Positions 1-64,000 of a stretch of 64,000 nt of DNA are shown here, piece after piece. Below the pieces are notes generated by a model. That model did not search any database and was not told the origin of the DNA. It saw nothing but the letters and a program-made list of their open reading frames with translations. The translations under genes and the position numbers were made by a program. Each line of letters starts with the position of its first letter. Within the stretch, counting starts at the first letter, position 1. The stretch comes from Acorus gramineus. Taxonomy: Eukaryota > Streptophyta > Magnoliopsida > Acorales > Acoraceae. The DNA is taken from contig CM060848.1 of the NCBI GenBank assembly GCA_030737835.1, positions 7,462,063 to 7,526,062 of the forward strand, written 5' to 3'.

Positions 1-694
1 TCATTTGGAGCCTTATTTTTTTATCAGGGTCGCTAAAATTTTGGGTTTTAGCCACATACAGGAGTTGGAGTGCTTTGATTGAAAATTTGGCTACATAATT
101 TTTCTCCTAGAAGTTATGCATTTCCGATTTGGTATTTGGATTTAATTTTGTTAAAATCTAAGATGAAGAGGTTTAAATATGATTTTATCATGAGATGCTT
201 AGTTTTGAGTTAGCTTTCATACAAAAGTAGAATTAGATCAACTGGATTCATGTAGTAAAAGTTATGGGTATTTTTCCAAGTATACCCCGGGGATGAGAAA
301 ATTCTGGCAGCAGCCCTGTTCAATGTTTAGCTCTCATTGCGGAATAGCTGGAGGAGTTATTTGATCTTGGCATAAACATGAAAGTTGTAGATAATCTTCT
401 TGGCTTTCCAAAGGATCTTGAATTGTGCAATTCGGAGCTATATCATGGAAGTTATGGCTGTTCTAGTGAAGCCCGTCCAGAATTTCTGGTCAGGGACGAT
501 TTGGTCTTGTCCCCCCCCACCAACTCACTTTATTTCCATTTAAAGCCCCCTTTGTGTGGAAACCTCTCACTCTCTCTCACTCTCGTCTCCCTCTCCCTCT
601 TTATTTTTTTGGTTGTGTGTGTTGTTAATGGAGGAAAGGATGAAGAAGAAGCTCAAGAAAGGGTGAGAATGGGTGAGTATGTGTTGTTGTTGTT

Positions 695-712
695 GTTGTT
701 GTTGTTGTTTCT
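695..712 (+). repeat. (TTG)n microsatellite in LTR-B leader
   Basis: A run of TTG/TGT triplets. The same tract appears, in reverse orientation, in the B4 and B5 copies near 37465 and 46705, with different repeat numbers. Confidence 0.7.
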
Positions 713-1388
713 CTTCTCTCAATCACCTTCTCATGCCCTTGCACCCCTGTTTTCTGCCATGAAGGGCTTGAGGAGATGCTGATGAGGTGGTGGTAGTGGT
801 GGTGGTGGTTGAGGTGGTCGTGGGTGTGTCGAGAACCCCGCATCTCCCCATTTCCCTCCCCCTGTTTTGGTAAGGCAGCACTCTGAATTTTAAAGATCTC
901 AGTGAATCTAGTATTTAGAGGCACATTTTTAGGATTATGTCTTCATATGATATGATCATTTACGTGTCTAGTTGTTATATATGAAATTTGGGGTCATTAT
1001 GATATCTGTGGTGTAAGTTAGAACCTGTTTTGCATGGCCTGTCCAGATTCGCGTAGGAATCGACCTGCTTCTGGAAATAATTTATTTCGGGCTTGTAGAG
1101 GCAAAATTAGGTTCTAATGTCTTCATGGATTATGATCCCAGCATATCAGAGAATGTGCATGATTTATTTCATAATTTTTGGAAGTGTATTGGGTGCTGTG
1201 GAGATCAAATTAGTAGGGCTGGTTGCAGCAGGTTTGGCAGTTTTGCTCGGTTGTGTGTCAAGGAGTTGTTTGCATGTGTCTTGTGTGATAATATGGTAGT
1301 ATCAGGAGTTAGGGTCTTCATGAAGTAGGCTTATATGTGTGATAGGAGGTTCCATATTTAATTGTGGATCATTGGTTGTGTTTTGCAG

Positions 1389-1424
1389 ATCTTGTAGACC
1401 GGACGCGCGGCGATCCGGGTTGCG
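1389..1424 (+). other. Predicted 36-nt microexon, LTR B1
   Basis: Bounded by TTTTGCAG and GTGAGTGG. Read from its third base it gives L-V-D-R-T-R-G-D-P-G-C plus one spare G, matching the frame used in the other copies. Confidence 0.5.
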
Positions 1425-3097
1425 GTGAGTGGTTTGATCCAATCCCCCCCCCCCCTCGAGATGCGCTCGACGCGCGTAGTCGTGCGTCGCGCATCGATGG
1501 GGCATCCTAGCTATACTACTTGTGTAGATAAGTAGTATGGCCATGCTTAAACTATAATATGTTAGATATCTTGCATGCTAGGCTTATATTGCATGTATTG
1601 TATCCATGTATGAATGATTGCGTAGGCTTATATTACATGCCCTCTAGTATGGGCATGTATTTCTGTAATGTGTATGGATGTATAGAATATGGCATGCCTT
1701 AGGTAGTATTGTAATACTACTCCCACCATATTAATTGGAATATCCAGCATGATTAAGTCTGGGTTAATAACGGGCACCTGCCTAATATTCCCTTGTGATA
1801 AGACTCGAGGGCGTGGTGTAGTTGTTGCGCCCATGCTAATGGGGCAAAGCTATGACCAACTTCATGAGATGATGATCTCTCTCGCCCTCTCCCTCTGCAC
1901 GAACTGAGTAAGTAGAGGCGATTTCCTACTCGACTCGGGTTCGTTTGGAATATTGGCATTCACCTGTTAGTGCGCGAGATCGCGCTTGACCCTTCCCTTT
2001 TAAGTTGGCGATATCCAACGCATGCTTAAGTTAGGCCTTGTGTGCTTATGTGATTAATGGCCAAGTATGCATGTTGTATGATTTATTATGATGTAAATCC
2101 ATGTTAGGGAGTATCCTTATAATTATTTGATAGGTTATCGTGCATGTAGTTCATGTACATAACTAAGATATAATTCTCCTGGATATATATGCGCATGTTA
2201 AAACTGATTAGGCCTATCTGAAATAGGCGTGGGTATGACCCGTTGTCGGGTTGTACCTTATTAGTTAGAGCGCTAGCGATGTAATCGCCCCCGTGCATCC
2301 GAGCGATGCACTCGTTTGGAATTCAGGAGAATTCAGTATCTTATCGGTTTTGTTAAGCCGGTAGTTGTGGCATTAAGCTAGGCCTACCCGTGCTAGGCGT
2401 GTATATGAACCGCCTATTGGGTTATGTGCCTTGGGATTATTTCTGTGTGAGAGCAGAGGCAACCCCCTTGTGACTGAGTGACGCAACCGTGTGGGAGTAC
2501 AATAGTGTTCGATATCATCGATATGTGATTATCGAGAGTAGTTGTTTTTCCATTTGGGTTCGCTTTGCGAACATGGAGTGTTTCCTCCCAATGTCGTCCG
2601 TGTTGAAGCGGCCCGGGTTGTAGCTGTCCTGACAGAGGGCTCCCATCCGTAGGTACCACCGATGCGTTCGGAAGCGTACTGATCGTGGGAGTGTACCAGG
2701 TAGAGGCTACCCGGGAGAGGGCTAACAAATGATATTGCGAGCGTGAAATCGTTCTCCCCTTCGTTGGATCTGATGTAGGAACTCCCCGGCGTTGGAAAAA
2801 CTGTCCTGACAGAGGGCTCCCATCCGTAAGTACCACCGATGCGTTCGGAAGCGTACTGATCGTGGGAGTATACCAGATAGAGGCTACGCGGGGAAAGGGC
2901 TACCGGTGGACCAAGGGTGTAGAGGAGTCTAATCTCTCCAAAAGTTTTATGTCACCTCTAAAGGGTGAGGGTGAGGATGAGATGAAGACACGTCGCCGCG
3001 TGACCCATTCGTTGTTCATCCGTTCCCATAGTTGTTGGGTCCAGTTGCGTATCGATGTTCAAAGACATCGTTGGGCAGTTATCTCGATGTAGATGAT

Positions 3098-3310
3098 CCA
3101 GTAGTGTTGTGTAGACCAGTAATTCTGGGTCTCTTCGACCAACGGTATGGTCTCTCCCCAAGAGTCCCAAGAGTCTCCCTCCGGGAGTGAGGGTGAGGGT
3201 GAGGTTGGTGAACCAGTAGTGTTGTGTGGACCAGTAATTCCGCGTCTCTTCGACCAACGGTATGGTCTCTCCCCAAAAGTCCCAAGAGTCTTCCTCCGGG
3301 AGTGAGGGTG
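3098..3310 (+). repeat. Two tandem ~115-bp units in LTR B1
   Basis: The block from GACCAGTAATTC through CTCTTCGACCAACGG to GGGTGAGGTTGGT is present twice in a row. The same duplication occurs in B2 (22010-22245) and twice in B5 (about 42075-42310 and 44085-44325), and in reduced form in B6 (54685-54825), so it predates the spread of these copies. Confidence 0.75.
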
Positions 3311-4847
3311 AGGTTGGTCGTGCCGCCGCATGACCTTGTTATCCATTGGGTTTCCACCCATGTTTTCCTTGAAAGAAAATTGCTTTAGTGTTGAACTGTT
3401 GCATTGGTAATTGGTTTCCAGCCACTCACTGAGCTTGTAGCTCACCCCTCGCATATTGTTTCTTTTTAGGGGCAGTGTTGGGCATGGAGTTGGAGCTTCC
3501 CTGTGGCGTGGTCTTATGGGCATGGAGCGTTCTTCCGGCGGGTGGCGAGTTCGAGGCTGTCAGCAGTCCTAGAGTCATTTTATGTATTATAAATCGTGCA
3601 TATGGCACAGGTTATATTTTATTTGGACTAGACTTAGCTCTCACAGGACAGTGATTGTATATTTGAGTCTGTAATAATATTTTTGGTTTACAGACATTGT
3701 TGATATCTTATGCTTCCGCTTTTCAGTCAGTTATCATTATCTTTGCTTTGCCACCTTGTGTGTTGTTGTTGGAGTCTTTGTTGACCTCAGGTATTGATAG
3801 CTGATACTTCATTATTGCCACGTCTCGGGGACGACCGCTTTGGGGAGTGATACCCTCTCTCTCGCCCTCCCTCTTTGTGTAAACTGAGTGAGTAGATGTG
3901 GTTCCTATTTGACTCAGGTCCACTTGGGATTATCGGCATGCACCGGTTGGTGCGCGAGATCGCGCTTAACCCTTCCCTTTTAAGTTAGTGATATCCAACG
4001 CACAGTTAAGTTATACCTTGTGTGCTTATATGATTAATGTGCCTCATATGCATGTGTAGTTAGGCCATGCTTTGTATGTGTGTTGCATGATTTGTTGTTT
4101 AAGATGTATATTCATGTTAGGGAGTACCCTATAATTAATCATATGTTATCGCGCATGTTAAATCTATTTAGGCCAATCTGAAATAGGTGTGGGTGGACTC
4201 GTTGTGTCATGTTATCCAGTAACACCATGTGTTATGGCTAACAATTGTTCCTCCCCGTGTGTCCCAAGAGCCTCCCTCCAGGAGTGAGGGTGAGGGCGAG
4301 GTATGGTCGCGCCGTCGCGTGACCTTGTTATCCATTGGGTTTCTACCCATGTTTTTTCTTGAAAGGAAGTTGCCTTAGTAATGAATTGTTGTTATGGTGT
4401 TTGGTTTTCAGCCACTCACTGAGCTTGTAGCTCACCCCTCGCGTACTGTTCCTTTTACAGGGGCGTTGTTGGGCGTGGAGCTGGAGCTTCCCTATGGCAT
4501 GGTCTTGGGTGCGTGGAGCGTTTTGTCCGGCGATTGGCGAGTGCAAGGCTGCCAGCAGTCCTAGAGTCTTATGTATTTATAAATCGTGCGTGTTGCACAT
4601 GATGTATTTTATTTGGATTAGACTTGGCTCTCACAGGACATTGATTGTGTATTCGAGTCTGTAATGATATTTTGGTTTACAGACTTATTGATATTTTTAT
4701 GCTTCCGCTTTTCAGTTGAGTTATCAGTTATCATTGCTTTGCCAGCTTGTGTATTATTTATTGGAGTCATTGTTGACCTCTTGTACTTGATAGCTAATAC
4801 TTTTTATATTGCCACGTCTCGGGGACGGCCGTCCTGGGGCGTGACAG

Positions 4848-5300
4848 GTCTGGTCCGTCTCACAACTAATCAGATCACCGCCCGGAGGGTCGTTTCTGAA
4901 CTGCCCATCAACCTCTCAGAATAACAGAGTTTGTTCGCCATCAGCTTTCTCAAAAATCAGAAAATGTTGGTGTTGCTGTTGATCGCCGCAGACAGGGAAA
5001 TTGTTAGGTTCTCCTCTCTAAACTACAGTCAGCCACACTTAGAGGTGAATAAATCAGTAACTCTTTGGCGTTTCAATGCTGGGCATTTGTTCCCCTATAA
5101 CTACTACGCTCAATGTCCAGTTGGTCTCTTATCTTTAATAAAGTTGTATGGAACTCTATAAAAGATGGCTTTTGTGGAATTTGTGGAAAGAGAGGAACCA
5201 GATGGTGTTTTATTTTATTCCTGGAGGAAATTGAACAGATAGTGGGGGTGGGTCATTGGAGTCGGCATCTCCTATCCCTGCATAGGCTAAAGTGATATAT
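4848..5300 (+). pseudogene. Tat-type gypsy pol scrap
   Basis: The sequence after the LTR (CAGATCACCGCCCGGAGG and following) matches the stretch at 14695-14900 downstream of the protease remnant of the Tat-like element. Frames are broken and no catalytic motif is left. It is the sequence that B1 inserted into or beside. Confidence 0.55.
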
Positions 5301-6674
5301 TTAGGATTACAACGAGCAAGGGCTGCTCATCTTAAACATCTTGTGGTTTGCGGAAACTGTACTACAGCCCACAGCACAACGGTTTAAGGTTTACTTATGT
5401 AAAGGGTAAGTCTTGAGTTCGAGTCTTGATGGTGACTTACCCACCTGTTTATTGGCAAAAAGTTCGAGAGGTTTCTCTAACTGTTATGAAATGTCTTGCA
5501 TTTTAACAGAAAGAGTTTGTTCACGAAAGCCGAGGGTTGGGCTGCCCAACCCTGCTAGAGGGACAATCAATTGAGGGGTTTCTCTAACCAACTGCAGCAA
5601 GCTTGGGTTCGAAGGCTATTATTAAGCCCGATTATAGAATCCATTTCACTTTGCATACATTACGTGCGGAACGTTTCTGACTCATCCGCACAAGATAGTG
5701 TTCATCATTTTGCATAATTAACGATATGTCATTAGATGGGCCCTTGCCGGAAATAAAAAAAAAAAAATCAACCATCTTCAGCTCACCTATCTCCATTAAC
5801 TGACATTTATTGCACTTCCCTTTGTGATCTCTCCAACTCATTTGAAATATCCTTTAACCATTGTACTTCTCTTTGGGCCCACTTATGTATTTTAGCAGAC
5901 AACTATCATTTATGTCAAAAAAAAAAAAAAAAAAAAAAACTTTCACATTTCCGTACAAAGTTTTATTGAAGTACAATTGAAAATATCCCATTCAACAAAT
6001 TTGTTTATTAATGTAGCGGAGAAAAAAATCATTTCCATCAGATCTTGTCACGTGAATGAAAAAATATATTTTTGTAAATTTTTTTATTCACTTTCATAAA
6101 CATTAAATGTTTTTTGAAGAATGGTGACTCCAGGGTTTGATCCAAACCCCTGACTTTCTTTATGAAGAAGAGATGCTAGCAAATTTAACTAAAACATATT
6201 CATACAGTTCACAACATTCAACGAGGATGATTAAAAAAAAACAAAAAAAAACTAACACTAGAAAAACCACCGTGAAAAGGTAAAAACTATTACAAAAGGA
6301 ATTAACGGAGACGGCCAAATTCCAAACCCTAAACTGAAAAGTAAAAAAAGATATGAAAATATTCTGGTGCAAGATGTTTTAAAATCATTTTTTAAAAATC
6401 TTTGGTCTTTACTAACTTCATGGGCAGTGTTTACCGTGCAAGTCTCACAATTGGAAACCCTGTTTTTATCCATTGATTGAAGAAATTTATTTAGTACATT
6501 TGGAGTTTGATTGCTCCATTAATTCTAATAGTTTACTATATTCTTTATAAAGAACATTAATCCTAATTAACGTAATTTGCATCTCACTGAGGATAGAAAT
6601 ATTTGCACACACTACTAGTACTAAAGAGAAATGAACCAGTGGGGATTAAAAGCAAACTGTGGACCAAAGCCAAA
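5301..6674. other. Intergenic DNA, 3' side of the UGT gene
   Basis: AT-rich, with an A-run at about 5917-5939 and several shorter A-runs. The last few hundred bases should include the UGT 3' UTR (minus strand). No gene or well-bounded element recognised. Confidence 0.6.
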
Positions 6675-9600
6675 TCAAACGTATGTTTTCATGGATTCAA
6701 TGAACTCATTTAAATTGTTGTACGACGACCCCCCTTCCGCGATGCTCACCTCCGCCATCTCCTTCAACTCCAGAGCCCTCCCCACCACCTCCCTGTCGCC
6801 AAGCAGCGCTTCCACCTTCGTCTTGATCTCCTCCTTCGTTATAAACCCTCCCGCGTCTCGGCACAACCTAAGCCCGACCTTCCACGAGTCGCAAATGTAA
6901 CTCTCGTTGAGAAACTGATCGGCGAAATAAGGCCAACAAAGGAAAGGCACCCCGTTAGTGACACCTTCCATGGTCGAATTCCACCCACAATGTGATACGA
7001 AGCATGCGACAGACGGGTGCGCCAACACCCTCTGCTGTGGCGACCAACCCACCATTCTCCCCCTCCCTGCCATCCTCTCTTCAAAGCATCCTAGAAAGGT
7101 CGTGTGATCCGCCTTGGTGAGGTCGGGCCTCACCACCCATAAGAACTGCCGGCCCATTATTTCAAGTCCCAGCGCGAGCTCCTGAATAGATTGTTCATTA
7201 TCATCGAAAGTGCAGTCAATTGTTGGTGCATTTTTTGCGGTCACAAAGTTATTATGCGGTATATATTTGATGGGATTTTTATTCGGTACGGTAAAAATAT
7301 AAAGATAATAATTAAATTAATATGATGTAATATGTTAAGAACATGCAAAAACTTATGTATTGGGAGCAGTGTTTAGGATTACTGTATGCGGTTTAGGTGC
7401 AGTTGGGGTACTGCATAGAGTATATGCGACATGTAGGAGTATACACATGCAGCTTTACTTTTTTATTAATAAAAACATATTAAGATTAATGCAGTTATAT
7501 CAACGTATTAATGATGAAAATTTCTTTGATAATGACATGGAGAGAAAATATTAATGAAAACAGTGCTGCTACTTGGACCCCAAAAATTAAGTCTCATTTG
7601 TGAGCTCCAATAGGTGACACTCTCCTATTGGTTCCCTATTTAACTTTTTCTAACCACCAAAAATGACAATAACAAGACTACCTTTCTTATAATTTTAAAA
7701 ATTGGTTCCAACTAACTATCGCAACTGAATTCTACAAAGGGTGGCACCATTAAGACCTAACATGTTTTCAAAAAAATTGAATTTTAGGGTTCAAATTTTG
7801 GGCGAAACGAATGATAAAAAGGACAGATTTGTTTCCACAATCGATACTTCACCATCGTTTTTTTTTTTTTGTGAAATAAACAGGTCGATTGTATCTGAAA
7901 CACCATCACTGCGTGGTGAAAAAAAAAGAACATTAACCATAAAAATAAAAATAACAACCTTAAAAAAATTGGCTAAAATTCAAATTTAGATACAAGTGTA
8001 TCTGAAATTTGAATTAACAAATACATTAAGAAAATGGACTGGAATTCAAATTCAGATACAGGTGTATCTGGAATTTAAATTAACAAATACACATTCCATA
8101 CAAGTGAATGTGCACTGTATTTGAAAAATCTTGAATTTGAATGAGTCGAATAATGTTGATACAAAGCTAAAAAATATAATGAATGGCACATTATGCATAA
8201 TTATACACAAAACACACAATCATAAATGATTGTATATATCATACTTGGTACACAACAATGCATGTAAATTAAGATACACGTCATGTATCTAAATTTAAAA
8301 TGAAATTAAAATTCAATACATGTCAAACAAAGCTAAAAAATAGAATCAAAATAAAAAAAATCCAAAGAGTCAAAATTGAATCAGAAGAACCGAAACCTAA
8401 TACATCTTATTTTGACAAAAAAAAAAAAAAAACTGTCAAACAAAGCTTTTCATTAGAACTCTAAAAACAAAATCCAATTTTTTTACCTACCAAGATCACA
8501 AAATCTGTCTTTCCAAACTCACCATCAATTGATCTTCATCCACAAAACTTTCAAAACACATAATACAAGAAAAAATTGATCGTCAATTGATTTTTCCAAA
8601 CTCACCGTCAATTGATCTTCAATTGGAAGGGATCACACAAGAAAAAATTTAAAGAAAAAATAGGACTGATGTAATTATTCTAAATTGTAACCACATCCTC
8701 AAAATATATGGAGCAATAATACCAAAAATACAATACAAGGGTATAATGAGTATTGTACATGTATCAATTCTTGAAGCTTTTGATGTGGCATAAAATTTAG
8801 AGCTTAAAAATCATTATTGTAATGATAAAGCATGGTCACACTTATGTTTGCAACAAATTGACTTTGGTGATTTTATAACCCAGTGAAACCAATCAACCCA
8901 TACATATCAAACTAATAATTTTCATCTGTACATTAACAATCGATGATAAGTTATTTCCAACTCAGCTAAGACAAACCAGACAGAGAGAGCAATTAAAGAG
9001 GGTATAGAGAAAAGAGAGAGAGCAGAGAGACAGAGTAGAAGATATGATGGAGATGAAGACGTTGAAGAAAACAAAGAAGACGCAGAGAAAGCTGTCGTGA
9101 GGGACAATTGAAGCAAAGGAGTCGAAGAAGATGAACCAACTTTTAGGGCAGACTAACTAAAATGAAGAACAAGATCTGTAGAAGATGAACCCTTTTTTAA
9201 GGCTGACCGAATGAAACGACGAAGATGTGATGAAGATGAACCCTTTATTAGGGCTGACTGGATGAAACAAGATCTGATGAAGATGAACCCCTTTTTAAGG
9301 CTGACTAAATGAAATGACGAAGATGAAACCCTTCTTTCTCCCTTAAACAGCTGTATTTTTTTTTTATCCAATCTTTGTGCGCCGACTTTCAGGATCGGGC
9401 AGCATATGCCGGCGCCAACCCACATCTCCCCGCCTTTAGCCCAAGGCAGTTCGGTTGGGTAACCGAACCGTCTTTCCAAACAGTGATTGGGATTGAAGGA
9501 GACAATGACAATTAACGTTATGATACCATTCTTTTCTATTTCATAAAAGAATACGATATATCATTCGATTTAAATGAATATCAAGTAAATGATACCAAAA

Positions 9601-12396
9601 ATATAGGTTGCTGATTGAATAGAAATATGAACATATATCTACAATTGATGGTTGTAGAATGTATCCAATCATTCATTTTTCCAAGTGTCTTATGAAAAGT
9701 TTGGAGTAAAGGGATTATGACTCTTAGGCATCCAAAAGCTTTTTCGTAAATGCTGCAAAATACCGTGTTTCTAGGCAAGTTTTCATAGTAGTACGTGTTA
9801 GTTAGAATCTCATCAGTACGTGTTTAGATGGACAACTTGTATCCATTAAAGGGTTAAAAATCTTTCAGTAATTGAAAATTCTTTATTAAAAATCTTATTA
9901 ATGTACTTTGATAGATACGTGTCATCCATCCAACACATTCTAAATAAATTCCATCAATACATACTGATATAAAATTACTTCATGTTTCTCTATGTTCAAT
10001 ATGGGAAAAATACAAAGATAATTAATTAGTTCTTTTATGTAATAAGATAACAATATGCTAAAATTAATGTGTTGGGTGTTAAGAAAACAAAGACGATTAG
10101 AGTTGTTTCTTTATGTAAAAATGAATATAGTAACTTTCAGCCCCAAATGCAAATGACACTTATTTTATATTTTTAAAAATAACATATTTTATATAACGAA
10201 TATGAATTTTTATAAAAAATAAAATTTATATTTAAATTAATTATATTAATTTATTTATAGGATGTATAAAAAGGTAAACTAAGTTATATATAGGCCTATC
10301 AACGGTTCAGGTCCGGTTCGGGTTAGGGTGGACCTGAACCTGACCCGCGACAGGACCCGGCGGGTCCTTGAAAATGTGGACCCGAACCTGGACATGTTGG
10401 ACACAGTTCGGACCCGACCCAAGGATGGTTAATAAAATAAAAATGAGAAAGTTCATGAATTTATTTGCCTTATCATTCTATTAGGAAAATTTTGTATAAA
10501 GCATTAATTATTATTAATCTTTTCTAAACTGGTGTCTTGACACTATGTTTGAACATATTTTTGTACAATTCAAAAGAAGCGAATGAATTACTAAACATTT
10601 AAAACAATAAACACTAACATATAACATTCAAAGTAAACAAAAATCCAAACAATATAACATGAACTAAAAGGGAGAGCTGATGGTTATTTGTATCACAATG
10701 TAAACATTCAAAACAATAAACATATAATATATAGCATTCAAAACAATAAACACTACATATTAACCTAAACAACATTTTTTTTTCTTGATATCGTAGGGAC
10801 CCCCCATGGCTGATCTTATGATCAAGCTGGGAAGGCTACCTCCGCCTATGAATACAAAAAAAAAAAAAAAAACAAAACAACACTCAAAATAACAAACAGT
10901 AACATATTAACCTAAACAAAATACATAAATCATGCAACAAACCAATTAATTATACAAATTCAAAAGCTAATAAGCTAATAAAGCATGTTAACAGGTGAGG
11001 TTGGTTGGTTATGGGCTTGGTTATGGAATTATGACTACAAAAATGAGTTAAAACTTATACTTCTGATTTGATAAATAAGAAACAAAATTATAGGTCAACT
11101 AATACTAATAATCTTGTAATATATGAGCATATATTAATAAAACAGTCGGGTCTCGGGTCCAACAGGTTGGGGCGGGATAGATCCGGATCTGACTCGTTTG
11201 TATGTTCGGGTCTACTGAGTCAGATCCAGATCGGGTCAGGTATATTACACGTGTAATCGGGTCCGGATCGGGTCGGGTCCTGATCTGGACCTAACCCGTT
11301 GACAGGCCTAGTTATATATACCTCGTTATAGGGACGGTAGATAATGCTCTTCTTTGAGAGGCAGAGTACTTTACAAAATGGTTTGGATAAAATATGATTT
11401 GTCGCAAAAACAAAACCTTTTAAATTTGTCCAAAATTGGCGGTACCTCGAATTGTCGCTGGTCGAAGACGGTCAAGCTCCCGAAGGCAACGTAGACGACC
11501 GACTTGAGTGGCTGCCGGTCGAGCCACTCCTCGCACGACGAGTCCTCAGGCCAGTATAGCCCGATGGGCCTATCAAGCTTGAGCCCAGGCAACAGCGGTC
11601 CAATCGGACAGATCCTCGGCGCGTGGTTAAACAATGGGTGCTCGGCGTAGGCGAACGAGTTGCAGAGGACCCACTCGACGGTCTCAATGGACTTGTTCCC
11701 CCTCATCATGGAGTCGAAAACGATCCGTCCCGTGATCGGTCCACCGAGGTGGTTCCACCAAAAGTGGGCGGTATTCATCGGTAACATCTCCGGGCCTAGC
11801 CGGATCATCCTGTGCTCCGTTGGAACACCTATTCCAGTGGAAGAATAACTGACCAGAACTCATGGGGTCAAACACGGACTGAGCTTTCCAACCTTACCAT
11901 TGGCGTCGATGGTGCCGTCATCGATCATGTTCGGTGAGCTAAGAATTGTCATGAGCATGGCGGCTGAGCCGGGCCAGAACGCGGCGGCCCTCAGGCACAT
12001 TTTCCTGGCTATGTCAAGCGCCCACGCCATGCTATGGTCGGCAATGATGCACGTGACCGGGCCCCGCTTGGACTTGGTGGAGGAGGCGCGTATCAGCTCC
12101 TCTAGGTGCCCAGGCATGTGCTCAGATATGGTGAGCGTGAGCCTCCCGATATCGTTGCGGTCCACGCCCGGCTCGAGTCCATCCGGGACCGACACGAGCC
12201 GCAGCGGCGCGGTTTTGGCCCGCGGGCCTGGCAGGGAGTCCAGGATGCGCGCATGGTTGAAGTGGGTGTTGACGAAGGTGACGGAGAAGCCGTGGTCGAC
12301 AAGGCGGTGGGAGAGCTCCATGAGGGGTATGATGTGGCCCTGCAACGGGAAGGGGAGGACCAGCGCGTGCGGCTGCGGCGGAGATGGCGAGCCCAT
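6675..12396 (-). CDS. UDP-glycosyltransferase, UGT83A1-like, 3 exons
   Basis: Family 1 glycosyltransferase, expected to move glucose from UDP-glucose to a small acceptor in the cytosol; the acceptor cannot be read from sequence. My spliced model is exon 1 12396-11898, exon 2 11828-11446 and exon 3 7181-6675, giving 462 aa, the usual length for the family. The start is the ATG at 12396, because the conserved N-terminus (LVLPFPLQGHIIPLMEL) follows directly. H21 is the expected catalytic His and D120 (CIIAD) its partner. Exon 3 holds a complete 44-residue PSPG box, W340 to Q383, with HCGWNS and a final D-Q pair, which in known UGTs favours UDP-glucose. Exon 2 ends DQRQFE and exon 3 starts ELALGLE, the intron position I recall for UGT83A genes. 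No frameshift is needed, so the gene looks functional. The UGT83 assignment is by remembered motifs only. Confidence 0.9.
7977..8081. repeat. Two tandem imperfect hairpins in UGT intron 2
   Basis: Arms 7977-7993 and 7998-8015 pair around GATAC/GTATC with a 4-base loop. A diverged second copy follows with arms 8043-8059 and 8064-8081. Both keep the core AGATACA-GTGTATCT. This looks like a duplicated palindrome or a remnant of a small inverted-repeat element. Confidence 0.6.
9127..9335. repeat. Minisatellite, about four units of ~50 bp
   Basis: The unit GAAGATGAACCCTTTTTTA, then GGCTGACT-GAATGAAA, then GACGAAGAT recurs four times with small indels. It lies within UGT intron 2. The apparent serine-rich reverse ORF across it is a by-product of the repeat. 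Confidence 0.75.
10291..11310. mobile_element. Non-autonomous hAT element (1,020 bp)
   Basis: The left end reads TAGGCCTATCAACGG and the right end CCGTTGACAGGCCTA. Both are flanked by the perfect 8-bp target duplication GTTATATA (10283-10290 and 11311-11318), the hallmark length for hAT elements. Subterminal regions are rich in GGGTCCGG/GACCCGAAC motifs in opposite orientation at the two ends, as in plant hATs. There is no transposase ORF, so it would need a partner element in trans. It sits in UGT intron 2 and is itself interrupted near 10783-10872. Confidence 0.9.
10776..10874 (-). mobile_element. SINE-like retroposon inside the hAT element
   Basis: A GC-rich block of about 65 bp (GATATCGTAGGGACCCCCC and following) lies between a T-run and an A-run in AT-rich DNA, with AAACAACA on both sides. 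Its core is shared with the insert at 32719-32768. Minus orientation is inferred from comparison with that copy. Which family it belongs to is not clear. Confidence 0.4.
11829..11897 (-). other. Intron 1 of the UGT gene (69 nt)
   Basis: On the minus strand the donor is G|GTAAGG at 11897 and the acceptor AATAG at 11829. Removing it restores IDANG-VPTEHRMIRLGPEM, which is what UGT83-like proteins have here. The intron is 23 codons long and contains an in-frame TGA, so retention would truncate the protein after about 180 residues without shifting the frame downstream. Inferred from protein continuity; RNA would settle it. Confidence 0.8.
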
Positions 12397-12474
12397 GCTC
12401 TGTATTAGTGAGTGACAAATATTAGAGGGCCTTTTGTTTATGTAGGGAAGGTGCATAATTTTCTCATTTGGTTT

Positions 12475-12484
12475 TATTTTATAT
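12475..12484 (-). promoter_or_regulatory. Putative TATA box of the UGT gene
   Basis: The minus strand reads ATATAAAATA about 85 nt upstream of the UGT start codon, in a plausible core-promoter position. The MITE-like inverted repeat begins within about ten bases upstream of it, so everything further upstream of the core promoter is transposon-derived. Motif and distance only. Confidence 0.4.
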
Positions 12485-12489
12485 TTGAG

Positions 12490-13203
12490 TTTTTTAGTTT
12501 CCACCCCCTCTAACACAACTGAATTATTGAAACCCCTAGAAAAATGATTTTATTATTAAACCCTTACAGATATTACATCTTATTAAAAAAAACCCAAATA
12601 TTTAGTATTCTTTAGTCCCCCCCCCTTCTAAGTAGATAAATTATTTAATAACCCCTCCAAATACACATTATTATTTTAGGACCCCTCAAACACACATTAT
12701 TATTTAATTTCTACTCCTTCTAAATTGACATTATTTAATACCCCTTCCATACCATTTCTTAACATTCTTATAAATTTCTTACCATTTTGTATGATGTAAC
12801 ATCATTTTATAACAATCACATCATTTCACACCATTTCGTACTAGTTAATCGTAATATTTTAAACCATTTTATACCAATCATGTCATTTAATTCCTATTTG
12901 GACCATTTCATACTATTGTGTACCAATCATATGAATTTTTTTAATAGGAGAAGAGATGTCTGGGTTTTTTGCGAAGGCAATCCAAAAATTTAAGGGGCCT
13001 TATAATAAAAATAATATTTTTTTAGGGTTGTCTCGATAATCTATCTATTTAAGAGGGGCAGAAACCAAATAACCTTGAATGATTGGGTTTTTTTTAATAA
13101 GATGTAATAAATTTGTAAGGAGTTAATAATAAAATCATTTTTTATAGGGGTTTTCAATGATTCACTTGTTTCACCAGGGGTAGAAACTCAATAGCCCTTT
13201 ATA
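12490..13203. mobile_element. MITE-like element with ~100-bp inverted repeats
   Basis: The sequence at about 12497-12600 is repeated in inverted form at about 13085-13195: a TTTC-ACCCC outer part, then ATGATTTTATTATTAA, then ACATCTTATTAAAAAAAA. The ~700-bp unit has no ORF and its middle is a degenerate accatttcata-type repeat. Long inverted repeats without coding capacity fit a Mutator-type MITE; I could not find a convincing target duplication, so the edges are approximate. Confidence 0.65.
12745..12935. repeat. Degenerate ACCATTTCATACCAATCAT tandem repeat
   Basis: Short AT-rich units around ACCATTT/ACCAATCAT recur roughly every 25-30 bases in the middle of the inverted-repeat element. No coding potential. 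Confidence 0.5.
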
Positions 13204-13349
13204 TTTTTAATGATTTGATTAGGGTGGCTGTAACATGTGCAGCAACAACTAAATGTTGAAGTGCTTTTTATTTGATTTTAATAAGACACACGTCTTTTCA
13301 TTAATTAGGTTTGCTAAATCACACGCAACAACAACGTCCACCACAATGT

Positions 13350-13440
13350 TCATGTGATTCTTAGTCTATACTATTTGTAGGGGCCAACCAGAATATTCAT
13401 GTGATTCTTAGTCTATGGTATTTGTAGGGGCTAAAAATCA
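13350..13440. repeat. Tandem duplication of ~48 bp
   Basis: TCATGTGATTCTTAGTCTAT, then A-TATTTGTAGGGGC, occurs twice back to back just upstream of the Tat gag remnant. It may mark the edge of that element. Confidence 0.7.
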
Positions 13441-13563
13441 AGCCCACAAACTATGCTCCACGTACCGACAGCCCATGACCCAATTAGCGATGGCCCATGA
13501 ATCAGAAGGCCCACAATACGTGGATCCAATCCAACAGACCCTCCATACTCAACGATCAAGCCC

Positions 13564-13986
13564 ATGTCCTTCGAAGCAGGAGACGTCCGTAAGCATCCCA
13601 ATGATTCCAAAACCAACTTCCGTGGCTTGTGCAAGACGTTCATTGGACATTACATCTGCCACTGCAAGCCGAAAAAAGACATTGCAAACCTATTCGTGAT
13701 GAAGCAGGCCAATGGCGAACGACTGAAGGACTATCTCACTCGCTTCAGCCTTGAGATGACCCAAGTGGACGACTGCGATCCAAAGACCGCATCTATGGCC
13801 TTTCGTTCAAGGCTTTTGGCATCGGAGAATTTTTATGAATCCCTCGTCCGGAAGTTGCCCATCAACATGACTAACAGCTACATTTGGTTAGAGGAAGACC
13901 CTTCCCTCGCTAGCCAGAAAAGCACTACGGCTGTGACTATCGGACCCGCACTGGAAGGAGGGGCCAATCTCAAAGAAGCAGCCTAG
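13564..13986 (+). pseudogene. gag fragment of a Tat-lineage Ty3/gypsy retrotransposon
   Basis: A 140-codon open stretch contains the retrotransposon gag core: residues FVMKQANGERLKDYLTRF, then VDDCDPKTASMAF and a FYESLVRKLP motif, the pattern I know from Tat/Ogre-type gag proteins that assemble the particle around element RNA. It starts mid-domain, and the upstream coding frame is lost. A zinc knuckle follows 170 bases later in another frame, so at least one frameshift separates them. The piece is a relic with no complete polyprotein. Lineage placement is from motif memory and could be a sister clade. Confidence 0.75.
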
Positions 13987-14047
13987 CGGTACCAAGAAGA
14001 GGGGTTACGCAGGGCGGAGTACGAGGCGGATTCCAAAAGGGGGGAAT

Positions 14048-14230
14048 GTGGAAGTTACCCCCGTCACCGTCCTTATCAGGCAACTCTGGAGGGAAAACAT
14101 GGACAAAAGGTTCTTCCGGGTGCCGGCTCCAATCCGGTCACCCGTAGAGAATCGTGACCAGAATCGAAGGTGCGAGTTTCACAATGAGGTGGGACACATC
14201 ATTGAAGAATGTCGCAGCCTTCACTCGTAA
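14048..14230 (+). pseudogene. gag zinc-knuckle region (Tat-like)
   Basis: The last residues read CEFHNEVGHIIEECRSLHS, the modified C-x2-H-x4-H-x4-C knuckle seen in Tat-type gag, ending at a stop. It continues the 13564-13986 gag relic after a frame change. Confidence 0.65.
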
Positions 14231-14468
14231 GTCGAAGCACTCATATGCAATGGAAGGCTCGCACATTACATCACACATCACGGCGGGCATCGATAGTCAT
14301 GCTTCTATTGCAAAAGCTGCCAGTCCTTGGACCTAAGATGTGTCCGCTATAAACAGCTGTCTCGACCTACCAGGGATCAACCCCGATTTGAACAAGCCAA
14401 CCAAGTCGAACAAGAGGTTGAATCCAAGATCCAACAGGGATCATCCGGAGGCAATCCACGCCATCTAG

Positions 14469-14640
14469 TTTGACCTGAACAATCTCGAAGAGGTGCTGCT
14501 ACATTATGACATGATGGTTGTTACTCTTCTTATCTGCAATTGCCAAGTTCAAAGGATAATGATCGACGGAGGAAGTAGTGCGGACATCCTCTTCCTCAGC
14601 ACGTTCAATCGCATGGGTTTGGACTTGGAGAGCATCTGAC
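14469..14640 (+). pseudogene. Retroviral-type aspartic protease fragment
   Basis: Translation gives FDLNNLEEVLLHYDMMVV, then VQRIMIDGGSSADILFLSTF and NRMGLDLESI. The expected protease active-site triad D-T/S-G is changed to D-G-G, so it is probably dead. A stop at 14638-14640 ends the frame. The next ~250 bases resemble 4848-5100. Confidence 0.65.
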
Positions 14641-14934
14641 TGTCGGTATTGGAATTTGGGGGTCTCTGAAGCTTGGTTCTGATCCGTCCTATGACTGATC
14701 AGATCACCACCTGGAGAATCATCAATGAGCTGCTCAACAGCTTCTCAGAAAGACAAGGTTGTTTGTGATCACCACCTACTTTATCAAAAAATAGAAAAAG
14801 TTGATGTTTCGGTTGATTGCCTGGCCTGGGGAAATTGGGTGAGTTCTCTTCCCTAAGCTACGGCTGGCCGCACACAGAGGTGAAGATGAGGAACAATTCT
14901 ACTAGACAAGAATTTGAAAAAGGGATTGCTAAAA

Positions 14935-15172
14935 GATGGGGGTGAGGGGTGCCAGTTACTCTAACCTAGCCGCCTGGGTCCAACGGCTGATTTGGACTAG
15001 CCGCCTAGTATCTGGGTTTTAGATTTTCTAAATTTGGACAGCACGTCGGTATAGAATTGGTTTGGCTTGGCTAGGGTTTAAAAGTGGTATAACCAAGGTT
15101 TTTAGAGAGGGTTTATGGAGAGTGGATTTTGGTGGGAAATGGGTTTCCTCCTCTATCAATTAAAGCGCTCTC

Positions 15173-15232
<60 letters not shown>

Positions 15233-15839
15233 TCCAAAGGCTTCAAGTGCTGGGATGTAATATGTGTAATTATGTTGGTGGATGTTAGTAATGGTTGATG
15301 ATTGAATAAATGTTTTGGTTCCCCCCATTTATAGTAAAAATGTTGCAAGGGAGTTACCTCTGGACAATAGATCAAATTGAATAATAGGGTAGTTTATTAG
15401 ACTCCCCATTAGATCTTCGTTTTCTAAAATTTGGTCTAGTAGATGGACGGCTACTTGGTTTGAGCCGTCGGGCTTAGGCAGTTGAGTTTAACAACCCGCC
15501 TTGCATCATGACCTGTCATATGTCCCATCTCTAACAGTCGGTGAAATGGGGTGGTTACTTGGGTTGAACCGTCAGAGAGGGGCACCTAATATGAACTTTA
15601 TGCCAACTTTATGTCCCATCTGAGGGAAGTGGTTGGGGGACAACTTGTTCAATTGAGCCATCGGGGAGGGGCAGCTAGTTTGGAGTAGCCGCCCAGTTTC
15701 TGGCCTCCAGGTCTTCTTCCTTCTTTTCTCCCTCTAATTTCCATAAATAGTTTTCTATATGGTCCAAAAGTAGTTCATTTTAGATATCGCTTGAGATAAT
15801 TTTCTTTTCTTTGGACGGTCAGAATTGGGGTATCTACAC
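14935..15839 (-). mobile_element. LTR family C copy C1, minus orientation
   Basis: On the minus strand it begins TGTAGATACCCCAATT at 15839 and contains a TATA-like ACTATAAATG near 15333, as do C2 and C3. The other end is not sharp. It carries a 60-base CT microsatellite. It separates protease-type sequence at 14469 from a further pol piece at 15840, so it probably inserted into the older Tat copy. Confidence 0.6.
15168..15232 (+). repeat. (CT)n microsatellite
   Basis: An almost uninterrupted CT tract inside LTR C1. It generates two false R-E repeat ORFs on the minus strand. Confidence 0.9.
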
Positions 15840-16055
15840 TGACGTTTGAACCCTCCATTGGTCGGGTTCGATGGAAAGCAAGTCAACCCCATCAGGGTCA
15901 TCACGCTTCCTGTCACCATGGTTGATCGGACTCTTGACGTTGAGTTCATTGTGGTGGATCCCCCTCGGCCTACAATGCCATCTTGAGGCGGGACTGGATC
16001 CATAGAATGTAAGGCATTCCATCAACCTTGCATTAGGTCATGCGTTGCCTTGCTA
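15840..16055 (+). pseudogene. Tat-type pol fragment (after the protease)
   Basis: With stops ignored, translation gives AYNAILRRDWIHRM followed by GIPSTLHQVM, the conserved segment between protease and reverse transcriptase in Tat-type elements (AYNAILGRDWLH...). It is in the plus orientation like the gag relic. The following bases switch to family C untranslated sequence. Confidence 0.65.
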
Positions 16056-16298
16056 AAGCCGAACGAAGGAAAACTAGGGCTTCGAAATCAAGAAGAAAGG
16101 AATGATCTAAGGCAAATCAAAGCTAAGAAAACCAAAGTTTTTTGGTTTCAAACGGAAGAGAAGAAGAAGAGAAGGAAAGAACACCGTTTTAAAAATGTGC
16201 GGGAGAGAGAGGGTCTTTTTCGGTTATAAGGGACCCAGTCGGCAAGTGGCTACTTGCGAGTAGCCGCCCCCTGCCCGACGGCAAAGTACCATTAGCCA
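16056..16298 (+). mobile_element. Family C internal region, left part
   Basis: GAAGAAAGGAATGATCTAAG and the following bases match 24765-25000, the noncoding internal region between LTRs C2 and C3. It is split from its continuation at 22783 by the insertion of LTR B2. Contains repeated GCCGCCCC/GGGGCGGCT motifs. No coding sequence. Confidence 0.6.
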
Positions 16299-17643
16299 TG
16301 TTATGCCTGTGTCATTTGGAGCCATTTCGGTTAAGCCTTGGTCACATCTGGGTCATTCAGGGCCTTTTTCTTTTTCGATCGGAGTTGCTAAAATTTTGGC
16401 TTTTAGCTACTTGCGGGAGTTGGAGTACTCTGATTGAAAATCTAACTGCATATTATGGGTCCTGGTACCGTTTAGTACTACCCATAAAAATTTCATCGAA
16501 TTCCGGTAACGTTTTGAAAAATATGCAGTTTCGAATCGCATCCGGGTTTGGCCGTTACTGGGTTTCGGTGGGTGAGATATTTTCGAGTGTGTGGTGCTTC
16601 TCCGCACGCTTCCCAATAAAGCAAAAATGTGTGGTTGAGTGAGGGTGAACCTAACCCTAACCTCACCCCCCCTTATGGTCACCCCTAGACACTATTTGGG
16701 CATGGAAATGACCTTTTTGCCCTCTCTCTCTCTCCCCCTCTCTCCCAATTCGTGGATCTCTCTTTCTCTCCCTCTCTTGGTCTCTTTTTCCCCTCTTTGT
16801 GTGTGTGGAGAAGGAGGAGGAAGAAGCAAAAGAAGGAGAAGGTGAAGGAGGAAGAGCAAGGTGTGTGTGTGTGTGGGTGCCTTTGTTGTTGTTGTTGATT
16901 CTCCTCTCTCTAGCTCCCTTTTTATGCCCTTCTCTCCTCTGTTTTTCAGCCAAGAAGGGCTGGTGGAGAGGCTGAAGAGGAGGTGTGGTGGTGGTGGTGG
17001 TTGAGGTGGCCGTGGGCGCGTCGAGAGCCCCGCATCTCCCCCTTTCCCTTTCCCTCTTTTGGTAAGTCCTCTTCCCCTTCTTTTTGATTTTATATGGCTG
17101 TTGGGATGGTTGGGGAGGTCTTGCATGCTAGGTAGATGGGTTAGAGTGTGTGTGAGGGGTTGGGGAGGGGTTAAAAGGGGTTAAAGGGTGCTGGGCGCGC
17201 GCGCGGGTCTGTCCGCGCGCGTGCGCGCGCAGACGCGCGCGCAGAGGGGCGCTGGCAGGCGCAGGCGGGCGCGTGCGCGTGCGCGCGGGTGCACGCGTGT
17301 CACGCCCCAGGGCGGTCGTCCCCGGGACGCGGCAATGGTATATATGATATCAGCAGTCTATACAGGGGGGGTCAATAACATACTCTTAACAACACCAAAA
17401 TGACAACACAGACAAAAGCAGGGCTGACATGATATATACACAAATAGCGGAAGCTAAAAGACTGAGTCTGTAATTCAAAGACACATTACAGACTCGATAC
17501 ATAATCAACTGTCCTGTGAGAGCCAATATATACAATGACATCCAATATAATACAAACGGGTGCCCAAGCACGGAAATATAATACATACAATCAAAAAGGG
17601 ATGTTGATAGCCTCTAACACTCGCGGAACACGACGCTGCTCCG

Positions 17644-17696
17644 CTACTGCTGAAATCCCTCGGGGAGCTCCTCCTTCAGATCCGACTCAGTGATAA
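17644..17696 (-). other. Predicted terminal coding exon part, LTR A1
   Basis: After acceptor TTCTCCAG the frame inherited from the microexon reads VITESDLKEELPEGFQQ then TAG. It ends at the same place as in A2, A3 and A4. Confidence 0.4.
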
Positions 17697-18525
17697 CTGG
17701 AGAAAAATATGCGAGGGGTGAGCCACACGCTCAGTGAATAGCACAACCCATGCAACACAATTCATATTAACCACAAATAATTCAAAGCCTCTAAGTGGCA
17801 GGAACTACACAATCCAGTGGGTCGATACATCGCCGACCCACCACACCCTCACCCTCCAATAGGTGACACGGTCTATTGGGACTGACTAGGCTGTTAATCA
17901 CCCTTGGTCCACCGATAGTCTCTCCTCCACTCCGTAGCCCGCCTGGTCTACTCCCACAATTCAACACAGTCCGAAACCAAATCAGGAGGTACCTACTGAT
18001 GGGAGCCCTCTGTCAGGACGGCCTATCTAATGCTGGGGCAGTCTCTATACGGATCCAACGAAGGGAACAGAAACAGCCTACCCACACGTATACGATCCAC
18101 TTGGATCCGTCGACAACATCTTCCTAACATTTCTAATGTCATGAATTCTTGTGAATTCCTCCAGGGCGCATAACTACGATGCGGGGAAACCTGTATTATA
18201 ACCACATGGTTATAATATTCACTAAGCATGCTCATTACCAATAACTCACATTTGATTTAAAATAAATTAAACTAAATGGGACACATGCATAGGTCGAGGC
18301 TTCCTAGCATGAAAGTATGGTATCAGGATGCATGGCTCTTACACATATCCTAAGGTGCAAGTCCCTAACATACAAGGTCTAGGGTGGCATGCATACTACA
18401 TAACAATCATGCTTGCATACATTACATATTATACAAGTTAATATTAAACTATGGTGCCCCAGGGGAGGACGATACACGCCTAAGAGCATATACGCCTCCC
18501 TACTGGGTTGGATTGTCCCACTCAC

Positions 18526-18561
18526 CAATACCTGGGTCGTCGCGTGATCGTCCGTCAAGAT
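18526..18561 (-). other. Predicted 36-nt microexon, LTR A1
   Basis: Minus strand: TCTTGCAG, 36 nt, GTGAGTGG. The in-frame reading is L-D-G-R-S-R-D-D-P-G-I plus one base. Confidence 0.5.
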
Positions 18562-20338
18562 CTGCAAGACAGGGTATTTAACACGGTGAGTAAAATACAC
18601 AATACATACAAAAATACGCTAAAAATACCCAACACTCGGATAAGCGTGCATACGGCCCGCACGCACGCGAGCCCGAGTGCCCCGACTCACTCCCGAACCT
18701 CCGGCAGCCATACGCACGACCACCCGCACGCGCACGCACGGGTGCGCACGCACGCACGCACACCCTCGCCCTTGGCGCACTGCCACGCCCCTGCCCGCGC
18801 GCCCAGGCACGCCGCACGCTCGGGCGCACGCACGCACGCGCCCGCGCTCACCGCGCGTCCTGCCCCGGATGCACCGGCGCGCACTGCGCCCCAGCGCAGC
18901 GCCCTGCACGCACTCCCCGCTCGCACGCTTGCTCACCCTGCGCGCACTGCGCCCCCTGCGCAGCACCCGCACACCGCCCGCTGGTCCCGCGCGCACGCCC
19001 GCGTCCCCTGCCAGCTCGCCTGACAGCGCGCCTGCCCTGCGCCTGCCAGCCTGTGCGCGCGCAGGCTCGCGCGCACGCACCGATGAGCCCGCACTGCCCA
19101 AGCCGACTCTACCACCTCCCTCAGCCCTCCCCCACCCCAAACACTCATGCTCACTTTGCACATCCAAAAACACCTCCTAAACATGCATCTAAGCAAGAAA
19201 TGGAAGGAAAGAAAGCTCACCCAAGGGAGAGGAAGGGAAGATCGGGTGCTCTTCACGCACCGATTTACCACCTCCAAGACCACCACCACCAAGATCTCCA
19301 CTCAGACAAAGAGGGGCTGAAAACAGAGGAGAAAAGAGGCTATGAGAGGGGGTCACACATGAGGGAACTCGAATCTAAGACCATGCAAAGGTAGATCGGG
19401 TCCTTACCTTTCTTTTCTCCTTCTAGGGTTTCTTGATCCAACACCTTCTACTAGGTCTAAAGGGGGTTTTAAAGAGAAGGGAGAGAGAGATTTGAAGTGG
19501 AGAAGATGATGAATAGGGGAGGGGACTATTCTTGGGCGTGGGATTTATTTAAGGCACACACACACCACACACACTCACTCACACACTCACCACTTAAAGA
19601 TTAATTAGGTTTAACTAGGTTTAGGTTAGGTTTAGGTGAGATTTGACCCTAGTCAACCCAACCACACTAAAAGCCAAAACCATTTGACCAAGTCAAGGGT
19701 CAACCTTGACCAAGTCAAGTCTCCCAATGACTTTTCGCTCGGTCAAAACCCGGATACGATTCAAAACTGTGAAATTCTGAAACGTTACTGAAATTCGATG
19801 AAATTTTCGTGAGTGGCTTGAAATGGCACCAGGACACATAATATGCAGTTAGATTTTCAATCGGAGTCCTCAAACTCAAGATGATAGCTAAAAGTTCAAA
19901 ATTTTAGCGATTCTGATCAAAAAAAGAAAAAAGTTGAAAAACTGCCAGAATGCTCCAATGGTTACCAGAAGGCTAAAAAAAAGTGACACATATATAACAA
20001 CGCGGGCGCTGGTAGCACACGCGGTGCGCGCAGGTCGAGCGCGTGAGTGCGCGCGGGCGCGCGCGAGCTTGCGCGCGCGCAGGGCATCGAGTCTTGGCAC
20101 GCCTGGGCATGCGGCAGGGCGCCAGTGCGCGCGCGTGCGTGCGTGCGCGTGCAAGGGCATGCGCGGGGCTGCCCAGGGGCTCGGGTAGGTGCTGGGGCAC
20201 TCGGGCATGCGTGCGTACGCGCGTGCTCGCATGCGTGTGAGCCCGTACACGTGCATGTCTAAGTCTTTGGTATTTCTAGTAATTTCTAAGTGTTATAATA
20301 TGATGTTACTCACCAAATTTGATGCCCTTACCTTGCAG

Positions 20339-20375
20339 ATCTCGTCAGAAGGGATGCGCGAGGTCCTGGGTTGCG
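20339..20375 (+). other. Predicted 37-nt microexon, LTR B2
   Basis: Between CCTTGCAG and GTGAGTGG. One base longer than the common form, so it would shift the frame relative to the other copies. Confidence 0.4.
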
Positions 20376-22782
20376 GTGAGTGGTTTGATCCAACCCCTCG
20401 AGATGCGCTTGACGCGCGTAGTCGTGCGTCGCGCATCGATGGGGCACCCTAGCTATACTACTTGTGTAGATAAGTAGTATGGCCATGCTTAAACTATAAT
20501 ATGTTAGATATCTTGCATGCTAGGCTTATATTGCATGTATTGTATCCATGTATGAATGATTGTGTTGCATGCGCCCCTCTAGTATGGGCATGTATATCTG
20601 TAATGTGTATGTATGTATAGAATATGGCATGCCTACTCCCACCATATTAATTGGAATATCCAGCATGATTAAGTCTGGGTTAATAATGGGCACCTGTCTA
20701 ATATTCCCTTGCGATAAGACTCGAGGGCATGGTGTAGTTGTTGCGCCCATGCTAATGGGGCAAAGCTATGACCAACTTCAAGAGATGATGATCTCTCTCT
20801 CGCCCTCTTCCTCTGCACGAACTGAGTAAGTAGAGGCGATTTCCTACTCGACTCGGTTCGTTTGGAATATTGGCATGCACCTGTTAGTGCGCAAGATTTG
20901 CACTTGACCCTTACCTTTTAAGTTGGTGATATCCAACGCATGCTTAAGTTAGGCCTTGTGTGCTTATGTGATTAATGGCCATGTATGCATGTTGTATGAT
21001 TTATTATGATGTAAATCCATGTTAGGGAGTATCCCTATAATTATTTGATAGGTTATCGTGCATGTAGTTCATGTACATAACTAGATATAATTCTCCTGGA
21101 TATATATATGCGCATGTTAAAACTGATTAGGCCTATCTGAAATAGGTGTGGGTATGACCCGTTGTCGGGTTGTACCTTATTAGTTAGAGCGCTAGCGATG
21201 TAATCGCCCCCGTGCATCCGAGCGATGCACTCGTTTGGAATTCAGGAGAATTCATTATCTTATCAGTTTTGTTAAGCCGGTAGTTGTGGCATTAAGCTAG
21301 GCCTACCCGTGCAAGGCGTGTATATGAACCGCCTGTTGGGTTATGTGCCTTGGGATTATTTCTACGTGAGAGCAGAGGCAACCCCCTTGTGTCCGAGCGA
21401 CGCAACCGTGTGGGAGTACAATAGTATTCGATATCATCGATATGTGATTATCGAGAGTAGTTATTTTTCCATTGGGTTCGCTTTGCGAACATGGAGTGTT
21501 TCCTCCTAATGTCGTCCGTGTTGAAGCGGCCCAGGTTGTAGCTGTCCTGACAGAGGGCCCCCACCTGTAGGTACTATCGATGCATGCGGCAAGATGTACT
21601 GATCATGGGGGTATACCAGGTAGAGGCTACCTGAGAGAGGGCTAACGAATGATATTACGAGCGTGGAATCGTTCTCCCCTTCGTTGGATCCGTGTAGGAA
21701 CTCCCCGGCATTGGAAAAGCTTTCCTGACAGAGGGCTCCCATCCGTAGGTACTACCGATGCGTTCGGGAGAGTACTGATCGTGGGAGTATACCAGGTAGA
21801 GACTACCCGAGGAAAGGGCTACCGGTGGACCAAGGGTGTAGAGGAGTCTAATCTCTCCAAAAGTCCTATGTCACCTCTAAAGGGTGAGGATGAGGATGAG
21901 GTGAAGACACGTCGCCGCGTGACCCATTCGTTGTTCGTCCGTTCCCATAGTTGTTGGGTCCGGTTGCGTATCGATGTTCAAAGACATCGTTGGGCAGTTA
22001 TCTCGATGTAGATGATCCAGTAGTGTTGTGTAGACCAGTAATTCCAGGTCTCTTCGACCAACGGTATGGTCTCTCCCCAAGAGTCCCAAGAGTCTCCCTC
22101 CGGGAGTGAGGGTGAGGGTGAGGTTGGTGATCCAATAGTGTTGTGTAGACCAGTAATTCCGCGTCTCTTTGACCAACGGTATGGTCTCTCCCCAAAAGTC
22201 CCAAGAGTCTCCCTCTAGGAGTGAGGGTGAGGGTGAGGTTGGTCGCGCCGCCGCATGACCTTGTTATCCATTGGGTTTCTACCCATGTTTTCCTTGAAAG
22301 GAAATTGCTTTAGTATTGAACTGTTGTAATGGTGATTGGTTTCCAGCCACTCACTGAGCTTGTAGCTCACCCCTCGCATATTGTTTCTTTTCAGGGGCAA
22401 TGTTGGGCGTGGAGCTGGAGCTTCCCTGTGGCGTGGTCTTATGGGCGTGGAGCGTTCTTCCGACGGGTGGCGAGTGCGAGGCTGTCAACAGTCCTAGAGT
22501 CATTTTATGTATTGTAAATCGTGCATGTAGCACAGGTTGTATTTTATTTGGACTAGACTTGGCTCTCACAGGACAGTGATTGTGTATTCGAGTCTGTAAT
22601 AATGTTTTTGGTTTACAGACATTGTTGATATCTTATGCTTTCGCTTTTTAGTCAGTTATCATTATCTTTGCTTTGCCACCTTGTGTGTTGTTGTTGGAGT
22701 CTTTGTTGACCTCAGGTATTGATAGCTGATACTTCATTATTGCCACGTCTCCGGGACGGCCGCCCTGGGGCGTGACAAGCCA

Positions 22783-23375
22783 CCCTCCCCACCGGCTAAA
22801 CACCACTAGCCGCCCCCTGCCTGCTCCTCAAATGCATTTATTTTCAAGTTTTCTAAAAACAAACAGCCATGTATTGGTTTATTTCCAAATCTTACTTGAT
22901 CAAACACAACTTTCTTGAATTTTTACTACATTTCCAATGCCATTCAGTTCGAATTTCTTCAGTTCTAGTTCTTTTCCAAAAATTTTATCCTTGGATGATC
23001 CAATTCACCAAACTCAAACACCTTTACTTGCTTTATATCGGCGATATCCCCTTGATTTGCTGAGTTACCCAAGCATGGGTACGGTAGGCACAAGGAAACT
23101 GACGTCGGGCTGCTCCGTGCATGATGGCTAAGAACCCCGTCCGAGGGTTGGATCACTCACTACGTTACTTTTTCCGCCTTCCACCTGGATCATCTTTTGG
23201 TTTAAAATTATAATCAAGACCTAGCCTCTGACAGTCTAAATCAACTCCTTGAATAGTGTTTGTCATGTGTCCTAAACTTCTTGAAGGTCAGGCCAGCTAA
23301 AATAGGGTCTCTTTCCTTATCATCGGTCGAAGTCTTTCTACCTTGCACAAAAGACTCTGTCCGATGAGGGACAAT
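22783..23375 (+). mobile_element. Family C internal region, right part
   Basis: Continues 16056-16298 after the AGCCA duplication and matches 24970-25576 almost throughout. It ends in GATGAGGGACAAT, a polypurine-type stretch directly before LTR C2. No ORF of note. Confidence 0.7.
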
Positions 23376-24407
23376 TGTAGATACCCCAATTTTGACCGTC
23401 CAACAAGATGAAAATACTTCAAGTAATATTTAGAAAATGACCACATTTGGACATCTAATAGAAAACTTCCTTAGAAATCAAAAATTGGAAACCCTAAGTC
23501 CAAACACTTAGGAAAACCTAAAGACCTGGACAGGGGCGGCTACTTGAGAGTAGCCACCCCATATTGGGCGGCTACTTTCAACTAGCCGCCCCCCCAACCG
23601 ACCCCAAACTGCCTTCCTGGGATGGGACATAAAGCAGCATGATTACGGTGGATTGTCCCTTTTAGCCGCCCCATCTCCACCGGTTCAATCTCAGTAACTA
23701 ACCTAAGCCACCGCTTGTCAGAGATGGGACGTTTGACAGGTCATGATGGGGGCGGCTTCTTGAGAGTAGCTGCCTGTCACTGGGCGGCTAGTTTCAACTA
23801 GCCGCCCCTCACCTGGACATTGTCAGAGAACAAAGATCTAATGGAAGGTCAAATCAAGCACCTTATTACCCATTTTGATCTATTAACCAGTGGACACTCC
23901 CCTGCCCCTTTTTTACTATAAATAGGGGGCAATCCCAATCCATTCAAACAATTCATATCCATATACATCATCAACCACTCACAAATCAACCCATATCCCT
24001 TCCCCACTTAAAACCCTTGAGAGAGAAAGAGCTCTATTTTGAGAGAAAAACCCATCTTCCTACACCAAATTATCCTCCAAATCCACTCTCCAAAACCCTA
24101 GTTAAACCTAGTTTAACTTCAGCCAACACCCAAACCAAACCCTACCCAGGCTTTGCCCAAACAGAGCCAAGCACCAGGCGGCTACTCCTAACTAGCCGTC
24201 CCCTACCAGGCAGCTAATTCGCACTAGCCGACCCTTACCTACACCCTGATTTCCCAAAACCTCCTTTAGCCAAGTTCCTAAAGCAAAAGAGGATCCCTAT
24301 TTTCACCTCTGTGTACTACATGCCTGTGTCTCAGAGCGGAGACCCCACAAACACCCCCACGAAGGCAATCAAATCCCCTCCAACTTTTCCTGCTTTTTGA
24401 GAAAGCA
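23376..24407 (+). mobile_element. LTR family C copy C2 (1.03 kb)
   Basis: Starts TGTAGATACCCCAATTTTG and ends GAGAAAGCA. The next bases, GGTGGCGATCACAACAACCC, have the place and look of a tRNA primer site of the TGGCGA type, somewhat mutated. A TATA box ACTATAAATAG lies at 23915-23925. GC-rich GGGGCGGCTA/TAGCCGCCCC motifs recur in both orientations. Confidence 0.75.
23915..23925 (+). promoter_or_regulatory. TATA box of LTR C2
   Basis: ACTATAAATAG followed within about 100 bases by a pyrimidine/AC-rich leader. C3 has the same box at 26090-26100. Confidence 0.55.
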
Positions 24408-25576
24408 GGTGGCGATCACAACAACCCCTGAATCCTCCTAAGAACCTGTTAGCCGCCTTAGCCGGGAACAAAAACCCCTTCCCCCTTCCGAGAGATGATC
24501 TGACTGAGCCTGCCAAGGCATGCACGTGATCCGGAACCCCTGAAGAACCCCCACACACGCAACCGGACCACCCGAAACATCTTTTCCGGAGGCCACCCGC
24601 ACGCCGCGCCCGGGGCTGGGGAACCTTTCCAAAAAACGATATCGACAGCCCCCCTCTACTCTCGAGAAGACCGGAGACGCTTCATCATCAAGGTTGTCTT
24701 CTTCCCCTTCGTCATCTCTCCCGATTTCACAAGAAAAATGAGAACCCAAAAGGTTTTAGGGTTTCAAAATGAAGAAGAAAGAGATGATCTAGGGCGAATC
24801 AAAGCCAAGGAAACCAAGTTTTTGCGATGTCAAATGGAGAAGAAAAAGAAAGAGAGGGAAGAGCAACCGTTTTGAAAACGTGGGGAGAGGGTCTCTTTTC
24901 ACTTATAAGGGACCCAGTCAGCCGACGGCTACTCACGTCTAGCCGTCCCTTGCCCGACGGCTAAAATCAACTAGCCACCCCTCCTTGCCGGTTCAATTTC
25001 AGTAGCCGCCCCCTGCCCTCTGCCAAAAGCACTTTCATTTCCAATTTTTCTAAACCAAACAGCCATGTATTGGTTTATTTCCAAATCCTACTTGATCAAA
25101 CACAACTTTCTTGAAGTTTTATCACATTTCCAATACCGTTCAGTTCAAATTTCTTCAGTTTTGGTTCTTTTCCAAAAATTTGATCCTTTGGATAATCCAA
25201 TTCACCAATTCGAAACACCTTTTACTTGCTTTATGTCGGCGATATCCCCTTGATTTGCCGAGTTACCCAAGCATGGGTATGGTAGGCACAAGGAAACCGA
25301 CTCCGGGCTGCTCCGTGCACGATGGATATGAACCCCGTCCGAGGGTTGGATCACTCGCTACTTTACTTTTTTCATCTTCCACCTGGATCATTCCTTTCGG
25401 TTGAAAATTCTAGTCAAGACCTAGCCTCTGACAGTCTAAATCAACTCCCTGAATAATATTGGTCATGTGTCCTAAACTTCTTGAAGGTCGGGCTGGCCAA
25501 AATAGGGGTCTCTTTCCTTATCATCGGTCGAAGTCTTTCTGTTTCACACAAAAGACTCCGTCCGATGAGGGACAAT
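24408..25576 (+). mobile_element. Noncoding internal region between LTRs C2 and C3
   Basis: Only 1.17 kb lies between the two direct LTRs. It begins with the primer-site-like sequence and ends with the polypurine-like GATGAGGGACAAT. No gag or pol is recognisable, so the C2-C3 unit is a non-autonomous or internally deleted relative of the Tat element. Confidence 0.7.
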
Positions 25577-26626
25577 TGTAGATACCCCAATTTTGATCGT
25601 CCAAAGAGATGAAAATACTTCAAGTAATATTTAGAAATGATCACATTTGGACATCTAATAGAAAACTTCCTTAGAAACCAAAACCGGAAACCCTAGTCCA
25701 ACACTTAGAGAAATCTAAGACCAGGACAGGGGCGGCTACTTGAGAGTAGCCGCCCCTTATTGGGCGGCTAGTTTCAACTAGCCGCCCCCTAACTGACCCC
25801 AAACCGCTTCCCTTGGATAGTACATAAAGCAGCATTTAATGCTGATGATTGCGGCGGTTTGTTCCCTTTAGCCGCCCCATCTTGGCCGGTTCAACCCTAG
25901 TAGCCGACCCAAGCCACCGCTTGCCAGAGATGGGACATTTGGCAGGCCATCATTGGGGCGGCAACTTGAGAGTAGCCGCCCCTCACCTAGACACTGTCAG
26001 AGAACAAAGATCTGATGGGAGGTCAAATCAAGCACCTTATTACCCATTTTTGATCTATTGTCCAATGGACATTCCCCTGCCTCTCTTTTACTATAAATAG
26101 AGGGATTCAAACTCTTTTTCTATCATCACCAATCCAAATAAATCCTAATCCACAACATCATCACATCCCCAATCAACACATACAAGCCTATACCCCACAC
26201 TACCATTCCAAAACCCTTGAGAGGGAGAGAAAAGATAGGTTTATTTGTGAGTAGAAAACCCATTCCCTACACAAATTCACTCTCCAAATCCACTCTCTGA
26301 AAACCAGGTTAAACCTAGTTCAACCTCTGCCAAACCCTAACCCATTTCCTACCCAGGTTCTGCCCAAATTGAACCAGGCACCAGGCGGCTAACCCAAACC
26401 AGCCGCCCCCCACCAGGTGGCTATTTTCCACTAGCCGGCCCTCACCTACACCCTACACCCCTGGCCTTTAAACCCCCCCCCCTTGTCAAGATCCCGAAAG
26501 TAGAAGAGGATTCCTGTTTTTCACCTCTGTGTGCGACAAGTCCGTATCTGAGAGTGGAGACTCCACAAACTCCCCCACGAAGGCGATCAAATCCAACCCC
26601 AACTTTTCCTGCCTTTTGAGAAAGCA
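25577..26626 (+). mobile_element. LTR family C copy C3 (1.05 kb)
   Basis: Same ends as C2 (TGTAGATACCCC ... GAAAGCA). Promoter-like CTATAAATAG at 26091-26100. LTR A2 inserted two bases beyond its end, exactly at the LTR/primer-site border. Confidence 0.75.
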
Positions 26627-26969
26627 GGTGTCACGCCCCAGGGCCGGGCGTCCCCGGCACGCGGCAAGTGTATATATGATATCAGTATAACAGGAGTTCA
26701 ATAACATACTCACACAACAGCTAAAATGACAACACAACAACAAAAGCAGGGCTGACATGATATATACACCAATTGCGGAAGCTAAAAGACTGAATCTGTA
26801 ATCCAAAACATATTACAGACTCGATACATAATCAACTGTCCTGTGAGAGCCAATATATACAAAGACATCCAAATACAATACAACCGCGTGCCCAAGCACG
26901 GAATATAATACATACAATCAAAAGGGATGCTGATAGCCTCTGATACTCGCGGGACGTGGCGCTACTCCG

Positions 26970-27022
26970 CTACTGATGAAGTCCCTCGGGGAGCTCTTCC
27001 TCCAGATCCGACTCAGATGACA
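26970..27022 (-). other. Predicted terminal coding exon part, LTR A2
   Basis: After acceptor TTCTCCAG the frame reads VSSESDLEEELPEGLHQ then TAG. The peptide is identical to A3 although two codons differ (CTG/TTG, CAG/CAA). Confidence 0.45.
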
Positions 27023-28094
27023 CTGGAGAAAAATATTATGCGAGGGGTGAGCCACACGCTCAGTGAACAGCACAACCCATGCATCACAATTTATATTAAC
27101 CGCCAGATCTTATTAATCCACAATCTCATGATAAAAGCCACAAAAATGGCAGCAGTTACACAAATCCAGTGGGTCGCTACATCGCCGACCCACTACACCC
27201 TCACCCTCACCCCTCAATAGGTGACATAGGATATTGGGACTTACAAACCAGTGGGTCGCTATCGCCAACCCACTACACCCTCACCCTCACCCCTCAATAG
27301 GTGACATAGGATATTGGGACTGACTAGGCTGTTGGTCACCCTTGGTCCACTGATAGTCTCTCCTCCACTCCGTAGGTCGCTTGGCCACTCCCACATTCAG
27401 CACAGTCCGTCCCAAATCAGGAGGTGCCTACTGATGGGAGCCCTCTCACGGGACGACCTTTCTAACGCTGAGGCAGTCTCTACACCGACCCAACGAAGGG
27501 AACAGAACAGCCTAGGTATACGCATATGATCCACTCGGATCCGCTGACAACACATCTCAACAACTCTAATGTCATGAATTCTTCAGAATTCCTCCAGGGC
27601 GCATAACCAAGATGCGGGGAACATGCATAATAATAATAATAGCAAGGTGACAATATTATTGGGAAAGAAACCTTGGGAGGGCAGCGTGAGGTCCCGATAT
27701 AGGACATCCCGACAACCAAACAAGGAACACGGAGTACCCTAACCCGGGTCTCAATGTTGACCTCGCAAGGCCCCTCCCTATAATATTATCTAAGGCATGC
27801 AATTAAACATATACTAGCATTTAATTTAATAAAATAAACTAGTAGGACGCATGCATAGGCCGAGGCTTCCTAGCATGAGAACAGGGTGACAGGATGCATG
27901 GCTCTTACACATATCCTAAGGGTGCAAGTCCCTAACATACAAAGTCTAGGGTAGCATGCATACTACATTTTTATCATGCTTGCATGGATTACACATTACA
28001 ACAAGTTAATATAAATCCATGGTGCCCCAGGGGAGGACGGTACACGCCCAAGTGCATATAACGCCTCCCTACTGGGTTGGATTGTCCCACTCAC

Positions 28095-28130
28095 CGATAG
28101 CCGGGTCGTCGCGCGACCGTCCGTCCAGAT
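28095..28130 (-). other. Predicted 36-nt microexon, LTR A2
   Basis: Minus strand: TCTTGCAG, 36 nt, GTGAGTGG. In-frame reading L-D-G-R-S-R-D-D-P-A-I plus one base. Confidence 0.5.
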
Positions 28131-29778
28131 CTGCAAGATAGGATAATTAGATCGGTGAGTAAAATACACAAAAAAATCCAAAAGTACATCAAAATACACA
28201 ACACTCGGACAAGCGTACATACGGCCTGTACGCACGCGAGCCCGAGCACCCCAACTCATTCCCGAACCCCCGGGCAGCCGCACGCACGGCCACCCGCCCC
28301 GGGCGCACAGCCGAGCCCCGGCCCGCACGCCCAGACGCACTGCCGAGCCCAGCCTGCATGCCCGGACACCCAGCCAAGACCCTCGGGTGCACCGCGCGCT
28401 CACTGCGCCCCAGCACAGCAACCCGCGTGCACACCCGCACACCCTGCGCTTCATCGCCTCGCCCCGCGCGCACCCCGCGCGCACCACCCGCTCGTCCAGC
28501 CCCGGGTGCACCCGCGCGCACTGCGCCCCAGTGCAGCGCCCCGCACGCGCACCCGTCCGGCACCCTGCGCGCAGCACCCGCACGCGGCCCCGCTCGCACG
28601 GCACGCACTGCGCCTCGCGTAGCGCCCTGCTCGCACGCCCCCGCACGGCGCCCAGCGCGCAGCACCCCAGCGCCCAGCACCCGCGCCCAGCGCCCATCGC
28701 CCAGCGCCCAGCTCCCAGCACACGCCCTCCAACTCCACCCGAGCACACGCCCGCGCGCACGCCTGCGCGCACGCGCGCGTGCACGCCCCACAGCGCCCAG
28801 TCTACGCTTCCTACGCTGCCCTGCCTACCTGCCAGCCTACCCTGCCCTGCCTGCCTGCCCGAGCCACTGTACCACCCTGCCCGAGCCACTCTACCACCCC
28901 TCACCGGCCACCAATGGCCTCCAACAGCCACCAACCACCACCCACAGCCACCAGCACCCAAAACACCACCTAAACAAGCATCTAAACATGGAAAAGAAGG
29001 GAAAGAAGGCTTACCCTAGGAGAGGAAAGGAAGGGAAGGAAACCGGGGGCTCTTCGGGCACCGAAACACCTCCCCAAAGCCCTCCACCACCAAGAACTCT
29101 TTCCACCCTCAAAGGGGCTGAAATCAGAGGAGAAAAGAGGGTGTTAGAGGGGGTCAAACTCGCGGGAACTCGAATCCGAGACCACCGGTGGATAGATCGG
29201 GATGAGATCTAACCTTTCTCTTCTTTGTGCTTTTGATTCTAACCTCTCTAGCTAGGTTAAAATCAAGAAAAAGAGAGAGGGGGAGAGAGAAATCAAATTG
29301 GAGAAGAAGATGAATAGTGGGGAGATATTTTTGCTCACTTATATTTAATCCCCACAATTAGATTAGCCTAACTAGGTTTAATTAGGGCTAAGAAAGGATT
29401 AGTGAGGGTTTAAGTGAGATTTGACTTGGGTCAACTCAACCACAAATAAAAATAAAAGGGATTCACCAAGTCATGGGCCCACTTTGACCAAGTCAACTCT
29501 CCCAATGACTTCTCGCTCGGTCAAAACCCGGATATGCCCCGGAACTACGAAATTCTGAAATGTTACCGGAATTCGACAAAATTTTCGTGAGTGGCTTGGA
29601 ATGGCACCAGGACACATAATATGCAGTTACATTTTCAATCGGAGCCCTCAATCTCAGGGTGATAGCTAAAAGCCCAAAATTTTAGCGGTTCCGATCGAAA
29701 AACAAAAAAACCCAAAAAACTGCCAGAATGTCCCAACGGTTACCAGAAGGTTAAAAGTGACACATATATAACAGCAGG

Positions 29779-30025
29779 TGGCGATCACTACACCCCCTGA
29801 ATCCTCCTGAGGAGCCGTCGGACGCCTCGGCAAGGAACCAAGCCCCCTTCCACCCTTCTGAGAGACAATCCGACCGAGCCTGCCAAGGCACGCACCAGAT
29901 CCGAATCATCGGAAAGCCCCCACACACGCAAGAAAGACCATCTTTTTTTAGAAGCCTCCCGACAACCGGGAAGCGACACCCAACCCCCCCCCCCCCAAAA
30001 AAAAAAAAAAAAACCGATACCGACA
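29779..30025 (+). mobile_element. Family C internal region after LTR A2
   Basis: Matches 24413-24655, the start of the internal region between C2 and C3, so LTR C3 is also followed by internal sequence. It is cut at about 30025, where an LTR-B fragment begins. Includes a C-run and A-run at 29985-30014. Confidence 0.7.
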
Positions 30026-31466
30026 TACCCGTGCTGGGCGCGTGTATGAACCGCCTATTGGGTTATGTCTTTGGCTTATTTCTGTGCGAGTGCAAAGATA
30101 ACTCCCTGCGTCTGAGTGACGCATCTATGTGGGAGTTCAAGCATATTCGATAGCATCGGTATGAGATTACCAAGGGTAGTTGATTTTCGAGAGGGTTCGC
30201 ATTGCAAAAGTGGAGTACTTCCTCCCAATGTCATCGTGCATCGAAGCTACCCGGTGTCGAAGATGTCCTGTGTGGTGCCACCACTTGTAGGTGCTACCGA
30301 TGCGTATTGGGGTACCCATCTGGTGGATGTACCTATCGTTGAAGGCTGACAGGTAGAGGCTACGCAGGAGAGGGCTACCGGATGATATTGCGAGCGTGGA
30401 ATCGTCCTCCCCTTCTTTGGATCCGAGTCGAAGGGCGGAGACGAGATGGTTTTATCCCCAATAGTCCTATGTCACCCCTCTGGGTTGTGGGTGAGGGCGA
30501 GTTGAAGTCACGTAGTCACGTGACCCTTACAACGTTGAGTATACTCCAGATATGTTATGCCTAATGCTTTGTCATAGTGTATCTCTACCTCGTAGCGGAG
30601 GGATTGGTTGTATTATGTTATCCAATAACACCAGGTGTTATGGTTAACCTTTGTTTTCTCCCCAGGTGTCCCAAGAGTTTCCCTTCAAGAGCCGGGGTGA
30701 GGTGAGGTCATGTTGCTACGTGACTCTTTCGCTTGTTCATCCGTTCCCATAGTTGTTGGGTCCGGTTATATATCGATGTTGTGAGACATCGCCGTGTAGT
30801 TATCTCGATGAGGATAATCAAGTAGTGTTGTGTGGACCAGTAATCCTGCATCTCTTTGATAAACGGTATGGTCTCTCCCCAGGAGTCCCAAGAGTCTCCC
30901 TCCAGAAGTGAGGGCGAGGGTGAGGTGTGGTCGCGCCGTCGCGTGACCTTATCATTTGGGTTTCCATCCATGTTTTCCTTGAAAGGAAATTGCCTTAACA
31001 TTAAACTGTTGTATTGGTGCTTGGCTTATTACCACTCACTGAGTTTGTAGCTCACCCCTCGCATATTGTTCCTTCTACAGGGGCGGTGTTGGGTGTGGAG
31101 CTGGAGCTTTCTTGTGGTGTGGTATTGCGTGCGTGGAGCGTCCTGTCGATCAGTTGGCGAGTGCGAGGCTGTCAGCAGTCCTAGTGTCATATGTATTTGT
31201 TAATCGTGCGTGTTGCACTGGTTGTATTTTATTTGGACTAGACTTGGCTCTCATAGGACAATGATTGTGTATTCGAGTATGTAATAATATTTTGGTTTAC
31301 AGACTTGTTGGTATTTTTTTATGCTTCCGCATTTCAGTTGAGCTATTAGTTATCATTGCTTTGCAGCCTTGTATGTTTTTATTGGCGTCATTGTTGACCT
31401 CTTGTATTGATTACTGATATTATGTCTATTGCCACGTCTCGGGGATGGTCGCCCTGGGGCGTGACA
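30026..31466 (+). mobile_element. LTR-B fragment B3 (right 1.4 kb only)
   Basis: Begins abruptly at TACCCGTGCTGGGCG, which corresponds to about 2387 in B1, and ends GGGGCGTGACA. The left half with the promoter and microexon is missing. Acceptor box CTCACCCCTCGCATATTG near 31050-31075 is kept. It is more diverged from B1 than B2 is. Confidence 0.8.
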
Positions 31467-32475
31467 TTTAGTTTTGCATTTAATTTATTAATCTTTTCAT
31501 TAACATGTCCCACATTTTAAGGAGTTTGTTTTTGCTCTTTTATATTGTTAGTTAAAAATGAAAACTTAAACAATCATTTATCTTATCTGTGGTGTGATTT
31601 TTGTTTTGTTTTTATTTATTTATTTATTTGGAAGATTAATTGTGTTGTTACTCATTATATATATTATGGAAAATGTTACACTCAATCAGTTTCTCAGTCT
31701 CAAACTCAGATCCCACGTAGCATCTGACATGGTGAGAGCGGGGTGACGTGGAATCATTTAGCGGGCCCGGATGAATTTTGAGAATTTTGAATTTCAAAAT
31801 TCCTCGATAAGGGCGGACTGACGAAATCGACTGACAGACATTAAATCATTTAACATTTTTAAAATAAAAAAACGCTGAACCGACTTACAGGCATTAAATG
31901 ATTGTAACATTTTTTTAAATAAAATAATGGATGGCGTTGAATGCTTATCCCCTTGAAAAGGAACGCTGACATTGATTTGATGGCTTGAGTGGATGTTTCT
32001 AAATGTACTAAAACAACAATGTGGAGTCTGAAAAAGCTGAGCATACTCTGACGGATGTGGTATATACTTCTATTATCTGGTATATACCATGAAACACAAA
32101 TATATCTGGCGTGACTACCGAGGACAAGCTGACGATAAGGTCCGATAAAAAGCTTTCAATTTTTGCGTATTTTATTTCAACTTTGTTCTCTCTCCTATTA
32201 CCTCATGAAGACTCATATACTATCTTTGACCAATCCTTTCGTCTTTCACAAAACGAAATCTCTCCCTCTCTCTATCTCTCTTCCTTTCGCCTCTCTCACT
32301 CACCCTCTGATATAATTGATATGGCTTACTATCGGCGTCTGCAAGTGTGGTATTTCACCATTGTCTTCACCGTTTTGCCAATGCGGTACCTCTGCTGCAT
32401 CTTAACTGTCTTTGAAGCATGGATCTTCTGCGTCTTCACCCTTGTCTCCCTTTTGATTGTTGCTTCCTTACTTTC

Positions 32476-32897
32476 TTTTGTTAGCAAATGACTTCATAAA
32501 TTATGTTTTTACAGATATGCTTGTTTTCCTTATTTTCTTTAGTTAGCATATGATTTTGTTTCATAAATTATGTTTTTGTAGATATTCTTGTTTTCCTTTT
32601 CTTTTTTTGTTAGCATATGGTTTCATTATTCATTTTTCACAAAGATTTTTTATTTTCTTATTTTGTTTTGGTAGCAGATGGTTTTAAAAATGTATTTTTC
32701 ACAAAGATTCTTTTTTATTATTATTATTATTATTTTTTGATATCGAAGGGCCCCCGTGGCTAACCTGAGTTCACAAAGATTCTTGTTATCCTTATTTCTC
32801 ATGGTAGCATATGCTTTCATAAATCATTTTTTCACAGAGATTCTTTATTTCCTTATTTTCTTTGCATAGCATATCATTTCATAAATCGCTATCTTTC
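32476..32897. repeat. Tandem repeat, about five ~62-bp units
   Basis: Unit: TAGCATATG-TTTCATAAAT, then ATTTTT-CACAGA-ATTCTT, then TTTCCTTATTTTCTTT. Units are 70-85% alike by eye. The fourth is split by a SINE-like insert. Confidence 0.75.
32719..32768 (-). mobile_element. 5'-truncated SINE-like retroposon with 15-bp target duplication
   Basis: A ~50-bp insert made of (TTA)n plus TTTTTTGATATCGAAGGG and CCCCCGTGGCTAACC splits a tandem-repeat unit. TTCACAAAGATTCTT stands on both sides. A long target duplication and a simple-repeat tail (read on the minus strand) are retroposon traits. Its core matches 10784-10815. Confidence 0.6.
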
Positions 32898-34819
32898 ATT
32901 TAATGTCTTGGTGTTTCAATTGTTTTTAATCTTATCTTGTATCTTTGAAAATAAAGATTGTAGATTCAAAAATTTGGCCAAATATGCTATATTCAAAAAT
33001 AACGTTTGTGCTATATAATCATATACCTTCTTGAACTGCTATATAATTATATTAGGTTAGTATATATTGCTTACGGATTATTCGTTTGTTATCGATTTCC
33101 TTTTTTCTAGTGTTATTTATTTATATCTAGGGAAAAATCCATATAACCCCTGTAATATGGCCTAAATCCATATAACCCACTGCAATCTTCATAAATCCAT
33201 ATTATTATATATGTATCACTTTTTAGCCTTATGGTAACCATTGGAGCATTCTGGCAGTTTTTGAGTTTTTTCATTTTTCGATCGGAACCGCAAAAATTTT
33301 GGACTGTTAGCTATCGTCCTGAGCTAGAGGACTCCGATTGAAAATCTAACTGCATATTATGTGTCCTGGTGCCATTCTAAGCCACTCACGAAATTTTCAT
33401 CGAATTCCGGTAATGTTTTCAAAATTTCGCAGTTTCGGGGCGTATCCGGGTTTTGACCGAGCGAGAAGTCATTGGGAGAGTTGACTCGGTCAAAGTGGGC
33501 CCATGACTTGGTCAACCCTTTTTGTTTTTTTTGTGTGGTTGGGTTGACCCAAGTCAAATCCCACTTAAAGCCTCTCTTAAACCTAATTAACCCTTTCTTA
33601 ACCCTAATCTAAGTGAGGGTTATATATTAAGTGAATCTAAAAAGTCTCCCCCACTATTCATCATCTTCTCAAATTAGTTTTCTCTCTCCCCCTCTCTCCT
33701 TTTCTTGGTTTTGAGCCACCTAGGGTGCTTGAAGCTTAAAACTCAAAACATAGAAAGGTTAGATCCGGTCCTGATCTATCCCCCGGTGTTCTCGGATTCG
33801 AGTTCCGACAAGTTTGGCCCCCTCTAACCCCCTCTATTCTCCCCTGTTTTCAGCCCCTTTTGAGGTAGGAGGAGGTCTTGGTGGTGGAGATCCGTTGGGA
33901 GGCGTTTCGGTGCACGAAGATCCTCCGGTTCCCTTCCTTTCCTCTCCTTTCCTTGGGTAAGGGTTTTTCCTTCTTTTTCATGTTTAGATGCATGTTAGGA
34001 GGGTGTGGTTGAGTGTGGAGGGCGGCTGGTGGCTGTCGGTGGTGGTTGGGGGCGGCCGGAGGCCATTGGTGGCCGGTGGGTGGTGGTGGAGGTGCTCGGG
34101 CAGGGTGGTTGGCTGTCTCGGGCAGCAGGCAGCACAGGCAGCGCAGCAGGCAGGCGCAGCTGGCGTGCAGTGGCAGGGCGCGCGCGCGCGTACGCGCGGA
34201 CGTGCGCGCGGGCGTGCGCTCGGGTGGCGCAGGCGCTGTGTTGGGCGCTGGGTGTGCTGGGCGAGGGTGCTGGGCGCGGGCGCTGGGCACCGTGCGGAGC
34301 GTGCGCGCGGAGCGCTGCACAGAGGCGCAGGCGCAGGGTGTGCGCGCGCGACGGGGAGAGCAGTCGGTGCGAGCGGGCGGGTGCGCGTGCGGAGCGCTGC
34401 GCTGGGGCGCAGTGCGCGCGGGTGCACCCGGGGCTGGTCGAGTGGGTGATGCGTGTGGTGGTGCGCGCGGAGTGCGCGCGGGGCGAGGCGCTGGGCGCGG
34501 GGCATGCGGTGAGCGCGCGGGCTACTGCGCTGGGGCTCAGCGAGCGCGCGGTGCACCCGGGGAGCTCGGCTGCGTGTCCTGGCGTGTGGGCAGGGGCTCG
34601 GCAGGGAGCCTGGGTGCGCAAGCTGGGGCGCGGCGATGCATCTGGAGGCGGGTGGCCATGCGGGTGGTTGCCGGGGGGCGAGAGTGAGTTGGGGTGCTCG
34701 GGCTAGCGTGCGTACGGGCCGTATGTACGTTTGCCCGAGCGTTGGGTACTTTTAGAGTGTTTCGTGTATTTTTGTGGTATTTGTGGATTATACTCACTAA
34801 GTTGATACCTGTCTTGCAG

Positions 34820-34855
34820 ATCTTGACGGACGGTCGCGCGACGACCCGACTTCCG
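34820..34855 (+). other. Predicted 36-nt microexon, LTR A3
   Basis: TCTTGCAG, 36 nt, GTGAGTGG. In-frame reading L-D-G-R-S-R-D-D-P-T-S plus one base. Confidence 0.5.
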
Positions 34856-35959
34856 GTGAGTGGGACAATCCAACCCAGTTGAGAGGCGCTATATGCACTT
34901 GGGCGTATACCGTCCTCCCCTGGGGCACCATAGATTAATATTAACCTGTTTAATATGTAATCCATGCAGCATGATTGATATGTAGTATGCATGCTACCCT
35001 AGACTGAGTATGTTAGGGACTTGCACCCTTAGGTTGTGTAAGAGCCATGCATCTTGTCACCTTGTTATCATGCTAGGAAAGCCTCGGCCTTTGTATGCTC
35101 CTATTAGTTTAATTTGTTAAATTAAATGCAACTGGTAATATTATTGCATGCCTTAGGGAATATTAAGGGGCCTTGCGAGGTCAACATTGAGACCCGGGCT
35201 AGGGTGCTCCGTGTTCCTTGTTTGGTGGTCGGGACGTCCTATATCGGGACCTCATGGTGCCCTCCCAAGGTTTCATTTCCTGTCTATATTAATGCATGTT
35301 CCCCGCATCTTGGTTATGCGCCCTGGAGGAATTCTGATGAATTCAAGACATTAGAGTTGTAGAGATGTGTTGTCAGCGGATCCGAGTGGATCATATGCGT
35401 GTGGGTAGGCTGTTTCTCTTCCCTTCGTTGGATCCGTGTAGGAACTCCTCAGCGTTAGACAGGCTATTCTGACAGAGGGCTCCCATCAGTAGGCACCTCC
35501 TGATCTTGGACTCGGACCGTGCTGAATGTGGGAAGACCAGGCAAGCTACGGTGTGGAGGAGAGGCTATCGGTGGACCAAGGATGATTAACAGCCTAGTCA
35601 GTCCCAATATCCTATGTCACCCATTGAGGGGTAAGGGTGAGGGTGTATGCATGTGTATGGATGTGTATGGAGGTGTTTGGATGATTATCAGTCCCAATAT
35701 CCTATGTCACCTGTTGAGGGGTGAGGGTGAGGGTGTATGGATGTGTATGGAGGATTATAAGTCCCAATATCCTATGTCACCTATTGAGGGGTGAGGGTGA
35801 GGGTGTGGTGGTTCAGCGATGTAACGGACCACTGGATTTATGTTGTTTATGCCACTTTGAGGCTGATTGCTGATTAATTGTGGTTAATATAAACTGTGAT
35901 GCATGGGTTGCGCTATTCACTGAGCGTGTGGCTCACCCCTCGCATAATATTTTCTCCAG

Positions 35960-36012
35960 TGTCATCTGAGTCGGATTTGGAGGAAGAGCTCCCCGAGGGA
36001 CTTCATCAATAG
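35960..36012 (+). other. Predicted terminal coding exon part, LTR A3
   Basis: After acceptor TTTCTCCAG the frame set by the microexon reads VSSESDLEEELPEGLHQ then TAG. It is preceded by the invariant box GTGGCTCACCCCTCGCATA, which also supplies a branch-point-like CTCAC. Confidence 0.45.
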
Positions 36013-36159
36013 CGTAGTAGCGCCACGTCCCGCAAGTATCAGAGGCTATTAGCATCCCTTGTGCTTGTATGTATTATATTTCGTGCTTGGGCACGCGTTT
36101 ATATTATATTTGGATGTCTTCGTATATATTGGCTCTCACAGGACAGTTGATTATGTATC

Positions 36160-36191
36160 GAGTCTGTAATATGTTTTTGGATTACAGATTC
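36160..36191 (+). repeat. Conserved hairpin near LTR A3 end
   Basis: GAGTCTGTAAT and ATTACAGATTC pair around ATGTTTTTGG. The same hairpin is found in all LTR A and B copies that keep this end (for example 53372-53401, 26790-26825 and 41086-41122). Confidence 0.7.
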
Positions 36192-36361
36192 AGTCTTTTA
36201 GCTTCCGCTATTGGTGTATATATCATGTCAGCCCTGCTTTTGTTGTCTTTGTTCATCATTTTAGCTGTTGTGTGAGTATGTTATTGAACTCCTGTTATAC
36301 TGATATCATATAAACACTTGCCGCATCCTGGGGTCGGCCGGCCCTGGGGCGTGACACATAT

Positions 36362-36724
36362 AACCCCCTGTAATCACCCATCTGTATCCATAAAACCCCC
36401 TCCATCTGCCTCCCGTCCATCTGTTTAACGGGATAGAGGGTTATATGGATTTATGACAGATTACAGGGGGTTATATGGATTTTTCTCATTTTTTTAAATT
36501 TTCTTTACGTGTGGTTTAAAAATTGGTCTGTTTAACATTTAGTTTTGAATTTTTTTTTCAAGATACCACGTACCTTTAATTTTAATAAAAGAAAAATGGT
36601 TATTCATATTATAAATACATACAAGATCACCCACCAAAGAGATAGAAATAAAAGAAAATAAATTTTGTAACAAAAAATGTGTAACATCAACTTACAAATT
36701 TTAAAAAATGTGAATATATCAAGG
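36362..36724. other. AT-rich DNA with the right MITE end
   Basis: After the MITE end at 36485 about 240 bases of AT-rich sequence follow, with no gene, up to the truncated edge of LTR B4. Confidence 0.6.
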
Positions 36725-38189
36725 GGGGGTTGGATCAAACCACTCACAGATACCTGTATCGTCGCACGTCCGGTCTACGAGATCTGCAAAACACAACCAA
36801 TGATCCACAATTAAAATATGGAACCTCCTATCACACATATAAGCCTACTTCATGAAAGCCCTAACCCCTGATACTTCCATATTATCACCCAAGACACATG
36901 CAAACAACTCCTTGACACTCAACCAAGCAAAACTGCCAAACCTGCTGCAACCAGCCCTACTAATTGGTCTCCACAGCACCCAATACACTTCCAAAAATTA
37001 TGAAATAAATCATGCACATTCTCTGATATGCTGGGATCATAATCCATGAGACATTAGAACCTAATTTTGCCTCTACAAGCCCGAAACAAATTATTTCCAG
37101 AAGCAGTACAATTCCTACGCGAATCTGGACAGGCCATGCAAAACTGGTTCTAACTTACACCACAGATATCATAATGACCCCAAATTTCATATATAACAAC
37201 TAGACACATAGATGATCATATCATATGAGACATAATCCTAAAAATGTGCCTCTAAATACTAGATTCACTGAGATCTTTAAAATGCAGAGTGCTGCCTTAC
37301 CAAAACAGGGGGAGGGAAATGGGGAGATGCGGGGTTCTCGACACACCCACGACCACCTCAACCACCACCACTACCACCGCCTCATCAGCATCTCCTCAAG
37401 CCCTTCATGGCAGAAAACAGGGTGCAAAGGGGGCATGAGAAGGGAATAGAGAGAAGAGAAACAACAACAACAACCACAACAACAACAACACAATACTCAC
37501 CCTTTCTCACTCTTTCTTGTGCTTCTTCTTCATCTTTTCCTCCATTAACAACACACACACAACCAAAAAAAAAAACAGAGAGGGAGAGGGAGACGAGAGT
37601 GAGAGAGAGTGAGAGGTTTCCACACAAAGGGGGCCTTAAATGGAAATAAAGTGAGTTGGTGGGGGGAACAAGACCAAATCGTCCCTGACCAGAAATTCTG
37701 GACGGGCTTCACTAGAACAGCCATAACTTCCACGATATAGCTCCGAATTGCACAATTCAAAATCCTTTGGAAAGCAAAGAAGTTTATCTACAACTTTCAT
37801 GTTTATGCCAAGATCAAATAATCCCTCCGGCTATTCCGAAATGAGAGCTAAACATTGAACAGGGCTGCTACCAGAATTTTTCATCCCCGGAGTATACTTG
37901 GAAAAATACCCATAACTTTTACTACATGCATCCAGTTGATCTAATTCCACTTTTGTACGAAAGCTAACTCAAAACTGAGCATCTCATGATAAAATATTAT
38001 TTAAACCTCTTCATCTTGGATTTTAACAAAATTAAATCCAAATACCAAATCAGAAATAAATAACTTCTAGGAGAAAAATTATGTAGCCAAATTTTCAATC
38101 AGAGCGCTCCGACTCCTGCAGGTGGCTAAAAGCAAAAATTTTAGTGACTCTGATAAAAAAATAAGGTTCCAAATGACATAGGCATAATA
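36725..38189 (-). mobile_element. Truncated 3' LTR (B4) of the chromovirus
   Basis: Minus orientation; its outer (TG) end at 38189 abuts the polypurine tract. Only the first ~1.47 kb of the LTR remains, and the edge at 36725 falls just past the microexon (36748-36783) in a C/G-run. It is nearly identical to 45960-47425 of the partner LTR, apart from scattered substitutions and small indels. Confidence 0.85.
36748..36783 (-). other. Predicted 36-nt microexon, LTR B4
   Basis: Minus strand: TTTTGCAG, 36 nt, GTGAGTGG. Confidence 0.45.
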
Positions 38190-38202
38190 TTCTCCCCCCC
38201 CT
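38190..38202 (-). other. Polypurine tract of the chromovirus
   Basis: The minus strand reads AGGGGGGGGAGAA directly before the LTR, the position needed for priming plus-strand DNA synthesis. The preceding codons (KFRGLNLLGGE-like) match the usual end of chromovirus pol. Confidence 0.8.
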
Positions 38203-40907
38203 AGTAAATTTAGTCCTCGAAATTTAAGGAAACCCAAAGGGAAGACCGAATATAATAAGTATCACGCATAGACCTTTTGCTCCCAAGTGGTCTATGCACC
38301 AGACTGGCACTACCGACACACTGTAATCAAAGAAATGGTCTTAGCGTGGAGCCACTTCTCATGCTGGTCCTTGACCTCGATCCACTGCTCCACGAACGAC
38401 AAATCCAGCTCGAGGATGAGGCGGTCGAACAGAATGACATGAGCAAGATCGTGGACATAACGCCTCAGCCATGAGACAAGGACGACGTCGTGGGCAAGAG
38501 CTAGCTGTGGGGGAAAGGCTACATGACAAGCCACCTCCCCAATCCACTCAATGACGAGAAACAGTCCCATTGAAGAGCCAACTCAGCTTGCCCCAAACGT
38601 CGAAACAGAGGATGCCCTTAAACTGGGACACCTTCAGGAAAACATGGTCGCCAAACCCGAAGGTAAGCTCCTGGCGACGATGACCTGCGTAGCCCTTCTG
38701 TCGGTTCTGGGAGGTGCGGATGCACACATGAACCAACCTGGCCACTACAAGGTCAAATAAATAACTTGTGGCCCCTCCAACTGGCGCTCCTCAACCATCC
38801 CAACACAAGGGAGGTATAAAACTACGCCTGTAGAGTGCCTTTTTCAGGTCCATCTGGATGCTCGAATGGCAGTCGTCTTGCAGGCGTACCCCAACAAATG
38901 GGTGATGCCTCTCCAACTACCCCTCAGTCGAGCACGCAGGCACTTAGCATGTCCTCCAAGGTCTGAATCGTCCTCTTTGTCTGGCTGTCCATCGGCGATG
39001 AAACGCTATACTTAAATGGAGGCTCGCGCCAAAGCCTGCCAAGGCTGCGCCACAACCTCAAAGTAACCCTCACGTCTCAACCAAAAATAGCGCCGACCGG
39101 AGTGCCATGAAGACGAACAATCGCGAAGGTGGAAACCCACGTCAAGGAGTCCAGAGACTCAATCAGTCGGAAAGTGCGGACTTAGTCAGTCGGTCATTGA
39201 TCACCTAGACGGCGTCGAGACCCGAACGTGACTTTAGCGAGTCCTCAACAATCCCTGATAACCCTCTCCCACGTTCACTGAGGAATCTCGATGGACTGAC
39301 GCTTTCCACTCAATGATGATTCTCGAACTTTGCCTGAGGGCATGCCATCCTGGGGAAACAAGGTCACCCATATCACCTTTTCATCGCACCACTAGCAATC
39401 TCAATGAAGACTACCCCAAAGTAGTCCACGGAAGCCCAATAAAACTTTTCAGATCCACGAAGGCATCCGGCGCATTCGTCAACCCTGACAGCAGTACTTA
39501 AAACTCGTAGTGCCTGAAACGGTCACGAAAGGCCATCTACAGGATGTCCAACTCCCGGATCTCTAACTTGTGGTACCCTTGTGTAAAGATCGATCTAACA
39601 GCAGACACCCGCTCCTAGAGCTGGTCAAATAGATCATCAATTCACAGCAAGGGGTACCTGATCTTCAACCCTTACGGGAAGATCAAAACAACACCTCGAA
39701 CAATTAAGTCCAGATTCTGCTCCTCGAGCATGGCTGGCGCTCATGATGACACTTACACGCTTGGTAAGCCACTCAACCGCACTTAATCCACAAGACACGC
39801 AATAAGGGGTCGTTGAACCTCGACAATGCCTATGCGACGTCATCTATCTGATAAGGCGGTTGAGTCCCATCACGAACGCTAGCATCGCGTCTCCTCGTTT
39901 ACGACCCATGTGGGGGCAAAACGCGACAGTATCGCGAACTGTGCTTCACATGCCGCCAGAGATAGGTCGCTCAACTATAACCATTGGAACTCCAGCATCC
40001 TGCACTCAATGGGCAGATTCATCACGGGGAGTCCATGCTCTCGACATCATCCAGTAGCACTCTCCCGGTGTGGCCTCTACCTGGTAGCCTCCCAAGCTCA
40101 CTATCTCTGCCATATGGGGGCACCAACAAGAATAGTATCTGGGAGCACTTCACAAGGCTCTGGCCTCAACCGGGCAGCTACAACGCACAATGATATATCG
40201 AAGCGACTCCAGATGCCACTATGGAACCCTGTCCACAAGCGATCGCCCACCAAGCTGCAATAGGATGCACCCAATCCCGATCGTATGCATCACCACTCGC
40301 TACAGCACCTTCCAAGTGAGAGGAAAAATCAATCATCAATTAGATGCTTCAAAGGTATTCCTTGACTGGGAAAAGAACCTTGGGAGGGCACCATGAGGTC
40401 CCGATATAGGATATCCCGACAACCAAACAAGGAACACGGAGTACCCTAGCCCGAGTCTCAACGATGACCCCGCAAGGCCCCTTAATCCTGAGTAGGAAGG
40501 CTGGAAGAAGACATCACCCCTTAATGAGCAATATGCCACATCCTCAAAACTTGAAACTGGCGCCGCACGCGAACTCCATGGTTACCAGCAATACCGATGC
40601 ACGGGAAAGAAGCTCCATTATCGAGACGCAATCCATACCTTAGAAATTTCAACCAATTCATCACTATCATACTACTAGGCTGGAATCTCCTACCCAAGCC
40701 TTAATCCCACAACAAGGGATCCAACAACTGACCCTAATCAGTCGACCCAGTCGACAACTTAAGGGTGGGTCCAGGGGGGTCACGTCCACGTCAACGGATG
40801 CGAGGAGGCATGTCAGCAACCTAAGATAACTTCTAAAACAAGAGTACTCAGATGACAATCCTATGACTCATCATCTATACGACTAGACTTAGGCTCTGAC
40901 AGGACCA
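38203..40907 (-). pseudogene. Decayed gag-pol of a Tekay/Del-type chromovirus
   Basis: Read on the minus strand with many stops and frameshifts. At about 39400-39600 there is reverse transcriptase (KIDLHKGYHKLEIRE, then YEF, then GLTNAPDAF). At about 38760-38860 the integrase tail (ALYRRSFIPPLCWD, in intact elements ALYGRRCRSPLCWDE). At 38548-38745 the integrase C-terminus (RQKGYAGHRRQELTFGFGDHVFLKVS). At 38310-38570 RRYVHDLAHVI and a chromodomain-like end (HEKW...TWEQ). Only 2.7 kb remains of an expected ~4.5-5 kb, so gag and protease are largely gone. The product cannot be functional. A cassette from LTR A lies within it (40368-40485). Confidence 0.85.
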
Positions 40908-40920
40908 GGCTCTGATACCA
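40908..40920 (-). other. Primer binding site (initiator Met tRNA type)
   Basis: The minus strand reads TGGTATCAGAGCC, five bases inside the LTR end. This is the complement of the initiator-methionine tRNA 3' end that many plant retrotransposons use to prime minus-strand synthesis. It fixes LTR orientation: families A and B begin TGTTA and end GTGACA. Confidence 0.92.
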
Positions 40921-41224
40921 ACTTTTGTCACGCCCCAGGGCGGCCGTCCCCGAGATGTGGCAATAATGAAATATCAGCTATCAAGTACAAGAGGTCAATA
41001 ATGACTCCAATAAACAATACACAAGCTGGCAAACCAATGATAACTGATAACTCAACTGAAAAGCGGAAGCATAAGATATCAACAATGTCTGTAAACCAAA
41101 AACATTATTACAGACTCGAATACACAATCACTGTCCTGTGAGAGCCAAGTCTAGTCCAAATAAAATACAACCTGTGCCACATGCACGATTTACAATACAT
41201 AAAATGACTCTAGGACTGCTGAAA

Positions 41225-44200
41225 CATCGCACATGCAAGAACTACATGCACGATAACCTATCAAATAATTATAGGGATACTCCCTAACATGGATTTACCT
41301 CAAAATAAATCATACAATATGCATACATGGCCATTAATCACATAAGCACACAAGGCCTAACTTAAGTATGCGTTGGATATCACCAACTTAAATGGGGAGG
41401 GTCAAGCGCGATCTCGCGCACTAACAGGTGCATGCCAATATTCCAAACGAACCTGAGTCGAGTAGGAAATCGCATCTACTTACTCAGTTCGTACAAAGGG
41501 AGAGGGCGAGAGAGAGAGCTCATCATCTCTTGAAGTTGGTCATAGCTTTGCCCCACTATCATGGGCGCAAAACTACACCACGCCCTCGAGTCTTATCGCA
41601 AGGGAATATTAGGCGTGTGCCCATTATTAACCCAGACTTAATCATGCTGGATATTCCAATTAATATGGTAGGAGTAGTATTACAATACTACCTAAGGCAT
41701 GCCATATTCTATACATCCATACACATTACAGAATACATGCCCATACTAGAGGGGCGCATGCGATACAATCATTCACACATGGATACAATACATGCAATAT
41801 AAGCCTAGCATGCAAGATATCTAACATATTATAGTTTAAGCATGGCCTAAAAAATCGAAAGAACGCTCCACGCCCATAAGACCACGCCACAAGGAAGCTC
41901 CAGCTCCACGCCCAACACTGCCCCTGAAAAGAAACAGTATGCGAGGGGTGAGCTACAAGCTCAGTGAGTGGCTGGAAACCAATCACCATTACAACAGTTT
42001 AATACTAAAGCAATTTCCTTTCAAGGAAAACATGGGTAGAAACCCAATAGACAACAAGGTCACGTGGCGGCGTGACCAACCTCACCCTCACCCTCACTCC
42101 CAGAGGAAGACTCTTGGGACTTTTGGGGAGAGACCATACCGTTGGTCGAAGAGACGCGGAATTACTGGTCCACACAACACTACTGGATCACCAACCTCAC
42201 CCTCACCCTCACTCCCGGAGGGAGACTCTTGGGACTCTCGGGGAGAGACAATACCGTTGGTCGAAGAGACCCGGGATTACTGGTCTACACAACACTATTG
42301 GATCATCTACATCGAGATAACTGCCCAACGTTGTCTTTGAACATCGATACGCAACCGGACCCAACAATTATGGGAACGGATGAACAACGAATGGGTCACG
42401 CGGCGACGTGTCTTCACCTCATCCTCACCCTCACCCTTTAGAGGTGACATAGGACTTTTGGAGAGATTAGACTCCTCTACACCCTTGGTCCACCGGTAGC
42501 CCTTTCCCCGGGTAGCCTCTACCTGGTATACTCCCACGATCAGTACGCTTCCGAACGCATCGGTGGTACCTACGGATGGGAGCCCTTTGTCAGGACAGCT
42601 TTTCCAACACCGGGAAGTTCCTACATCGGATCCAACGAAGGGGAGAACGATTCCACGCTCGCAATATCATTTGTTAGCCCTCTCCCGGGTAGCCTCTACC
42701 TGGTATACCCCCATGATTAGTACATCTTGCCGCATGCATCGATAGTACCTACAGGTGGGGGCCCTTTGTCAGGACAGCTACAACCTGGGCCGCTTCAACA
42801 CGGACGACATTGGGAGGAAACACTCCATGTTCGCAAAGCGAACCCAATGGAAAAACAACTACTCTCGATAATCACATATCGATGATATCGAATACTATTG
42901 TACTCCCACACGGTGGCGTCGCTTGGACACAAGGGGGGGTTGCCTCTGCTCTCACGCAGAAATAATCCCAAGGCACATAACCCAACAGGCGGTTCATATA
43001 CACGCCTCGCACGGGTAGGCCTAGCTTAATGCCACAACTACCGGCTTAACAAAACCGATAAGATAATGAATTCTCCTGAATTCCAAACGAGTGCATCGCT
43101 CGGATGCACGGGGGCGATTACATCGCTAGCGCTCTGACTAATAAGGTACAACCCAACAACGGGTCATACCCACACCTATTGCAGATAGGCCTAATCAGTT
43201 TTAATATGCGCATATATATATCCAGGAGAAATATATCTAGTTATGTACATGAACTACATGCACGATAACCTATCAAATAATTATAGGGATATTCCCTAAC
43301 ATGGATTTACATCATAATAAATCATACAACATGCATACATGGCCATTAATCACATAAGCACACAAGGCCTAACTTAAGTATGCATTGGATATCACCAACT
43401 TAAATGGGGAGGGTCAAGCGCGATCTCGCGCACTAACAGGTGCATGCCAATATTCCAAACGAACCTGAGTCGAGTAAGAAATCGCATCTACTTACTCAGT
43501 TCGTACAAAGGGAGAGGGAGAGAGAGAGCTCATCATCTCTTGAAGTTGGTCATAGCTTTGCCCCACTATCATGGGCGCAAAACTACACCACGCCCTCGAG
43601 TCTTATCGCAAGGGAATATTAGGCGTGTGCCCATTATTAACCCAGACTTAATCATGCTGGATATTCCAATTAATATGGTAGGAGTAGTATTACAATACTA
43701 CCTAAGGCATGTCATATTCTATACATCCATACACATTACAGAATACATGCCCATACTAGAGGGGCGCATGCGATACAATCATTCACACATGGATACAATA
43801 CATGCAATATAAGCCTAGCATGCAAGATATCTAACATATTATAGTTTAAGCATGGCCTAAAAAATCGAAAGAACGCTCCACGCCCAGAAGACCACGCCAC
43901 AAGGAAGCTCCAGCTCCACACCCAACACTGCCCCTGAAAAGAAACAGTATGCGAGGGGTGAGCTGCAAGCTCAATAAGTGGCTGGAAACCAATCACCATT
44001 ACAACAGTTCAATACTAAAGCAATTTCCTTTCAAGGAAAACATGGGTAGAAACCCAATGGACAACAAGGTCACGTGCCGGCGCGACCAACCTCACCCTCA
44101 CCCTCACCCTCACTCCCAGAGGAAGACTCTTGGGACTTTTGGGGAGAGACCATACCGTTGGTCGAAGAGACGCGGAATTACTGGTCCACACAACACTACT

Positions 44201-45875
44201 GGATCACCAACCTCACCCTCACCCTCACTCCCGGAGGGAGACTCTTGGGACTCTTGGGGAGAGACCATACCGTTGGTCGAAGAGACCCAGGATTACTAGT
44301 CTACACAACACTATTGGATCATCTACATCGAGATAACTGCCCAACGATGTCTTTGAACATCGATACGCAACCGGACCCAACAATTATGGGAACAGACAAA
44401 CAACGAATGGGTCACGCGGCGACGTGTCTTCACCTCATCCTCACCCTCACCCTTTAGAGGTGACATAGGACTTTTGGAGAGATTAGAGTCCTCTACACCC
44501 TTGGTCCACCGGTAGCCCTTTCCCCGGGTAGCCTCTACCTGGTATACTCCCACGATCAGTATGCTTCCGAACGCATCGGTGGTACCTACGGATGGGAGCC
44601 TCTGTCAGGACAACTTTTCCAACACCGGGGAGTTCCTACATCGGATCCAACGAGGGGGAGAACGATTCCACGCTCGCAATATCATTCGTTAGCCCTCTCC
44701 CAAGTAGCATCTCCTGGTATACCCCCATGATCAGTACATCTTGCCGTATGCATCGATAATACCTACAGGTGGGGGCCCTCTATCAGGACAGCTACAACCT
44801 GGGCCGCTTCAACACGGACGACATTGGGAGGAAACACTCCATGTTCGCAAAGCGAACCCAATGGAAAAACAACTACTCTCGATAATCACATATCGATGAT
44901 ATCAAATACTATTGTACTCCCACACGGTGGCGTCGCTTGGACACAAGGGGGGGGGTTGCCTCTGCTCTCACGCAGAAATAATCCCAAGGCACATAACCCA
45001 ACAGGCGGTTCATATACACGCCTCGCACGGGTAGGCCTAGCTTAATGCCACAACTACCGGCTTAACAAAACCGATAAGATAATGAATTCTCCTGAATTCC
45101 AAACGAGTGCATCGCTCGGATGCACGGGGGCGATTACATCGCTAGCGCTCTAACTAATAAGGTACAACCCGACAACGGGTCATACCCACGCCTATTTCAG
45201 ATAGGCCTAATCAGTTTTAACATGCGCATATATATATCCAGGAGAAATATATCTAGTTATGTACATGAACTACATGCACGATAACCTATCAAATAATTAT
45301 AGGGATACTCCCTAACATGGATTTACATCATAATAAATCATACAACATGCATACATGGCCATTAATCACATAAGCACACAAGGCCTAACTTAAGTATGCG
45401 TTGGATATCACCAACTTAAATGGGGAGGGTCAAGCGCGATCTCGCGCACTAACAGGTGCATGCCAATATTCCAAACGAACCTGAGTCGAGTAGGAAATCG
45501 CATCTACTTACTCAGTTCGTACAAAGGGAGAGGGCGAGAGAGAGAGCTCATCATCTCTTGAAGTTGGTCATAGCTTTGCCCCACTATCATGGGCGCAAAA
45601 CTACACCACGCCCTCGAGTCTTATCGCAAGGGAATATTAGGCGTGTGCCCATTATTAACCCAGACTTAATCATGCTGGATATTCCAATTAATATGGTAGG
45701 AGTAGTATTACAATACTACCTAAGGCATGCCATATTCTATACATCCATACACATTACAGAATACATGCCCATACTAGAGGGGCGCATGCGATACAATCAT
45801 TCACACATGGATACAATACATGCAATATAAGCCTAGCATGCAAGATATCTAACATATTATAGTTTAAGCATGGCC
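41225..45875 (-). repeat. Tandem ~2.0-kb segment, two full units and one partial
   Basis: Homologous landmarks repeat at 41428, 43440 and 45456, and at 41939 and 43949. The units differ by few substitutions, so the expansion is recent. Shared junctions show that one primary rearrangement was then amplified, most simply by unequal exchange. Confidence 0.9.
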
Positions 45876-45986
45876 ATACTACTTATCTACGCAAGTAGTA
45901 TAGCTAAGATGCCCCATCGATGCGCAACGCACGACTACGCGCGTCGAGCACATCTCGAGGGGGGGGGATTGGATCAAACCACTCAC

Positions 45987-46022
45987 AGATACCCGGATCG
46001 TCGCGCGTCCGGTCTACGAGAT
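45987..46022 (-). other. Predicted 36-nt microexon, LTR B5
   Basis: Minus strand: TTTTGCAG, 36 nt, GTGAGTGG. In-frame reading L-V-D-R-T-R-D-D-P-G-I plus one base. Confidence 0.5.
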
Positions 46023-47425
46023 CTGCAAAACACAACCAATGATCCACAATTAAAATATGGAACCTCCTATCACACATATAAGCCTACTTCATGAAGGCCC
46101 TAACCCCTGATACTTCCATATTATCACCCAAGACACATGCAAACAACTCCTTGACACTCAACCAAGCAAAACTGCCAAACCTGCTGCAACCAGCCCTACT
46201 AATTGGTCTCCAAAGCACCCAATACACTTCCAAAAATTATGAATTAAATCATGCACATTCTTTGATATGCTGGGATCATAATCCATGAAGACATTAGAAC
46301 CTAATTTTGCCTCTACAAGCCCGAAACAAATTATTTCCAGAAGCAGGACAATTCCTACGCGAATCTGAACAGGCCATGCAAAACTGGTTCTAACTTACAT
46401 CACAGATATCATAATGATCCCAAATTTCATATATAACAACTAGACATATAGATGATCATATCATATGAGACATAATCCTAAAAATGTGCCTCTAAATACT
46501 AGATTCACTGAGATCTTTAAAATGCAGAGTGCTGCCTTACCAAAACAGGGGGAGGGAAATGGGGAGATGCGGGGTTCTCGACACACCCACGACCACCTCA
46601 ACCACCACCACCACTACCACCGCCTCATCAGCATCTCCTCAAGCCCTTCATGGCAGAAAACAGGGTGCAAAGGGGGCATGAGAAGAGGATAGAGAGAAGA
46701 GAAACAACAACCACAACAACAACAACAACACAATACTCACCCTTTCTCACTCTTTCTTGTGCTTCTTCTTCATCTTTTCCTCCATTAACAACACACACAA
46801 CAAAAAAAAAAACAGAGAGGGAGAGGGAGACGAGAGTGAGAGAGAGTGAGAGGTTTCCACACAAAGGGGGCCTTAAATGGAAATAAAGTGAGTTGGTGGG
46901 GGGAACAAGACCAAATCGTCCCTGACCAGAAATTCTGGACGGGCTTCACTAGAACAGCCATAACTTCCACGATATAGCTCCGAATTGCACAATTCAAATC
47001 CTTTGGAAAGCCAAGAAGATTATCTACAACTTTCATGTTTATGCCAAGATCAAATAATCCCTCCAGCTATTCCGAAATGAGAGCTAAACATTGAACAGGG
47101 CTGCTGCCAGAATTTTTCATCCCCGGGGTATACTTGGAAAAATACCCATAACTTTTACTACATGAATCCAGTTGATCTAATTCTACTTTTGTACGAAAGC
47201 TAACTCAAAACTGAGCATCTCATGATAAAATCATATTTAAACCTCTTCATCTTGGATTTTAACAAAATTAAATCCAAATACCAAATCGGAAATAAATAAC
47301 TTCTAGGAGAAAAATTATGTAGCCAAATTTTCAATCAGAGCGCTCCAACTCCTACAGGTGGCTAAAAGCCAAAATTTTAGCGACTCCGATCGAAAAATAA
47401 TGCTCCAAATGACACAGGCATAACA

Positions 47426-48399
47426 ATGCGTGCTTTGATAATTGCATGATTCATGGGTGATGAATATTACAAAGTATGATGGGACAAGTTTGTTACAGGT
47501 TTTGAATGGTGTAAAGTTGTCCTATTTTGGTTTAAAATATTTGGTTATGACTTTTGGTTGTGACATGTGGTTATTTTGTGATGTATGTGGAATTGTTTGT
47601 TAACTAGTTATATGACATGATAGATGGGTATATGCTAAGTGATATTTTGTATATGCCTTCTGTGAGTATTTGTATTTGTTGATTTCTTATACGAAAATGT
47701 ATGTTTTCTGATATGCTTTGTTATTGACTGATTGTACAGGAATGTGTTTGGTTGGATTGTTATATGCTAAGGAAGATAGGTATATGCTTAGCAGTATTTT
47801 GTATATGGCCCATGTGACTATTTTGTATTGGATGATGTAATAAAATTAGTTCATTCCTGAAAACTGGTGCACTACCAAAACCAATGTCTCACGTTAGGGA
47901 GACCAGGGGACCGACAACAAGAAGTGGGCTACAGTTGCAACATCAGCAACTAAAAAACGGTTCCTCCTATACGACTCCCTCCGCAAGAAGGATCACAATG
48001 CTTAGGCAATGATGGCTATAAAGTTATTGCAGAAGACGGTGCTAGAGGAAACTGTGGAGTGACCCCTCGTTCTTGATGCCTTTGCTCTGCAACAGTTTGG
48101 TGGGCAAGACTGTGGTGTCTTCATCTGCCATTGGATTGCTTGAAGAATGCTTGATATTCGTTGTTATTTTAACACCAAAGATGATATGGCTTATATGCAT
48201 GCTATGATTACCGTTGGATTTATGGGTGATAAATTTTGTAAAGTTTGAATAAGTAAATAGTATTGTTTTGACTGATGTATATTATTCCATGTTTTGACTG
48301 TCAAATAAATTGGTATTGTTTGGCTAGAAATTTTGATTATGATTTTTGGTTGTGTGGTGTGATTATTTTGTTATAAAATATGTCTTTTGTGATTAATTG
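47426..48399. other. MULE interior between two LTR insertions
   Basis: AT-rich, with related stretches near 47446 and 48220 (GGATTTATGGGTGATAAAT type). Contains the Ulp1-like relic described separately. Confidence 0.5.
47955..48190 (+). pseudogene. Ulp1-type SUMO protease (C48) fragment
   Basis: Conceptual translation includes FLLYDSLRKKD, then FALQQFGGQDCGVFICHWIA, then RMLDIRC, with stops between. The Q-x-G-x-D-C-G-V-F block is the catalytic Cys region of Ulp1-like cysteine peptidases. In plants such domains are often carried by Mutator-like (KI-MULE) and CACTA elements, which fits the transposase scrap on the other side of LTR B6. Only the C-terminal part of the domain is present and it is broken. 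Confidence 0.7.
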
Positions 48400-49967
48400 T
48401 GTGGTGCCTGTGTCATTTGCAGCGCTCTGTTTGAAAATTTGGGTACATAATTTTTTCCTAGAAGTTATGTATTCCTGATTTGGTGTTTGGATTTGATTTT
48501 GTTAAAATCCAAGATGAAGAGGTTTAAATATGATTTTATTATGAGATGTCCAGTTTTGAGTTAGCTTTCGTACAGAAGTGGAATTAGATCAACTGGATTC
48601 TTGTAGTAAAAGTTATGGGTATTTTGCCAAGTATACCCCAGGGATGGAAATTCTGGCAGCAGCCCTGCTCGATGTTTAGCTCTAATTGCGGATTAGCTAG
48701 AGAGATTATTTGATCTTGGTATGAACATGAAAGTTGTAGATAATCCTCTTGGCTTTCCAACGGTATTGGAATTGTGCCATTCGGAGCTATGTCGAGGAAG
48801 TTATGGCTGTTCCAGTGAAGCTTGCGCATAATTTCTAGTCAAAGGGCAACTAGGTCATTTCTCCTTAGATATTTGTGATAAATATCTCTTTCTCTCTCTC
48901 TCTCCCTTCTCACTTCCACGACAACCACATCTGGTCTCTCTTTCTCTCCTTCAAAGCCCCCCCCCCCCCCCCAAGTGTTTGGTTTAATGTCTCAATGAGA
49001 AGAAGAGAAGGAGATGGTGAAGGAAGAAGAGGGTTTGTTCATGTGTTGTTGTTGTTGTTTCTCCTCTCTCTCAAGCTCCCTTTTCATGGTTTCCCCCCCC
49101 CCCTGATTTGCAGCCATGGGAGGGCTGAGGAGGCCGAGGAGGTGGTGGTGGTGGTGGTGGCGGTTGAGGTGGTCGCGGGTGCGTCGAGGGCCCCCGAACC
49201 TCCCCCTTTTGTTCCCCCTCCAAGGTGAGCTCCTCCCCTTCTTTTCTTGGTTTTTATGGCTTAAGGGGTTGTGGGAAAGTCATGCATGCTAGGTAGATGG
49301 GTTAGGGTGTGTGTGAGGGGTTGGGAAGGGTTAAAATGAGGTTGGGATGGGCTGGGCGCGCGCTGGGCGCAGTCTGCGCGCGTGCGCGCGCAGGCGGGCG
49401 CTGGCAGGCGCAGTCGGGCGCGCAGACGCGCGCGGGTGCGTGCGCGCGAGTGCGCGCGGGTGCTGGCCCGAGCGGGGGTGCTGGCGCGAGTGCGCGCGGG
49501 TGCGCGCGGGGGTGTTCGTGCGCGGTGCAGTGCGCCTGGGCATGCGCCTGGGCACGGGGCAGGGGACCAGTGCGCGCGCGCGCGTGCGTGCGCGTGCGTG
49601 CGCGTGCTGGGCGTGCGCGGGGTGCTGCACGCGGGACGCGGGCTGGACGCACAGGGCGCGTGGGCGCACCCGAGCTTGCGCGCGCGTGCGGCAGCGCGTC
49701 TGGGCGTGCGGGCAAGCGCGCGGCAGTGCTCCGATGGTGTTGGGGTGCGTGCGTGCGTGCGCATTCGTGAGTGCGCGTGCGGGGGGCCATGCATGTGGCT
49801 GCCCGAGGGTTCAGGTAGGTGTCGGGGCAGTCGGACTCGCGTGCATACGTGCGTGCTCGCATCCGTGCGAGCCCGTATGCATGATTGTCCGAGTATTAGG
49901 TATTTCTAATGTATTTCTATGTGTAAATTGTGTTGTTTCTCACCAGTTGGATGCCCCTACCTTGCAG

Positions 49968-50006
49968 ATCTCGTCGGATGGGATGCGCGAGGTCCCGGGT
50001 CATAAG
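49968..50006 (+). other. Predicted 39-nt microexon, LTR B6
   Basis: Between CCTTGCAG and GTGAGTGG. Three bases longer than usual, and the corresponding frame ends in TAA just before the donor. Confidence 0.4.
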
Positions 50007-50638
50007 GTGAGTGGTTCGATTCCAATCCCCCCCCCCTCTCTCTAGGGATGCGCTCGACCCGCGTAGACGCGCGTCGCGCATCGATGGGGCCCCCTAACTA
50101 ATATGTAGATATTTTGCATGCTAGGGATATACATCCAGGTATCGTGTATAGAGGCCCGTACATGCCTGGACACCATGTCCTGTACTTAAAAGCCTTGATC
50201 TATGCATGATTAATATGATGTATCCATGCCACCTTAGACTTTGTATGCTAGGGATATGCACCCTTATATCATGTATAGCGGCCTATGCATGCCTAGACAC
50301 CTTGCCCCGAACTATGGATGTTCCCTTTTAGTTTAACTTATTTAGATCAAATGCGAGCATATGGTTATTAGCATTGTTATATATGTGTCACTTTTAGCCT
50401 GCTGGTAACCGTTGGAGCGTTCTGGTAGTTTTCGGTTTTTACCGGTTTTTCGATCGGAACCGCTTATTTTTGGACTGTTAGCTATCGTCCTGAGTTAGAG
50501 GACTCCGATTAGAAATCTAACTGCATATTTGGTGTCCTGGTGCCATTTTAGGCCTCTCACGAAAATTTCATCGAATTCCGGCATCGTTTACAAAAATTTC
50601 ACAGTTCCGAGGCGTATCCGGGTTTTTAAGTCGCGCAC

Positions 50639-50646
50639 TATAAATA
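50639..50646 (+). promoter_or_regulatory. TATA box of LTR A4
   Basis: TATAAATA, followed about 25 bases later by TACTGTTCATCATC, which recurs as CTATTCATCATCTTC after the TATA-like boxes of A3 and A2. It marks a likely transcription start about 290 bases into the LTR. Confidence 0.6.
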
Positions 50647-51876
50647 AGTGGGATCTAAAATCCCGAGTTACTGTTCATCATCCCCGACCTTGAGCTCTCT
50701 CTCTCCTCTTCTCTGTTTTTCTTCCGTTTGAGCCCCCTACACCCCTCAAAATCAAAAACCCAAAGCACGAGAAGTGTAGATCGGGTCCCGATCTACACTC
50801 CGGTGTTTTCAAAACCCGATTCCGACGACTCTAGCCACCCCGACCTCCCCTCTCTCTCCTCTGTTTCGGGCCATTTCGAGGGCCGTGATAGATCGGGGCG
50901 TAAGAGAACCATTGGGAAAGGTTTCGGCGCGCAGAGAGCAACCGGACTTCGCTCCCTCCCCTTGGTAAGATCTTTTTCTTCTCTTTTCTTGCATAGATGT
51001 ATGCTAGGGAGGTGGATCTAGGGTTGGGTGGTGGTCGGAGGCGGTGGGTGGCCGTCGGGGGCAGTGGGAGGCGGTCGGAGGCCGTTGGAGGCTTTCGGAT
51101 GGTGGTGGAGGTGCTCGAGCCGTGGCAGGCCTTGTCCTCGGGCGCAGGCAGCAGCAGCAGCGGCAGCGGCCCAGGCAGCGCGCAGGCTGGGCGCGTGCGG
51201 GGATGCGCGCGTGCGCGCGCGGGCGTGTGGGCGCGCGGCGTGCGCGCGGGCGTGCGCGGGTCTGGTGCGAGGGGCTGGTCGTGCTGGGCGCGCGGGACGG
51301 GCTGGCAGTGCTGGCGTGCTCGGGCTGGAGGTCTCAAGCAGCGCAGCAGGCCGGGCGCGCGCGGGCGTGCGCGCGTGCGTGCGCATGGGCGTGCGCGCGG
51401 GCGTGCGGGGCGCGTGCTGGTCGTGCTGGGCGGCTGGTGCTGGGCGGGGTACTGTGCGCGAGGCGCGGCAGGGCAGTGTGGTGAGTGCGCGAGGTGTTGG
51501 CCGAGTGCAGGGTGCGCGCGGAGGGCGCGGCGAGGCCGTGGTGGTGCGCGCGGGGCGCGGCGAGGCGGCGGTGGTGCGCGCGAGGCGCGGCGAGGTGGCG
51601 GAGGTGCGCGCGGGGTGCGCGCGAGGCGAGGCGCTGCGCGCGGGGGCGCGCGGGGTGCGCGGGCGGAGGCGCGGCGGTGCACCCGGGCGGTCGGGTGACC
51701 GTGCGGGTGGTTGCCGGCCGTGCGGGTAGTTGCCGGAGTTCTCGGGCTAGCGTGCGTGCGGGTCTTGTGCACGTTTGCCCGAGTGTTAGGTGTTTGTTGT
51801 GGGTTTTGGGGTATTTATTTGAGTATTTAATAATATTTGTGGATTTATACTTACCAAGTAATACCCTGTCTTGCAG

Positions 51877-51912
51877 ATCTCGACGGGCGGTCGCGCGACG
51901 ACCCAGATACTG
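51877..51912 (+). other. Predicted 36-nt microexon, LTR A4
   Basis: TCTTGCAG, 36 nt, GTGAGTGG. In-frame reading L-D-G-R-S-R-D-D-P-D-T plus one base. Confidence 0.5.
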
Positions 51913-53159
51913 GTGAGTGGGACAATCCAACCCAGTAGAGAGGCGTTGTACGCACTTGGGGCGTATACCGACCTCTCCTGGGGCGCCATGGATAAATATT
52001 ACCTGCAATAATATGTAATCCATGCTTGTGTAAATTATGTGTAGAATGCATGCTACCCTAGTCCTTGCATGTTAGGGACTTGCACCCTTAGGATATGCGT
52101 ATGAGCCATGCAGCATGTCCCCTGGTTTTCATGCTAGGAAACCCCGGCCTATGCATGCGTCCTACTAGTTTATTTATTAAATTAAATGCTGGTATCTGTT
52201 AGATCGCATGCCTGAGGATAATATTATAGGGAGGAGCCTTGCGAGGTCAACGCTGAGACCCGTGTTAGGGTACTCCGTGTTCCTTGTTTGGTTGTCGGGA
52301 TGTCCTGTATCGGGACCTCAGGCTGCCCTCCCAAGGTTCTAGTCCCAATAATATTATATGTAATGATTGTATGATTGGTATAATTATTAGCATAGTTGGT
52401 GGATATTATAGGGGAGGGGCCTTGCAAGGACAGCGGTGAGACCCGGGTTAGGGTACTCCGTGTTCCTTGTTTGGTTGTCGGGGTATCCTATAACGGGAAC
52501 TCACGCCGCCCTTCCGAGTTTCTTTCCCCCAATGATATTCCAGCCTTGCTGATTTTTGTACATGTTCCCGCATCTTGGTGATGCACCCGGTTGAATTCAG
52601 AGGAGTTCATGACATTTGAGTTGTAATGATATGTAGTCGGCGGATCCGAGTGGATCATATGCGTATGGATAGGCTGTTCTGTTCCCTGCGTTGGATCCGG
52701 TAGAGGCTACCCCCAGCGTTAGAAAGGTCGTCCTTTGGAGGACCCACCTCAGTAGGCACCTCCTGATTTGGTTTCAGACTGTGCTGAAGTTGTGGGTGGA
52801 GACCAAGCGGCCTACGAAGTGGAGGGAGAGACTATCGGTGGACCAAGGGTGACCAACAGCCTAGTCAGTCCCAAAATCCTATGTCACCCATTGATGGGTG
52901 AGGGTGAGGGTGTAGTGGGTTGGCGATGAGCGACCTACTGGATTTGTGAATAGATGATTATCAGTCCCAATAGCCTATGTCACCCATTGATGGGTGAGGG
53001 TGAGGGTGTGGTGGTTCGGCGAAGTACGAACCACTGGATTATGTTGTTATGTCTTGGAGTCTGGATAAATAATGGAATTGTGGTAAATATTGTCTGTGAT
53101 GCGTGGGTTGTGCTGTTCACTGAGCGTGTGGCTCACCCCTCGCACATGTTTTTCCCCAG

Positions 53160-53224
53160 TGGTCACTGAGCCTGAGCTAGAGCCGGAGCAGCAGTTGGAG
53201 CTTTCCGAGGGATTTCTTCAGTAG
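53160..53224 (+). other. Predicted terminal coding exon part, LTR A4
   Basis: After acceptor TTTTCCCCAG the inherited frame reads VVTEPELEPEQQLELSEGF, then L-Q and TAG. It is four codons longer than in A2 and A3, keeping the frame and the stop. Confidence 0.45.
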
Positions 53225-53371
53225 CGGAGCAGCGCCACGTTCCGCGAGTGCCAGAGGTTATCAGCATCCCTTCTTGACTGTATGTATTTGATTTCCGTGC
53301 TTGGCACGTGTTTGTATATGTTCGGTTGTATCTATGTATATTGGCTCTCACAGGACGTATGATTGTGTATC

Positions 53372-53401
53372 GAGTCTGTAATATGTTTTGATTACAGACT
53401 C
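53372..53401 (+). repeat. Perfect 11-bp-stem hairpin near LTR A4 end
   Basis: GAGTCTGTAAT, loop ATGTTTTG, ATTACAGACTC. Located about 170 bases before the LTR end. Confidence 0.75.
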
Positions 53402-56087
53402 AGTTTTTAGCTTCCGCTACATTGTGTATATATTATGTCAGCCTTGTTTGATCTGTGTTGTCCTTTTTAATTGTGGTTTAGAGTATATATATTTGACCTC
53501 CTGTGTAGGTTTCTGATATGATATATACACTTGCCGCGTCCCTGGGTTGGCCGCCCTGGGGCGTGACAAGCATGCCTTAGAGAATATTATAACCTCGTTG
53601 TTATAATATATGTCTCTCCGCATCTTAGTTATGCGACCTGGAGGAATTCTTGTGAATTCCTGTCATTAGTAGAGTTGCAATCGGTGTCGGCGGATCCAAG
53701 AGGATCGTATCCGTGTGGGTAGGCTGTTTCTCTTCCCTTCGTTGGATCCGTGTAGGGACTCCCCGGCGTTAGACAGGCTGTCCTGACAAAGGGCTCCCAT
53801 CTGTAGGTACCTCCGATGTGTTCTGACAGTGCTGATCGTGGGAGTAGACCAGGCGAGCTATGGAGTGGAGGAGAGGCTATCGATGGACCAAGGGTGATTA
53901 ACAGCCTAGTCATTCCCAAAAGCCCATGTCACCCCCTTGAGGGTGAGGCTGAGGGTGTGGTGGGTTGGTGATGTAACGACCCACTAGATTGTGTGGTTGC
54001 TCCCGTTTAGGGACTGTGATTATTTTAGGGATTTTATGTGTTGCGTTGCATAGTTGGTGCCATTCACTGGGTGTGTGGCCCACCCCTCGCATATTCTTCT
54101 CCTCCAGAGTGGTAGTTGTTTCCATGGGGTTCGCTTTGCGAACATGGAATGTTCACTCCCAGGGTTGTTCGAGTTGAAGAGGCCGGGTTGTAGCTGTCCT
54201 GACAGAGGGCTCCCATCCGTAGGTACCACCGATGCAGTCGGAGGGGTACTGATCGTGGGAGTATACCAGGTAGAGGCTACTCGGAAGAGGGCTAACGAAT
54301 GATATCGCGAGCGTGGAATCGTTCTTCCCTTCGTTGGATCCGTGTAGTGACAGCCCCGGCGTTAGACAGGCTGTCCTGACATAGGGCTCCCATCTGTAGG
54401 TACCTCCGATGTGTTCGGACAGTGCTGATCGTGGGAGTATACCAGGTAAGCTACGGAGCGGGGAGAGGCTACCGGTGGACCAGGGGTGTAGAGCAGTCTA
54501 AGTCTCTTCCCAAAGTCCCAAGATGTCTCCTTTCAGGAGTGAGGGTGTGGATGAGGTGAAGACGCGTCGCCTCGTGACCCATTCGTTGTTCGACCGTTCC
54601 CATAGATGTTGGGTCCGGTCTCGTGATGGATGTTGAAGGACATCGATGGGCGATTATCTAGATGTAGATGATCCAGTAGTGTTGAGTAGACCAGTAAATC
54701 TGGGTCTCTTCGACTGACGGCATGGTCTCTAGACCAGTAAATCCGGGTCTCTTCGACCGACGGTATAGTCTCTCCCCATAAGTCCCAAAAGACTCCCTCC
54801 GGGAGTGAGGGTGGGGGTGAGGTTGGTCGCGCTACCGCGTGACCCTGTTATCCATTGGGTTTGTACCCATGTTTTTCCTTGGAAAAGGGAACTGATTATG
54901 TATTGAACTGTAGATGGTGATTGGTTTCCAGCCACTCACTGAGCTTGTAGCTCACCCCTCGCATACTGTTTCTTTTCAGGGGCAGTGTTGGGCGTGGAGC
55001 TGGAGCTTTCCTGTGGCGTGGTCTTATGGGCGTGGAGCGTTCTGCCGGCGGGTGGCGAGTGCGAGGCTGTCAGCATTCCTAGAGTCATTTTATGCTTTGT
55101 AAATCGTGCATGTGGCACAGGTTGTATTTTCTTTGGTCTAGACTTGGCTTCCACAGGACATTGATTGTGTATTCGGGTCTGTAATAATGTTTTTGATTTA
55201 CAGACATTGTTATATATTATGCTTCCGCTTTTCAGTCAGTTATCATTATCTTGCTTTGCCGCCTTGTGTATTGTTGTTGGTGTCCTTATTGATCTCAGGT
55301 ATTGATAGCTGATATTATATTTTATTTTGCCACGTCTCGGGGACGCCTGGGGCGTGACAAATTGACACAAAAATTGTGTGTTGGGTTTATTAATTGTGTT
55401 ATATGCTTTGGAGGGTGAGGTATATGCTTTGTTACCATACGTATGTGCCTAGATAGCTACGTTAGTATGGATTAGATAAGTAACGCGATTAAGGAATGTG
55501 AACACAATGTTAAAAACAAAAGGTTAGCTTCTTATAAATAACCAAATTGTTCAAAACTACATTCATGATGTCATTCATATGTCAAATTCCTCATCTAGTT
55601 GGTATGGTTGTGATCCCATCTGAAAACTGTATTGTGAATTTTGTAGTTGTAATCCCATCTGAAAGTCATTAACTGAACTTTGTGGTTGTGATGATGTTTC
55701 TCGTGCTTGTTCTTAGGTGCATTCTTGTATTGATGGACATACGATTTCAGTGCATTCTAAGTAAGCATTTATGCTTTCTCTGCATTGGGTAGTGAATATG
55801 CTAGCCCAAAACGTTTCCTTTACAAATATTGACACCCACCAACAACAATCCTCGTACAAGGCATTCCGCTATGCATTGTCCTCCATATGATATTCCTCAA
55901 TCATATTCTGCCACCCAACTTCAAATTCATTAACAATAAGACAATCATATACGATGCCACCAAGATAATCCTTCAAGTATTTGTACCGTCCAACCTGCAT
56001 GGTATGTGCGATTATAAGTATGTATGTACAAACAATAACAGAGTATGTGCCTTCAAAATTTCAACATTTGATATACTTGAAAACATG

Positions 56088-56157
56088 AACTTATCAAGGT
56101 ATATACTCAGTGAAAAGTTAACATGAACTTATCAAGGTATATACTCAGTGAAAAGTT
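56088..56157. repeat. 35-bp perfect tandem duplication
   Basis: ATGAACTTATCAAGGTATAT, then ACTCAGTGAAAAGTT, occurs twice, at the end of the transposase fragment. Confidence 0.85.
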
Positions 56158-56398
56158 GCATGCACCAATGAAAACATGTTAAACACTTTTCACGAGTAAA
56201 GCAAGTAGCTAAGTTCATAAAGTAAAACATCACCTTATAAAGCTTTTCCGAAACTTTTTTCAGGATGTGCCAAAGATAAAGACGATGCCTAGACAAGGAG
56301 AACACTTCTTTGATGGCACCTCCAATTGATTTACATTGGTCTGTTATTATTGTGGTCAGGGGAATGTTACCTATACAAGCTAACCAAGTCTTGAACAA
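56132..56398 (-). pseudogene. FAR1/MULE-type transposase fragment
   Basis: The 88-residue frame reads FKTWLACIGNIPLTTIITDQ, then CKSIGGAIKEVFSLSRHRLY, then LWHILKKVSEKL. This is the MULE transposase domain shared by Mutator-like transposases and FAR1/FHY3 proteins, around the TDQ catalytic Asp and the RHRLC-WHI motif (here RHRLYLWHI). The N-terminal DNA-binding and C-terminal SWIM parts are not seen and the frame ends in unrelated sequence, so it is a relic. I read it as part of the same element as the Ulp1 relic. Confidence 0.8.
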
Positions 56399-57052
56399 CC
56401 ATAGATAGGTTCCTCAATACTCTCAATCCCAATAGGTTAATGTCATGCCAGCATCCCAAAACAAGCTAACCAAGGCACCATCGGGAAGGAATGAATCTTC
56501 TTCAACGAATCATCTACGATTTACCTGCGATATGTAAGTAAGTATATACGTAATAAAGATCTATACATACGCATTCCAAAACGGAAAAAAAAAATTGTCC
56601 ATGGATATGCAGTGGTGAACAGAGGAATTTATTATCATCAACTACCTTCGACGAAAAGGTTGTCACAAACGACGAAAAAGCATTTCAAACAGAAGATGAA
56701 GACGAATGAATATTGGAATCTTATGTAAATTATGAATATACCAACCTTTTGTCTCCTGACTACAAATGAGGAATATTTACTACCTTATCATGGAGCTATA
56801 GTGGCTGGTCTGTGATGGTTGCCACTGAGGATAGGGAGAGAAAGAGAAACAGTAAATGAAAACCCATAAGAATGGAAGAGAAAATGATAAAAACAAGGTA
56901 GCAATCGAAAAAATGGGCGGGAACTTTCGGGGGGGGGGGGGGATTTTTCATGGACAATTTTTTAAACGCTGACGTGGCATTAAAAAAAAATTCTACGTGG
57001 ATGGTTGACGTAAGGTCTGAAAAATGGATGGTGTTTTAAACTGAGTGTAACA

Positions 57053-58746
57053 ACTCTCATATATTATATATATATTTTTTGGGGCCCCATTTCATGAATT
57101 CGCCTAGGGCCCATTTCAGTTTGATGAATCTCAGGGCTAGCCCTGTTTGGGTCGTCTAATGGTAAGATCGATTTATTCTCCCAAATTCCTAAACCTAATC
57201 AAAAGGAATTTTAACATCATTAATTACATTCAAATGTATACAAGTGAGATCTAATTTCTTTGACTCAGCGAAGAAGTCATCTTTCTAGTCTTGTCATTTG
57301 GCTATAGAGTTCAGTTAGATTGTTTTTATTTCTAATTCTTTATGGAGTAGTTGTGCGAAGGTTAACATTATAATTTTCATGTAGATTATATAAGATTGAT
57401 CTATCATCTCTTTTACAATTAGCCTCTAATGATGTTTCTCTAACTTTGGGCCTCTCTTCCTCTCCAATCTCCAAGATCTTACGTTGACTTTGTAGGAATT
57501 TTATCATATGAATCACGTTGCTCGATTTTACATCGACTCCACACATCAGCTATGCCAACATAATCTATTGGAAACCATCTTCTTCATTTAGAATCACTTA
57601 AATAAGTGCCCAAATGATCTAGGTAGACAAAAATTTGTTGTTCCTTGTATATCTTGTTAATGTTGAAGTATACGAGGGTTTGAATGACATTGTGGGTGAG
57701 GTGGATGAGACAGCGCATCAAACACCAAGGTGTGTCTAATGAATTGTAGTTGGTTGTTCACATGGAATACTTAGCTTCCATATATCACATCCCTGTAGTT
57801 GATTGAAGTAGACCTTCCTTGTGAAAATGACTTCATTTTATATGTGTGGTCGTAACTTAAACCGCCCATAAAATTAATCAAACAATTGAATGGTGGGTCA
57901 GCTTCAAGGCTTATATAATTCAGAGAAATCCATAAAAGTCACAATGAATAGTGGATGCTGGTCTAGGAATCTGAGGCTCAAATCTGGAAAAGCATCGGCC
58001 TTTCAGAATTCTATTTGACAGTTCTATTTGGAAACAATTTTCAACCACAGATTTTTCTCTAAATTGATTAATATAAATCAACTTTAGAAAAACTAATCGC
58101 ATTCATCTACTTTTTCTTTTTTATTTTATTATACAAAATTCGTTGTTGTTGACTTTTAAATCTTTAAAAAAAAATTGAAACCAAAAGTTGAATTTGAAAA
58201 ATGCAAATTTGGAACTGATTATCTGAAAATTGATTATGCAAAATCAAAATCAATTTTGCAAATGATTTAAATGGACCTGCGAAGAACTGATGATCCTAGG
58301 CAGAAATTAATATCTATGTATTATGACAAACCAAATCAATCATTGCTGGCAATATTACAGGAAACTACTAGATTACATTCTCTGTTTTCCAAAAAAATTG
58401 ATTTCTTTCACTTGGCTGAACAGCAAAACATAAATGGCAGATATAGAGGACTAACTAGGCTCGGATCTGAGACAAAAATTTATAATTCTGTACACTCTTC
58501 AGCAACATCTCTTCCCAATCTGCTTTCCACAACCACCAATACTGAAAAAGCAAAAAGAAAAAAAACAGAGATCGACCACTTTCTCAAATACCCAACAATC
58601 AATGATTTGAAGCTCAAAAGCTCTCAGTACTAAACATCCACAAAATCTGTGAATGAACCAACTTTAAAAAGGGGCAGCAGCAACTCATAAACATCCACAT
58701 CAATGATCAGAGATACATAAAGGCCCCTTATGAAGTAATCACTGGC
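57053..58746. other. Intergenic DNA and probable 3' UTR of the GRAS gene
   Basis: AT-rich. The 300-500 bases next to 58747 should include the GRAS 3' UTR (minus strand). A 120-codon plus-strand frame at 58271-58633 has an ATG but no recognisable domain and lies antisense to that UTR, so I do not call it a gene. Confidence 0.5.
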
Positions 58747-60090
58747 TTAAAAATGGCTGCGCGGCCTCCAAGCGGACGCGGTGAGCAGCGATAAGTCCTT
58801 CCACCCGATCTTGAGCCGCCCGCCCTCCTCCACCATCGTGTACCCTTCGCCCGGGTACATCCCCAGCAAAAGCTTGGCCTGCGCCGCGGGACTCCCCCCG
58901 AGCGAAACCATCTCAAACCCAATCCTCCCAAGCTCATCCCCCCACCTCTCCACCTTCACCTCCCCCGTCCGCTTCGGCCCCCCAACTGCCACGATATTGC
59001 GAATTTCCCTCCCGAACAACTCCCTCTCCACTCTATGCCTCTCCTCACTCCCCGCCTCCGCCCCCACCCCCTCCCCCAACGCATCGAACAGCGCTGAATA
59101 GTAATGCAGCGCCTCGATAAACCTCCCAAGAAAGCTCCCCGCATGACTCATATCCTGCTCAACCACCGTGATCAGCCTCGGCTTCATCGCCTCGAGCACC
59201 CGCAACGTCGCCACGTCCGACCCCGTCACGTCGTAGATGCAGTGGTGCATCCAGTGCACCACCACCGCCTCCCCGCGCCGTTCGGATTCCTCAGCCGCAC
59301 AGAGGAGTGCGGGCCCCGCGTCGGACCCGCCGATCTTCCCCACGAGCGGCGTGTACTCGAGCGGGAGGCCGAGGGCCGACGCGAAGCCGGAGAGCGTCCT
59401 GCCAGTGGCGTCGAGGAGCTCGGCGGAGGAGCCTATGCCGGTGACCCTGATGGACTCGACCATTGAAGGTTTGGATGAGAGTATGTGGAAAAGGCCCGGC
59501 CACTGGAGGCCCTGCATGATGTCGAGGTCGATGATGTGAATGCGGGGCTCGTGCTCGAGCGCCTCGAAGATGGCCTGGTTGGCGGTGAAGTGGGAGAATT
59601 TGACAAGTGGTGAGATGGAATTGTAGGACTGGATGGCGGAGAAGATGGTCTTGAGGTTGGGGGGGAGGGGGGAGTAGGAGGAGAGGTGGGAGGTGAGCAC
59701 ACGGGAGTGGAGTGCGTGGGCGAAGTAGGCGGAGACGCGTTCGATGGAGGAGTGGCCGAAGGGGGAGGAGAGATCGTAGAGGAGGGGGAGGAGGTCGGAG
59801 GCCTCGGTGAGGCGGTCCTTGGCGACAGACTCCGCGCACTGGAGGAGGAGGCCGAGGAGGTGGAGGGCGGAGGATTCGGCGGGGGTTATGGATGGAATTG
59901 GGTCTTTGGTGGTTGTGGTGGTGGGTCGTCGCTTGTTGGGGTTGTTGTTGTCGTCGGTGGAGGAGGAGGGGGAGTGGGAGGAGGAGGGGCGGTGGCGCTT
60001 GGGGTTCATGGAGGAGGAAGAGGTGGTGGTGGTGGTGGTGGGGATGGTGGAGGCATTGATTGGGGTCTGATGGAGTAAGCTCTGAAGCAT
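58747..60090 (-). CDS. SCL23: GRAS-domain transcription regulator, SCARECROW-LIKE 23 / SCR type
   Basis: Nuclear plant regulator of the SCARECROW subfamily. SCR and SCL23 act with SHORT-ROOT in endodermis and bundle-sheath specification. The 447-aa protein is a single exon here. Residues 1-70 are low-complexity (Thr/Ser runs, KRHRP and NKRRP basic clusters). Then the full GRAS order: LHR I (LHLLGLLLQCAESVAKDRL, 77-130), VHIID as IHIIDLDIMQGLQWPGL (184-200), LHR II (234-251), PFYRE-type region with VHWMHHCIYDVTGSD and LITVVEQDMSHAGSFLGRF (278-324), and SAW ending GWKDLSLLTASAWRP (429-443). The short N-terminus favours SCL23 over SCR. Start: an in-frame upstream ATG at 60228 would add 46 residues that look like 5' UTR; I prefer 60090. 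No defect seen. Confidence 0.9.
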   Translation of the reverse strand: MLQSLLHQTPINASTIPTTTTTTSSSSMNPKRHRPSSSHSPSSSTDDNNNPNKRRPTTTTTKDPIPSITPAESSALHLLGLLLQCAESVAKDRLTEASDLLPLLYDLSSPFGHSSIERVSAYFAHALHSRVLTSHLSSYSPLPPNLKTIFSAIQSYNSISPLVKFSHFTANQAIFEALEHEPRIHIIDLDIMQGLQWPGLFHILSSKPSMVESIRVTGIGSSAELLDATGRTLSGFASALGLPLEYTPLVGKIGGSDAGPALLCAAEESERRGEAVVVHWMHHCIYDVTGSDVATLRVLEAMKPRLITVVEQDMSHAGSFLGRFIEALHYYSALFDALGEGVGAEAGSEERHRVERELFGREIRNIVAVGGPKRTGEVKVERWGDELGRIGFEMVSLGGSPAAQAKLLLGMYPGEGYTMVEEGGRLKIGWKDLSLLTASAWRPRSHF

Positions 60091-60228
60091 TTTTTTTTTG
60101 GTGGATGGGGGGAGAGGGCGAGGAAGGTATAGAAATTGCCGGAATGAATATGGAATTGGGGCCGTCTGTTTGTTTTGTTGTTGTCTCTTACTGTGAATGA
60201 TTGCCCGGATTTTGTTAGTCCTAGACAT

Positions 60229-61960
60229 GGTGGTTGTAAGGGCTATTTTTTTTTTTTTAGTATAATAATATTATGTTATATCCAACTCAACCTAATTATT
60301 TTTTAAATCACTGTAACAATTGTTGTATACATGCATCAATACAATATACAGTTAACTTTTTAGACACTTGGGTCAACTCTATCCTATCCAAGAAAAGGGA
60401 AAATTAATTCTAAATAAATATTATTATAAACTTCATCGGAAAATTTATCATTTTCAGATCAAATCAAAACATTTGTCAGGATTTGTCCCAATTTTCTTGT
60501 ATAAAGAATTACATTTTCTAAAATATTTATCATGTAGCATATTCATTTACTCTATCTTGTTATTATCAAACTAAGTCTATTTGTTTAATTGGAAAATTGA
60601 AAGAAACCTCAATTTCTTTTATGTTTTAACTCCTTAAGTTATTTTTAATGTTGGCCATTAAACGGTCATATAACATAATGAGTCATGACATTGATCTTTT
60701 AATTTTTTACTATATTACTTTTTTATGATAGACATTGACATAATTTTAAGTTGTGCAGTAATCATAGTTGGCCCTAATTTTATTGAGCTTTACTCTCTTA
60801 TGGCTAGTCTGAAAAAGGGTTAATATTTTGAGAATAAACTATTCTAATTTTAAATAATAAAAAGTTCATGATTTTGCATATAATTATATTTGTCAAAATT
60901 AGTATAAAAAATGGAGATAAATATTATCCCAGTCAGTCTTTAGGTGGAACAAAAAAAATATTATTTTTATTTTAAAATCAAGACATTTGTTTGCACTTTA
61001 TTCCAATTATTTTGTAACAGGATAAGTTGTTCTCTCCCACTTATCTTCACATTTATCCCCCCTTATCCCAATAATTATTCCCTCGCTAAACTGGCTTTTC
61101 TAGTAAAGTTTATAGAAGACGTAAATTAATAATTAATGTGACAATTTCATTTGCATTTCAAGTAAATTATAATCAAGGTGATGTAACTTATATATATATA
61201 TATATATAAACAAAAAAAAAACACAATGTAAGAAGATGCATATTTTCAATTTTAAGTCTAAAGAATAATTTTAGGGACAGTTATGTGATAGTCCCCACAC
61301 GCATTGATTTTTTAAAAATAGCAAACAGTATATATTTTTATGAAACATATACATAACTTCATGATGTATTGCTTAAACCTATTGAATGAAAAACATGAGA
61401 AATTGGTAACTGGGTATATACCTCACTGAGGGAGTGGAGGGTCAAAACCTGGCTACCTCGTTTCGAGTCGGATCGGGTACTTGAGTATGCTCTCTCTGTT
61501 GTTGCTCCAATTGGGAGTATAAGGTCCTCCAATGAATGTCCATCGGGATCCGATTGATGAGAGGAAAAAGTGACTGACTAATAAAAAGGTCCTCCAACGA
61601 TGAAGTTAATTTTGTATATGGTCTTGAGTTTTCGCAAAATGTATTTCACCTACCTTTTTATTGGGGATCTTATCCTTTTTATATAGTCGCTCATCCTCAC
61701 CCTATCGGATCCTCCTCAAAGTTGGGCCGGATTGCAGCTGACACGTGCCACTGCGACAGTTACATCACGTGTTAGCCATTGATCGGTCGAGATTTGATTC
61801 CTTGAAAACACTTGACAGACGGTCATTAGGACTCTAGGAAAATGGACCCTACAGACAAACTTTTTTTCCCAAACAACTGGGATTCACCAATCGAGTTGGA
61901 AAACTGATTTGGATGCCTTGTGTAATTGGTTGAATTCCATCACTCCATCATTACGCCTCA
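60229..61960. other. AT-rich region upstream of the GRAS gene
   Basis: Presumably includes the GRAS promoter; the minus strand has a TATAAC-type sequence near 60275. Contains a (TA)n run at 61190-61208 and no supported gene. Confidence 0.5.
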
Positions 61961-61970
61961 TCGATCATGC

Positions 61971-61979
61971 GCTATAAAT
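61971..61979 (+). promoter_or_regulatory. Possible TATA box of a plus-strand gene
   Basis: GCTATAAATTC follows a region with ACGTG/CACGTG-like motifs (61740-61775). It is more than 200 bases before the pyrimidine-rich leader-like segment, so the link is weak. Confidence 0.25.
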
Positions 61980-62239
61980 TCGTTCGGGCTCTAGTGGTGC
62001 GCGCAGTCCGACGGATGTTTGCGTCTGACGGACAATTGATGGAATGTTCAAACTTCAAAGCGACGGGTTCGAGACGTAATATGATGTTGGTTGGATAAGA
62101 CCGAAGGGTGCGGTTACTCCCACCAACCAATTTACCAGCAACACCACCCTTTTAAACCCCCACCTTTCAATTTAGCTTTCACTAACCCCACCTCATAATA
62201 AATACATACCTAATGCATCCCCAACCCCACCACCTACCT

Positions 62240-62445
62240 ATTTTGAAATGAACAACTCTCTCTTCTCCCCCTTCTCTCTCTTTTTTATGTTTTCTCCTTC
62301 ACATCCGGTGCAATTTCCGTTGTGAATCCGCTGAGAGTCCACCACGAGCCCGCCATGAGACCGCCACGAGGCCACTATGATGAGATCCCCTTCCACAGTC
62401 GGCCCTAACGCCCCCCCACGACGTCCCCAAGCATAAAGAGAGAGG
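62240..62445 (+). other. Possible 5' noncoding exon of a gene leaving the window
   Basis: A CT-rich leader-like stretch (CTCTCTCTTCTCCCCCTTCT) is followed by GC-rich sequence ending AAAGAGAGAG|GTAAATG, a fair donor. It contains only very short ORFs. The 1.5 kb after it is AT-rich and intron-like, with no exon that I recognise up to 64000. Confidence 0.3.
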
Positions 62446-62534
62446 TAAATGATTCTTCAAATCTATTTTTCCTCCATTGTTATTAGTGATTCATGAGTTA
62501 TTCGATCTCTTCCTACTTTTCAATTATTGAGGGT

Positions 62535-62915
62535 TTTTGTTATTGTAAGTTAGAGTTTTCATAGGTATTTAGGATGTTTTAAGAGAAATGGAGTGATTTG
62601 GGTTTTTTTTTTTTTTTTTTTGGATTGCAAATTATGATTGTGATTGTATTTGTTTGGTATAAAACCCTTATCCTACAAGTATTGAGATTTTTTTTATTCA
62701 AAGATAGGGTTTTGATAGGAAGCTAGGATATTGTTAAAGCAATGTATGGTTTGATTTATTTTTATTTTTTTGGAATTGAAAACCATGTGTGTGATTCCAT
62801 TTGTTTGGTTTAAACTCTTACATTACAAATAATGGGTTTTTTTTTTTTGTAAGTTAGGGTTTTGGTAGGAATTTAGGGTATTTTTAGAGAAGTGAAGGTT
62901 TTAGGGTTGGATATC
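62535..62915 (+). repeat. ~150-bp tandem repeat, about 2.4 units
   Basis: GTAAGTTAG-GTTTT, then AGG-ATTTAGG, then a T-run and GATTGTATTTGTTTGGT, recurs with about 75% similarity by eye. It is in the intron-like region after the possible first exon. Confidence 0.55.
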
Positions 62916-64000
62916 ACCAATTAAGAAACCTTGTACCCTTTGACATGTGAAATATTTTAGAAATACAATTTCTGTCTTCGTAAGCATACGCACATGGGAA
63001 TACCTCCTCACTGTATCAGGGGAAAAAAAAACCTGTAGCCCGTGAATAAATATAACAAGATGTCTGGTTGGGTGACTTACAAAGTGAGATGAAGTTACTG
63101 TTTACTTTAGGAGAGATAGAGTCAAAAGAAAAGTTAGAAAAGGAGAACGGGGGGGATACATTTTTAAATCCCATGCGAGATATGTTAAATCATTATTCTT
63201 TTAACATGATTTCTTATTAACTTTTTCTTTATCTTCGGACAACTTTAATTGTAATAGTTAAAGAAAAGTTACATTTGTTCAGAGTAAAAAGCTACGTCAT
63301 GTGCATGGAGGCAAGTTTTCTATTTAATGAGTGAGGGTGAACTGAGTTAAAAATGTTGTCCTGTTCGTAGTTATTGACTTCCTCTAGTGGAGTTCTTTTG
63401 TCCTTTTTAACCTGACCCTTTTTCATGGGATAAATATGCGAGTAGAATATTGATGTTTTCATTCATAAGCATTGTGCAATCTATTGATTTCAGCGAATTA
63501 TGACAGCTTGAACAAATTTAGCTCTTGAATGTAGTGCACATCCTACCACAATTTAGCATTTCATTCCAATTGGTTTAATAAGTTAATAAAAAAATCATAT
63601 CTGACAAAGTATTAGTAATGTATTATGTTGTTGGGATTTTTCAAATGTAGATCATTTGCATTTCATCTTTCCTTCAGAACATGCTCAATGTTCTATTGTT
63701 GCACTTGGAAAATGATATGTCTTCTATAATAGGTTTGACTTGTAATGGAAGGTGTGGGATTAATTGATCATATAGTTTTGATATCTGCAGTCCAATGTAA
63801 TTCTCATATTTTATAACTTTCAAGGTTTCAAGGGCTTAGTGTGATTGCATTCCTAGTTACAAAATGAATGAATGAGTTAAAGACTTGCGAATATGATAGT
63901 ATTTCCCGTTCTGGAGGTGCCTAGCTTAGCAATCAATCTTGTTGAGGATGATTTATAGATTTGTTGAACTGCACATTCCAATGTTGCATCTGTTTGGTTT
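62916..64000. other. AT-rich DNA to the window end
   Basis: No ORF, repeat or element recognised; it could be intron or intergenic. Confidence 0.5.

Follow-up and report, generated by a model that had tools for sequence, protein, structure and literature searches.

The LTRs of a large chromovirus-type retrotransposon family in Acorus appear to carry a multi-intron transcript leader, in which two upstream introns, named intron 0 and intron 1, are spliced out of RNA that is then copied back into the genome, and splicing of a third, intron 2, would help to separate messenger RNA from genome RNA. We assign this reading, which is built on sequence comparison, a probability of about 0.7. Its upstream half draws on copies from which introns 0 and 1 are missing at exact splice boundaries, and its downstream half on a conserved splice donor and on the consistent retention of intron 2.

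Leader architecture and elements

The LTR described here occupies positions 33203-36356 (+) of the window, the whole 64,000-nt stretch of DNA analyzed (C2:7462063-7526062 of the assembly). It belongs to family A, with relatives in the window, and the CATAT found on both flanks (33198-33202 and 36357-36361) identifies it as a solo LTR with a 5-bp target duplication. A TATA-like motif read from the letters at 33621-33629 is the presumed promoter, and the RNA would start inside the LTR. The leader, all on the plus strand, is composed of exon 1a (33654-33757; 5' end predicted, no ATG), intron 0 (33758-33853; 96 nt, GT...AG), exon 1b (33854-33956, placed by sequence and alignments), intron 1 (33957-34819; GTAAGG...TTGCAG), a 36-nt microexon (34820-34855), putative intron 2 (34856-35959; GTGAGTG...TTTTCTCCAG) and putative exon 3 (35960-36066; no ATG), which ends at GTATGT. 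The microexon, with an established start and a predicted end, is delimited by its bounding pattern, genomic fusions, a gap control and the rate at which its donor is kept.

When the window was searched with the pattern TTGCAG N{30,45} GTGAGTG, 10 matches were returned, against a mean of 0.01 in shuffled sequences. Nine of them begin with ATCT and sit exactly where the preliminary description had placed nine LTR copies of a short segment bounded by TTGCAG and GTGAGTG, while the tenth (32297-32344, minus strand) is unrelated. The lengths given there were likewise recovered: 36 nt in seven copies, 37 nt at 20339 and 39 nt at 49968. Besides the segment at 34820, family A contributes those at 18526-18561 (-), 28095-28130 (-), whose LTR has the intron 0 that locus L033 lacks, and 51877-51912 (+). 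Family B contributes those at 1389-1424 (+), whose 519-nt intron 1 has no equivalent in L044, at 36748-36783 (-) and at 45987-46022 (-), where exon 1 ends in CCCCTGTTTTG before the donor GTAAGG, the basis of the predicted family B junction. The segment at 20339-20375 (+) is of B/C type, and that at 49968-50006 (+) belongs to family C, with an exon 1 end, CCCCCTCCAAG before GTGAGC, from which the family C junction was predicted. The motif GGCTCACCCCTCGCATA, earlier described as common to both families, proved nearly the same in them and not strictly identical: with up to three mismatches allowed, 12 matches were obtained (3 exact, 8 with one mismatch and 1 with two), 7 of which have A as the first letter. 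Throughout the 398.6-Mb assembly, the microexon pattern has 7,452 + 7,588 = 15,040 matches, a total that takes in some unrelated ones too, versus 28 + 28 = 56 for the reversed pattern.

The members are Ty3/gypsy-type elements, some of them Gag-only. In L016, two LTRs that are 99.24% identical over 3,298 nt, with the primer-site motif TTGGTATCAGAGC adjoining the first, enclose a Gag ORF (Retrotrans_gag, E 2.5e-17) and no other long sense ORF. L018 carries a 1,504-residue ORF, two pieces of which match RVT_1 (E 1.4e-36) and SH3_Tf2-1 (E 7.1e-27), together with a match to the integrase C-terminal domain under the curated cut-off and a Chromo match (E 4.1e-4) of 20.6 bits, under the curated 25.1. 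These matches point to a chromovirus, which we suspect to be of the Tekay/Del clade, and the primer site TTGGTATCAGAGC presumably matches the initiator methionine tRNA. The non-coding internal part of L016 (5030-5760) resembles, by eye, the repeat-rich part of intron 2 (window 35440-35810). A fragment of another gag-like ORF lies at 13501-13983 (+) of the window (Retrotrans_gag, E 4.9e-4, 20.7 bits, under the curated 24.1).

Precise genomic losses of introns 0 and 1

Reverse transcription of spliced LTR RNA should leave copies that lack the intron at its exact boundaries. The genome was therefore searched for the exon 1/microexon junction that the predicted donor and acceptor would form, that of family B having been composed from a window donor ahead of the search. 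In family A, intron 1 is absent at the splice boundary in 51 places, with no control match (7 without mismatch, 8 with one, 23 with two and 13 with three, of which at least one, C1:1789673, may be a chance match). Families B and C gave 46 fused places (22 perfect) and 19 (4 perfect), respectively, again with no control match. With acceptor-only patterns, 12,222 places bearing intron 1 were counted in family A, against 2 control matches, and 1,336 in family B, against none, for a sum of 13,558. The fused share is about 0.4% in A and 3% in B; both values are rough, since the two counts rest on different patterns and only part of the exon 1 ends is covered by those written for the junction.

Alignment of L040 with L025 reveals a single gap of 1,116 nt (GTAAGC...TTGCAG) between flanks identical at 199 of 220 positions, and that of L044 with the window copy at 1389 a single gap of 519 nt (GTAAGG...TTGCAG). 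The two LTRs of L040, whose identity is 97.06% over 2,043 nt, have a primer site between them and both lack intron 1, so that in this one element the loss is carried by an element-like insertion. Six more pairs among the 51 family A places, each on one contig and one strand, are spaced by 5.1-7.1 kb, as expected of LTR pairs. Imprecise deletion was controlled for by searching CCCTTG and ATCTTGACGGACGG separated by 0-30 nt: among the 24 places found, 16 are exact fusions and 8 hold a CAG acceptor in the gap and are therefore unspliced, leaving no imprecise fusion.

The fused copies that were parsed number 15: family A supplied 10 of its 51 places and two more covered by one element (L040), family B 2 of its 46 and family C 1 of its 19. 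GTGAGTG follows the microexon in every one of them; the intron 2 acceptor motif is present in 7 of the 10 fetched fused A loci and in both LTRs of L040, and does not fall within the fetched stretch at the remaining 3 A and 2 B loci.

Intron 0, of 91-96 nt, behaves in the same way: of five copies aligned, three lack it exactly. The gap is 96 nt long between L033 and the window copy at 28095, and 91 nt both between L031 and L013 and between L032 and the window copy at 18526, each GT...AG with exon sequence on both sides. The other two comparisons comprise L030, which has no clean alignment, and L039, which has an internal deletion. The latter (minus strand, about 1291-1507) removes 84 nt from inside intron 0 and leaves both splice sites within 12 nt, end to end.

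Such exact losses argue that the LTR introns are spliced and that the spliced RNA has been repeatedly reverse transcribed, and for the upstream introns they supply genomic evidence independent of the motif itself, which supports their splicing. Accounts of a spliced leader with a donor in the preliminary description thus stand for the part upstream of the microexon, where losses of the 33956/34820 type are precise in three families, with one leader intron more (33758-33853) than had been noted; no genomic equivalent of the proposed 34855/35960 junction was found in either family A or family B.

The recurrence of the losses was estimated on a midpoint-rooted tree of 47 copies, 15 of them fused and 32 bearing intron 1, built on exon 1b, the microexon and the start of intron 2; two of the 49 parsed rows, in which the donor was misplaced (L010 at 4106 and L015 at 9255), were dropped. 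The state of intron 1 requires at least 11 changes on this tree (bootstrap range 10-12), 8 of them forced by well-supported branches. Since shuffled labels give a mean of 13 changes, the fused state is hardly clustered.

The microexon donor, intron 2 and the gag acceptor

Conservation of the donor was evaluated in copies picked by the acceptor alone, leaving out a set of 63 loci because most had been picked with the motif. Among the matches listed by the acceptor-only search on contig C1, 63 of 67 acceptor-perfect copies have GTGAGTG 30-45 nt further on, and in one of the four misses (18696220, in L023) the donor is present after 29 nt. The free variation of splice sites and segment length that would have spoken against the earlier proposal is thus not what these copies display. 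Between family A and families B/C (20 pairs from 9 hand-picked copies), ungapped identity is 0.48-0.73 in the microexon, 0.68 at positions +11 to +20 of the donor and 0.20-0.45 further out, the 6 acceptor and 7 donor letters being sampling conditions and excluded as evidence. The acceptor, microexon and donor form an island that stands out from flanks unalignable between the families. The conserved donor indicates that the microexon is likely a complete one. A few bases inside putative intron 2, at 34867-34876 of the window and at the same place in other copies, lies a motif like ATCCAACCC, which is kept better than its surroundings in families A and B/C alike and is possibly a splicing enhancer. 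No excess stability of an RNA hairpin was found in the microexon (mean z +0.24 for 50 distinct sequences against simple letter shuffles).

Loss of intron 2 was searched for as an exon 2/exon 3 fusion. In family B, the genome search gave 0 matches, and in family A a nested LTR insertion (L029) accounts for the sole match, with 0 and 2 matches in the controls. Neither family yielded a copy that had lost intron 2, so proof of the microexon is confined to its 5' side. Nor did the genomic junction search recover any copy in which the gag acceptor is joined to the microexon, to exon 1 or to exon 3. Seven matches to the microexon-gag junction were set aside: L042 is an unspliced leader, L041 an unexplained rearrangement, and for the remaining five the judgement is based only on the letters matched. 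In L041 (1460-1530), an antisense LTR intron 1 abuts GTTGCTGACATGCC exactly at the would-be cut of the gag acceptor. The 53 matches joining exon 1 or exon 3 to gag were judged unspliced from their letters, 52 having CCTTAG and 1 TTTATAG before the gag start.

Of 11 primer-site rows drawn from the three families, 10 have CTTAG ahead of G(K)TGCTGA(Y)ATGCC in the stretch from the primer site to the gag ATG, and as many as five ATGs come before it. The AG has been lost from one of the 11 rows (L023) and the gag ATG is missing from another (L017); both are counted against the model. The two halves of the leader are most simply read together if RNA can still be copied after introns 0 and 1 have been spliced out, while removal of intron 2 costs it something needed for copying, either the primer site, if the leader is joined to the gag acceptor, or a packaging region.

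The distribution of ATG codons provides supporting evidence only. Exon 1a has none in 6 copies (2.2 expected), exon 1b has one (2.8 expected), and exon 3 up to GTATGT has none in 2,133 nt from 19 copies (14.7 expected), while intron 2 holds 789 in 26,379 nt (732 expected) and the LTR stretch past GTATGT 127 in 5,346 nt. These counts are not independent, because the copies are related, and ATG poverty of the leader is not general across families or copies: exon 1 of the five family A copies in which no intron 0 was recognized contains 7 ATGs over 1,503 nt (11.0 expected), and ATGs are present in exon 1 of families B and C.

A possible messenger/genome RNA switch and its alternatives

As we picture it, the host spliceosome removes introns 0 and 1 and joins exon 1a, exon 1b and the microexon, as the genomic fossils show. 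RNA spliced at these introns and unspliced downstream would keep its primer site, undergo reverse transcription and give rise to LTRs without them, and such copying has been repeated, losses being preferred over gains. Intron 2 would begin at the conserved GTGAGTG, and its removal would probably join the leader to exon 3, to the acceptor before the gag ATG, or to both. The resulting RNA would be translated and left uncopied, because the primer site or packaging region would be gone; with copying blocked in this way, LTR splicing would help to separate messenger from genome RNA. We put forward tentatively, at somewhat less than even odds, the stronger proposal that LTR splicing acts as a switch. 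An AUG-poor multi-exon leader would skip the primer site and end just before the gag ATG, retention of intron 2 would mark the RNA for packaging and copying, and loss of introns 0 and 1 would be harmless to copying; intron 2 would never be lost because it, or its splice partner, decides whether the RNA can be copied.

The same fossils could be left if introns 0 and 1 alone were spliced and the "microexon" were the start of a long 3' exon running through the LTR to the primer site and gag, GTGAGTG being conserved for another role, for example as a DNA or RNA element. This agrees with the lack of any genomic intron 2 loss in family A or B and with the retention of intron 2 in all 15 fused copies parsed. 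It does not readily explain why a donor-like GTGAGTG stands at a near-fixed distance in 63 of the 67 listed copies, and also in families with unalignable flanks, and the ATG density of intron 2 would burden translation of an unspliced leader; we consider it unlikely. The segment could instead belong, with exon 3, to the last exons of a small protein gene within the LTR. One frame of exon 3 (window 35960-36012) does stay open to a common TAG in 25 of the 29 distinct sequences, most length differences are multiples of three, and several of the positions at which the family A microexon varies are third codon positions in that frame. However, a coding gene running from exon 1 to exon 3 was not supported, given the in-frame stops in exon 1b of three copies, just before the junction, and the want of a conserved start codon; moreover, the frame is lost in two subfamilies and interrupted by stops in two further sequences, and the microexon varies in length (36, 37 or 39 nt), which makes a gene of this kind very improbable.

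The direction of change also has to be weighed. Because the tree is midpoint-rooted, the polarity of loss is unproven by an outgroup, and an ancestral intron-free state, with introns inserted later at one site, would be compatible with it. Such a history would need repeated gains at one exact site, whereas the fused copies are rare (51 versus 12,222 in family A, 46 versus 1,336 in family B) and scattered among intron-bearing ones, for which reason loss is preferred over gain and we give later insertion hardly any credence.

In retroviruses such as HTLV-1, the major splice donor is located in the R region, and so within the LTR, where one donor serves distant acceptors and no complete intron is known to be contained; the Acorus LTRs share the presence of a donor and differ by their complete introns. 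The introns of Ogre and EVADE lie in the internal region. According to the cited portion of a 2025 review, plant LTR elements are generally without introns, with Ogre (Ty3/gypsy) and EVADE (Ty1/copia) as exceptions that have functional introns and, like the Acorus family, RNA spliced into subgenomic RNA (PMC12786077). Unlike these two, the Acorus family has at least two introns wholly inside the LTR, in the leader, and with its 13,558 intron-1-bearing places it keeps introns in the LTR itself, against the general lack of introns in plant LTR elements. In BARE, spliced RNA reportedly belongs to the separation of RNA pools, and we know of no introns inside its LTR. The distinct RNA pools of BARE retrotransposons, as outlined in the part of the source drawn on here (PMC3735527), parallel our proposal in that RNA for translation is kept apart from RNA for copying, whereas the Acorus copies also record which spliced RNAs underwent reverse transcription. 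The sunflower elements Tyran and Varan have spliced introns and isoforms with truncated GAG ORFs (short-GAG), and thus spliced RNAs beside unspliced genome RNA, as in the Acorus family; a multi-intron LTR leader and genomic intron losses are absent from their description in the sections consulted (PMC7730604). TR-GAG, a term for coding content, denotes two LTRs around a single Gag ORF, an arrangement that we observed in one element, L016, and for which the cited excerpt mentions no LTR introns (PMC9784723). In the open-licence literature, to the extent of the text accessible there, we found no report of introns inside a plant LTR. The genome constitutes a natural record of the spliced RNAs that were copied, as opposed to those not found copied, and thereby opens to direct testing the question of how a single transcript can serve translation as well as reverse transcription.

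The window also contains a single-exon SCARECROW-like GRAS gene (58747-60228, minus strand), 95% identical over 91% of its length to an Acorus calamus protein, the next best match being at 62%, which assigns the host to the genus Acorus. Adjoining a family B LTR, positions 41236-45829 contain a tandem array of three nearly identical units of about 2.01 kb each, spaced by 2010-2018 nt.
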